Below are positions 1 through 64,000 of a DNA stretch of 64,000 nucleotides, in pieces. The notes below the pieces were generated by a model, which was not told the DNA's origin, did no database searches, and saw only the letters and a list, made by a program, of their open reading frames with translations. Position numbers and translations under genes: made by a program. This stretch comes from Sipunculus nudus (taxonomy: Eukaryota; Annelida; Sipuncula; Golfingiida; Sipunculidae): NCBI GenBank assembly GCA_026874595.1, contig CM049322.1, positions 43,214,840-43,278,839 on the forward strand, in the 5' to 3' direction. Every line of letters begins with the position of its first letter. Within the stretch, counting starts at the first letter, position 1.

Positions 1-35
1 TTGCAATAAGATGGATGGCCATTAGAGGACAGTTT

Positions 36-38
<3 letters not shown>

Positions 39-96
<58 letters not shown>
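39..96. repeat. (TA)n microsatellite
   Basis: Uninterrupted TA dinucleotide tract, one of more than twenty long TA tracts in the window. Confidence 0.95.
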
Positions 97-98
<2 letters not shown>

Positions 99-124
99 CC
101 TTGAAGAAGGATGTAACCTAACCG

Positions 125-480
125 GCTTCTGTGGCTCAGGGACAGAGCACATGCCGGAAGGTCGTGGGTTCAAACCTCAGCCATGGAGTGGTGAGATTTT
201 CACGGCCGGTCGGCCCCAACCCAGTGCATGGGCTTTTCAGGCTTAGTGGTAAGGCTGTACCCCGCAGCCGTGTATCAATAACAAACGAGTGCGTCTTTTG
301 GGGTTACCTCGGTGTTATAGCCCAGCAATGGCGTGATTATATGCCCAGGATCTGCAGGTGAGCTAGACACCGAGCCTGGTTGACACCAGGATACAATGAT
401 AATATGATAGGAAGCGAGTGCTTCCTCCCTGTCACGTAAACCAAACCGAAATGGCACTCTGCAAATGTACATACTTTGAT
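125..480 (+). mobile_element. tRNA-derived SINE
   Basis: A polymerase III A-box-like stretch (TGGCTCAGGGACAGAGC, 132-148) is followed at tRNA-like spacing by a B-box-like GGTTCAAACCTC (167-178). A longer unrelated body follows. This is SINE organisation, not a functional tRNA: there is no acceptor stem pairing and the body continues for about 300 bp. The ends are approximate because no target duplication was recognised. Confidence 0.6.
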
Positions 481-973
481 TAAAAATTATATAAGAGAGC
501 ATTAAAAAGGAGACTAACACCAAAAAAATGTGGCAGGTTTCATATATTGGGAGGTAGAAAGGTCACTCGTTGCAAAACCGCTTTTTTTTACTTGCTGCCA
601 GATAGATGCCCTTTTTGAACCTGGTTGATAATTTCTGTGTCTCCCCCCTCCGCATATTATAAACACGTTAATATAACCAAACCTGTCATATTCTTCCATT
701 TTTACGAGTCTATGAGTGAAAAGAGCTCTATTCATGGAATATTAAAAAAAAATTATATATGAGATAATGATAAACAGAACTAAATGATACAATGATCATA
801 TTGTTAAAATGTAATAAAAAATAATATGCACTTTTTTTCAATATTTTCATTGTTTATTTATTCTGTGGCAAAATATTAATGATTTGAAAATTAAGGTGTT
901 TCGCGTATATTTGACCGGAAGAATTATAATTCTCCCTGTTTTTACTGTGAAAATAGATACTTATTAAACCTAC

Positions 974-1080
974 GAAACACTTCTTATTGTCGCAAGTGGC
1001 CTTCCTCGTGTCTTTGTTTACTATTTTGCAGTTTGTGTCATCAATGGAATTGCAGGTGTAACATTCAGTCGCTGCCTTGA
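974..1080 (-). CDS. Ly6-like gene, exon 2
   Basis: A 107-bp exon with an acceptor TAG on its right side and a GTAGGT donor on its left. With exon 1 in phase 1 it encodes 36 residues containing five cysteines. It lies 1.93 kb from exon 1. Confidence 0.6.
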
Positions 1081-1511
1081 CTACAACAGATAAGTATAGA
1101 GTGTAACATAATACAAAATACAATCAAAATTCCTGTTACAATAAAGAGTATATCTCTCACAAAAATGTGTTATCAACAGAGTTAGAAAAATAAAACTATA
1201 CTTAAAATTAAGTTTAATAATAATAATAATCATCATACCATCGCAAAGATGGTCTTTGCTGTGCAGGTCGAGTAAACAACGCCATCTGAAACCACTTCAA
1301 GTACAGAGCTATCCAGTAATGCAGATCCATAGATCAATTTAATATTATTTTTATGGCTATCAGGACTAATGCAAAATTTAAAAGGGTTATTTCTTTGATC
1401 TTTTCCTAAACATTCCCAGAATCCAAGCAAAATCTGTTCATTATTTTGCGTAAGTTCACTAACAGAAAAACCTATAGGTTGGAGTATTTCACCTCCCGCT
1501 AAGGGCAAAGG

Positions 1512-1590
<79 letters not shown>

Positions 1591-3062
1591 ATCACTATTA
1601 TTATTTTTCATCATTATTATTATAAATGTTATTATTACAAAAGTTTGTTTAACATGAATCAACTAAGAATCATGACTAAGAACAAACCAAAATCCTCATT
1701 CATAGCCGCTATAAAAAAAAGGAAGGTCAAAAACTGGCTTTAAACTTACTTCAAATAAAAAATAACATTTCATAATAGACCAATGGTTATTAAAAAAGGA
1801 AAATGGAGAGAGAAGATTGAAGTGGACTTATCCACACATAGGATATTTAAGATCAAACTCATTTCACACACACACACACACACAAATATATATATATATG
1901 GGGATCTAGTTTTTCTATTTCCCAGCGCCTTTATATAGTGTAGAATCGTTTTATGAGTGTTTTAAGACGATTTATCCATAGCACCTGCGGGCCTTTGGTG
2001 TGCAATTGTCCCCGTTGCTGGGTCATACCACCTAGGAACCCCGAAATATACATTTGTTTTGCGAGTGAAAAACTGCCGTTGGGCACGGCCTTTCAATCAA
2101 GACAACAAAGCGCTCCCCTTGGGAAGAGGTCGATCGCTTTGAGCTCTCTATCCTACACAGAGTCAACGAACCATTCAACCCTCTCGTTGATTTTTCGTTT
2201 GTAAGATTTGCATTTATAAGGTTGTACATGGAATCCGAGATCATATCTAAGAACAGCATATCATATATTAAAATAATACATAAATTTAAAAAAATAAATG
2301 GTTGCCATGTATGACGCCATTTTGAATTAAAAAAAAATTAGTAAGTTCCAAAGGACTTCGTGAACAAAGAAAATAATTGATCATCGATTATATATGGGTC
2401 TAAGCAATTAGCTTAGACGCCATTTTGAAAACAAAAACAAAAAAAATCAAAATGAACACTTAATTGAGATTTTAGTATATTCTTTTAAGTTTAATGCCAA
2501 CAAAACCTTTTAAAACATCTTTTGTTACAACTCTTACTTGGAGCTGAAGTGAAAGTTTGCATTACTATTATGGTAAAAGAAGAAACTGACACATTTTGTC
2601 ATCGATAATTATACATGTAATACCCAAGAGTGTCAGTTTCGCACCGAAAAGATTAAAAAAATATATTTGCACAACATAAATGAACCATTGAAGTTTTTTT
2701 TTTTTTCTTCCAGATAGCAAGTTTATGATTAATTTAAAGATCTGGCAACGGGACTATAACAAGAAACAGGAAGAAAAAAAATGCAATAAAATGCCATAAA
2801 ATACAAACGTATGGCACTTGGGATCTGACCTGAAAAAATCCACTTCTAAAATAGTTATTTGATCAATATATGGATATAGAAATAAACTCAACGACCACTA
2901 AAACCCTCCCTCTGTTCGTTACTATTACTAAAAATAATAATAATAATAATATGATAATAAAAAAAATAACTGATGCTTTTATGTTGATCAAGCTCCCTAA
3001 TACATAATCTCACCTGTTGCGACAAAAAAGGCAATCAAAATAGCCGACTGAACCAGCTTCAT
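974..3062 (-). CDS. Ly6/uPAR-like three-finger secreted protein, first two coding exons (partial)
   Basis: The minus strand carries a start codon at 3062 and a hydrophobic leader beginning MKLVQSAILIAFFVAT, ending at a GTGAG donor in phase 1. The next exon (1080-974) has a TTGTAG acceptor and joins in phase to give VKAATECYTCNS. Its cysteines (CYTC, DTNC, KATC, NKKC) match the start of a Ly6/three-finger fold. Known members are small secreted or GPI-anchored extracellular proteins; ligand and role cannot be inferred here. Exon 2 ends at a GTAGGT donor in phase 0, so the rest of the domain, including the C-terminal cysteines, must lie to the left of the window or be unrecognised. The fold call rests on cysteine spacing and the leader only. 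Confidence 0.6.
1240..1500 (-). other. Open stretch inside the Ly6-like intron, not identified
   Basis: The minus strand stays open here for about 85 codons of mixed composition beyond the poly-isoleucine artefact. No family was recognised, and the flanking Ly6 exons already join in phase without it. It could be an alternative exon or element debris. Confidence 0.2.
1513..1588. repeat. (AAT)n/(ATT)n inverted trinucleotide repeat
   Basis: An AAT run passes directly into an ATT run through a CATT junction, so the two halves are mutually complementary and can form a hairpin. Confidence 0.9.
3014..3062 (-). CDS. Ly6-like gene, exon 1 (signal peptide)
   Basis: Sixteen codons plus one base: a start methionine, a lysine, a long hydrophobic run, then the GTGAG donor at 3013-3009. 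The length and hydrophobicity suit a signal peptide. Confidence 0.6.
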
Positions 3063-4900
3063 ATTAAATTTTCCTCTTTAGTCCTGTCCACACAAAGCTG
3101 AAATGGAGACTGTTAAAGACACTGGGCTGTTTATAATTAATGCACATGACTACAACAGTCGCCTGGCTACCGTTGCTAGACAATACTACATTACGTGCAC
3201 ACAGCTGTACCAGTGGGAGAGCGATATTGAAAATCTTAACTTCCGTTGTCCCCTGTTGGTGTTTTATCGTTTTACATGCTTCATTGCAAGATCAATATAA
3301 TCTCCCATTCTGCTAATAACTGCCCAGGCGTTGCTCCATGTTAGGCGTCACCAAAATATACACATTTTGATAAAGCAGTTCATGTTCACGCAAATGAAGG
3401 ACACGGCTCAAATGTTATACACTGAGAAAAAAAAAAGCGGACAACAAGCAGATCAACCCAGACAGCCAATTTTAATAAAATATCGTTTTGTTTGTATACT
3501 TAATGTAATCTTATGGGTATTACCATAATAGCTGGCATAAGAAAAGAGCTCTGGTTTCCAAATTTTGCCTCACTCGCGGCAAAGAGCTGAAATTTAATCA
3601 AATATCTAAACAGCAATATAGAGGTGATATAATAATGAATTTTAGCCAAGGTGAGTTGATGGTCAACTAAGGTATATGAATGGCCCTTTGTCCGTCGTCC
3701 GACCGTCAAATCGTAACCACTAATTTTAGAAACGTATAACTTAATATCCAGATAGGGTAATTAAAAACCTTTTAAGAAACCTAACATAAGGTCTCAGTCA
3801 CCATTTTCCTCCGAGCTATGGGGCTGGCAAATACCCTCCAGAACAATAAATATTGGAAACAAAATCCTTGATAATTAATTTATTGATTGCCATGAATCTT
3901 GCATTGAATATTGACAATGAATAGTTTGTCATTTCCTGAAGACTCGGGGCGCCACCTGTATTTTTTCTAGTGTTTTATTATGTTTTGAGACCATAAAATG
4001 ACAGGATTTATGTCAGTTCCTCAGCTGTGGTTTTAACCAGTTTCCTGTTACCCAGCGTGTTAATTGACAATGATTAGTACACTGATGCACTGTCTGAATC
4101 ATTTTAAATGAATAGGACAAATCACAGTGATTAAATAAGATATTTTATGCGGGAACCGAAGGCACAAGTCTTAACCACAAGTATAAGTTAACTGGTCAAT
4201 ATAGTAATGAAAAAAGTAATACAGAAATAAAAAAAGGCCCGATCGGAAATACTTATATTAAATGTTTTAAGAATATCAGTCATAGGATTATAAATCATAT
4301 ATTTTTTAACTTTCAAAAAAGTAATGAATTAATAGGTATTCTTCACTATATATTTATATAAAGCAATACATTAAAGACATATTTAAGCACATTTGATCAG
4401 AAGAAAATATATTAATGGATTAACATTGTACATATATACTGTGTATAAAGTTCGATGTGTTAAATCTCATCGTTTTTCTTATATTTCTTGAGTGAGGCTT
4501 GGACCAGTCAACGATGAGACGTTAAATGGAGGAAATTTTGGGATCACCTATAACGGCCGTTACACTTCAAGTTCCCTTCTTCAGTTCGCGTATAGTGTGT
4601 ATGTACAGGGTCTGTTCTGTACGTTTGGCCCAAGCCCATGGCTCATACATCATATCTTTAAAAAGACTACAACAAAGGATAAACAGTACTCTCTTGTAAC
4701 TTAGCAATACCAAAACAAACAGGAAAAGAACTATTGCCCGCCTCCAGGGCCGGAGGGGGAGCCAGTCGATAACATGTGTTCAGGGCCTACTAATCTGGTT
4801 TCAAGACAAGAGGTTCAAAGATATTACTCGAACGTTATGTTATGTTGTTTTTCAATGCAAGCTGTCATATGTTCATTAACACAGTGAGATTTCTATTTCG
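3063..4900. other. No gene recognised
   Basis: AT-rich sequence with short open frames only. None has a recognisable domain or flanking splice signals that chain. Confidence 0.5.
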
Positions 4901-4905
<5 letters not shown>

Positions 4906-4975
<70 letters not shown>

Positions 4976-4981
4976 GATATA
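4906..4981. repeat. (AT)n microsatellite
   Basis: Long AT tract with one TTTATAG interruption near the right end. Confidence 0.95.
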
Positions 4982-5279
4982 TATATATAGTGGATAAGTT
5001 CCCTATATATAAGTATCTGATATAACCACAATATATGTATGAATACATTCATAGTATTTTAGGCATCTCGTCTTGAGCCAGAGCTAGTCGCACCATGAGC
5101 CGGACGAATGGACGGATAATGAAGGATATGGTTAACTTTGACGAAGTTGAGCACTCCACTGAGCACTAGTAGCGACATCTTGTGGTGATGGATGACACGA
5201 AGAGTTCATATCTCATATCGGTAATATTGACAAAGACTGATATTATTTATTTTTGTTATACCGCCATTGATAAAGTAAA

Positions 5280-6295
5280 ACAAAACAAAATATCTTATCC
5301 TAAATGGCGAAGATCTTCAATATATCTGGTTTCATTACCAATCTCATAATACAGGAAAGATTAACTAAATCACAAGGAACTTTCTTAACAAAAAATACAA
5401 ATAGTCGAAATCTCAAAAAAAGAACAGTGAAGCGTCGTATATCCGAAGATCGTTGAACAGAAATCTGACCATTTATCCGAAATCTCAACAATGAAAACAA
5501 TCCAGAAAAAAAATTGTATAAAATATCGCCTAATTCAAAAGAAACGTAGCCTGATCAGAGGTGATATATATTGCCGGCTATTAGTGAAATACATCACAGG
5601 CATTTGGTGTCGAAAAACAAAAACGCGGCCCCGCCGGTCGGTGTTGTCCTCGGCCCGATATATTCAGAATGCCGGGACCGGGGTTATTAACCTGTAGGCC
5701 TACAAACAAAATGTCACAAAAGACCGTTACATCCGACCGCAGCTTGTTGGTGTGAAAACTCCGCCCCGGTCATTGTATATCTCGCTCAGCGTTGATAAGC
5801 GTTGTTTACAGGAAGCGTTGATCATCGTTCCCGTGGTCGTCCAGGCCTCGAGTACTACCGTAATCAGATGATGAATTATATTGCGCCTTCGTTATTTACT
5901 CACAAATTCTATTGGCCTGACCGTTTCTGCTCAAATTTTAGAGGTCTGATTGGGAATTTCAATATAAATACAGAGCAAGTGTCAAGGTTTCCGTTGGAAA
6001 TCTATCCGTCGAGGGATGAAAGCCCTTTCTAGCTCATGGCGGGTCAATTCCGTTATCATGGCACCTACATCTTACATGGTGTAGGTACCATATAGTTTAT
6101 TTAAATGCAGGGCGAAATCGGTCGAAAATGTTTTAATATATTGCCACACGTTTATTTTGGGCTAGCTTAATTAAATTTGGTGAGTCAGTATCTGAGAACG
6201 TCCGGAACTCGGTGATAATCACGAAAATCATGCAAAATGGTTCATCCGAATGATCGTTCATCCGAACAAAACCTTGTCGGATAAATGACGCTCTA
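5280..6295. mobile_element. Decayed Tc1/mariner-type (Tigger-like) element, one end visible
   Basis: Repeated TTTATCCGAA / TCATCCGAA phrases occur on both sides, and a right-hand end reads GATAAATGACGCTCTACTGT next to TA. That phrase set is typical of Tigger-class termini. No left inverted repeat and no transposase reading frame were found, so this is a tentative remnant. Confidence 0.3.
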
Positions 6296-6299
6296 CTGT

Positions 6300-9298
6300 A
6301 TATATTTTAACAAATGAAAGTCACGCCTAAACAAAAAAAAAACTGAAAATGAATATGCCTTTATTGCTCCAAACATGATATCATCCAACACATCATTACG
6401 GCAAATATGTCCTTAATCTCAATTATAACCCACAGCGATCGAGAATACCACTCAAACGACACAAAGCGGACGATGAAAGGCGAGGCTGGTGATATATAGA
6501 TGTCCCTACCCGATGAGAGGGACCTGTAAATATATAGTGTTTCGGACGATAAACAATATAACATATTTATATCATACCTAAACTACAAAACAACTGAAAA
6601 TGAAATGTTTACCTGATAAAGAGAGAAAGTTATAAAAGACTTCTTTGAAAGTCATTTTATCAATTTTTCAAGGCTCCTTCCTAAGCAGATAATTTTCACA
6701 AGATCATAACATTAGTATTAAATACATGCATCACCAGGTTGTCAAATTCGGCTGAGCGTCATGGCCTTTTGACCACTTGTTGATATATTCATGTTTTGGT
6801 TGTTAATCAAGAATATTCCCTTAAGAGTCAGTGAAAGGCATCAGGCTCACCTACCACCCGTCTTATCTATATTTGGACCGACCCGTTTAAAGGCCACCCC
6901 AATAGTAAATTAGGCTGTCCTTAGTAAGTCAAGGCAGCAGGGCCTATAACTTTTTCTCTTGTGCTTAAATGATACAGTGGCTTACGTCTGGAGGATACTT
7001 GGATGAGTCATTTTGACGTGCTGAGGGGCTAATCGTTAATCGGCATAAGGTGAACTAGCCGCCGCGATTGATCTTGCTTCCCTGACCATCACGTTTGACT
7101 AATAGACAGGCAGTATATATTTGGCTTTGTTATAACAACCATTCCCAATTCGGACAGAGCTTTCGGCCATTTGGTGATTTTAATATTGAATTTCTGTGTT
7201 TTTTATTATATTCGTGGGGAAAATCCTTCATCAGGACAGAGATTTATACAAATCTTTGATACACAACGTGTAAAAAATCTGATCGCTGCTGAACTGCTGT
7301 TTCCATGCATAAATGCGAATATACGTGAAAATCGTGCATGATTTATTAAACTTGGAGGTGTGTTTACATGTTTCCGTCAGCCTGTATGCATATATTCGTG
7401 AAAATCGCAACGGGATTGGGTCTGCGTGAATCTCAGTGACTCCGGGTAATGACGTTACTCTCGCGTCTTTTGGGGGCAGATCAGCTAGTTTTACTGTCTT
7501 TTTATAAACGCCGGTCAATTCACGCTTATTCGCATGTACATATTGCCATGACAATTATTTTATTAGGAGTAGGCAGAACAAGATATGCAAACACTAGGAA
7601 AGAGTTGTAGTCTTTTCTGTTATTCACCATGAAAGGGCACAAGGTCAAGGTTTAATATAAATGTAGGTCAAGGTATATTGATTCATTTGGTGCTTTGTCA
7701 GCATGCATTCCGTTTTTGGTGGTTAGTCAGCTTGCATTATCTTTTTTTATTTCGGTTATTTAATAGTTTATGTACATATAGATTATGGGCAGCTGTGTAT
7801 ACGCTTAACAGAGCAGACAAACCCCGCCGAGTTAATAATTGACATACTGGGGGAAACGCCACACATGAATGAATGGCAAAAAAAAAAGGGATTTGATATA
7901 TGAATGCGCCAATACTTGTTCAGGGGTGTTATTTTATGTTTGGTTTCCATAACAGATTCTTGAAACAATGGGGGACCCTGTTTCAGGAACTCAAAGATAT
8001 CTTGATCACGCAGGCAGGATGTCTAATTACTGAACGTCACACTATTCGATATGTGTCGTCAATGTATTATTCAGTGATCGTTTTTACTGTATGACTTTTG
8101 AGTTACATGAATCGACATCGCTAGGGAGGTATCTTTAACCCGTGGACTCTTAAAGCCGTGTATATTTTAACGTTCCGTTGTGCAGAAAATGTGCAGTTGC
8201 CTGAAACCACACTTAAGGGCCCATGAGTTCCATCGATCATTCAAAAAGAAATACACCATAAGGCTATGGCTTGCGTTCGTAGATATTATGTTATATTTCT
8301 GTAAAGATTATATATATAAAGGTATAATTCATTTGTTCAGTTATATTATATCCATCATATTCATCACATTCATTGACATTAAAGCCTATATATACCATAT
8401 TTACATGCATAATCAAGATCAACTAGGAATAGTTAAAATAAAAGGCCTGTCTGATCACCCCTACCATTGGATTTCATGTGTTATGTCCCGTTTTGACCTG
8501 ATAAGGCATTTTGACCTGATAAGGTTTGCTTCGTTACAGATTTGTGCAGATCTAATATTTCCATAAGATATGACCTGTTGTAAAGAAAAACATTTGTAGA
8601 ATAAGTAGAATTCTTTACATGAAACTAGTTAAAAGGTCCATCATTCGTCATATTTGCATTTAAAAAGAAGTGCCAGTCTTATTTGAGTGCACGTGTAATG
8701 GATGTTGAGTATATGATAACTTTTATTAGAATATATACAAGAATAAGCACTTATTTTGCAGTAAAAGTCGTCTTTTATTAGCAGAATAATCGATAGGCGG
8801 AGCATATGATCTCAAGCCCGGGATGTAAATGATAATAAAGTTAATAATTATAAGTGGTGTCAACCAGGATGTCCTTATATACTAGATATCACTCCCTGCT
8901 GTCAATCAAAATCCAAATCTGCTTAGCCGAGCAATGGACAAATGATGGTTATGCTGGTTCTCTTAGAATATAAACCTGTGAGTTGATATACAGCACAAAT
9001 GGGCTTTATCCGTCAAGGACATTGCTACTTTTACTAAATGATAGCCTATTATGCCATGGTGAGAAGGGGATACAGCAATGTTAAGTCGAAAGTGTATTTA
9101 ATGCGCATGTTTTCCCTAATGATACATATACCGTAATGATAACGATTCGGTTTTCAATGCTTTGGTAATACAACTTTTTTCACAATCACTCGTGATGTTT
9201 TCTGTGAAAATGATTTGGCGGTGCTTGTGTTAACGGAGAACGGGGGAAAATGCAAAATAGAGGTTGTAACTTAGAGGTTCGAAAATTTACTGGTGACG

Positions 9299-9300
<2 letters not shown>
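6300..9300. other. No gene recognised
   Basis: Several frames of 60-130 codons are open (the longest at 8180-8566), but their composition follows the AT bias and none shows a domain or credible splice context. Confidence 0.5.

Positions 9301-9301
<1 letters not shown>

Positions 9302-9330
<29 letters not shown>
9302..9330. repeat. (GA)n microsatellite
   Basis: GA dinucleotide tract. Confidence 0.9.
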
Positions 9331-9335
<5 letters not shown>

Positions 9336-9959
9336 GTAACTGAAGTTTTATAAAATTTTTATATGTTTTTGGATGCATTTTTTTCTTAATTTCTTTCAAA
9401 ATAACAATTACTTATTTTAATACGCCTCGTGTTTTAGACGATTATATCATCGTATTATTATAACGCAGGCAACTGTGGAATTGTTTAAACGGACATGACA
9501 ACATACGTTGGATAAACAATATTGCACGACAATATGTGAAACGCGGTGTCTTCTATAAGAGATCGTTAAGAGCTCCACCAACAAATATTTGGGTATAGGT
9601 GCATGTACATTTACGCAGACCCGTTAAATCATCAATAGTACTTGATTAAAAGACACCTAGTCATATGTTGTTTATGCAATACACAATATAGAGGGCCTGT
9701 GAACGTTTGAGCCTCCGTGCATTTATCGACCTCTGCGGGACTCTCAAACATACAGTTTCAAACAAGCTGCGTTAACTTGGCGCGCGGCTTTTGATTTGCA
9801 GATTGCGACAGAAGAACGCGGCAAATGTGGTACAGAATCGCGTGGGGCATTCACTCGACCCACTGTGTCTAGGGATGATAACACCCGCCAGTTGACGCTG
9901 CATTACAAGGTCAAATAGAAGTTGACAAGACGCTATGCAATGGCGCATGGAATGGGAGC

Positions 9960-10275
9960 CTATGGTCTCGGTCACGGCCTCCGACCCTATAATATCATTC
10001 TAGGTCACGGTCTCCGAATCCCTGGTTCGGGAGCTGTCTCCCGTTATTCTGTAGAGTTGAAGGGAACCGGAGGACCCGGAAAAAGCCACCTTCTTTTGAC
10101 CACCACAACCCACTAACACGGCAACTCCGGGGATGGGTCGAACTGGCGGGAGAGTGTTTTACCACTCTACTTTCCACTCCGTCTTGGCCCTTGCTAAGGT
10201 CTCCGACCCTGTCATCTTATCCATGGTCATTGTCTCTGACCCATGGTATCAAACTCGATCACGGTTCATTCGAGC
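9960..10275. repeat. Short tandem repeat interrupted by a SINE-like insert
   Basis: Phrases of the type GGTCACGGTCTCCGACCCT recur before and after a tRNA-like SINE segment (about 10050-10180), which shares its body with the copy at 50578-50748. The SINE appears to have inserted into the repeat. Confidence 0.4.
10050..10180 (-). mobile_element. tRNA-derived SINE, diverged copy
   Basis: It matches the 50.6-kb SINE over AACCGGAGGA, the CAACCCACT block and the GGGGATGGGTCGAAC block. The minus strand of the last block reads as a B-box-like GTTCGACCC. Confidence 0.45.
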
Positions 10276-10486
10276 AAATCTTCTATCAGTCACCAATCTC
10301 TTTTTCTTTAGTATTTTGAGAATTATATGATTTTACTCGAGAAGAAGTATATGGCATGTAATTAAGTTGATAAATAGAGATCTTTAACTGAATTTTTCTT
10401 CACAAAGGCGAGTTAAACATTATTGTCTATCATAAACTACTTGAATGTCACTAAACAACCATGACAGGATAAGAATAAAAACCATC

Positions 10487-10490
<4 letters not shown>

Positions 10491-10522
<32 letters not shown>

Positions 10523-10560
10523 TGAAAAAACATGACAGGATAAGAATAAAAACCATCATG

Positions 10561-10638
<78 letters not shown>
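10491..10638. repeat. Two (TA)n tracts separated by a duplicated unique segment
   Basis: The unique segment CATGACAGGATAAGAATAAA appears both before the first tract (from 10461) and between the two tracts. The locus is therefore a tandem duplication of segment plus microsatellite. Confidence 0.8.
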
Positions 10639-10639
<1 letters not shown>

Positions 10640-12137
10640 TCGAGCTCAAACTCGAAGAATTATCTCTTAGTCCGGCAGCCAAAGGTCAGTTTTTGCCTAA
10701 CCTTGTTTTAAGGTCTTAAGGTTTTTTCTTTGTGGATTTTGTTTGCCCACATATCAGGTGTGAAAAATATGTTGGTTGGCCCTCTGCCAGCCTTGGGCAA
10801 TATTTGCAAATTAGCATACAACAAAATGACCGCCAAAATAATGCGAAAATAGCAAAAATGCCATAATTACCTTTACATTTGACATAGAGGGACATTCAAT
10901 ACATGAATTCTGGGGTATTATGACCCATAAAAATTCATTTTAGGTATTGTTTTAGTCATAATGGCCACTATTTTTAATGTAACTGTTCTCTCATTTGAAA
11001 AAAAAACTGTAAATATACTAAACACATAATTTGTTTAGTAGGTCCTCGTATGTTCCAAAGCATTCTGCAGCTCGAGGGTAATAAATTAAACTAATTAAAC
11101 ATTCAAGTATAGATGAAGATGAGACGATCAAACGTTCTGATAAACAGCTGTTATACATTATAAAAATGATATGCTTTTTGGTTACCTATGTATGACCTTC
11201 ATAATGAAACAATAAGAGCGAAACTACCGTTATCCACACAGTTTTTATTTCCCCCTTGTGTCACGACGAGGCTCGATATTTATAACTTATACGAGATTTT
11301 ACTTAGTTGTAGGGGATTATGTGAGCATAATATTGGTCAATTTAAATCAAAATGGGACCTTTACGGAAATTCATCCTTATTCGTGGGAAATGTAACAGTT
11401 TTGTGTGTTTGCATATAATATTAAAGGGACATGCATAACAAAAGTTTATGTAAGTTTTTGTAGATATGATTATAGCGGGGTCGAAAAGCATTTCAGACCG
11501 CTGAGTCATACTTGAAATCCCTCCCCCTTATCCATGACTTTCATGCAGTCGTTACATAATTTGTCAAAGGTTATCTAACTATGGACTTCCATATATTTAT
11601 AATAATAATTTGTATAATCCGTGTTAAATAAATATGTTCATATTTTTTAAGCTAGAATAATTAATCTTACATATACTTTTTTTCAGATGCGAAAACCCAT
11701 AAACGTTTACAGTGAATATAGTTTACAGCAGTGGAATGACATCTCGAAGATTGAACCTGAATTGATATACCGTTATATCAAAATACAAGAACAATCATGT
11801 ACTGTCAAAATATAATAAATAAACAATAGCACGAAGTTTAAAATAAACACTACTTAAATTCAAGGTACCACTGTCCACGTGGAATATCGAACAAACTCTA
11901 TTGTCTGAATATGTTATTGTTCTATTTTTTGAGACATTGTTTAAAACGATTACCTTCAAATTTAAATGATCCAATGATTTCTTTTAAAAATCATTAGCAC
12001 GTAGACAATCTAAACTGAATTTATTTGACAAAACCCAAGTCCATTTCGCATTAGAAAATAAACAAGAACCTATGAGTCTCATTCGAAGCTTAGTTTTTTC
12101 TGATACTGACTTAAGCAAGGATCTGTTAAGGAATAAA

Positions 12138-12142
<5 letters not shown>

Positions 12143-12174
<32 letters not shown>
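12143..12174. repeat. (GA)n microsatellite
   Basis: GA dinucleotide tract. Confidence 0.9.
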
Positions 12175-12178
<4 letters not shown>

Positions 12179-12559
12179 AAAAGAAAAGAGTAAAAAATAC
12201 AAACAGTCCTGACTTCACCTGCAACTGCATATTTAAGGTCACTGCAAAACCGCTCTCTCTTTATGGTAAATGTTAGTGATACGTAACATATTAATTGGGG
12301 CTCGTCGCTTTGCTTTTTCTTTGCTCCGTTCTTTAAGGGGTATGAATTTGGGCCAGGTCAGTAATATCTGACATTTTCGGAACTGTACAACTGGAAAGGG
12401 TATAACACTGTACGGGTTCATACTAATTTTTGTAAATTGAAATACTCAATAGGAAAGACTTGCATTTTGTCATTATATGTCTAGTGGACACTGGTATTCC
12501 AATGTGTAAGGTATTATTTGTTATTTGGGGTACTTGAGAGTGAACCCTTCTACAAAAGT

Positions 12560-13018
12560 ATTTGTCCAAATGAAAAAGACTGAATTGTTAGAAACGTGGA
12601 AAATTAGAAATTGAAGGGAGACAGTCTATGAGAATAGCGGAATTGAAAAGGATTATTGTAGACTGTTTTGTGGATAATGATGTATTTCAGCTTTCTGCTT
12701 TGAATTTATATCCAGTTGAACCCCTCAATGTGCTGATTCTACACTATTAGAATATCAGCTGAAAGAATTAGAATAAATAGACTCCAGAGAAAGAGAATTG
12801 TAATTGAAAGAATTAAAAGAATGTGGGAAAAATGACAGAATTGGAATTAAGAGAAAAAGAATTGAAATTAAAATGAGAAAACTCTTGGGAAAGGAAAGAG
12901 AAATCTGCCTCGGTTTGAGTTTTAGACCCAACAGGTACAAAAAATTGGACCTTGTGTTTAATGAAGAAAAAGAGGTGGATAAATTGTTCCAGCATTTTGA
13001 AAAAGTAAAACTCTCTTA
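12560..13018 (+). pseudogene. Gypsy-type LTR retrotransposon gag remnant
   Basis: The plus strand encodes, across frame breaks, an ELKRIIVDCFVDND block (from about 12640), a charged Glu/Lys/Leu coiled region, and then FNEEKEVDKLFQHFEKVKLS ending at a stop. The order of a basic helix, a charged coiled coil and a 'F.E..VD..F..FEK.A' block is typical of the N-terminal part of gypsy-lineage Gag. There are several in-frame stops, and no protease, RT or LTR was found nearby. This is a dead fragment. Confidence 0.45.
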
Positions 13019-13019
13019 A

Positions 13020-15060
13020 TAGTTATAAAATAATCTAAATAAATCATGCTCTTCTCATAGTGCCGTGTAATAACATAAGTTAGGCCTTTTATGAAAGATA
13101 CCTATTGAATGATCCAAAATGAATGTAGATTTAGAGCACATCATGCTGGTCACAGCGTGCTTCAATGCCAAATAGATATCATTTCTGGGAACATATTAAT
13201 TAGTCCGAATTAGTTCAAGCCTCTGCATTTATCAAATAATGTTTTTATTTTAATAATACGAACTTGTTCCTAACAAATAGACTCACTTATCCTCCAATCG
13301 TTTTGTGGCGAACAAAAGAAGATCATCCGAAATATGACCACGGATGGTTAAACAAGCTATGCTAAAAGGGTTGTCATGACCTAGCTTCTTGCATACTTTG
13401 CGATCTTTTACGGATTTCACCTTGTAACACCGTGAATATAAAAAATATATGTTCATAAAATCAGTTCAAATCAATAATCAATCTACATGTAAGTTTACAT
13501 CACTGTTATTATCCAACATTTTCATTTTAGAATGATCGATTGTAGATAAATAATGCACATAACTTTACAGAGCTATCATTTGTTACACAAGTCTTAAATC
13601 AAACAGTAATTTAAACAAGACGTAGCAAGGGGATAGTCGCCGATAGTCACCGCTGGTTACAGTCGCAAAGATGACTATTGTTATGTTGTGATTACGGCAT
13701 GATAAAATGTAACGTCCCTGACTGCAGTTATCTCAAGGAAAATCGAAAGACATGCAAACACATTGATCGTATGGATTCTAGCAAAATCTTGTTTACTCTG
13801 GTTTAACCCCATAAGTTACCAGATTTGACGAGATTTCCAATGGTGTCGCTAAAAGCTTGTCACATGCTGCTCGATCATTCAAATGTACCACTCACTGGAA
13901 ATCTGCTAATGCTGCCATCTGCTGGACCCGTCCGTCTTTGAAAATAACCGATATATTCTCGCTCATACCTTTATGCCAGACGTAATGAGCTTTGACGAGA
14001 AAATATGTGTCACTGAACGATTATCATATGCTGCCCTATGCAGATGACTAAGCTTCCCTAGCATAAGTAATCAACGAGATAAAAGAATTCTAGCAAAATC
14101 TCTCTTATTCTTATTTGGCACCAAACAAAACCAGATTTGACGAGAAGTTTATTTTTTTTCACAAAAGACATTTCAAATGCTATCCAATGCAGGAATTTAT
14201 TTCTCATTAGCATAAAAGTGTCCGAATTATGAGCATTCTATCCATATATTGCATAATATGGTTTGCCATCAAAGTCAAGCTTTTGCAAAACTTTGAAATA
14301 TCTCTAGAAAACCTTGTCAAATGCTTTCCATTCTTGAAACCTGGAACTCTCAAGCAAATATATTGTTTAAATTAGAAAAATAAGGCTAGGTATTTAACAT
14401 GCCATAAATTTTGGCCGAAAATATGTAACCATGGTTACACAGACTGGTTAATCAGTCATTAAGCGTACATAAGGTGCCGCCTTAATAATTACCTTATTAT
14501 TCATGGTAATTGAAAAACCGCACAAAAGTAATATTTCCTATTACGGGAATTTAATGCCCTCTAGTGGCTACAATAATATATATCAAATTGGGTTCTACAG
14601 TTTCTCTAGTGCTACAAATACCAGCTAGCCTCGTGATAAAGTGAAAAAGTGTGAAGCAATGTGCCCTCAGGCATGTCAATGATAATCTATAGACAAACAC
14701 AAACACAAGAAGATTAAAGATCGAGGGTTTACCAGGTCATCAGAAAAACAGACGGACGAACAGACAAAAAAAAGAATAATTAAACCAGGTCAAGGCAACG
14801 TCAGTCATCAGGCTTATTGTGGATTGAGAGATAAATTGAGTCAGCTTAATTTTACCTGTCAAATATAAGTAGTGACCGATTTGATAATATTCTGATAAAA
14901 CCGAGCTTTGTTTATTTAGGTTTGTAATGGCACAATCTAGGGACGTTTAAAAAGTATCATGCGGTAAAATCCTGCCCTTTTTGTTTTTTTGTTTTTTTAT
15001 TAAGCTCTTCTACATACCAGAAAGTAAGGAAGGAAAAAAAATTGCTTCCTATATCAACAC
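13020..15060. other. No gene recognised
   Basis: AT-rich sequence without a supported exon, RNA gene or terminal-repeat element. Confidence 0.5.
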
Positions 15061-15068
15061 CCTTTTAG

Positions 15069-15560
15069 TGTTGCGGGTTTTATATAAGGGCGGACCCAAC
15101 TGTCTCGCCATTGAATCTTCCTTTATTATTGAAGTGGTTGGAACGCTGGACGTGTCTGCATGTGTTGAATCCGGGATTGATGCAGCTCTGTTTTCCAAGT
15201 ATAAAAATGTCAGTTCACATGGCGAATGGATTCAGTTCCTGTAGGCGCAATTGAGGCCAGGGGAATGTTGTTTGAGTAAGAATATTAAAAGAACATTCTC
15301 CACTTTCAAAGTGTTTATTCAAGGATAAAAAAAAAATGGTCAACCTCGTTCAGAAGTCAGAACGCTTTCATGAGGAGGCCTATGGCCCAGTGCATTTAAA
15401 GGCGAACCTGTCTTGCCATTGAAGCTTGCTTTATTGGCGAAGTTATTGGAATGTTGGATCTGTGTTTCACCGATACGGTGTCCAACTGTCCAACTGCCCA
15501 ACAGACAATGAGAAGCTGTAGTTGGGCTACTCAAACCAGTGTCTACCACTGAGTACATAC
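15069..15560 (+). mobile_element. Diverged second copy of the TRIM family
   Basis: Two direct blocks (from 15069 and from about 15379) align with the LTR of the TRIM at 32005-32435. Both contain a CTGTCTCGCC-type motif, a GAAGCTT/GAATCTT segment and a GGTTGG or equivalent block. The sequence just before the second block, AGAACGCTTTCATGAGGAGG, matches the internal end and purine tract of the better copy. The termini and primer site have decayed. Confidence 0.5.
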
Positions 15561-16945
15561 TGATCGTGTATATTATGAAGTCTTTGCGACGACATGTTTG
15601 ATACCACCATAGCCTTTTACAACAATCAAGAAATTGTATAATCTAAATCATCATATCCATAGAGGTCATTTTTTATTATAAAGTTAGGTGGCAGGGTGAT
15701 ACAGAGTGAATGACCTTTGTTATTGTTTACATCAAGCCCGCAACACCATGAGTCTCGCGTGATGGGAAAATATGAAAGGAGACACTGCACAGGCACACAT
15801 ATAGATATAAGAACCCGTTATATAAGAACCCCCGGCTCAATTCTGCTCCGCATAACTCTTAAAGACCAAATGGCCCTCTCCCAAAATATTATAATGTTTC
15901 ACACTAATTGATACATATAATAGGATATAAACTTTGGTAAACTTTTGAAAATTTCCATTTCTTTAAAAGTAAATTCATCTACAAATTAGAGACACGCAGC
16001 TGAAGTCTAAGACTAATGATGATTTAGTGTAGCAACTGATGCATACCATTAATTTTAAATTGTCAAAACATGAGATCCATAAATAAAAGATAATTGAGAA
16101 AAATAAGAACGTTAAACTGTAAACAGGATGAGAGAATCATTAAGAAATCTCTGTGATTAAATGTATGCCTTTTTTACCCAATTATGGTAGGGCGACAAAA
16201 GTATTGGTTGTCCCCATTTCATAAATTATAACACCCCTCCCCCTCCTTTCCCCGGGCCTGATATATATTTGGATAATCAAATTTGTGGTTTGTGAGAACC
16301 AATCTTAGTGTATTATTTGGCCAACAGGTGTCGGTAAAGTAACGCGCAGGTTTGTTCAGTTAAATATATTTTTTTTTCAAAAACATACACTTACACGTGT
16401 GTTAGAAAAACATGACAATATTCGTCCATATTACCATACATTTGTTGCAAGATTGGTCCCCTGCGTCCACCCAAGCCCCCTTGGCTACTCTCCTGTTGTT
16501 AATGTTTTTAATTTATATGAACTACTCGTTTTTACAAAGTTGTTTAAAACAGCCATAACACCCAAATATATATACATATATATCTAGCTGTACTTAAATG
16601 TGAATATAATTATTATTACATTTTATTGTTTATATATATAAAGAGAGAGAGAAAAGAGAGAGAGAGATGCCTTTTATTAGTGATTTATATAGAAACCTGA
16701 AAAAAAATGCTGCGCTTCGTTCAATTTAATTCCAAAAATTAATTTCTGTATAAATCTCCGGAAGCAAGAGGAGCAGCTGTCCTTGTTTTAGAACGTTAGA
16801 GGTTTGAAATGAACGTAATTCCAAGAATGAAATTCTGTATATATTAAACAAATGTCCCAGAAATCTTCGTGTCGACTATATAATTTAAAATTTTCTTTAA
16901 AGAATGGGAGAGGAACATTCTCCTCTTTAGGGGACACTAGCGTAC

Positions 16946-16951
<6 letters not shown>

Positions 16952-17022
<71 letters not shown>
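16952..17022. repeat. (TC)n followed by (TA)n
   Basis: Adjacent CT and TA dinucleotide tracts. Confidence 0.95.
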
Positions 17023-17023
<1 letters not shown>

Positions 17024-17796
17024 TCCACGTGGAAATTTCTGTCTTCAGCGTGGCAGCTCATATATATTCTATTATTATCATTATTATAATTAACATTATT
17101 TTATAATTACTATCATAACTACATCTGTTACTAAATATTACAATTATTACCTCAATAAATTTGCTCCAATATGGCACCCCCTCTCGGAAACGGGGAGTCC
17201 GTTCACCTCAATGAAGAAAGAGTATAGAACTAGAAATCTGCATTTAAAAGGAATGCAAGCCTCCGCAATGTGAGAGTTCCTATAACGGGATGCTCCCCAA
17301 TGTAGAAGTTCAGCCAAATGCGTTTTGCCAAACAATAAGACGAACAAATGGCAAATGCATTGATGGATGCCACTCAAAAATCATTATTGTTGGCGCCATC
17401 AGTTTGTATGACGAGATGGATAGATCCAAAATCTATAGACATGCAAAATCTCAGCTCAATACGTAGAACCACTCTTGAGATACAGACTGTTATTAAGAAA
17501 GACACCAATATTCATACTGCACAATAAGGACTGCAAGTGGCGCCAACAGTCTTTGTTAGATACAGCTACATAGGTGAGAGGATTACTATACCGGGCTTCG
17601 GAAAAATCGGTCCAAGGGTCTCAGGGGAGTTCTCCGGAAACGAACGCGGCGGCGGCGGGGGTGGTGGAGACGGCAGAACCCGATCAAAATCATTGTATCC
17701 ACAAATCTTTGTTTTGGTTTGGGAAAAAGACTCATTGAATTTCAATTATATAACAAAATTATGAAGAGGGGCGTCAAAACAGGAAGATGGGGGTTT

Positions 17797-17847
17797 ATAA
17801 CCCCCCCCCCCCCACTTTTGAGCAAGGGGGTGGGGGGGGGGGGTTAT
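17797..17847. repeat. Poly-C / poly-G inverted repeat
   Basis: A TAAC(13 C)-type tract and a G-tract ending GGTTA face each other across a short loop. They could form a GC hairpin or, on the G strand, a quadruplex. Confidence 0.7.
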
Positions 17848-18189
17848 GGAAGCATCTTATTATATATTGGGAGAATATGATTAATATATTGGAAAATAAA
17901 TAAATTAGTAATTAGAATAGTAGACTTGTAGACTTTAATTTATTTCCTGTGGATTACTATGTAATACTATATGTTTCAACCTGGTTTACAATAATTAAAC
18001 ATTGAAACATAATACCTTCTTTTTTAAACCTTTACTTTAATAAACATTTGAAATGTGTCTCACAGACCATATGTATATAAATCACAGCGCGTGACCTCCT
18101 GGTGACCTTTCACTCACAAGCAAATAGCAGGATTCCTCAGGTTTGGCAAGGTGCCAAACACCCAGTCAGTTTGCGCTTGATAAATAGTA

Positions 18190-18310
18190 ATATGATTGGC
18201 ACTGCGTTTAAACAAATCTGCAGAACTGGTGGAAGAAATCTGATTGGCTTAGCGTGTTAATAAACATGGCTGCACCCGTGGCAAGCTCGTGTAGGTTAGA
18301 GTGACGTATT
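18190..18310 (+). promoter_or_regulatory. Possible promoter and start codon
   Basis: Two reverse CCAAT boxes (GATTGGC at about 18195 and 18241) precede AACATGGCTGCACCC, a good Kozak context opening MAAPVASSC. The following donor-like GTTAGA is weak and no continuing exon was found. This is speculative. Confidence 0.2.
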
Positions 18311-19025
18311 TCAAAGCCCTATATATTATCATAGAAGGTGCACATGTTGGGTGCATTGGAAAAGTTTTTTTTTCCATCGAGTGTTTGGCATCATGTTAAA
18401 CATCAAACTCAAGATCGACACCTGAAATTTTATTTTATTCCAGAAAACGGGGGGTTTAGTATCTCGTTTTTTTTTCCGCTAGAGACCAGCTTCTGGAGTT
18501 TACTATAGTGCACCACAGATGTCGCCACCTGCCGGGCCATGCCCACACCACCAGCACTGACACATTCAATCTCCTCAAACAGCACAAAAAATTATGACTA
18601 CCTCTGAGAAAAAAAAATTATTAAAAGTCTCCCCCTTCTTGAACCAATATATTTTTTGTCAAACATATGATGCCTTACATTCTCTGCTGCCATACAATAA
18701 TTATTGCCTGCTCACTCTTGACGCCACAAAATGGGCTGACCTTTACCGGACCTGGAAATAGGTCCCTCTAACCTGTAGCAATGCAAGAGCAGTTGATGCA
18801 TGATATTATGATATGATAGTATAATCCTTGGAACAAAAAGGAAATTACAGTATCAGGACTCTAACAATGAAAATAATTCCTTAAAAATTGTATAGATAAA
18901 AGAGAAAAGACGTTGACCCAACGAAGCAAAGGTTCTACGCTTTGTTAATGTATATATATGAACACATTTATTACATGTAGGGGTGTGGTAGTCAGGACGC
19001 CAAAAATAGTATGTCCGTTGGAACA

Positions 19026-19212
19026 AGTTCATCATTATAACCAGTCAATCATTATCACCAACCCATTCCACTAAGTTCATCATTATGACCCATCCATTAT
19101 TATCACCAGTCCATAAAAGAAATTCCATCATCATGACTGATGCGTCATTATCACCGATCCAATTAATTAAGTTCATCATTCTGATGGATGCGTCATTATC
19201 ACCAAACGATTA
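19026..19212. repeat. Minisatellite, about 55-60 bp unit, roughly four copies
   Basis: The unit contains TTCATCATTATGAC and CATTATTATCACCA and recurs from 19026 to about 19210 with moderate divergence. Confidence 0.75.
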
Positions 19213-19409
19213 TCGCAAATCTGTCTTTTTGACGGATCTGTAGTCTGTAACAGGCACTTCGGTTGTAGTGAAATGTTGACTTGTATTGGTAAACTATCAG
19301 AAACTGATTTGAACATGTTAATATATCGCACTTTGGTTATTAATTTACGTTTTCATCACAGAATTTGTATTTGCAGCAAATTTCCTTCTATGACAATGCG
19401 CTTTTCAAA

Positions 19410-19412
<3 letters not shown>

Positions 19413-19462
<50 letters not shown>
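19413..19462. repeat. (TC)n microsatellite
   Basis: CT dinucleotide tract. Confidence 0.95.
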
Positions 19463-19465
<3 letters not shown>

Positions 19466-19534
19466 ATGGGGCTCTTAGGGTCATGAAAATATAGCATTTC
19501 TAAGACAAACCTCGTGTATCTATATTCAAAGGCC

Positions 19535-19850
19535 GACCGCAGTTTCGTGTAAGGTAAAGTCTGTTGGGCTTTTGCCCCGGACGGATCAGGACGGAGCTTA
19601 TCCCGTGTCGGTAGCTTGAAGCAATTAAGGAGGAAAACTACTCCTGGATGGGACACTGGTCTACGCACGTTACCTTCTATGTAATTACTGGTACCCATTT
19701 CTTCTGCTGGGTAGAGAGAGGCAAAATTTCGGTTTTGGACCTTGCTCTACGGTCTTTGCACGGTGTGAGTTTTTGACCGGCATTCGAACTCACGTTATTT
19801 ACATGACTTATAACTAGAATAATGCTTGCCTCTCTTGCAGTTTAATATGT
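19535..19850 (-). mobile_element. tRNA-derived SINE with conserved-looking tail
   Basis: On the minus strand a B-box-like GTGAGTTCGAATGCC (19793-19779) lies near the right edge. A body with TCCATCCAGGAGTAGTTT, a GCTTCAAGCTACCG block and a GATAAGCTCCG block follows, and the sequence ends in ACTTTACCTTAC. This layout fits a widespread animal SINE type; I cannot name the family with confidence. No target duplication was identified. Confidence 0.5.
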
Positions 19851-19994
19851 GAGCGCGTCGTTGGAGAAGAGCTTTCCATTGGCCGAATTCGATAGATAAA
19901 GAGCATTTTCTGATAAAGACCACCCAGGGCGCCCAGATACGATTTAATTAACGCCTGCTCATTCTAGTGAAGGAATATGCCTACTTGATAATAA

Positions 19995-19997
<3 letters not shown>

Positions 19998-20085
<88 letters not shown>

Positions 20086-20086
20086 T
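19998..20086. repeat. (AT)n followed by (TTTA)n
   Basis: An AT tract passes into ten or so TTTA units. Confidence 0.95.
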
Positions 20087-20941
20087 ACATATATATTTAT
20101 ATATAACACTCTCATGCACACACACACATATATATATGTAAAATGATAACTGGAATATATGAACCAGTTCAGTATGAGTATATAATGCAAACAAATGTAT
20201 ATTTTCCTGGATATTCTTGTTGAACAGAATTAATACAACACGTATTTGAATATGCTAATATTTTTTTTTTTAGTTATCAGAAATAATACTATTTGTAGTT
20301 GTGGGCCGATCATCGAGTTTTATCTAAAGTCAGTCGGTTTGCTGCCTCTTTCAAGCGCTCTATTACCAAAGGCAACTATCGATTATATCATAATCATGAT
20401 AATGAGGCTGTGTTCCCAAATAACTTCCTTATATTTCTGAGAATGTCACGGTAGATGCGAGAACGGTGGAGGTAATTAAACCTCTGTGAACTGGCAGGGA
20501 GCTGCAGAATTAGCGGGGGGGGGGGGGGTTGTAAAGAGATGTGCATTGCACAATATGGGCTATATGGCGTTAAAATACCCCATAAATTATCCGGGTCTAT
20601 GCAGCAAGAAGATGTCCTGGATTGTCGTTAAATCTTGATTATTATATATAATTAAAATGAAACTTTCAAAAGCAAATTTTTTCACCAATAATAGGAAAAA
20701 AATAAAAAAAAGGCAAAAACTTCTTTTCTTGCATTTGGTTAAGAAAGTAAAGTTTCACTGATAACTGCAGGTTTCTTTATATTTGCTCAAACCGATTATT
20801 AATCGATCATCAATCGGTTTGCTCAAACCGATGATCGATTATGAAAAAGGAACCGACTCCCATCACTAACTATTTGGCAATAATGATCATTTTACGAAAC
20901 TTTTTTTCAACTTAATGTCTATACTGTAATAAGGCAACTAA

Positions 20942-20943
<2 letters not shown>

Positions 20944-20995
<52 letters not shown>
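20944..20995. repeat. (TA)n microsatellite
   Basis: TA dinucleotide tract. Confidence 0.95.
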
Positions 20996-20998
<3 letters not shown>

Positions 20999-21354
20999 AT
21001 TAACAAATGATACAACAGACCCAAGTACAGGAGAAGCCAGCGGGAATGGAAAATATATTCAACCTAGCTTATATGGACGCCAGGGAGAAAAATAAGAGAC
21101 TCCCTGTGGTAATGGAAGTATTGGAATGGGCCCCACTCGGGCACAAAATATGTATTTTGTCAATATATCTAAAAGATTTTAATAATTTCAAAGATAGATG
21201 AGAAAAATAAGAAATTTGAATCAATGAATCAGAAATGGTACACAAATCATAATTTTATATACATTTGTCAATGAAAAGCAATGCAACCGGATCTTGTATT
21301 ATATCCCAGCCCAGATATAAGATTGAACGGAAGCTTCCTTTGCATATGTTCAAT

Positions 21355-21660
21355 CCCTGCACAAAAAAAGTATACTTTTAAAACGCGGTACAATACCCAC
21401 GTTTCAAGCTTCAGGAATGTAAACAAACGTAACAGTACAACACTCAGCGAAAACATTTGGAGACTGAAAGGCAACCATGTGCAACACTCAATACAATGGA
21501 AGATTATAAGCAAAGCGAAACCATACTCCACGACTAACAATTAAATCCTGCCTGGAAGAGAAATTCTTCATAATATACAGACCCCTATTGTCAACACTAA
21601 ACAAAAGAAACGAACTCGCGAGCACATGCAGACACAGGGCGAAACACCTCCTGGCTAACT
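21355..21660 (+). pseudogene. Penelope-like retroelement, GIY-YIG endonuclease remnant
   Basis: The plus strand reads FKTRYNTHVSSF, then STTLSENIWRLK and [14 protein letters not shown] up to a stop at 21542. After a one-frame shift it continues [20 protein letters not shown] and ELASTCRHR. This is the conserved order of the C-terminal GIY-YIG nuclease region of Penelope-like elements (FK.RY..H, LS..IW.LK, W.I, KPYS, CL.EK, LNKR.EL, CRH). The first zinc cysteine and the GIY-YIG strand itself are lost and the frame is broken. No RT domain is present upstream, consistent with a truncated copy. Confidence 0.75.
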
Positions 21661-21787
21661 ACGCATGCGCCAGATCAAACATTCAAAAATCTTAATACCT
21701 GACACACTTCATGATGGGTTTCCGAAGAGTGAGGACCTACGGCCCTTACGAAACAACGTTGTAAAACCTATGTTGGTTAAAGTCTTG

Positions 21788-21790
<3 letters not shown>

Positions 21791-21862
<72 letters not shown>

Positions 21863-22682
21863 GCAAAGATTTTAGCAGATCATAGAATGTATACATTCCA
21901 TGGCCAGACCATGCAATGTGTAAAGTATATGGACCAAGGTTATAGAATATGCACATTCCACGAGTTAGGTCACAGAATGTTTACATCCGATGACACAAGC
22001 TATGGCATACGGAAAGGAGACTACTCTATGTATGATCTGGAACCTCATCAGTGCACTCATCAGCACTCAAAGGCATTAAACAGTATAACCTGATACTGTC
22101 AGCATGTTGCTGTTAATAACGTTATGTAAATAAATATTTTTTTCTATTTAACAATCCGGCTTTAATATTTTTTTCTCCACCAAGATATATGGTTATCGGG
22201 TATATTTCAACACTGTATGAACAAACTGTCAATATATTACCAGAATAAATATATTTCATTAATCAGGTCTGGTTTAATATTGTTTTCACTAACCAAACAA
22301 AAATATATAAACTGTAAACGTATCATGTGAGTAAATAGGTTTTATTTAACAAGTCTGCCTAGATAATTTTCCTAAAAACAAAATATTTGGACATCAGGTA
22401 TAATTCTTCACTGTATCAACAAACTGTAAATAAATAATGTGAATAAAATCTTATAATTCATCAAGTCTGCTTTGATATTTTTCACTTACTCAACAGGAAA
22501 ACTGATACCAGGGTAAACTCAGTGGAATTGTACATATTCCATAAACCTGGCCATGGAATGTACACATTCCATGATTTGAACCATAGGTTGTATACATTCT
22601 ATAGTTTAGCCATGGAATGTGCACATGCTATGGTTTGGCCATGGAATGTATACATTCTCTAGTTATCTTAATTCTATACGTG

Positions 22683-22744
<62 letters not shown>
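21791..22744. repeat. Compound repeat block bounded by (TA)n tracts
   Basis: TA tracts at 21791-21860 and 22684-22744 bracket two arrays of a roughly 33-bp unit (about 21880-22010 and 22515-22665) containing GGAATGTACACATTCC-type palindromes. Between them are four degenerate copies of a 105-125 bp AT-rich unit (about 22112-22490), each with an AACAAGTCTGCTTTAATATT-like core. Confidence 0.7.
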
Positions 22745-22746
<2 letters not shown>

Positions 22747-23444
22747 AGAAATAGGATTGAACAGTAGATTGATAAATTATCGCCTCATGGATGCATATAT
22801 TATCTAAAGTGTGGATGGAATATGCTAGCTGTCAACAGGAAGGCATGTATGAAACGCAGAATCATAAATGGTCATATTAGAATTTAAATTTCATTTTAAC
22901 CAACAAATTACATTCATTATGATCAGGATTTCGAATGTATGGATCATTCAATGTATGCCAGTAAATGTATGTGTTAACATGTGTGTGTGTGTGAGAGAGA
23001 CAGAGCCGGGGGGTTTGGAGGTGGGCCTGGAAATATATACCAAGTTACTTACCAAAAAGATTATCGAACAAGGGATGTAATGCATGTCTTTATACAGTTA
23101 AATACATATGTGTACATGCTAAATAGATTAACATAAATAAATAAAGTAATAAATGACGTAATAAGACTTACAGGAGTAGCAGTATTAGGGTTAAGAGGGT
23201 AAGAGGGTACATTCACACGCCATTTGGCCCAGTCTGCAAAAGCTGAAATAATAATATCTACACGTCATCAAAGGCGACGCTTAATGAAACATGAAATCCC
23301 AAAATGTCTACCCGGCAGTCTATGGGTGGCACCAACAGCAAGAAGCTTATAGTGAGCCTACATATTACGAAGTGAGTAACAACCCACGGTCAGACGGTCC
23401 CGCACAAACTGAGTGAGAAGTTCTCCGAGATTGGTGTTGTAAAC

Positions 23445-23479
23445 ATGGCAATTCGTTTAGTGAACGTCTTGGTGCATTT
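23445..23479 (+). CDS. Receptor gene exon 1 (preferred start, signal peptide)
   Basis: AAACATGG is a good initiation context. Eleven codons plus two bases end at a consensus GTAAGT donor. Joining to the TTTAG acceptor at 24285-24286 gives a continuous hydrophobic leader MAIRLVNVLVHFLVVSV. The alternative is an in-frame ATG at 24258 without this intron, which also gives a leader-like start. Confidence 0.6.
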
Positions 23480-23759
23480 GTAAGTGGGATTTCATCATAT
23501 TTAACGCATGTTAAAAGGTTGTTCATATCTTTACCCGTTTTGGCTGCACTTTACGGAATTAACGACGCATGGTCAATGTGAAGGTTGCATTGTAACGACT
23601 ACCCTTAGACTTTTTTACATTTATATACAGTGCAACCTGTATAATAAAACCACCTGTGTGACTGGAAAAATGTGGCCTTGATTCAGAGATGGTTTTATTA
23701 AACAGGTCTGGTGTAACCAATGCGAACATATTTTATTCGCCTTAATCGACAAATTCCAC

Positions 23760-23832
<73 letters not shown>

Positions 23833-26800
23833 TATATTTATGTAATAATATATATATATAATATGTATATTTATGTAATAATATATATACATATATATAT
23901 GTGTGTGTGTGTGTATATTATATACATATATATATATATATATTTATATACGTAGATGTGTATGTGTAAAGTAGGTCGTACGATATACAGGTATTTAACA
24001 GAGAGGTTATTATATACACCTCATAATTAATTATTTATGGTAAAACCACCAATGCCATTATAGAGGTCACCTACCTTCAGGCATCATAGCATTAGTTTAA
24101 TCATAAATAAAAATTAATGTTTTGGTGGAAGACAGTGTTGAGAATTGGCTTCTTTTCAAATGCATAATTATTTCCTTCAGTCATTCAAACAATACCTCCC
24201 TCCCGAAGTTATTTAAACCTTAAGTCAGCATTAAGCGTTATATTATTATTATTTCATATGTTCCTTTTTATTTTGTTTGCATTTAGCTTAGTGGTGTCAG
24301 TCAATTCTAACAGCGTCATTTCTACGGAAACAGCGACTTCAACGACCACTTCACCTACTTCCGTTTCGTTAGCGCATGCGCCACCGACCGACACTGAAAG
24401 AGTCGTGCATAAACTCAGCAGCGACGACTACAACAAACATATTAGACCGGACGAAAAAGAAGGTAACAGCTAAAACTCATTATTTTGCAAGTTTACTATA
24501 AAAAGTACTACTTAAAATTATATAGAAACGATCGAAATATAAACCATGTTTTTCAAAATGGCGGTTTTAAAACCAGCTAGTGCATATACAATATATAGAA
24601 TCTAATATAGAATCTAATATAGAATCTATAGTGTCCCTCTAAGAGAAGTGTTCCGATTTCGTGTTCTGGTGGTTCTAAATACCATAGCCTATCATATCAT
24701 AGGCATCCATTTTAATACAATGTCACACAAGTTGCTTGAATGGTTCCTGAGAACTGAATTCAATAATTCAATGCAATTTCAATTACGGTTCTTGAGATAA
24801 TTGAAAGATTTCCTAATTAACGTTTTGTCGGCCATATTAGATTTAAGAGTACATAACCCTCATCAAAAGGCCGTGTGATTAATCTGCCTTACATAGCTGG
24901 CGCCACTGTGCGGAAATGTAAGTATTTATCTGTCCATCTAAAAATAATACCAATAAATTGATTCAACATTTAATTGTGTATTTAATTGTGTTTAGTATTG
25001 ATTTCTTTCTCCGTTTACCTTATAGGTGTATCCACTACCGTGTACATCGATTTTCTCCTGGCGCATCTGAGTGTTTACAGCGAGGCTAGAATGGTGAGCG
25101 TCTATAATGTTCAAAAATTGATCTCCTGCACACATTCGTACGTACTGCACGCTTTCAAGCCGAAATCGAGTCATGGCGCCAGAAAAAGTAACTTACAAAA
25201 CTTAAGTAAATGGAACAAATATAGAGTATACTTCGACAATATACATCCCAAATATAACAAACAACATGTGTTTGTCAGTGAAACATATTTTTTATATTAA
25301 TTTACCTGTGGATCCTATTGCGGTGTAATATCCGGTATTGTCTATATAAACCAACAAAAGAAACCTATGCAGGTGCTTCCTTCGATAGTTTACGTGATAC
25401 AACTGTTTCCAGAATTGTTGAAGGTGTAAATGCACGGTGATAGTGCAGCGCACTTGTTGTAGTCTTTTCAGCATAATGCAAAAATATTAGCTGCATGCAT
25501 TAGCGGATTAACCTTTATTGCACGCTGACATAAGCAAGGGTGCCATGGGATCGAGAGTCCCATTTTGTTTACATTTACTGATCATACAACTCAGACGATG
25601 AATTGGTCAAATGTCAGGTCAAACATGCTTAAGTCCGTAACTGCCATCAGGGATTGATCATTTGGCACAATAGACCTTATCCCTGCTCGAGGGTTGCTTC
25701 AAGAGGCGCTTACTGGTGTCTAGACTGGTACCGACTCATTTATCTCTATTTAAAGGAAATAGAAAAGGCCGGTTCAACAACACTTAATGAGAAGAGCTCA
25801 TGACAAAATACGCCAAGTGAACCTCGCATTACCGCTTTACGTGTTGTGGGTCAGCTTTTTATACGTTTCAGCTCGCAGCCACATATAAAAATATATATAT
25901 TTTGTGACATATAGATAAAATTACCCATACGTATTTCATTTTTGTTTCGTTGGGCGTGTCATATCGGTCTCACTTCGGCTACGACCGGTCTTCAGTAATG
26001 TTGCTTTGTAACATACGTCCCATAAACAACCATCAGCTATGAACTTGAGTTCTTAGGCCTGAAAATATATTTTTTATCAAGCTTGATTAAGGAGTATTGT
26101 TTAAACTTTTGTATAATTTGTATTCGAGCGAACAAAACTCTAGAATGACGGATTGGTAAAACTAAAAATTTTGCAATAAAAAAAACTTGCGTAATACTTC
26201 GATTCCGAAGCATGCGACACTATTTGTTTACATTGAATTTAAGTCGCTTACAGACACATGGTGGGGTATAATGTAAGGTACCCAGCGACTACTTGTGTTT
26301 GTTTTGTGAAACATAACGTTAGCGTAAGACATTAAAGTTGAATACAAAAAGTTTCACTGCGTTGAGATGAAATATAAGTGAAGTTAACATTTAATCGAAA
26401 AGACAGATATCTTAAACTTCTAAATTGTCCAACGCTTAAATACAAGATGGCGATGAGAAGGAAAAGCGGTAATTTCTGTGAATAACAATAATCTTGTTCA
26501 AAGTTATTCCATTGCAAGTTCTTAATTTCATTTATAAATCATATTTTTTTGTCATAAAATGTGCTCTTGAAATCAGATTTCAGCATTTTAAATATAATAT
26601 TCTTTAGTTTGAAAGTCCTACTTCAGTGCATACAAAACGACATTAATATCCTCAGAAAATCAATTACCTATGATCCTCAGTTACCTATTGGTCAGCTATG
26701 CTGATAAGACTGTTGATTGACATCTTAGACTGTGATGTGGATCAGGGGGCAGGTTTGTGAGGTAACTTTAACATCTTGTTTCCTAACGTTGTCGTTTGAC

Positions 26801-28038
26801 GTAAACTAGAATAAGCAGAGGTTGAATGGGAACCAAGTTAACCAAGTTCCGCCTAATTTTTTTTGTATGCTTGGAAACATATTAATAAAATAAATATCTA
26901 AAGCTTTATATTCTGTTACATGGCACATTACTATGTTGTTAAATATTCCAGGATTTTGAAGCCACGCTGTTTTTCCGACAAACCTGGAAGGACAGGAGAT
27001 TAGTTGATCAGTCCCGGAAGCAGCAGGTGTTCCTGGACCATCTCTCCTTCCAGAAACTCTGGGTTCCCGACACCTTCCTTGTAAATGAACAGAAAGCTAA
27101 TTTACATACGGTCACAGTGCCAAACCGGCTGATAACAGTAGATCCGGATGGAACCATTGTCTACAGCCAAAAGTAAGACATATGAGTAGATATATATTTA
27201 TATAAATATATATATATATGTATATATATAGGACAAATAAGAAAAAAGTATATATAAAATAAAAGTATATATATATATATGTGTGTGTAGATGTGTAGAT
27301 TGGTTATGGTGTGTGTGTGATGGGGTGTGTGTGAGAGACAGACAAACAGGGAGAGAAAAAGACAAAGAGAGAGAAAGAAAGAGAGAGGTGGGAGACAAAA
27401 ACTTATTATAGACGCCCACACCCGAACCAACTGCTCCAGATGAATCTATCATTTCATCCAAAAATAAGATATTTTGAAAGCATACTTCTTTTTGTCAAAT
27501 AACCCAAATTTGCGCGATTAAACTAAAAAATTTCGTGAGTAAGTGTCGTGGAATACATTGGAACGAATTTGGAACGAACTGGCAAATAAAATGTTATTGA
27601 TTTTAATTGTTATCCGCATTCTGTACATATAATGAATTGTAGTTTTAGTTTTTTACCGGCTAGTTCGGATAAGTAAGTACACATATTGAGGTAAAATATG
27701 CCACATGGTCACAGTGACAACCAGTTTGAAAATTCATTTTTACCCGATGACATCAGTATATATGGTCTAATGGTTCATTTTCTAAATTATCTCTGTAATG
27801 CCCAAGTCTGTTAATTATGATCACCCGTTAAGCTCAAGTTCGGTTTGAAGGGAGAACACAGTTTTTTAAATCATAAAAATGAATTTTTTATTCGTTGGCA
27901 TACATGGAGTAGCAACATTGTGATTTGTGTTTCAGGGTCACAGCAACATTCACGTGTGAATTTTTACTTCAGAAGTTTCCACACGATAACCAGACATGCA
28001 ACATATTTATTGAAAGTTGTAAGTACTCGTTCATACAC

Positions 28039-28091
<53 letters not shown>

Positions 28092-28131
28092 GATATTAAT
28101 TGTAATTATAATTATAGTAATATTTATTATT

Positions 28132-28228
<97 letters not shown>

Positions 28229-28892
28229 GTAGTTGTAACGGTATTGTAGTAATAGTGGTTGTAGTAAAAGTAGATAATATTTCCCATTCATCGATTTCAA
28301 ATTTTTCATGTTTTCCTGTACTTTCATTCAATAGATTCCATGTGTAAGAAGGTTTCGATGCCTCATTTAATATTAAATAATAGGAATAACTTAATGAAGA
28401 TTTCATTGATCATTTGATAAGCACTGTTTTGTTTTAATAGATGAATACATATCTTTCTTTGAGTATGAGAAAGCAGCTTATATAAACTCCTTAGTATGTG
28501 TTTTATGATGAAATCACCACTTTCTGTATTCCTTCTGTGGTAGGGCTGTATCAATATATCGATATATCGATACGAATCGATACACGACGTCGATACGATA
28601 ACCGAAATGCGTTGCATGCTGTATCGGTTGTATCGATGTAAAACATTGATTGCTAAGGAATAGGGTTTAAATATAACCTTGAAGATTTATAAAGCTAAAT
28701 GCACTGTATATTTGTTGCTTTGGCTTTTAAGACTTGATAAGAAATGTTTATACGCATGCACGTCAGTACTTCCATGACAAGCAGGGGCATGTAAGCGATA
28801 ATGGGAAAATGATACTGACTTTCCTCTTTATTAATGAAATCGATATTCACATCACATATTGCTACTAGGAACAAGTATATTCACGTGTATAT

Positions 28893-28937
<45 letters not shown>

Positions 28938-31420
28938 GTGTGCGTGTGAATCAAACTTATTCGCTTAATGGTATAGTGAAACCCCGGGCTGCAGGCGGAC
29001 ACCCTTCTGGGGCGGACACCCCGCCTAACCGACACTTTTTGGGCCGAAAGAGCGTTTTTACTACTTTAAGAACCCCATTAAGGCCCGGCCACACCGAACA
29101 TTGCGCTGCGCTGCAAAGCGCTGCAAATAAACGGCTGAGCATTTTTGCGGCGCTGCACAGCGGAGAAAGTTGAATTTTTTTCAGCTTTTTTTTCCCGGGA
29201 TGCACAGCACGGCGCATCGCAGCGTTCGGTGTGGCCAGGCCTTTAGGACGGATTGCCCCGTCATTCAGGAAAACAACACTTTTTTGTCCGCCCGATGGCA
29301 AAAGTCACCCCGGCTAACGGAGACCCAAGCGGCCGCCCCGATCGAAGTCGTCAGGAATACATTGAAATTGCAAATATGGTCTGCTTCTGGTACGCCTTAT
29401 ACCACTTAAATGTTCTCATGATTTTGGCATGATTATAAGAACGGAGCTAGTTTTACTCAAGTTGCCTTATTTTTCAGCTGGAAGATTCATTTAGGTATCA
29501 TTTTATCAATAACAGCCCCCCCCCCCCCCCCAAAAAAAAAAATGACGGAATTTACGAAGTTTCTATTGTGCCGAGCTTTCAGTGAAGCAACATATTTATT
29601 CTGAATTTGCACCACATCATTTTATCATAGGCCCAGAAGCGAGGATAATGACGTAACTGTTACACACCCTGACGATAACAGTCATGAGTCATGGCCTATC
29701 GCGATATCAGCGATATCAACCAATCCCCCGATCCTGTAACATTTGCATCACGGAAATCAGTCTCAACTACCAATTATCAGACATATATGATATCATGCAT
29801 TGATTTATCATATTTGCTGACCCTCCCAAAATTTTTTAACAAAACTTGAACGAGATGTCAGAAATTAAAATATGTAATAAGCGATTCTTTAATTATAAAG
29901 GAAAGACTGAGTAATTGAGAAATTTTACAGACCCAATGCAGAAATGTATATGTCGAGACGAGTAAGTCCTGTTGATGTCAATCAATGTAAGAATATAAAT
30001 TTTAATAATAGGTAATGGCGATAATGTTCCAGTTAATATAAAAAGCCTAATTCAAAAATAATTGAAAAATAAATAAAAAATAAATCACAACAACTGGTAG
30101 CATTAAATTTTATTCACATGTAACACATATATAAGGTTAAATATTAAAGAAAAAATACCGGTTTTTTATGGTTGATAAAGTCCCATACTTGGGTCTCCGA
30201 CAAGTTGCCGCAGCCGGACCTCCTGAGCCCGACTCCCTCTGGGGCGGATACCCCGCTTTAACGGACAAATTGTCCAGTCCCGTGACTGTCCGCCCCAGAG
30301 AGGTTTCACTGTATATCATTTTATCGTAAAATAAATGGTTAAAGCCTGGGGACAAATTCTGTTCACACAGCAGATTGACTAACTCTAAAAAAGCCATAAG
30401 AATTATCACAAATAGCAAATACAATGCCCACACTAAACCAATTTTTAAGTCATTAAAAATCCTTAAAATTAATGACATCTTCAGACTAAATATATTAAAA
30501 TTTTACTAAAATTACAGCCATGAAGCGCTACCAAATTTTTTACAAACATTTAATTTTTCAACAAGGACCATGACACACGAACATGACACAAGACGTAAAG
30601 ATACCCTCGTTACAAATAAAACCAGACCTTAGATAGCAGATAGCTGTCTGAGAAACATAATACCAAAAGTCATAAATGAAACCGACTAAATCATTGTCGA
30701 CAAAATCTTCACTCATAGTCTTCAAGGTTTGATTTGCTACATCAAACAACATATTATACATTATTATAAAGACAAATGCCTTCAGATAAACTGCTACATC
30801 TGTAACAAAGCCGTAAAAAATTTTGTTTAAATCAATAACAAACTATAATTTCAGTAATTCAACTTGTAAATCTTCTCACTTTTTTTTTTTACAAATTTTC
30901 TCATTAAATCATATAGTATCAAAAATTTAGAATATATAACCATTTAACTTCCATATTTATGTACAATTTCTCTCTCTCCATGTTTCATGCTAAGGGGGGC
31001 TGTAGTGTCAGCGGATTAAAATCCTTAACAAGTCTCCAGACATAATAAAAACAAAAATATTGACATGCTTAATATATTTTGTATGGATGCTTTACTTTTA
31101 TGTCGAATAAAATATTTCTCTCTCTCTCTCTCATACACACACACACACACACACTAATGGATTCTTATTCACAGACATATACAAAACTGTGTATTTACAT
31201 GACACAAAAAATACAGCCTATGACCTTTCCCATCAAATGCAATAAAACTGTTTGTGCGGGGGGGGGATGCAAAGGGCTCAAAGTAGATAGAGATTTTGGT
31301 AGTTTTAATTGGATAGATTTTGATGATTAAAATCAACTGGTCTGGTTATGTATTTAATATCAAGCTTAAGCTGTTCAACTTGGGTGCATGTCATACGGAA
31401 TATGTGCTATATTAAAGGGA

Positions 31421-31473
<53 letters not shown>

Positions 31474-34400
31474 TATATAAACAAGAAACAGAGCTTTTAT
31501 TAAGAAATGATATACAAAGAGAAATGAAGCGTATCGTCAATACGTATCGGTATCGAATTAACTGTATCGCAATACGTATTGTACCGGATGAGGCGGACCG
31601 ATACCTAGCCCTATTCTGTGGTATTTAAAAAATGTTCCATTTCATATGCATTATATAACATAACGCATAAAACTTGATGTGGACAATGATATATTCAGTT
31701 TTGGACACAGCTAAAAGATTCCACCAGTATGGTCCAATGTACCATTTTAAACAACTATGGGGGCGAGTTTCATGTCTAAGGTTGTCCTGAGGTAGAACTT
31801 TATGTATCAGGACATGTCCTTTTTTTAAATATGGATACGTAGATTTATTAATTTATTTCATGGTATAAAAATAATTATCATAACTATTCTAAAGGACCAG
31901 ATTTTGCTTGTCTCCTTTCCTATATTTACTCATAAGTAACTAAATAATAAATGTTACTTATATTTGATTGCATTTAACAGAATAAATAACGAAACTATAT
32001 ATTTTGTTACGAAGAAACATTGCTCAGGGAAAAACACTGGGCCGATCCGGAAGTCGAACCCATGTCCATGGCGCACAAGTCCGGCGAACTAACCGCTTCG
32101 CTAACAAATCAAGCTTCACTAGCGAGATAGTTCAGTCCGCTTTTATGTCACCCCGTAACACACCCCCTCTTAAGAGCGTTCTGCTATCATCATGGGACCA
32201 ATTATCTCAGGAGTCAAACTTTGGTGAGCTTATTCCCTTGGCCACAAAGTTTACCGTCACGTTGGACGAGCCCCCATTTTGTTACGAAGACAAATTAATC
32301 AGGGGAAAACATTGGGCCGATCCCATATTCCAACCCATGTTGGTGGCGCACAAGTCCGGCGAACCAACCGCTTCGCTAGCAAAGTAAGCTTCACTAGCGA
32401 GACAGTTCAGTCCGCTTTTATGTCATCCCGTAACATCATAAATATTCATATAGGCAAGAACCCTGATAAAACGTTTATGTTTTAATGCAGATGGTCAAAC
32501 AGCAGATAATATCGTGTATGAGTGGAAGAATTTGCCGGAAGTCGTCCAGGTGCCCGACAGACTGACACTTCCGGAATATGAGTTCATGGGGTACCAACTG
32601 AAGGATTGTACCAAGAGATATGTCACAGGTAAGCGAAGGTCAGGGGAACCAATTAATATACATTCTTTATTATTTACAAGTTTACTCGAGAACAAATGAT
32701 GAATTTTAGTTTATTACTTAGGTTTTTAAGAAAATATATAATATAGCAGTATCATTTTTAAGCGTCACCATCGAAGATAAAGAACATATGGATCATTAAA
32801 GGGTGGACTAAACAAAATTTATTGCATGAGAAGGCTGTCATCAAAGTTTTGTAGGGCGATAAAATGAAATATATTGGAAAAAAACGTTTACTTGATTGTT
32901 ATTTTCCTTAGAAATTATCAGTCGAGACTCCCCAGGAATACCTGCTGCCGCATGTAAGGCAGGAGTCTTTTCCTACCAATGCCGACAGTTCATGATTAAT
33001 GAGAAAAAAATGCTGTACTGCAGAGTTGATTATTTTCATTAAATTAAATTTGTATTAGCTTGGCTTTTTCAATGTTCTCGTGGTTTGTATCGGTACATTC
33101 TGGTTAAATGCCGTCTTGGAATCGACCTCAGTTGGCTATAGACTTTGAATGATACTCTAGTTCATCTCCGCAAAAGTGTGAGCATAAACATGATACAATC
33201 TGGGCCAAGTCTGAGGCCAGACTATACTATCCAACTCAGGCTAAAGTTTAACTGAGGTTGGATTAGAATTAGGTTTTCACTGAAGTTGGTTTCTGCTTTA
33301 AAGTAGCCAGGGTTAAGGTTTGGGCAGGATATGGAGTGAGGCTTATAAGCTGAGATTTATTTTAATATATTGATCATATAAATTGTTACAATAAATGAAA
33401 CGCGGCACTTTTTTTGTGAATCTCATAGTGCCGTTGTTAGTATCTAAAGATTTATTTATTTATTTATTTACATTATGTTTATACAGGGAAAACCAATCAG
33501 TTTAAATTAAACTGGTCTTACTTGGTGCCCTGTATCAGTACATATAAAACATACAATGACTAAACTATCAATACAATGCATAAAATAATACCATGACTAA
33601 AAATATAAACATGAACATATGGACTCAAATCATAAAAGCATATTAAGAGAGTTAAGAAAGTATATCAATATATACATCTATAGACAGAAGGAGTAAACTA
33701 AAATATCACATTAAATCAGTATATATATACATGCAAATATGCGAGGCGTACGAACCAATAATATTACAATAATCTCTAGCATTTGTGGACCTGATCATTG
33801 TTAGATTCAGTTAAATACGTATGAAATTAATTTACAGTTGTTGTATGATCTATGAAATGATAAAAGAATGAGTGCTACATGTATAAAACGCAAATTTATG
33901 CAAATATAACATGTGTCATATAGAACATACAGTTGCTAAAATTTCCAATTTGATTCGTTTCTTAAAAGATGCACAAGTTATGGCTGACTTAGATTCATTG
34001 GATAAACTATTCCATACTTTTGGCCCCATATATAGTAAAGATGGACGAAACCGGAGGACCCTGAAAAACTGCTACAATCTACTCTGATCGTCAATTTTCA
34101 AATCGAAACCAGGCCGCCTTAGGGTTGCAACAGGCTGTATCTTTGCCTTTTTTGTCTGCCTTATCTTGTACCATTCCATATCACGACTTCTCTGGTATTT
34201 CAGGTGATTTTAGCTGTAAGTACGTGAGTCTGCTTATGAAGAGGAACATCGGTTACTACGTTATCAGAGTGTTTATACCGAGCGCCCTGATCGTCATGCT
34301 GTCCTGGGTGTCCTACTGGATAGACTACAGGTCCGTCCCCGCCCGGGTCTCTCTCAGTCTCCTTACGGTTCTCACAATCACCACACAGGCGACCAGTGTC

Positions 34401-37400
34401 AACGCCAGGCTGCCCGCCGTGTCCTACATAAAGGCAATTGACGTGTGGATGTCCGTCTGCCTTGTTTTCGTGTTTGGTGGATTGATTGAATATTCCATCG
34501 TAAATGTCATGGCTCGGAGCTCAAAGGATAAGGCAGCAGAGAAGAAGGTAAGATATTGTAAACTAGATCGGTGTGAGTGTGTGTGTGTAGTCGTGCGACT
34601 ACCTGGATTGCGCGGCTGGCTCTTAATCAAGCTTTCTTGTGCTTTACACAATGTCATGCTTCAGAACAATGGTTCACATTATCACTAGCTTAACTCATAT
34701 TAACATGTATACCTATAAATGGGGCGTTCTCCTCGTTGACATTGGAACCTTCTTTTGTCACAAGTTTACATGATCCTTTAATTAAAAATAAATCCATGTG
34801 TTCAAGATTAGACCACAATAAATTTAATGGATTGTTCCTTGGCTGTTAAAATAAATACCTCGGTCCCACGGACACTCGCGACAACTGGCCAAGTACTCGC
34901 GATAGAAAATTATGCAGAGACCTCTCTAATGAGGTGCAAGCATTGAAATTTGGTTGCAAAGTTTTGTCGAACGATAATAGCGGCAAAATATCAGCGAACC
35001 TCACAGAAGCTTCGGAAATTAATACCTATTACATGATCTGTTGAATTAAAATATATCCATTTATTATCCCTGATACATCTGTGATTTTTCGGCAAAGATT
35101 GGATATGCATCTGTAACAGTCCTGGAATGTCAGAAATGCCGACAAGCCATCTGAGAACATTCAGCAAGCATCACTGATGCATAGGCAATCATTTGCCGAA
35201 CTATTCCCCGAACACAGCAAGAGGCCAAAGCCTCAGTGAGACTGAGGTCATGTGCCTCCGTATAAATTACATAAATATCCATTTTAAATCTGTTTGCGCA
35301 ACGTTCCTTATAGGCAAACCTACCAACCAATGAACTAAGAGAAAACATAAAGTCTTGACAGAGATATAAGCAATTTGAGATTTATACTAATCTTATTCCG
35401 AGTATACCCAGGCATATATGTGCACAACATGTGAAATGAACCATCGTCCCTGTATTTTAAATGAATCTCGTGTAAGCTTGTGATGACATTCTCCCTGACA
35501 TGCTTTAAATTCGGTTGATAACAAAATAAAAGTGACATGTCAAGCGTGCTGCCCGCTATCGTACAAGTGATGAGCAAATTAACTGACTCAGTACAGTTAC
35601 TAAATGCTATTTAACTATGGCCAAAGACGGGGAAATTCTGATTTTCAGATACTCTGTTTGCTAATACGAATATTATTCAACTTCACGACATGCAACTGGA
35701 AATCGACAGGATGTTGTTAATATAAATACTAATAGTACTCAAACTCAGGCGTATAATATATTAAATATGAATCTTATTTATATGTTTTGTGACCATGCCC
35801 ATCATGACTCTTTAACTTATAAAAATTATCGTAAAGTACACCCTTTGCTCCTTTACTTTAAAAATGCATCTTCTAAACAAGTGTGAGCATTACGAGTAGT
35901 GGCCGTCTGACTTGTATGGGGCGCATGAAAAAAAAACTAAGATTAAAGGTGTCCATTCACCTGCCTTTTGAAACGAATTGATTTGATTTCTGTCCTTCTA
36001 TGCACATGTGAAGATACATGTATTGATAATCTAAGGCTAAATCCGCTTATGTTCCAGAAGTTCTTATATATGACGCCTCTGTGAAGGATGTATGAACTTG
36101 CTTATCAACAACATGTTTGAAAACACAGCTCTGTTGACAAAAAGGGAAACATGTAACCTACGCCATTTTCCAAACGCAAAGTGTATGAACGCAAAGTGTA
36201 GCAGTCTCTGTACTATTGCCCCTACGGTAGGCTGGTAGGGTTTTATTAGGTTATTGTCTTCGAGATGCTTATTAAGCCTGGCTGCAACAACCTTCTCTAA
36301 GAGCTTGGACACGTATGACTTTCCGCCAGATACCCTTGTTGAATTTGTTTTGATTCTTTTGACGGGACCCCACATATTATAAACACATTGATAAAAACAT
36401 AACTAGCAGCCTGTGTGCGGTGTTATCCACGTTTTCTGGCATATTTTTATAACAGCTCCAAGGGATTACCTATAGTTTAGAAAGATCAGATAGGTTTTAG
36501 ACCCCCTTTAAACAGTGAATTCAGATACGATGCTTTGAGAAGGAAGGCTTATTCTCAGTGATGAGTTTATTTTCATAACAATATCTGGGTCACTATGAGT
36601 TTTGTGGGTTGTTCGGTTTTCTTAGCTGTCCCCATCGTAGCTGTCACCATCGATGCTTTTTGTTATTCTTCAGTCTGTATTTAAGCTAGATCTCCAAAAC
36701 GTTAATTTTCAAAAACTGACTTTTGATGGATGTAATAGTCATTTGTGATTTGCACCTGATATATACTTTTGATCTTGACCTAATTCCCCAAGTCATACGC
36801 CATATAGCCTGTTTCTTATTATCGCTCAGTCCTGCCTGTGTTTACTCTGACTCTCCAGCCGGGGCGTTTTTTAATTTATTCAGATTATTTAGTAGATTTG
36901 CACTGCTGTTGATTATTTGTAAACTTGGCCTGAGTTTAATGGCCTCTTGCCCGTTACTGCATCCATGCTCACTTGCGGGTAACGGGGCAAGGGGATCAGG
37001 GAGAAGGCTTCCCCGGTGATCGCTCGACGATTGCGGGTATCTAAGTTTTGTTATACATTTATATTCGGCAAAGGCCTATTTTAGGCCTTGTATGATTATC
37101 CTTTACTTATCGACTGGACATTAACACCCAGTGTCAGTCGATGAAAAAAATAAGTCAATAATTCAATAGAAAATGTCTGCTTAAAATAGAGAATTTTTAT
37201 TTCAGGAGTTGCAAATTCTGGGCACCATAACACAATGACCATTAGGACACCTGTATTCGTTACCATGACGACACGTCGATTAACGTAAAATCATTTCCCA
37301 ATTTTCTCACCTTTCGGACGTTTTTCTACGGGATAACTCATATTTTGTTTTCATGTATAAAGTATTACTCATGGTATTATGTTTTAACAACAAAAGCAGG

Positions 37401-37774
37401 AGACAATATCAAATTAGGCAAGCATATCTTATGTTAATTGGTTTGTCTACAGACCGATTAACGTTATCTACACTAAAACAAATCTAAATGTCCTGATTTT
37501 AGACTCGAGTACTCATTTATAAGTACTGGGTTCTCGAGTACACGAGCACTATTTTTGACACTAGAATTAAAATTATCGTGTTTCTTTATTTGCACAGAAA
37601 GACGATCCCACCGACGTGGAAGCAAATGTGAAATGCTGTAGCGCCACCTGGTCGCCGTCCAAAAAATCAGAGAAGACCCATCTGATTGACCGCTGGTCAC
37701 GTGTTGCTTTTCCCCTGATGTTTTTCATTTTCAATATATTTTACTGGTCAGCATATTACATAATTATTTTGTAG
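23445..37774 (+). CDS. Cys-loop ligand-gated anion channel subunit (glycine/glutamate/GABA-gated chloride channel type)
   Basis: Eight exons chain in phase to 413 codons: 23445-23479, 24287-24462, 25026-25093, 26952-27172, 27936-28018, 32491-32628, 34204-34547 and 37598-37774. The product has a signal peptide (about 1-20), an extracellular ligand domain with FFRQTW (100-105), the Cys loop C174-C188 with FP.D, and a second cysteine pair C234-C245 (DCTKRYVTGDFSC) typical of glycine and glutamate-gated chloride channels. M1 lies at about 257-281, M2 at 286-308 opening with PAR, M3 at 316-340 and M4 at 391-411. PAR before M2 is the usual anion-selectivity motif. Five subunits form a plasma-membrane channel; the ligand cannot be told from sequence. 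The M3-M4 loop is short, about 50 residues. Exon sizes 68/221/83/138 equal those of vertebrate GABA-A receptor genes. Confidence 0.92.
23763..23837. repeat. (TA)n microsatellite within the receptor gene's first intron
   Basis: TA tract followed by further imperfect TA, ATGT and GT stretches to about 23945. Confidence 0.95.
24287..24462 (+). CDS. Receptor gene exon 2
   Basis: The acceptor is TTTGCATTTAG with a strong pyrimidine tract and the donor is GTAACA in phase 1. It encodes the end of the leader, a Ser/Thr-rich stretch and the start of the ligand domain. Confidence 0.8.
25026..25093 (+). CDS. Receptor gene exon 3
   Basis: A 68-bp exon between a TATAG acceptor and a GTGAGC donor encoding VSTTVYIDFLLAHLSVYSEA plus two residues, the first beta strands of the ligand domain. 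Confidence 0.9.
26952..27172 (+). CDS. Receptor gene exon 4
   Basis: A 221-bp exon (CCAG acceptor, GTAAGA donor, phase 2) containing the FFRQTW and LWVPDTFLVNE ligand-site strands and DPDGTIVYS. Confidence 0.93.
27936..28018 (+). CDS. Receptor gene exon 5 (Cys loop)
   Basis: An 83-bp exon (TTTCAG acceptor, GTAAGT donor) encoding the Cys loop CEFLLQKFPHDNQTC, with an N-glycosylation sequon NQT inside it. Confidence 0.93.
28041..28229. repeat. (TA)n, then (AAT)n/(ATT)n inverted repeat in intron 5
   Basis: TA tract 28041-28087, then an AAT run that switches to ATT at about 28180, each about 45 bp and mutually complementary. Confidence 0.95.
28974..30311. mobile_element. TA-flanked inverted-repeat element nested in the hAT element
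   Basis: Ends TAGTGAAACC and (complement) CAGTGAAACC, each next to TA, suggest a Tc1/mariner-type non-autonomous element. Both subterminal regions carry GGGGCGGAYACCCCGC blocks. No transposase is present. Confidence 0.55.
29081..29242. mobile_element. 162-bp MITE with TTA target duplication
   Basis: Roughly 30-bp inverted ends start AGGCCCGGCCACACCGAAC on the left and AGGCCTGGCCACACCGAAC on the right. TTA flanks both sides (29078-29080, 29243-29245). A 3-bp TTA duplication suggests PIF/Harbinger. Confidence 0.75.
30380..30765 (+). pseudogene. LINE fragment, end of the reverse transcriptase ORF
   Basis: The plus strand reads KKAIRIITNSKYNAHTKPIF, KSLKILKINDIFRLNILKFY, and after stops further blocks including CLRNIIPKVINETD and THSLQG. 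These are C-terminal blocks of jockey/CR1-like non-LTR retrotransposon ORF2. In-frame stops show it is dead. It lies inside the hAT element. Confidence 0.7.
31427..31480. repeat. (TA)n microsatellite
   Basis: TA tract near the right end of the hAT element. Confidence 0.9.
32005..32160 (-). repeat. TRIM 3' LTR
   Basis: A 156-bp terminal repeat. It has the better-preserved polymerase III-like boxes. Confidence 0.8.
32280..32435 (-). repeat. TRIM 5' LTR
   Basis: A 156-bp terminal repeat, roughly 85-90% like its partner. The B-box is altered to GGTTGGAA. Confidence 0.8.
32491..32628 (+). CDS. Receptor gene exon 6
   Basis: A 138-bp exon (ATGCAG acceptor, GTAAGC donor) encoding SYGQTADNIVYEW, ligand-site loop B, and the first cysteine of the loop C pair. 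Confidence 0.93.
33440..34060 (-). pseudogene. LINE 3' end with (TAAA)n tail
   Basis: The minus strand encodes GPKVWNSLSNESKSAITCAS and FKKRIKLEIL before a stop. This resembles the usual end of CR1/jockey-like ORF2 (GPK.WN.LP, SFK..LK). An AT-rich 3' region then ends in TAAA repeats at 33470-33441, a typical LINE tail. It lies in receptor intron 6. Confidence 0.65.
34204..34547 (+). CDS. Receptor gene exon 7 (M1-M3)
   Basis: A 344-bp exon (TTTCAG acceptor, GTAAGA donor, phase 0) holding the second loop C cysteine, M1, the M2 pore helix starting PARVSLSLLTVLTITTQ, and M3. Vertebrate homologues usually split this region with a further intron. Confidence 0.93.
36220..36345 (-). pseudogene. LINE reverse transcriptase fragment
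   Basis: The minus strand reads SKLLEKVVAARLNKHLEDNN followed by LIKPYQ. This is the conserved 'SK.LEK....L..hL..n.l....Q' block of non-LTR RT. It is an isolated fragment in receptor intron 7. Confidence 0.65.
37598..37774 (+). CDS. Receptor gene exon 8 (loop, M4, stop)
   Basis: Follows a GCACAG acceptor. It encodes a short basic and acidic loop with a CC pair, then DRWSRVAFPLMFFIFNIFYW (M4), ending at TAG 37772-37774. Confidence 0.9.
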   Translation, partial: KDDPTDVEANVKCCSATWSPSKKSEKTHLIDRWSRVAFPLMFFIFNIFYWSAYYIIIL

Positions 37775-37777
37775 ACT

Positions 37778-37783
37778 AATAAA
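37778..37783 (+). terminator. Possible polyadenylation signal of the receptor gene
   Basis: AATAAA three bases after the stop codon. It would give an unusually short 3' UTR, so a later signal may be used instead. Confidence 0.35.
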
Positions 37784-37894
37784 AATATATAAGGTGAAAA
37801 ATAAAGAGATGTTGACACAAACGTGTAAACAAAATACAGGCTGCCCAATTTGTAGTCTTTCAGGGTATATTTTCGTGAACCGTGATATCTGAAC

Positions 37895-38334
37895 TGGGCC
37901 ATTTTCAAATTTTATTTGTTTATTTTGTGAAAGAGTATGCGGGCGAGGAAAATGACAATTGTAAAACAACAAAGATATTTGTTTAATTTCCACGCCTTAA
38001 AATCATACATTTTAGGATACTTGAATGGCAACTCGAGCTGAAAAAAAAAACAGACCTAGGAATCCTAAAATTCAGGTTCATTCTCTAACCAGTCGCAGTA
38101 AAATTATATCAGCAACAAAATGTTAGGTCCAATTTTGTAGGCTTAGGTTCTGTGTACTTTTCTTAATACTGTATTACATAAAAAAAATCCCTGGAGCACA
38201 TAGTATACCTACGCCATAGTATATATATGCTTTAATTTATGGCTGCTACATCGCACTGACCAAACAGAATGTTTATTTTCATCTCACAGAGATCTCCTTA
38301 ATGTAATATATTAAAAGAAATCGAGTGAAAAGAT

Positions 38335-38380
<46 letters not shown>

Positions 38381-39095
38381 TTTCAATTATTTTTTGTGGC
38401 ACTGGTCGCGCCCGCTGCAACATTTAATTCCACTTGTGTCAAGGAGTAAGCAAATGGTTTTAGAATTGAATATTATCATAGAAAAAATATTTTAAAAGAA
38501 AATGTACTATTTAAGTACGTTTAACGTATGTGAACTGGTTTTTCTTGCATTCTTGCATATATGTCTTGCCCTTCATTTCGTTGTTTGTATTCCACATGAA
38601 TTTGTGATGTAGAGGATTTCGATTGATTTTGTTATTAAAATATCTAGTGGCATAATCATTAGACCTGTGACATCCGGGTTTTCTTTGTTCAAGGAATGTG
38701 CTACACCATTTTCAAATTATATTTGTTTATTTTGTGACAGAGTATGCTGGCGAAGAAAATGATAATTGTAAAACTGCAAACTGCCTTAAAATAAAACATA
38801 TTAGCATACTTTAATGGCAATTTCGAGCTGGAAAAAAAACAGACCTAGGAGTCCTAAAGCTCAAGTTTATTCTCCAACCAGCCGCAGTATAACTATATCA
38901 GGAACAAACATTTTAGGTCTCATACTTGCAGCCTTGTATACATATTTCGCCCTTCATTTCGTCATTTTTATTTCACATAAATATGTGATGTAGAGGAGTT
39001 CAATTGATTTTGTTATTGAAATATCTTGCGGTATAATCATTAGACCTGTCACTTGCGGGTTTCCTTTGGTCAGGGAATGTGCTACAACCCCTCCT
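37895..39095. repeat. Tandem duplication just downstream of the receptor gene
   Basis: Segments at 37898-38170 and 38565-38710 recur at 38705-38940 and 38945-39090 with substitutions and an internal size difference. Shared blocks include TTTATTTGTTTATTTTGTGA, ACAGACCTAGGA and TGTGATGTAGAGGA. Confidence 0.75.
38337..38379. repeat. (TA)n microsatellite
   Basis: TA dinucleotide tract inside the duplicated region, present in only one copy. Confidence 0.95.
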
Positions 39096-39399
39096 CCCCC
39101 CCCCCCCAATTCCCCCGCACCGCCCACTCCCCTCCCGTAAATTATATTTATTGGATCTACGCCCCAGTCCTTCCATGTTCCATGTAGTTTCAATTGTCAC
39201 AAGTGCATTTGAATGTTATATGAGAAATATCTAATGCTGATGTTATGTGATACAAACATATATCCTCGCAAAATGAACGATTTATGTTAATTTATGTTGT
39301 AATTGCATATGGTATGTTTTGTCTGGAAAAATTCCTTCATCTATAACTTTTTTTTAAATAAAAAAAACACACGCATAACTCATATTTTATTGCTCTTCC

Positions 39400-40350
39400 C
39401 ATGGCGTGACAACGGATTGATTTTTTTTTTTTTTTGATTTTTTTTTAAGGTGTGTATACGTTCAGTTCGTTTGAAGTCGCATTAGAACTTTCCTTTCTTG
39501 CATAAACTGGAAATTTGTTTTATACGGAACTGAACACCTCTTTATCTGAACACGGTTTACCATGGAAGAATCCAACGGATTCGGCTCAGGTGTTCCGAAT
39601 AGGGGTCTCTAGTTTGTGCTGACGCCTAGCGTGCGAAGCTTTTACTAAATCTGAACATTAAAACAATAATATTTGTAGATCAGTATTTTTAAGGATAAAT
39701 ACGTTTTATATGAGTGTTTTGCTCAGTTTCATTATAGATATAGAGTGAAAGGTTTTCCATTAGATATTTCAAATATAATAAATCGCCAAATTATTGAGTG
39801 CCCCCCCCCCCCTCCCCCACCCCCCACCCCCAAAAAAAAAAAGAAAACTTTGAGAGATGGCGCCATCTTTGTGTAATGATGGTAACTATTTTCCATAAGG
39901 AAAAAAAGGGTTACCTGGAATGTTAACAGAAGTATGCATTTTTAAATACAGGTATAAATCTTCTTCTGAATGATTATATAAAATATAAGAAAGGCATACG
40001 CTGTAATTAATACCTTTTTCGTGTGACACGGGAACGTAGTTCGGAAATAATGTAAAGGCAACAGCTTCTTTATGGTAATCAAGTTTCATTCTCCAAACAT
40101 ACGCCCATCATGTCTTAACTGTCTGTGTGTATAAAGGACAATATAACATTTATCCATTAGAAGTTTAACAAACCCATATGTTATTAAATAATTATCAATA
40201 TAACTAATGGATCGACCCCTTCTGGATATTGCAATCATTAAGAAAAATGGTATGTGCGAAAATACGCTTTTAGGATCTTTTCGGTAATAGGCGGCGAGAA
40301 AGTCGTCTGCTTCGGTCAGGGTCACAAGGTTACACCGACACATTAATTTT
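39400..40350. other. No gene recognised
   Basis: Poly-T, poly-C and AT-rich sequence. A phrase pair near 39530-39600 (CTGAACACCTC, CAGGTGTTCCGAATAGG) resembles element debris. Confidence 0.4.
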
Positions 40351-40519
40351 CCCTCTTTGTAATGTTTAACATATCTGCATATTGCTCATATACAGACCGA
40401 GATTCTTGTCATTCCTGTTTCAGTTCCAGGTCGCAAGTCTCCCGCTCTATCTATTTTTGGCCAGAAAATGCTACCATGTGTACCTCGATTTCGAGTAATA
40501 ATGCAGTTCACATCCACGC

Positions 40520-40805
40520 CGGTCGGTCTTTTTACCGAGCGCTACCGAGCGTACCGAGCGCTAGCGCTCGGTAGACTTTTTACCGAGCGCTACCCTGGAT
40601 TCACACCAGGCATCGCTCTGACCAGCGTGGACTACCGAGCGCTCGGACTTTTTACCGAGCGCTACCCTGCCCTAACAACGGGCAGTGTTTTTACATACTC
40701 GGGACTACCGAGCGTTAGGGAGTTTTTACCGAGCGCTACCATTGCGCACATGACAACTATTTTTTTTTTACCAAATTCAGCACAAAACACCATATTTAGT
40801 ATAAA
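40520..40805 (+). mobile_element. TACCGAGCGCT element, left arm of inverted pair
   Basis: It starts GGTCGGTCTTTTTACCGAGC and holds about nine copies of ACCGAGCG or its complement in 220 bp, including a perfect 22-bp palindrome at 40552-40573 made of TACCGAGCGCT and its complement. It ends in a non-repetitive tail (GCGCACATGACAA, CACAAAACACCATATT) shared with the right arm. Confidence 0.7.
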
Positions 40806-40937
40806 AGCATGTTTCTTAGTTAATCCAGCATACAAAATAATTAACGATGTCTACACCCTGGATGAGATCGATGATTTCTCACCAAACTTGTAACAACTTT
40901 TACATAATTTTTTTAAATGACGGTTTGACGGTTATAT

Positions 40938-40940
<3 letters not shown>

Positions 40941-40996
<56 letters not shown>

Positions 40997-41309
40997 ATAT
41001 ATATATATGTATGTATATATATATATGCCTATATATTTATAAAGATATATATATAAATATTACGATAAACATACATATAAATTCGACATATATAAGTGTA
41101 ATTACATTTATTCATATATCACTAGGCCTATATAAATATAATATATAATTTAAAATTACATATTTACATATTTACAAAGAGAGAGAAAAAGAGAGAAGAA
41201 CCGGAATAAGAGGGAATGTAACCAAAAATACATATATATTAAATGAGGGTATGTTATATTATAAAAATTAATATACGATTTACTGCTGATATATAGATTA
41301 CATATATAA

Positions 41310-41376
<67 letters not shown>
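40941..41376. repeat. (TA)n-rich spacer between the two arms
   Basis: TA tracts at 40941-40992 and 41318-41376 with imperfect TA/TG sequence between them. Confidence 0.9.
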
Positions 41377-41381
<5 letters not shown>

Positions 41382-41454
41382 GAGAGAGAGAATGAGTGGG
41401 AAAGATAACATAAGCAATGCTTATTCATGTTATATAAACAAATACAATGTAAAT

Positions 41455-41880
41455 AATTGAATATGATATTTTGTGTTGAATGCGGTTAAAACTACATAAT
41501 TTGTCATGTGCGAGATGGTAGCGCTCTGTAGTCCCAAGATGCTTAAAGTATGTAAGAACACTTCCCGTTGTATAAGAGCAGGGTAGCGCTCGGTAAAAAG
41601 TCCCCAGCGCTCGGTAGCCCCATTTGGTTCAGAGCAATTACGGGTGTGACCCCAGGGGTAGCGCTCGGTAAAAAGTCCGAGCGCTCGGTAGTCCACGCTG
41701 GTCAAAGTGATGCCTGGTGTGAATCCAGGGGTAGCGCTCGGTAAAAAGTCCGAGCGCTCGGTAGTCCACGCTGGTCAAAGTGATGCCTGGTGTGAATCCA
41801 GGGAAGCGCTCGGTAAAAAGTCCTACCGAGCGCTAGCGCTCGGTACGCTCGGTAGCGCTCGGTAAAAAGACCGACCCGTC
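41455..41880 (-). mobile_element. TACCGAGCGCT element, right arm of inverted pair
   Basis: Reverse-complement copy of the 40.5-kb element, longer because an internal unit of about 105 bp is tandemly repeated. That unit contains GGATTCACACCAGGCATCAC, CAGCGTGGACTACCGAGCGC and ACTTTTTACCGAGCGCT. The 22-bp palindrome recurs at 41824-41845. Confidence 0.7.
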
Positions 41881-42364
41881 CACGCCACCAGGTGGCGCCA
41901 CTGGCCGATGCGGTGGCCACGAAAATAGGTCCCTCTGTCGGCCAACCTCTGGCTCTCTATTTAAGCGTTCTAAAACAACCAGACCTAAAATAGGTCATTA
42001 TTTATGCTCATCCCTCAAATACAGTCCCCTTACTTGCCATTTTTTTTACGCGAGATGCACCCAGTGACCCCGGCCCTGCCCTTTTGCCCGGTCCTATCAA
42101 TTAGGTCGACACGTTTGCCAGGGATGCAATATGGCGGTGTTACCTTGCTGCAGTCTTGCAGCGCTGACATATATAGTAAACAATACAAGCGCTGCAGCCT
42201 CTGGCGGGGAGAGTCTATACTATCTAAGTTTGTACGGATCCGTACAGACCCTCAGACACGTATATGCCTTGTGAAGCGTGAGGACACCAAACAAACCCCA
42301 CATATTATAATTGTTACAGATGCTTAGACTCCATTGGGACCAAAACTTTTGCTGGATGATCAGC

Positions 42365-42670
42365 ATTAATAAAGTATGGGCACTTACTCTGGATGAAGTC
42401 AGATATTGCATCGTCTCCGTCTGGCCGATGGCGCTTTCCGGTTGGAACAACCAATAGGAATTTAGCATCATCGACAACAAGCGATGTATGATGGGAAGGA
42501 TGCTTATGAAAATATGGTCTATCCTAGTGCACGGCACTGGCATTCCCGGGAAAAGCCCCCCTGAATTCATCTTTTGCATAGATTGCCCACCTAATTTGAA
42601 TGGGATTCCTTTTCCGGCTGTGTTCAGTTGGCATGCAACATCTGAACCCCGGCAGTTCAAAGGATAAAAA
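42365..42670 (-). other. Unidentified open region with acceptor and donor
   Basis: On the minus strand a frame of about 95 codons is open between a GGGTTCAG acceptor (about 42640) and an AGA|GTAAGT donor at about 42386. A second minus-strand frame in the same place is nearly open and contains VVDDAKFLLVVPTGKRHRPD. No family was recognised. It may be a lone exon or transposon debris. Confidence 0.25.
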
Positions 42671-44389
42671 AACATTTACAGGCGCACATAAAGGTGATAT
42701 ATCGATTTAATTTGAAACATAAAAAGTTTATTTCTATATATAAATACAAGATTGTTTCTCTATCTCACAACAAGCAGTGGTAATTCATGTTACAGGTCCT
42801 TCAATGAACGGCAGGGTGAACTCTCACCGCCAGACGGTCGGACTCCGTATCACAGATAAATGGAGTCCGTACGTGGCGGACTAGGTGTAACCACAAACCT
42901 CACACAGATGACACACAGCAGACCAAAAGAGCGTGAACTGTTCACTGCATTTTGTTAAAGGTGGCCCTTATTGACACAAGGGGTGTGTCAATAAGGTCCA
43001 GCTTATTGACACACGGTTTAACTGCGCATGTGTCAAATCTGTCACACTCCCGCTAGATGGCAGGGCATTCACCGTGTGTCACTATCAACCCCCGTCGAGA
43101 TATACCCGAAATCGTGTGTCAATAACGGGAGTTGTTGTTATTATAGCAGGTCTTAATTACCGGGCCGTGTAGGAGAAGTGGTAGCTTTGGACTAATCAGG
43201 TGTTACCATTGGGGTCCTTTGATCTCTGACACAAATGTTTAACATTTATAATAGTTTATTACTTTCATCGCCTAGGAATATTAATTAGTTTAAAACCTAT
43301 TTTTACCAGGCGGGGTACTACTAATTTCGGGGATGAAAATTACATCCCTGATGAAAATTATTTAACTAATTTCAAAATTTTAAATATATTCAACGATTTA
43401 AAAATAAAATATAATTTACATACATATATCTCGTTTTATTCAATATCATTTTTCTAATCAGAAAATAATAAACAAGGATAATAGGAACAAATAAGCTTTA
43501 TTGAAATTAATACAAAATATAGTAAGTTAATCATAGTTTTTTATTACTAAATATACAAACTCTATAAGCACATCGATACTGAATAATTAAAAAAATTGCT
43601 ATTAACCTGGAGAAGTGGATACTTTATTACTCTAATTTTAATTGAGACGTGATTACTGAGAATTTTGTCACATTCTTCTTTATGAGATGTATACTTTTCC
43701 AGATTTTCACGATGTAAAATGGACATGTTCAAAATCAGAGAAACAAACCGAAAATGAAATTGGCTAAGTTACTACGAGCCATGGAATGGTCATATCTTTA
43801 TCAACAACTCATCATCGTGGCCTGATCGATTATAGAATAACGCGTCTTACTTTAACAAACTTTACCCTATAGCCAAAGATCAGAATGGGGTTCGAAAAGG
43901 TCGCTCCTGTCCTGATCATATTTTTTAGTTACTTCATTATTATAAGTAATCGTTTGCCTCAAGGAATAGAAACACGTCGCCCTAGTAAGTGCATGGGCAT
44001 GTGCATGCATGCAGGAAAAAAGCTGTTGATGGGTAAATATAGGAATCTACTCTTCACTCGCGGCTGTTTGGACTAAAAATTGATTACAAATCTATAACAC
44101 CATAAAAAAGTTTATACAGTAGTTATTCAGCTTATGTATGATTAAGTAATCATATTTTCACAAATTGGTTTGAGTTACTATGTGAGGTACAAGGCGATAT
44201 AATCCGCCACGCTGTTTAATATATATGTATTAACGGCTTAGCAGAAAAAATAAAAAGCCTTATGTCGGTATTAAATCCATTTTTATGGCCTAAAAGTTCT
44301 GATTTCCAAGCGCCTGCTAGATTGTAATCTCTTGGTCTAGTATTGAGCAAGTTTAAGAATTTTAAGGATACTATACTTATATGACCCCT

Positions 44390-45860
44390 TTACAAATTTA
44401 AATACTATGATGATAGTAACAGTCCTATAGATTATGCGTCTGAGTTATGGGGATATGCATAAACCCCGTCATGTGATAAAATTCAAAACAGACCTCTCCG
44501 TTACCTTTTTTAGTGTTCACAGGTCCTGCATGTGTAATTGCTGCTCTAAAAGAGACATTGGTTATTTAACATGTAGATATCATTTGATTGAGATGTTACG
44601 GTTTTGGAATCACTATGGATTACACAAGTCTAACCAAGAAAGTATTCATATTGGATTATAACCTTGCAAGTCGCGGATAATTGACTGCTCAGATGCAAAG
44701 AAGTAAGATACTCGTATCCATTGATGTATATTAATACACACATATAATGAAATAGCGCCGCATTGCCAACGTAATCTGAACCAGAAGTTACGTTCTGATA
44801 ATCAACATAAACTGCTTGAACATTACCGATCAGTTCTGAAATTAAGATTTTTTTATCAGTTTATCAGCACTCAGTGCACGGCACATAATTAAGTATATAC
44901 GTAAAAAGTATATGGCCCGATCGACGACAGCAAAGTTCAGTACACTTGCTCGGCTTTGGTGTGAGATACTTGCGCTGAGAAGTGAAACTGACAGATTTCC
45001 GACACCATATATAGGCTGATACCACCAAATAAATAGAGGAACCTAAACACTGAAGCAAGGGGCTGTGTCATATGTAAAAACGGTGACGTCGAAGATGAGA
45101 GGCACAATGGTTTTGAATATTCTGCCTTTATTACGAACCCCTAACAATTCTGTATGATAAAACATCTTACACAATTACGCAGTTTCCTATACTTGATAAA
45201 ACAATTCAATTGGTTTAATTCATAAATTATAACGGTAAGACTTTGGTAGAATACTTGGTCCGCTGTTGGAACAAGTGTAAAAATTTACTTTTACGCCGTT
45301 AGAAAAAAGCACAACCCGTACACTCTAATGATGAGAGAAAACAAGAGAAACATTTAGTCACTCCAGACTTAGTAGTTTAGAGATGGAAACTTTATCACAT
45401 ATTTTTGGAATTGTTCTCTTGTCGCTAACTTGTGGTTTAAAATACAAGAGGTTTTGAATAATTCGTCATTAAACTCCTCTGTTAAGTTTTCAGTATCTGA
45501 AGTTTTGTTAGGTTAAATCGTACATAGATGGTTAAATATGCTAACACTGGTTGCTAAAATGTATGTTTGTAATTGCAGATGTCTCAAAATGTTACCGAAC
45601 TATCATGGATGTATAAGCTATGTTAAGCAGATTTATTCAACATATGATGTAATCGCTAAGAAACTTTGAGGAGGTAAATTAACTCAAAATTATTCAAAAT
45701 GGGAAAACCTTACCGACCTGCTCTCCTCTACATGAATAATCTTCACGATTCAATGTAAATTGTTATTGAAATATTAATTTCTATATGTATGTTTGTATGT
45801 ATGTACTGTTACGTTATGCATGTACTACGTTTCTGTAATAAAAAAAAGAAAGAAAATCAA
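44390..45860 (+). pseudogene. L1/Tx1-like LINE 3' portion
   Basis: Across frame breaks the plus strand reads PIDYASELWGYA, CRYHLIEMLRFWNHYG, then ETLSHIFWNCSLVANLWFKI, and finally LPNYHGCISYVKQIYS and AKKL...KWENL. It ends in an A-rich tail at about 45836-45860. This order (LYG.E.WG, R..MLRFW, E...H.FW.C..V..LWF) is typical of ORF2 C-termini. Many stops; inactive. Confidence 0.65.
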
Positions 45861-46720
45861 AACAATTCATCATATATGCTATATAAAATATAAACAATTA
45901 ATATACACAATATAAACATGTTAAGATACGGACACAAACATGCATACATATTTTTATTATATACAAAATATACCGTACATAAATATTCAAGCAAGTTCCA
46001 TATAAAATTAAATATTCCAATACAGTCTTCTTCAGTATCATCCTTCTCGACCTCTGAACAGTGTTTCCTAATGCATGCCCTGCCATGCAGGGGCCCTGGA
46101 TTAGGTGAATATATGCAACTAGAGAATTTTTAAAGGCTTGTTTCATTTATTATCTTTGACGCATTATTTTCAAATTGTTATTATTCTATAATAAGAAGAA
46201 ATGGATATCTATATAAGAAAAACTACCATATTTGATATGTATTGACTAAATGTGCTCAAATTAGTCAAATATATATAGCTTGTACAATGCAATGCAACGT
46301 TTTTTTAGCGACTTTATCAATATCAACGTCATGCATAACGTTGGTATAGATCAAAGTTTGAGCCGATAAATTCGACTTAGGATACACAATGACTCTCAAA
46401 CAACACCACCTTTCATAAATTGCTTATTTTTTTGTAAAATTATACATCTCCTTTATATTACAGAGTATTACTTTTGTTTATAATTTGCGTTAAAGATGGA
46501 AAATAGGCCACTGACAAAAAAAATTAAATACACAATTACCCTGGAAAACCTCTGTTACAATAAGGCAAAAGAAACGTCTTCGCAATGATAAAAAAAACAC
46601 CACATTTCATGACGCCTAATTTCCCTGGTAGCCTTTGAAGTTACCTTGCCCTTTGATCTAGGACACCAGTGATCAAAGTGATTAATTGGGGCAACGGTGC
46701 GCCAGCTTATTTGCGGTACG
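45861..46720. other. No gene recognised
   Basis: AT-rich sequence without supported exons, lying inside the TTAA-flanked element. Confidence 0.4.
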
Positions 46721-47247
46721 CTTGACTGACCACTGGTGACACACGGTAACCGAGACTCTCAATTCTAAGTACCCGAGACTGCAAAGCATGGTAACCGAGA
46801 CTTCCAAATCGAGGTAACCGAGACTTTCGGACCGTGTGTCAATAAGCACTCCGTTAAAGTAAGGAAACTGAAGTGGAAATGGACGACTGTAGGTATCAAT
46901 TTATGGAATAATTATGATAATGGTGCGACTAGAGAATCCGTGCCTTCCCACTACAGATTCCGTGAACATAGAGCACATCTCTTCCAAATGTCTCTAATGA
47001 TACATACCCCTATAAAGTTCCCTCATGAATACATGTCAGCACTGTATAAGCATACTCCCCTCAATTATTATCCAAACACATCACGACACGGCGCGCCCAC
47101 ATCATTCCCCTTACGCCATGTTCCACATTCACAACATGTTTGGCAAAATTTATACAAACCCTGGTGAAACCAACACCTGCCATGGGGCTCCTCGGGGATT
47201 TCTCATGATCACGCCGCACGTTCCTTTAAACACTCGTGCATGACATA

Positions 47248-47520
47248 GGGCGGGGGGGGGGGGGGGGGGGGTCTCCCCCCATTATTACTAACTGACATAT
47301 TTACTTTTACGTTTCAGACATTAAAGGGGGGGGGGGGGGTCTCCCCCCATTATTACTATCTTACTCACATATTTACATGTAGGTTTCAGACAGCAAGGGG
47401 TTGGGGGGGGGGGGGGGGGGTTGGGGGGTCTCCCCCCATTATTACTATCTTACATATTTACATGTACGTTTCAGACAGCAAGGGGGGGTTGGGGGGGGGG
47501 GGGTCTCCCCCCAAATTAAC
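47248..47520. repeat. G-rich minisatellite, four units
   Basis: The unit of about 70-88 bp has a run of 9-20 G, TCTCCCCCCATTATTACT, then an ACATATTTACATG and GTTTCAGACA segment. G runs of 9 or more repeat four times on the plus strand. Confidence 0.9.
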
Positions 47521-47816
47521 AGGGAATATATTATTCACATAGGTCCATATTTTTAAACCATTTACCTTTTTCTTTCATTGCACACCTGCTCTTCCATCTT
47601 CATGAACCGTCACGGGGATGAATGTAAAATGATATTCTCAACTTATGATGCTGTCAACTTATAACATATGTACAAGCCGGCTATGTTACAAATATGCACA
47701 CACATCTCAACTCACTATCCACAAAAGTGGCAGCTGGCTTTGCTGCACTTCCCGTTATACGGGGTTTTAACGGATTTCAAAAATGCACTAAACGAATTCT
47801 GCCCCTGATGCCATAA

Positions 47817-49061
47817 TCACCATATGTAAACGCCCAGGTAGCTTTGTAAGTGGGCTGATTTTACACCGAATCTCGGCATACCCACACCTTTTTTGACCTT
47901 TTGCCAATCTCCTTCTATTGAATTCGTGTGACATCCTGTCACCGGGTCTTTAAAATTCTGACTGTGGTTCACAGTCTCATGCTGGTAGCCATGATCAGTC
48001 AAACAATCGTACAACTTCCAGCAATCAGAGCGTATGATTGAGCCGGCTTTAATGTATTTCTTTAAAAGTGGCAGCAGGGTCTCCGTAGATCTGTCAGGGA
48101 CGACAAACATAAACACTTTACTTTTATCCCTCTGTTCCCTCCCTCCAAAAACCCAATCACCCTTCACCATATGACCTCTGTGGTATTTTCGTTTTGAAAA
48201 TTTTGATTCGTCTATTTCAACGATCACCCCTTCTCCCCCGATTTGTGCATCATCCGTCTGGGAGAGGATGCTGTGTTCACATACCTCTCTGCAAAAGTTA
48301 CACCAGTCAACACAAGTATTGCTGCTCACTTTCAGTTCCCCCATCATCTGACATTGTGTCATGCCTATCGACCACATATGTGTTAGCTTCATTATTTCTT
48401 CTATGGTGAGATTGGCAAAACTAAACCAACTGCCATGTCTGATAGACAGACGCACATCGTGTTTTTTTGGTTGCTTTTTCTGACAACGCCATTTGAATGT
48501 ATCACTGGTAGTGCTTTCGGCGGTAGTCACAAGTGACATAGCTTGTCCACATTGATAACACGTTCTGCTATCCTTAATCAATTCAACCTCCATCAGCCAA
48601 TTGATTGTGCTCTCTTTTGATATTAGTATCTGCTGCACTAATGTTTCCCACGTCATATTGTCTAAAGGTGGCAGATTCTTCCACTGATAGCTGCCTTTGC
48701 TAATATGGTACTGTGTTGCAGTATGTTTGAAAGTTTTTTTTTCACCCACCAATGTACACTGTGTTGCTGCATCAGTAATATTACACCGTTTCTGTTCATT
48801 GCTACCTACTGGTGCCACCAACCTGGGCTTATGATGAACTCTGGGCAGTCGTGCACTGGTTTTCTGCCGTCCCCTCATGGAACCTTCAGAACTTTCAATT
48901 TCTGATTCCTTCACTCTTTTGGTGAATCCCGTGTCATCATGACCACTTTTTCTTTTTCTGCCACACGTTTGTGAGCCTCTCAGGGTCACACCTGTCTTTT
49001 CTATGATGATACTATCTAGTTTTTTTCCGAAATCTAGGTATAATCGGGGATTCGAAGTCAC
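47817..49061 (-). CDS. Merlin/ISXO2-type DDE transposase
   Basis: A single uninterrupted frame of 414 codons. The N-terminal third is basic and low in conservation, with a CGRKRKSG nuclear-localisation-like patch (33-40). A partial zinc ribbon follows (C168, C171, C193; the usual fourth cysteine is not obvious). The catalytic domain spans about 280-412: D284 in VIVEIDESKFSKRKYHRGH, D346 in GSIIRSDCWKLYDCL, and E383 in HTNSIEGDWQKVKK, with FGGREQRDKSKVFMFVVPDR between. This matches the ISXO2-like DDE domain of Merlin DNA transposons, which cut and paste using short inverted repeats. All three acidic residues are intact and there is no frameshift, so it is either a recent copy or a domesticated gene. 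Clear terminal repeats were not found. Confidence 0.85.
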   Translation of the reverse strand: MTSNPRLYLDFGKKLDSIIIEKTGVTLRGSQTCGRKRKSGHDDTGFTKRVKESEIESSEGSMRGRQKTSARLPRVHHKPRLVAPVGSNEQKRCNITDAATQCTLVGEKKTFKHTATQYHISKGSYQWKNLPPLDNMTWETLVQQILISKESTINWLMEVELIKDSRTCYQCGQAMSLVTTAESTTSDTFKWRCQKKQPKKHDVRLSIRHGSWFSFANLTIEEIMKLTHMWSIGMTQCQMMGELKVSSNTCVDWCNFCREVCEHSILSQTDDAQIGGEGVIVEIDESKFSKRKYHRGHMVKGDWVFGGREQRDKSKVFMFVVPDRSTETLLPLLKKYIKAGSIIRSDCWKLYDCLTDHGYQHETVNHSQNFKDPVTGCHTNSIEGDWQKVKKGVGMPRFGVKSAHLQSYLGVYIW

Positions 49062-49239
49062 TGTCGGACGACATCATGTCTGCTGTTAACGTCAACAGAT
49101 TAACTGCCTTGGCAATATTGACCGTTATTTATTACATAACTAACTATTACATAACGATGGAATGTGCAATGCGAGTGACCAAGTGTACTGAACGACCTTT
49201 CACGTAAATACAACCCCCGAACATTAGCCGGCATGAATG

Positions 49240-49310
49240 CCTTGATGGCATGGGGGTTACACTCCTGGCAGCAATGCCTAAGGTTGGCGGATCGATTCCA
49301 GTAAACACCA
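49240..49310 (+). other. tRNA-like sequence, probably SINE head
   Basis: TGGCATGGGGGTTA (A-box-like) is followed by GGATCGATTCCA (B-box-like) at tRNA spacing. No convincing acceptor stem, so not called a tRNA gene. Confidence 0.3.
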
Positions 49311-49904
49311 TGGTATCTTTATTTCTTTGCATGTTTGTAATAATCATTGAATTTCTCTTTCAGATTCCTTCAGAGATGCGGACATTACATCCTAAGTGTT
49401 ACACCGGCAGCAGATGAAATAGATCAGATAAGGGATGACGGAGTTAAGGGATGAGGGAGATGGATAGGCAAGAACAACAAGACAGATGAAGTGACAATAT
49501 TTTAATTTTTATAATTTTTTTATCCCCCCAAAAATTCGACACCCCATTTTTTACTCTATCCCCATCAAATATATCGCCCTCTTTAGCTTGTGTACTATTC
49601 CTATATCCATATTTTTGGGTTCATTGGTAGGCACTAATTCTATAGTCACTCCATGATAATTATAATATACATATAATATATTTCGATCAAACAACTCGGA
49701 AGCGGATCCAGGGGAGGGGTCCCCCCCCTTTTCATCAGAAACAACGTTTTTAGCTCAGCTGACTATAAGTCATCTGAGCTATAGTCGTGGTCCATTGTCC
49801 GTCGTCCCTCCATCTGTCTGTCCGTCTGTCCGTCTGGATGTCCGTCCGTAAGACTGGCACGTTTCGACACCGTTGGACCTACAAATCTGAAATTGGGCAT
49901 ACAG

Positions 49905-51365
49905 TTAGATGTCCCTTAAATCTCCTACCATGCCGAAAATTGGGTCAATAGGACTTTGTTTCTTCTAGATATTAAGGAAAAACCTCAATTTTTTATTAGA
50001 AATCTATTTTCACACTTCAGGACTGCCTTATATCAAAACCACTCATCTGGTTTTCTTCATATTCACCATAAATATTCCTCTATATAGTTTCTATGTACAT
50101 GCCAGATATTAAGTCAGTATTATATAATTTAAAAAAAGTATAGGCCCAAACATAATGGACTTTGTAAAAAAAATCAGGAAGATATTTGGTACTTAAGACC
50201 AAAAGTGTTAAAGGTAGGGACTTTTTTCCATTAATACAACTTTAATTAATCGAAATTAAATTGTATACCAAAAATTAGATCAAAATCTGGTAAATTTTTT
50301 TAAATATTGGCAAAAATATAAAATTGGTACCTTAAATTTTGCCCAACTTTGGCCACGGCACGTTTTTTTCCTGTAACTACTGTGGATTTAATTTTCACAG
50401 CATGTATACATAAGGATTTAATCTGTTAAAATCTGAAATTTAAAAATAAAAGCTGCAAAATTAGGCTAGTTATTGAATTTTTTTGGAGGCTCTTGTTATA
50501 ATAATATAATATAATATAAACTTTTTTATTTTACATGGATTGTACAAATAGTTATTATAACTAATCGAGGCACTCTCCATGGCTCAGGTGATGGCGTTCG
50601 GTAGTCTGCAAAGATGGAGGAAACCGGAGAAAACCACCGGCCTTGGACGGGCAACTGCAACCCACTCTCATTGCCACGCCGGGGATCGAACCCGGGTCGC
50701 TAGTGGAGAGAGCCAAGAGTTTTACCACTCAGCTGTCCAGGCCCCTGTTGTATTCCCTTACATTGTCAAGCAGTCCACTTTGATGACTGTAGGTCATTCA
50801 GTGCACATCTCTATGCTCCCCAGGCTGTTGGCATAATTTTAGATGTCCCCAAAATCTCCTACCATACCAAAAATTTGGTCATTAGGACTTTTTTCCTTCG
50901 AGATATTAAGGAAAAAAAACTCCGTTTTCCATAAAAAAAAGCCATTGTTACACTTCAAGGCTGCCTAATATCAAAACCACTGATCTGTTTTTGATTGTAT
51001 TTAGTATTCACTTTCTTTGATACATTTTCTACGATCTTACCAAAAATTAGGTCAGTGTTGGGTATTATTTTGAAGTTATGGGGCAAAACATAATGCAATT
51101 TTTAAAAAAATCAGGAAATATATTTACTCGTGTAACATGAGAATTGCTGAACCTAGAGACTTTTTTTCAGGAATATAACTTTATTTAATTAAGATTCAAG
51201 TGTTTACCCAAAATTAAATCTGAATTTTGCAAATTTTTCAAGTTATTAGCATAAATAAAAAATCAATACCTTAAATTTTTGTCCAACTTTGGCGCTGTTG
51301 ATTTAATTTTCACAGCATATATACATAAGGATTTAATCTTTTAAAATCTGAAATTTCAAAGAAAT
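49905..51365. repeat. Diverged direct duplication, two copies of about 530 bp
   Basis: 49907-50446 and 50840-51360 share AGATGTCCC..AAATCTCCTACC at the start and CATAAGGATTTAATCT near the end, about 930 bp apart, with a SINE in the spacer. Confidence 0.7.
50578..50748 (-). mobile_element. tRNA-derived SINE
   Basis: The minus strand has an A-box-like segment in CAGCTGAGTGGTAAAACTC and a perfect B-box GGTTCGATCCCC about 40 bp downstream, then a body ending in GGTTTCCTCCATC. It sits between the two duplicated blocks. Confidence 0.6.
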
Positions 51366-51399
51366 TGATTGGAAAGAATAGCTTTTATTCATGTTTTCA

Positions 51400-53200
51400 T
51401 ACACCATGTCAAGTGTTGTTTACATCTAGCCCACCTAGTAGTACAGCCTTCACTTGCATTATGTAACCCACACCAGGCAGCTTGCCTTGGGTCAGCTTGG
51501 CCACTACCAGCAGGCTTCCCCTCTGCCCTGCCCCCCCCCCCCCCCAGCAGGTGCATAAACTAGATGAATGTTATTACTTTCTGTATTTGATTCATTCTTA
51601 TTCTAGGCTATGCTACATTTTAGATTTTGTATTTTACCACCAGGGTTACAGTGATTGAAGTGTACATTTAATTGTGTCCACAAAGTAGTGTATTGCTATG
51701 AAAGTGTGGATGTTCATGAGTTAAGTAATTCTTTACTTCAGAGGAGTAAAAACTTCACCAGGTGTGAAATTGAGTATTAATTCCAGTAATAAATTAAAAC
51801 TGGGATAGTAATTAGCACAATGATATTGTTTGTCCCTCAATCAACCAACAGTGTGTTTACCTTATTTGAAAAGATGTTTTATTTTATCAAATTTACTGAA
51901 TCTTTTTTTTTATTTTGGTGAATAAAATTAAGCATGTACTGAAAACTCCAGTGTGCAAAACTTTTTAATAGTGATTCAAGGAATATTCTTTTAGATGCCA
52001 TGTTGTGGCAATATTTTCTTTTAAATATAGTTTAAACATTTATGATTTAAAAATAATAAAATATATGTGTATGCATAATATGACCCAATATGAGCTACAC
52101 TCTGGATATATGATGATTGCAACTTTTGCAACAATTCTAATATTTTAACTTATAGTTTCAGTTTTTTACTCTGTATATATAATGATTGCAACTTTTGCAA
52201 GAATTATAATATTTTAACTTATATTTTCAGGGTTTTTTATTAAAAATTTATAAAACCTGTAAATAAAGGAATTATTCAGATATAAACTTCTTAATGGAAA
52301 AAGTGGATATGCTTAAAAAAAATAGGATTATATATAAACTTAAATGCATTATTCCCTTGAAAGTGAAATAAAGGTGTTAGTCCATTCTGTCAACTTGCCT
52401 CTCCATCTGTAAATTTTCATATGCATCACAGTATCTCAAAACTTTTACTGTTTTTCTTCATGACAGTCTTGTCAGAGTATTACTTGCAATCATATATTTA
52501 GAACTTTACTGTAACCAAGTAGGAGGGCCCCTTTCCTCTTAGCTTTTCATATTCTTATATAAATGAAAAACATTACAATAGAATATTTCTACATCCACCT
52601 TTGTGCTGCCCTCACTTTTCCCTTCTCCGAACCCCATCCCAAAGTCAGCCTCAGTAAGCAAGAACAAGATGAATCAGATATATTCATACTTTAATATTTT
52701 GTATAACTATTCGTCGATAGGTACCTATGTACATGCCAGAAATTATGTCAGTATTGTGTAATTTGTAGACATAGTGGGCATCACAATAATGTACCTTGTC
52801 AAGACTAAAGAGATATTGTGTCATACAGTCACAAATTCATGAATCACTTCATCAGCATAGTTAATCATAACATCATATCTGTCAAATTGAAAGCTTGCAG
52901 ACTACCATACACTTAAGATCCTTCAACAAATAGCCTTATCATCATTCTACTACTGCTTATTACTGCTGTCATTGCATTCATATTTGCTCAAATATATCAC
53001 AATTTTCAACCCCTCCTAAATAAATAAAAAATAAACCACTATATTTGACTCTATTAATCCATCAGTCAGGTAATTTCATTTATCATTTACTCACATATTA
53101 CATTAAATTCCTTTATAATAGCCCAACATGTCCATGATATTCATAATGTTTATCGACTTGATATAGTATCACAGTGGAGAAACATTTACAGTCCAATCAT
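51400..53200. other. No gene recognised
   Basis: AT-rich sequence inside the inverted-repeat bracketed region. A 50-bp segment around TATATGATGATTGCAACTTTTGCAA is locally duplicated near 52110 and 52170. Confidence 0.4.
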
Positions 53201-53519
53201 GATCAGCTGAGCACCGTGACCCATGGGTCCCTTGTTTAAGGGCTTCAAACAACATTTTGCCGCCTGGACCCCCCTTTTTCAGACATGAGGACCTTTTTTT
53301 AGGGTTTTTATTTGTCCTCCTGGGTTGGACCCCCCTTTCCTAAATCCTGGATCCGCCCCTGAACGTGAATCTATGCCGGAACGTCATTAAATCATTGGCA
53401 CTGTCACCGGTAGTACTGCGGTAGGCGGCTCTACATTTCTGCCTGATACCTGATGCGGAGTGATGCCTTTTTCACTTTTGTCTCAACTTTCATTCCTTCA
53501 CTTCAGTCTCAAGACTAAT

Positions 53520-54567
53520 TATATATATATATAACCAAAACATGTAAACCCTATATTATTCTACATTATTCTATATTCAAGCATTATTTTATCTTTCCCA
53601 TTACAGTGTGGGGCATTAATTTTTATGAAGGGAATTTCATGTAATGTTTATTTTTTTTTAATCAGAGTGACCGATGGAAAGGACAAAATGAGGGGTCACC
53701 TTTCCACAAGCCTGTGTCCGCATGTTTCATTGAGATAATTTTCTTCAAAATTAACAGTTTTCAATAATTTCATAAAACACTTCGTATGAAATGACATCCT
53801 AATAATAAGGTGGCAATTGAGAATTTTACAATAAATAATAATTCTGTTTCTTAAATAAAATGTAAGGTGAGTAATAATTTTTCTTGTTTAAAATCAGGCC
53901 TTTTAATATTCTACCCAACTGTACATCAATATTTTCCCTCTGAAATTGAACTAATAACAATTTTCAGAGGGAAAGGACAGAATGAGGGGTCTAAATGAAG
54001 AAACATTTATAATGAAGAAAAAAAATTCGGTTCTTCAAGATAAAGGCCTTTATATATTTTGTTCTATCCAGCTGAAACAAAAATGAAAAACCACTTGGAA
54101 AAGGGATGTTTTCATTAAAACTTTCATAAAAGATATGATTTAAAAAGTTTAAATTTAAGGTATTTAAAATATATTCTTTCTGTGATTCTCTTATTCTACA
54201 TAGTTCATATTTATGAATCTGTTTTTGCTAACAAATGTAAGAAACGAATGTTTTACTTCAACCCCACTTCCTATCCCCAAACACAGACATAAACACCGCA
54301 GATGATTGGCTCCTCTGAAAACAAATTTTGTCATTCATTTTGATGTCATAACTCAAGGCCGACGAGGGTTTCATATACTAAAGTTAGAGTACTTTAACTG
54401 TCCCTTTATTTGGATTAAACTGTACAATTCACACATAACTAATATATATATATATATATATATAATTTGAACAATATAATAATATATAATCTGTTTTCTC
54501 TTCAAAGGTGTGATGATGATGTAATGATGCACGGTACATATGGTATTAATTTTTCTTTTATTTTTAG
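53520..54567. other. Upstream flank or intron of the PRDM9-like gene
   Basis: No SSXRD or KRAB exon was recognised. Two related blocks (about 53669 and 53967: GGAAAGGACARAATGAGGGG) follow AG dinucleotides but carry no convincing coding sequence. Confidence 0.4.
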
Positions 54568-54641
54568 TTTGTGAAAGCTGTATGGAGGAATACCTTGGTG
54601 AATGTCCAGATCATCCTCTAATTATCATCAAGGATGCAGAG
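54568..54641 (+). CDS. PRDM9-like exon, zinc knuckle
   Basis: A 74-bp exon with a TTTTTAG acceptor and a GTGTGG donor in phase 0, encoding the C-C-C-H knuckle that precedes the PR/SET domain in PRDM9. Confidence 0.85.
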
Positions 54642-55832
54642 GTGTGGCAATCTGCATACTAAATTTACCAAGTTATCTACCATGGCTCTAAAGTAGTAAC
54701 CAAAATGTAAATCTGAAGTGTGTATATACTAGATATCTTTAGATATTCAATGAAATAGTGTCTGTTATATATTCTATGTAAAAATAAGTATGAAGTATTT
54801 GATATTTTACCAAACGTTTTATTCTGAATATAATTAAAAATAAATGTTTACTTTATCACTATAGATTAACTGTATCTATGGATATATGTAATTTTATTTT
54901 AGGAATTATTCTGTTTTATCATGTCTATTGAACTGGCATCACATTTAAATATGTACAATGATCAATAATTGGAATAATCAAATAATATAATGTTAATGAG
55001 CTCCTGGGATATTACTTTTCTCAGGCAAATGATAAAATGAAGAACTTTGACCTGGCAACTTTACCAGAGGGACTGGTTGTGAAAGACTCTAGAATTATTG
55101 GTGCTGGACTTGGAGTTTGGGCTGAGAAGGAATTTCCCAAGAATGTAAGATTTGGTCCTTACTTGGGTGAACTGATGACAGACGAAAACAAGGCTCATGA
55201 TTCTGGATACTGCTGGCAGGTGAGCTTTTCTTGGTGAATGTTTTAATGATGACACCAGCAAGTCATTATCATATATATAAATACACTGAATCTGTGCTTT
55301 CATTAAAACTGGACGCAGGTATTACTATCTGTAAATTATTTTACAATTATTTAATATTTTTTTTTATTATTTAATACAAGATATTAAAGAAAAATGAAAT
55401 GAAAGAAGCAGGAGTAGTAGTAGTAGCTTTAGATGGGTAGAAGCCTTTCAGTTTCCTATTTACTTAAAAAAGTCAAAACGGTTGTTTTATTTGTTCAATA
55501 TTTGTCCTTCTGATATAAATCATAACATTTATACCTGGAAAGTTCATACTTTGCCATCCAGACAACCCCTGCCACAACCCATTGGTTATTAGTTTGAAAC
55601 CTGTGCTTCACACATGGTCACACACACACATACATGCCAGTCACCCACAATTATTATCTCCGCCAAGCGGTGGGGATAATGTTTTTACCGGCCTCAATTT
55701 GTCTGTTTGTTCGTCTGTCTGTTGGCAACATTACTCAAAATGATCTTGACAGATTTTAATGAAATTTTCAGATACTGGGCAATGTTACAAGGAACAATTC
55801 AATTTTTGGGATGCAGATCATCTTGATTCAGG

Positions 55833-55928
<96 letters not shown>

Positions 55929-58426
55929 TTGTAAATTATATGCTGCTACCTGGCATAAGATAAGTAAACAAGGCAGCTCATTGCCCCCATAAAATGAGCT
56001 GCCTTGTTTACTGATATCCCGACAGGTAGCAGCACATGTATCCTGAGTGTGGTTGCTTTAAAATATAAATGCTGCACTTCTGACATGCATATGAGATCAA
56101 TGAGCTGCCTTGGCGGAGATCTGTACTCTTGATTGCAAGTTTCAGACTGTTTCAAAATACTATAGAGAACAGCTTTAAAATACGGGGGACATGATTTCCA
56201 GGAATTTGCTTGTTTTACTTTAGGTTTGTGATAACCGGAAGGTCAAACACCTTGTTGATGCACAAAACCCTGTAATGTCTAACTGGATGAGGTATGTAAA
56301 CTGTGCCCGCAATGAGCAGGAACAGAATCTGGTAGCCTTCCAGTACTGTGGACAGATCTACTACAGAAGCTTTAAGGAGATCCCTGCAGGCTCTGAACTC
56401 CTGGTCTGGTATGGAGATGTCTACGCCAAGGAGCTGGGTATCCACAGAGAGACGATCAGAGGAAAGATTGTTGGTGGCACAGGTAGGGATACTGTTGGTC
56501 ACACACACATATAGATGGTGGCACAGGTAGGGATACTGTTGGTCACACACACATATAGATAGTGGCATGGTCACACACACACACACACCTATTTACACCC
56601 CACTGAATCACAGTGATCTGAATAAAAAAAAAATTAATGTAATCTCAGGAAGACTCCATCCTATTCAGATCAAATCAACTTCAAAGCAAAATATATGATA
56701 AGAATATATGTTAACATATACGAACATTGTTAGGAGCTATTTTTACTATGCATTCATTTTTTTTATTCATTTATTTAAAAATGGCAGTATCAGCCGATCA
56801 TTGGATTTTTCTGTAATGGTTCAAATAATAATATTTTGAGAAAGATACAAATGCAGTTGAGAAACACTTGCCTTTTGTTATATTACCGAAGAGCACGTGT
56901 TCCACAGGATGAGGAAACCCTCAGATTAGAGTTTGTTCCAGTTCCTTCAGGAGCAAATCAATATTTTTTTTCTGAAAGCATGATGTCATTTTTCATAAAT
57001 CAGAGTTGTTAGTGTAACGTAACTATGCATTTTTATCTGAATAATATACAGTTACATGTGATAAAGAACTTTAGGGGTGGATTTTATTATTGCACATGAT
57101 GTATGGATCTGTTGAATTTCAAAGTTAATTTAAAATTGCTCTTATAAATATTTTGCTTGTTGTGCATAACTCATTAAATGTTCAATGGTATAGTTATTTA
57201 TTAGAAAATATTACATGCAAGCATGTTAATGTATAGCTCAAGGTATTATATAAAATTCTACTAAATTTGTATTTTGAATCCCTAATCAATGAATAAAAAA
57301 ATGATTTTAATATTTGTCTTATTTAGGAACCTTCAAATGTTCAGACTGTCATGGCCTGTATGGGAGTGAAGATTACTTGTGGAGACACAGACACAAGATG
57401 CATGGAGGCGTCCTACCTATACATATTATACAGAAACGTCATGAAGACGCCAAGAAAAGACAACAAATGTTAACACAGTCACAGAACACTGAGGTAAATA
57501 CAGGTCAATGTGGTAAGAGAAAGTCTAGTGGAAATGTACTGGAGGAATTAAATGTACAGGAGGATGAGAGAAAGCATGTGTGTAAATATTGTGGTCACAG
57601 GTCTAAAACGTTATCAGATCTACAGAAACATGAGAGGATTCACACCGGAGAGAAACCCTTTGAGTGTGGTGACTGCGGGAAAGGATTTAGGTATTCCTGT
57701 GACCTACACAGACACCAGAGAACTCACACAGGAGAGAAACCCTTTGTGTGTGATGACTGCGGGAAAGGATTTAGTCAAATAAACGACCTACACAAACACC
57801 AGAGAACTCACACAGGAGAGAAACCCTTTGTGTGTGATGACTGCGGGAAAGGATTTAATCAAATAAGCGACCTACACAGACACCAGAGAACTCACACAGG
57901 AGAGAAACCCTTTGTGTGTGATGACTGTGGTAAAAGGTTTAGTGCTTCAAGTGGACTCCGCCATCACCAGAAAACTCACACAGGAGAGAAACCCTTTGTG
58001 TGTGATGACTGTGGGAAAGGATTTAGGTATTCCTATGACTTACACAGACACCAGAGAACTCACACAGGAGAGAAACCCTTTGTGTGTGATGACTGTGGGA
58101 AAGGATTTAATCAAAAAGCCCACCTACACACACACCAGAGAACTCACACAGGAGAGAAACCCTTTGTGTGTGATGACTGTGGGAAAGGATTTAATCGAAT
58201 AGCCAACCTACACAGACACCAGAGAACTCACACAGGAGAGAAACCCTTTGCATGTGATGGCTGTGGGAAAGGATTTAATCAAAAAGCCAGCCTACACACA
58301 CACCAGAGAACTCACACAGGAGAGAAACCCTTTGTGTGTGATGACTGTGGGAAAGGATTTAAACTTCCTCACCACCTACACAGACACCAGAGAACTCACA
58401 CAGTAAAAGAAACCCTTTGTGTGTGA
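54568..58426 (+). CDS. PRDM9-like: PRDM9-like PR/SET-domain zinc-finger histone methyltransferase (5' part missing)
   Basis: Four visible exons chain in phase to 541 codons. Order: zinc knuckle [15 protein letters not shown] (C-x2-C-x7-C-x2-H), PR/SET domain, isolated C2H2 finger [20 protein letters not shown], charged linker, then ten tandem C2H2 fingers. The SET region has [40 protein letters not shown] and [11 protein letters not shown], very close to vertebrate PRDM9/PRDM7. The tyrosines at GYCW, IYYR and VWYG match those important for catalysis in PRDM9. In mammals PRDM9 trimethylates H3K4/K36 at sites bound by its fingers and so places meiotic crossovers; the same role here is inference. 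The visible first exon starts in phase 1, so N-terminal exons (SSXRD, possibly KRAB) are upstream and not recognised. A frameshift ends the array early. PRDM11 is a less likely match because it lacks such an array. Confidence 0.9.
55025..55219 (+). CDS. PRDM9-like exon, first half of PR/SET domain
   Basis: A 195-bp exon (TCTCAG acceptor, GTGAGC donor, phases 0/0) encoding [20 protein letters not shown] through DSGYCWQ. Confidence 0.92.
55656..56120. mobile_element. 465-bp inverted-repeat element with internal long hairpin, in a PRDM9-like intron
   Basis: The ends ATCTCCGCCAAG (55656-55667) and CTTGGCGGAGAT (56109-56120) are exact complements. Inside are a (TA)n tract and a hairpin with arms 55942-55982 and 55993-56033 (about 41 bp each, a few mismatches) around a 10-bp loop. 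The first part resembles a widespread animal repeat starting CTCCGCCAAG. No target duplication was found. Confidence 0.65.
55838..55921. repeat. (TA)n microsatellite
   Basis: A tract of about 84 bp, one of the longest TA tracts in the window. Confidence 0.95.
56224..56482 (+). CDS. PRDM9-like exon, second half of PR/SET domain
   Basis: A 259-bp exon (TTTAG acceptor, ACAG|GTAGGG donor, phase 1) with [21 protein letters not shown] and [15 protein letters not shown]. Confidence 0.93.
56473..56560 (+). repeat. 44-bp tandem duplication spanning a splice donor
   Basis: The segment starting GGTGGCACAGGTAGGGATAC occurs at 56473 and again at 56517, so the ACAG|GTAGGG donor is present twice (56483 and 56527). 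Use of the second copy would read into an in-frame TAG. Confidence 0.85.
57327..58426 (+). CDS. PRDM9-like terminal exon, proximal finger and C2H2 array
   Basis: A TTATTTAG acceptor joins in phase. It encodes the proximal finger, a roughly 60-residue linker, one divergent finger ([19 protein letters not shown]) and nine near-identical fingers joined by TGEKPF linkers. It stops at TGA 58424-58426 because of a +1 insertion at about 58402 in the last linker. Confidence 0.93.
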
Positions 58427-59085
58427 TGACTGTGGGAAAGGATTTAGGTATTCCTGTGACCTACACAGACACCAGAGAACTCGCACAGGAGAGATACCCT
58501 TTGTGTGTAATGACTGTGGTAAAAGGTTTAGTGATTAAAGTGGACTCCGCCATCACCAGAAAACTCACACAGGAGAGAAACCCTTTGTGTGTGATGACTG
58601 TGGGAAAGGATTTAGGTATTCCTGTGACTTACACAGACACCAGAGAACTCACACAGGAGAGAAACCCTTTGTGTGTGATGACTGTGGGAAAGGATTTAAA
58701 CTTCCTCACCACCTACACACACACCAGAGAACTCACACAGGAGAGAAACCCTTTGTGTGTGATGACTGTGGGAAAGGATTTCATCAAATAGCCAGCCTAC
58801 ACAGACACCAGAGAACTCACACAGGAGAGAAACCCTTTGTGTGTGATGACTGTGGGAAAGGATTTAAACTTCCTCACCACCTACACAGACACCAGAGAAC
58901 TCACACAGTAAAAGAAACCCTTTGTGTGTGATGACTGTGGGAAAGGATTTAGGTATTCCTGTGACCTACACAGACACCAGAGAACTCGCACAGGAGAGAA
59001 ACCCTTTGTGTGTGATGACTGTGGTAAAAGGTTTAGTGATTCAAGTGGAATCTGCCATCACCAGAACTCATACAAAAGACAGATC
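57576..59085 (+). repeat. 84-bp zinc-finger minisatellite, 18 units
   Basis: Units begin with the TTT of the linker at 57659, 57743, 57827, 57911, 57995, 58079, 58163, 58247 and 58331. After a +1 shift they begin at 58416, 58500, 58584, 58668, 58752 and 58836, and after a second +1 shift at 58921 and 59005. One divergent finger precedes them. The backbone is nearly identical; differences cluster in the helix codons. Confidence 0.95.
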
Positions 59086-59100
59086 ATTCAAACCGCATAA
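58427..59100 (+). pseudogene. Out-of-frame downstream part of the PRDM9-like finger array
   Basis: Eight more finger units follow the stop codon. Units 1-2 are shifted and unit 2 carries a TAA (58536-58538) where the related last unit has TCA. Units 3-6 form a clean open run. A second identical +1 shift at about 58907 precedes the last two units. The final finger is degenerate (GICHHQN). Not translated with the PR/SET domain unless spliced differently. Confidence 0.8.
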
Positions 59101-59355
59101 AGATTAAGCATATTTGAACTTCGTCTGAGTGAACGCTGACGTCATCATTGTCACATTTCATATAACACCTGCAGATGAAATAAATCACCTTGTCAGTTTC
59201 ATCAGGGGTCAACAAGTGCATGTACATTTCAGAGCAGGTTCATTCAGTTGTGTGTTCTGTTTTTGTTCCTTTCTTCCTTTTCAGCAGATCCATGTTTCTC
59301 TCATGGAATAAATCGTAGATTATTTGTTAATAGGAAATCAATGTTGCCTATGCTT

Positions 59356-59361
59356 AATAAA
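59356..59361 (+). terminator. Polyadenylation signal candidate for the PRDM9-like gene
   Basis: AATAAA about 270 bp after the last finger unit; another AATAAA-like hexamer lies near 59308. Confidence 0.4.
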
Positions 59362-59399
59362 CACTGAAGTGATTTGTATTAATGAATACTAGTATCCAT

Positions 59400-60000
59400 A
59401 GGAATCAAATATTGTCTGTTTATTGTATAGACACTGAAATAATGAAATAGATGTATATATAAATGTGTATAAATGTGAACTAAAATTCACAAACTTGTGT
59501 ACGTATTTACTATATTAATATTATGAATGAGGAAACTAGGGATTAGATGATTTGACACCCCCCCCCCCCCCCATTTTTTTTTTCATAACTTCAAGTTTGA
59601 GTATTGTACATGTTTAAATTCTGCAGATTTGTAAACTTTGCCCTATCTATGAATTTCATATCATTTTTCATTAATTATTCTTATTCAGTGTCCAGTCAGT
59701 AATGTGTGTGATTTTCTTGAACATTACTCATAATTGTGACCCTGATGTTTACAAATGTTTATGATCTGGTGATGTAACTCGGGATGTGCTGTTCACAACT
59801 TCACATATATTTGCTTTGGTGTTGTTGTCCTGCAGGTCTGTTCTTTTTTTGTAACGACAATAAATGCATACTTTGAACTTAAATGAAAACGACTTATGAA
59901 ATTTAAGATATTCGCATGCCAATATCGAATATCCCTGATTTGAGTGATATTCACATGCCAATATTGCTTTTCTGCGAGATATTGGAATGCGAATATCTAA
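59400..60000. other. No gene recognised
   Basis: AT-rich 3' flank of the PRDM9-like gene with a poly-C tract at about 59560. From about 59910, short ATTCGCATGCCAATATCG-type phrases recur in both orientations to about 60170, suggesting a small repeat element. Confidence 0.45.
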
Positions 60001-60205
60001 GGTCAATGCCCATCATTGCCGTAATATATATGAATTATACGAGGAGAATCAACGTTGACCAGGTGTCGGGCTTGCCGAAGGCCGATTGTTTTCCCGAATT
60101 TCGCTGGTGAATATCGAATGTTGATGATTTGTGTGATATTTGATTTTCGCATGCGAATATCGGATATCGGTCCAACTTCAGTCCCGACTAAAAACGTTGG
60201 CTTAC

Positions 60206-60549
60206 TCCTGTACACGGTTGTTAGAGGCAGTAGACTTGGCACGATCACAGATGTCAACATTAACACAGTGGGTGGGACTCCGTGGATCGCTCGGGTCACA
60301 ACACCTTCCCATCAGGAGATGCCGACTGACTTGGTCCAAAAAATTGTAATTCGTGTCCCGGCTGGCTAAAATATCGTATGTTGCGGTGACTAAGGCCCTT
60401 GGACCTGATACACCACCTGTGTTACCCGTGTCATTTCCGCTGAGGCCACTTGACCTATTGCACAAAGCTGTGGCGATAGGAGGCACAATGAATTTACATT
60501 TTGCCCATGGAACGTAATGTATATCCAGCACTGATATATCAGAGGACAT
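60206..60549 (-). CDS. Unrecognised gene, first coding exon
   Basis: The minus strand opens at ATG 60549 and stays open for 344 bp to a GTAAGC donor (60205-60200), phase 2. The 114 residues are compositionally mixed (VPWAKCKFIVPPIATALCNR, LASRDTNYNFLDQVSRHLLM) and the GC content is higher than the surroundings, unlike the random AT-rich frames. No domain, signal peptide or membrane span was recognised. Later exons were not found to the left. An NRF1-type site just upstream supports a real promoter. Confidence 0.4.
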
Positions 60550-60554
60550 GAAGG

Positions 60555-60660
60555 ACCACGGGATCTGTCACGCATGCGCAAAATAAGACCTCCGGTCATG
60601 TAGCTTCGTTATTATTGTAAACTGACACGCGTGGACTGTGTTTACTGCATTTGCCTGGAA
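60555..60660. promoter_or_regulatory. Candidate bidirectional promoter
   Basis: CACGCATGCGCAAA (about 60569-60582) contains the NRF1 consensus TGCGCATGCG on the minus strand. Local GC and CpG are raised. Exon candidates diverge on either side: 60549 leftward and about 60600-60704 rightward. Confidence 0.4.
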
Positions 60661-60830
60661 ACTTTTGTATCAAGCAAACATGGACTGAAAGTGTGAACGA
60701 ACAGGTATATTAATGCTCCTGATTATGTCCTCTTAACTCTAAAATAAATTCCATCACCCTTGTCTACCTAATTTTTGGCGATATTTCTTTCAAATACACT
60801 TTGTTTGCCACTAGAAATTAGCATTTAACA

Positions 60831-60982
60831 ATGGAGGTAAGGTGGTGATTCATGGTTTTAAACAAGCATAGAATAAATATATTTTCTATGATATATATTT
60901 ACTTTGTTGACTTTCATAGAAAGAGCTGCAAAAAGGATGGCGTCAGTTCACGTGGCCATACCTCTTTATCTATGTCATGTAG
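60831..60982 (+). CDS. Possible microprotein or first coding exons of a plus-strand gene
   Basis: A transcript starting near 60600 could use the ACAG|GTATAT donor after 60704 and the CTAG acceptor before 60815. The exon contains AACAATGGAG and ends at a GTAAGG donor after 60836. The next acceptor TTTCATAG (before 60920) joins in phase 0 to a stretch reading KELQKGWRQFTWPYLFIYVM and TAG at 60980-60982. The product would be 22 residues with a short hydrophobic end. Alternatively AT|GTAGGC at 60979 is a donor and the gene continues. No family was recognised. Confidence 0.3.
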
Positions 60983-61794
60983 GCGGGACATACGTGTGTC
61001 GCAACAAAAATATGATATATACAATTACTGGTTGGGACGCCATCACTAGAACTGTCAAGTGGATGTAGTTTTAGTCCATCCTTTCAGGTGGTCACTGATA
61101 TGTCACAAGACTGTACGTCTGTTCAGTCATATATCTTTTATAATTAACCATATGGAATCTATACATAGGAGAGTATTATTTTACGGTTAGATATTAACCA
61201 CACTTGTCTCTGGGGTAAATCAAGGTACGCTTTTGTGCATTTTATAACAAAGCTGACAGGCCTAATGAAAACCTGTGCAGTTGGATATATATCAGGTATA
61301 ATGCATTCATGCTGGACCTTAATATTTTAAGTATACGTGTGACATGTATGAAAACATGAAACAGTGATGGTAATGATTGAGGCTGCTCTGAAATATATGG
61401 ACACTGCTTGAATCTGATTATACTGGTAACTGGTATCATATATTTCATCTATAATTGCTCATGACTGCCAAGTGAAGTGAGAGAAACAGCTAGTGATGTC
61501 ATTCTTCCCTCAGATTATATATACATGAGGTATTGTGTTTCCTCTAATAAAAATTTTGCTGAGGGTCAGTATTTCGTCTAAAATCGTTCACTATGTGCAT
61601 GTTGATAAATCATGAATGAGGCAGGACCAGTGACCAAAAAAAAAACACACATACTAGACACTGAAAAATATGCCCTGTATTATGACCTCACAATATTTTG
61701 GTGAGGATTATATGTAGATAAGAAACTGTATTGATTAATATTTATACTTAGTTTCATGAATAAGAATTTTAAGTCATCACAGCACCAAGAAAGT

Positions 61795-62000
61795 CTGGTG
61801 ACCTCTGACCTCATTTAATATGCGTGGATTTTGCTGCATGGAAATTGAACTTAGGCGATATATTTTATTGATAAACAAGTGTTTCATTAAAATCCATCAT
61901 ATTCCTTGTAAGTTCATAGTAGTCTATTGACCTCTGACCTTAATTAACATATGCATGGATTTTGCCCATAAACGAACTCAGGTGAGATAATCTATTAGTA
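61795..62000. repeat. Tandem duplication of about 130 bp
   Basis: TGACCTCTGACCTYAWTTAA and ATGGATTTTGC-type blocks occur at about 61798 and 61929. Confidence 0.6.
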
Positions 62001-63114
62001 AGTAGTATTAGTGGGTTTCGTGAAAATCACTTACAGTTAACGGATGGACAGACAGACGTATGGACAGTGAGTATACCATAATACGTCCTCTCAGAGACGG
62101 GTGTATGAAAATGCATGCCGTTTGGTCGCTGTACCACCCGGCCTGACAAATCAAGATTTTTCCAGCTTCCAACGGTGTTTTTTTTTCACCTCGTATGGGA
62201 GTTATAACGCATGCGCAACATTGTATCTTGTGTCTATCATTATTATAATGGTAATCAAACTCTTGGACTTGGTTTACTCACTCACACAACCAGTTACAAT
62301 GAATGAAACAGGATAGCCAGATATGGTTAATCTGTGTCCTGGATGGATTTGCTGGGAAACTTTTGTATTTTGCAAAAATAACAGGCTGCATGTGATGTCC
62401 ATTAAATATGATGTAAATATTTATGTAATTTTGATTTACGGTTGTTGTACGCCGTGTTTGTTTGTGGAATGAATTCGCTCACTCTTAACAAGTGGCCCAT
62501 GGGCCATGACGCTCAGCTGAATCCAAGGAGCCTTGAACAATGGGAAAAGACTCCCAGCGCGCTCAAAACATGCATTTTGCCAATAGCCCTTAGATTTAGG
62601 TTACAGTGACATTATTCTACATGCAGCTGTTACCATTTGTTCTTACCTGACTAACATACTGTGAAAATCAAGTTCTTTCACACGGCTTGCAGAAAATGGG
62701 TCAAAGTGCCATTTCAGGTTTCAAAGGAGGTTTATAGGGACCTCCCTGAAAGTCATGCATAAGGATTTTAGGCCAAATGGATACAATTTGTTCCCCATCC
62801 GACTCACTTGCTCCTTAAAATCACGTGTCCTCCCCTAATTTGCAAAATATAGGTAACCATGACCTAATTTCAAGTTTCCAAGGATATTTTTCATGGAACT
62901 CTAAGGTGGTCAAGTTAGAAGATTCTAGGTCCAACACTCATGACTTGTATCCTATTAATGGACATCAGCTTCATTTGAAGTTCTCAAAAATAGACATAAA
63001 ACTACGTAAAAGATTCGAAACTTGAATGGCTTTCTTTCTGCAGTGCAAAACAGATATATGTCTCCTCTACAAGCCAGCCTAAGACATTAGGGGTAAAATG
63101 TGCAATATCTTAAA

Positions 63115-63430
63115 ACAATGAATCTAGATCTCAGCAGATTAGAACTTGAAGATCAAGGTCAAGGCTTTTCGAACTTTAGTGACATTTTGGCAGAAAAAAA
63201 CGGGTGTATCAAATTTGAAGAAAAAATCTTCAAAACTTCCGAAGTTATGTGGATCACAATAAGCCAAGAATTGCATAAATTTGACCTTTAAGATCAAGGT
63301 AAAGGTCACAGAATTTCGAACGCGTCCACGATTTTGGTAGGAAAAATGAGTGTTTCAAATTTGGAGGAATATATGCAGCCCTTCAAAAGTTATTGCGTTC
63401 ACAAAACAACTGTAATTCAGCTGATTTGAC
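63115..63430. repeat. Tandem duplication of about 165 bp
   Basis: AAGATCAAGGTMAAGG, CGAAC..GTCCACGATTTTGG-like and TTTCAAATTTG blocks occur twice. Both copies are diverged. Confidence 0.55.
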
Positions 63431-63625
63431 CTTGAAAATCACTAGATTACCTAACAAAAAGACACGTGATGTTTCGGGAAACTATAGATTACGTAACAAA
63501 TAAAAACACGTACGATGTTTCAGAAAACTAGATTACGTAACAACCAAGAAATGTAGATAAATTGATACGATTACAATTATGTGATGGTCCCGTAAAAAAA
63601 GGATACATATTGGGCTATATAAAAA

Positions 63626-63630
<5 letters not shown>

Positions 63631-63698
<68 letters not shown>
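63631..63698. repeat. (TA)n microsatellite
   Basis: TA dinucleotide tract. Confidence 0.95.
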
Positions 63699-63701
<3 letters not shown>

Positions 63702-64000
63702 GTGCATCCCGTGGATACCTGCCTCCGCCACGGGAGCATAAGTTTCAGAAACGCTATGCGAACACACATGACACACTCCGAGATGCTGGGCGCTCTGACG
63801 GAAACAAAACAGGTGACCCTGCCACACTGATTTGTGCTGATTTCACTTATTTCTTTTGCTCATATTCCAAGGTTCATTCGTGCATAAGTGACCAAACATT
63901 TGTGTATATTTTCGATGACACTCCAAAATCCGGGAAAGATGGAGGGTCAACTCTAAAATCTAATCGATATTTTCTTCGCCTATTCCCGAAATTCCTTGAA

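What the first reader, a model, noticed from the sequence alone, without database searches (positions are those of the whole stretch)
54568..58426. PRDM9-like gene with full knuckle-SET-proximal finger-array architecture in a probable invertebrate
The sequence shows, in PRDM9 order, the zinc knuckle, a PR/SET domain keeping the three tyrosine positions (GYCW, IYYR, VWYG), an isolated finger and a long tandem array. In vertebrates this combination marks the factor that places meiotic recombination hotspots. If the host is a mollusc, this is a candidate for PRDM9-type hotspot control outside vertebrates. The hotspot role is inference.
Basis: partly seen in the sequence, partly recalled or inferred. 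Interest (0 to 1): 0.95.

Follow-up and report, generated by a model that had tools for sequence, protein, structure and literature searches.

The report
Partial PRDM9 duplicate beside complete one
The gene is a real relative of PRDM9, the protein that chooses where chromosomes recombine in mammals, but this copy lacks the front half; a complete copy sits about 84,000 bases away, and PRDM9 was already known in molluscs and other invertebrates.

Summary
Window 54568-58426 (+) holds a clean four-exon gene piece: zinc knuckle, PR/SET with the three catalytic tyrosines, an isolated C-x2-C-x12-H-x4-H finger and ten in-frame tandem fingers. The SET matches PRDM9 far better than any other PRDM in the PDB (136 bits against 95 or less). 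Fingers 2-10 are nearly uniform except in the DNA-reading helix.

The interpretation needs correcting: this copy is not a full PRDM9. A second copy about 84 kb downstream has KRAB, SSXRD, knuckle, SET and a six-finger array, all open. Its 5' exons, used as probes, find nothing in the window, while knuckle, SET and finger exons match at 85-96% DNA identity. The window array is cut by a frameshift; its ancestral end lies out of frame at 59.1 kb. A third copy, also damaged, lies 2.5 Mb away. The window SET evolved under purifying selection.

PRDM9 in molluscs is already published (limpet, mussel, clam, oyster). New member of a known kind; expression and hotspot role untested.

The parts
54568..54641 (+). 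Zinc-knuckle exon (C-x2-C-x7-C-x2-H); internal exon that needs one base from an exon upstream
   Evidence: Splice borders and translation; 93% DNA identity to the knuckle exon of copy 2; aligns with human PRDM9 residues 202-230 of a recalled probe
55025..55219 (+). PR/SET exon 1, holds tyrosine motif GYCW
   Evidence: Splice borders; PRDM9 best match in PDB; 89% DNA identity to copy 2
56224..56482 (+). PR/SET exon 2, holds IYYR and VWYG
   Evidence: Splice borders; PRDM9 best match in PDB; 96% DNA identity to copy 2
57327..58426 (+). Last exon: isolated finger, linker, array, stop after frameshift
   Evidence: Pfam zinc fingers
57332..57403 (+). Isolated (proximal) finger, C-x2-C-x12-H-x4-H
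57575..58414 (+). Ten in-frame tandem fingers of 28 codons; ten different sets of contact residues; the linker after the tenth is changed and shifts the frame
   Evidence: tandem repeat of period 84 at 57633-59036
58416..59100 (+). Eight remnant finger units outside the reading frame of the gene, up to the ancestral stop at 59098-59100; the frameshift recurs after the unit at 58836
   Evidence: 3' end aligns with the end of copy 2

Best explanation
The window gene is a partial duplicate of PRDM9. It kept knuckle, SET methyltransferase, isolated finger and a DNA-reading array, lacks the KRAB and SSXRD exons, and had its array shortened by a frameshift. The complete gene is copy 2, about 84 kb downstream on the same strand. 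Most likely mechanism: copy 2 does the PRDM9 work (reads DNA with its array, methylates histone H3 there, and uses KRAB/SSXRD to pass the signal on). The window copy, if translated, is a DNA-targeted methyltransferase without those parts and not a hotspot chooser by itself, comparable to partial PRDM9 genes of fish. Shown: gene structure, family, missing exons, complete neighbour, past purifying selection on SET. Inferred: enzyme activity, germline role, lack of hotspot activity.
For: SET: PRDM9 136, 132, 131 bits, next PRDM14 95, PRDM1 90, PRDM12 82, PRDM11 80, while human PRDM9 and PRDM11 score 102 against each other. Knuckle and isolated-finger spacing. Copy 2 with KRAB, SSXRD, knuckle, SET, array in eight exons of consistent phase. 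Probes made from copy 2's KRAB1, KRAB2, middle and SSXRD exons: best window matches E 1.5, 2.7, 6.5 and 4.7, that is none, in a set of the window plus 210 kb of flank (DNA level); the same probes find three of the four exons in copy 3. Knuckle, SET and finger exons of the window match copy 2 at 93, 89, 96 and 85% DNA identity. Changes unique to the window copy in 145 SET codons: 10 silent, 4 replacement, with three codons that differ in all copies set aside; chance under neutrality 1.7e-4. Complete PRDM9 and fast arrays go together in vertebrates, and a swordtail with a partial gene recombines like a knockout (PMC5519329, abstract).
Against: In vertebrates partial PRDM9 genes tend to have slow arrays and all teleost PRDM9-beta have changed tyrosines (PMC5519329); the window copy has a diverse array and all three tyrosines, so it does not look like PRDM9-beta. 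The array contrast is helix against frame; contact against other helix positions is weak (8 of 70 choices). The linker region looks neutral (6 silent, 13 replacement). No transcript data.
Confidence: 0.6

Rival explanations
1. The window copy is a recently dead pseudogene: it served after duplication, then lost its 5' exons and its array end, and makes no protein now.
For: No start exon, KRAB or SSXRD found; frameshift and stops in the array; neutral-looking linker; copy 3 is damaged too.
Against: No stop in 541 codons and all six splice borders between the four exons intact; SET changes unique to this copy are mainly silent, though these may predate the damage.
Confidence: 0.28
2. The window gene itself directs hotspots: it has 5' exons that I missed, or does without them, and its ten diverse fingers set the sites.
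For: Three tyrosines kept; ten distinct contact sets against five among six fingers in copy 2.
Against: Same-genome KRAB, middle and SSXRD exons match nothing in the window or in 100 kb upstream; array frameshifted; a complete copy is at hand.
Confidence: 0.08
3. It is another PRDM family member (PRDM11- or PRDM14-like) that resembles PRDM9.
For: In an unrooted tree of seven SET domains the window lies outside the vertebrate PRDM9+PRDM11 group and no branch reaches full support.
Against: That place is expected for an invertebrate relative from before the PRDM9/PRDM11 split; the nearest row is mouse PRDM9, 53% identity. PDB scores, knuckle and finger spacing and the KRAB-SSXRD copy beside it decide for PRDM9.
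Confidence: 0.02

Closest known systems
PRDM9 of invertebrates: Lottia, Capitella, Nematostella (Oliver et al. 2009, PMC2779102), Mytilus KRAB (PMC8835667), Mulinia (PMC10451705, PMC9716669), Pacific oyster (PMC12111275)
   Same: PRDM9-type SET plus long homogenised finger array in one last exon; mussel PRDM9 carries the ancestral KRAB, as copy 2 does
   Different: The window copy lacks KRAB and SSXRD and its array is frameshifted. Those papers concern other species; duplicate copies as here were not looked up in them
Human/mouse PRDM9
   Same: Knuckle, SET with Y276/Y341/Y357 equivalents, x4 isolated finger, array
   Different: No KRAB or SSXRD in the window copy; hotspot role untested
Teleost PRDM9-beta (PMC5519329)
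   Same: Partial PRDM9 without KRAB and SSXRD, SET under constraint
   Different: All PRDM9-beta have a changed tyrosine; the window copy keeps all three and has a diverse array
PRDM7 of primates (PMC2082429)
   Same: Duplicate of PRDM9 with a rearranged or shortened array
   Different: PRDM7 is a separate, primate-only event; primate PRDM7 share a change at Y357 (PMC5519329), kept in the window copy
PRDM11
   Same: SET paralogue of PRDM9
   Different: 80 bits against the window SET where PRDM9 has 131-136; no long finger array (recalled)

Membership tests
PRDM9 (complete) | SET closer to PRDM9 than to other PRDMs | tested here: met
   136 bits against 95 or less; small tree consistent but unresolved
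PRDM9 (complete) | Three catalytic tyrosines | tested here: met
   GYCW, IYYR, VWYG, aligned with PRDM9
PRDM9 (complete) | Zinc knuckle before SET and isolated finger after it | tested here: met
   C-x2-C-x7-C-x2-H and C-x2-C-x12-H-x4-H
PRDM9 (complete) | KRAB domain | tested here: not met
   Not in window or 100 kb upstream with copy 2's exons as probes; present in copy 2
PRDM9 (complete) | SSXRD domain | tested here: not met
   Same probes; present in copy 2
PRDM9 (complete) | Tandem array in one last exon, homogenised, variable at contacts | tested here: met
   94% DNA identity outside the helix, 70% of residue diversity inside it, 44% at four contact positions
PRDM9 (complete) | Array open to its natural end | tested here: not met
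   Frameshift; eight remnant units; ancestral stop at 59098-59100 out of frame
PRDM9 (complete) | Expression in meiotic germ cells | not testable with these tools
   No RNA data; clam and oyster PRDM9 are testis-biased (PMC9716669, PMC12111275)
PRDM9 (complete) | H3K4/H3K36 methylation and hotspot placing | not testable with these tools
   Needs assay and ChIP
Partial PRDM9 (PRDM9-beta type) | SET and fingers without KRAB and SSXRD | tested here: met
Partial PRDM9 (PRDM9-beta type) | Changed catalytic tyrosines, as in all teleost PRDM9-beta | tested here: not met
   All three kept; rule from PMC5519329

The most novel reading that the evidence does not exclude
The KRAB-less window copy is translated in the germline and works together with the complete copy: its SET and its more diverse ten-finger array join PRDM9 multimers, a two-gene system in which a partial paralogue adds to or competes for hotspot choice in an invertebrate.
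Probability: 0.08. Interest if true: 0.65.

Novelty: new member of a known kind. Interest (0 to 1): 0.35.

Why it matters
It adds another genome, probably invertebrate, with a complete KRAB-SSXRD-SET-finger PRDM9 (copy 2) and shows that the gene duplicates and sheds domains there, as in fish and primates. None of my paper searches listed a study that shows PRDM9-set hotspots in an invertebrate; one complete and two damaged copies on one chromosome would make a usable test case if the species can be sampled.

Tried and rejected
Pfam scans of the upstream + strand (10 kb; 6001-54600 as 54 frame pieces) showed no KRAB or SSXRD. I give them no weight, because Pfam also finds no SSXRD in copy 2 and KRAB only at E 0.22. 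For the same reason the genome-wide negatives for PF09514 and PF01352 say nothing: they missed copy 2's exons as well. A human PRDM9 N-terminus as tblastn probe found no N-terminal domain in the window; the same probe finds copy 2's KRAB at E 1.7e-7 and 0.006 but SSXRD only at 1.2, so the same-genome probes carry the argument. A motif search for an SSXRD exon end found nothing convincing. One control frame was the wrong frame and found nothing; the right frame rang. The viral-contig scan found nothing. NCBIfam and PADLOC gave nothing of use. Introns of the two copies align little better than shuffled sequence, although silent divergence of the exons is only about 0.2; I could not tell an old duplication with exon conversion from fast intron turnover. 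The host species was not worked out. The census of PR domains (PF21549) and of zf-CW, for the partners ZCWPW1/2 (PF07496), did not complete.

Full report
What is there. Window 54568-58426 (+) holds four exons with standard splice borders: 54568-54641, 55025-55219, 56224-56482 and 57327-58426. Spliced, they read 541 residues without a stop: zinc knuckle, PR/SET domain, an isolated finger with four residues between its histidines, a linker, and ten tandem C2H2 fingers. The first of these exons begins inside a codon, so it is an internal exon. No first exon was identified.

Which family. Against all PDB chains the SET domain finds mouse and human PRDM9 first (136, 132, 131 bits; best E 8e-39), then PRDM14 (95), PRDM1 (90), PRDM12 (82) and PRDM11 (80). 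Human PRDM9 and PRDM11 score 102 bits. So the window SET is closer to PRDM9 than PRDM9 is to its own vertebrate paralogue. A small unrooted tree of seven SET domains puts the window next to PRDM9+PRDM11, but no branch has full support. The three tyrosines named for human PRDM9 (Y276, Y341, Y357; PMC5519329, section read) are present as GYCW, IYYR and VWYG.

The array. In fingers 2-10, DNA outside codons 11-18 is 94% identical on average; 70% of residue differences fall in codons 11-18 and 44% at the contact positions -1, 2, 3, 6. Of 20475 choices of four positions, 8 carry as much diversity; of the 70 choices inside codons 11-18, 8 do. So the contrast is helix against frame more than contact against helix. 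All ten fingers have different contact sets. The array does not end naturally. A changed linker shifts the frame and a stop follows at 58424-58426. Eight further units run to 59.1 kb. The same changed linker recurs 505 bases further on, one unit holds a stop and three have lost their last histidine. The end of these remnants aligns with the end of copy 2, stop and following sequence included. So the array once had about eighteen units. The same multi-base change in two places speaks against a sequencing slip.

The upstream search. Pfam, a recalled human probe and a motif search found no KRAB or SSXRD in the window. Pfam later proved too insensitive. I therefore fetched 10 kb just downstream and 100 kb on each side. 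tblastn showed a second PRDM9 about 84 kb downstream on the same strand. Its exons have standard borders and consistent phases: KRAB1 C17:43358135-43358303, KRAB2 43358723-43358866, a middle exon 43359395-43359477, SSXRD 43360973-43361108, knuckle 43361369-43361442, SET 43365061-43365255 and 43365820-43366078, finger exon 43366854-43367617. Its start exon was not identified either. Without recall: the PDB chain of mouse PRDM9 matches this junction at E 0.028 and the KRAB of ZNF93 at E 0.61, Pfam KRAB at E 0.22; these are weak. The array of copy 2 has six fingers, two of them with the same contacts, and ends at a stop without frameshift.

Missing exons. Probes from copy 2's own KRAB1, KRAB2, middle and SSXRD exons have their best window matches at E 1.5, 2.7, 6.5 and 4.7, and none below 0.25 elsewhere in the window plus 210 kb except copy 2 itself (DNA level). 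The knuckle, SET1, SET2 and finger exons of the window match copy 2 at 93, 89, 96 and 85% DNA identity. The same probes find KRAB1, middle and SSXRD exons in copy 3. So these exons are not near the window gene.

Copies in the genome. A search of the whole genome with the window protein scored 136 of 1153 candidates and listed 65 matches. Three loci stand out at 65-99% identity, all on C17: the window, copy 2, and copy 3 at 45.81-45.83 Mb on the other strand; the next match has 54%. Copy 3 has KRAB1 with an in-frame stop and without the AG found before it in copy 2, no KRAB2 match below E 1 in 32.5 kb, middle exon, SSXRD, knuckle and SET, and an array that stops in frame in its tenth finger. 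Of the three copies, one has all the domains open.

Selection. Changes unique to the window copy in 145 SET codons are 10 silent and 4 replacement (about 100 silent and 334 replacement sites; three codons that differ in all copies set aside). So few replacements have a chance of 1.7e-4 under neutrality. In the 110 codons from the isolated finger to the first array finger the counts are 6 and 13, not different from neutral (P 0.18). So the SET was kept for much of this copy's separate history. Conversion between copies, and a time before the damage, may confound this.

Likely function. Copy 2 is the probable PRDM9 of this animal. The window copy, if translated, would be a DNA-targeted methyltransferase without the parts that PRDM9 uses to pass the signal on. 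In vertebrates, taxa with a complete PRDM9 are those with fast-changing arrays, and swordtails with a partial one recombine like knockouts (PMC5519329, abstract). Against a simple transfer of that rule: the window copy has a diverse array and intact tyrosines. A recently dead copy is the main rival.

What is known. Oliver et al. 2009 (PMC2779102; section read, passages) reported Prdm9 in Lottia gigantea with 23 fingers, concerted evolution and a male-gonad EST, and in Capitella and Nematostella. PMC8835667 (passages) describes an ancestral KRAB in Mytilus PRDM9. PMC10451705 (passages) lists a PRDM9 with ten fingers in the clam Mulinia, PMC9716669 (passages) testis-specific expression there, PMC12111275 (passages) high Prdm9 and Zcwpw2 in oyster male gonad. 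Duplicates with lost domains are known from primates (PRDM7; PMC2082429, passages) and fish (PMC5519329). My paper searches listed no study showing PRDM9-set hotspots in an invertebrate; they cover open-licence PMC papers only, one search listed 25 of 55, and most listed papers were not opened.

Host. The assembly has 1.43 Gb in 153 contigs, C17 being 61 Mb. The host was not identified; a mollusc is plausible and untested.

Noticed in passing
C17:43358135-43367617 (L018-L019), outside the window: Complete PRDM9 (KRAB, SSXRD, knuckle, SET, six fingers) about 84 kb downstream of the window gene.
   Followed up: yes
C17:45811756-45831408, minus strand (L022-L025): Third PRDM9 copy: stop in the KRAB1 exon, no KRAB2 found, array ended by an in-frame stop.
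   Followed up: partly
C16:48182320-48516429: Dense run of PR/SET-like matches (30-45% identity to the window SET), several with stops inside; looks like a local expansion of PR-domain genes or pseudogenes.
   Followed up: no
window 47820-49073 (-): Open 418-residue frame with an ISXO2/IS1595-like transposase domain, E 6.6e-20.
   Followed up: no
window 34065-34685 and near 37700 (+): Exons of a neurotransmitter-gated ion channel (TM1-3 region by Pfam; a motif like the last transmembrane segment), upstream of the PRDM9 copy.
   Followed up: partly
window 49747-53236: About 3.5 kb that is 90-94% identical to sequence in the knuckle-SET intron of copy 2, interrupted at 50494-50745; probably a mobile element present at both places.
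   Followed up: no
window 41581-41823: Tandem repeat of period 73, 3.3 copies, 89% matches.
   Followed up: no
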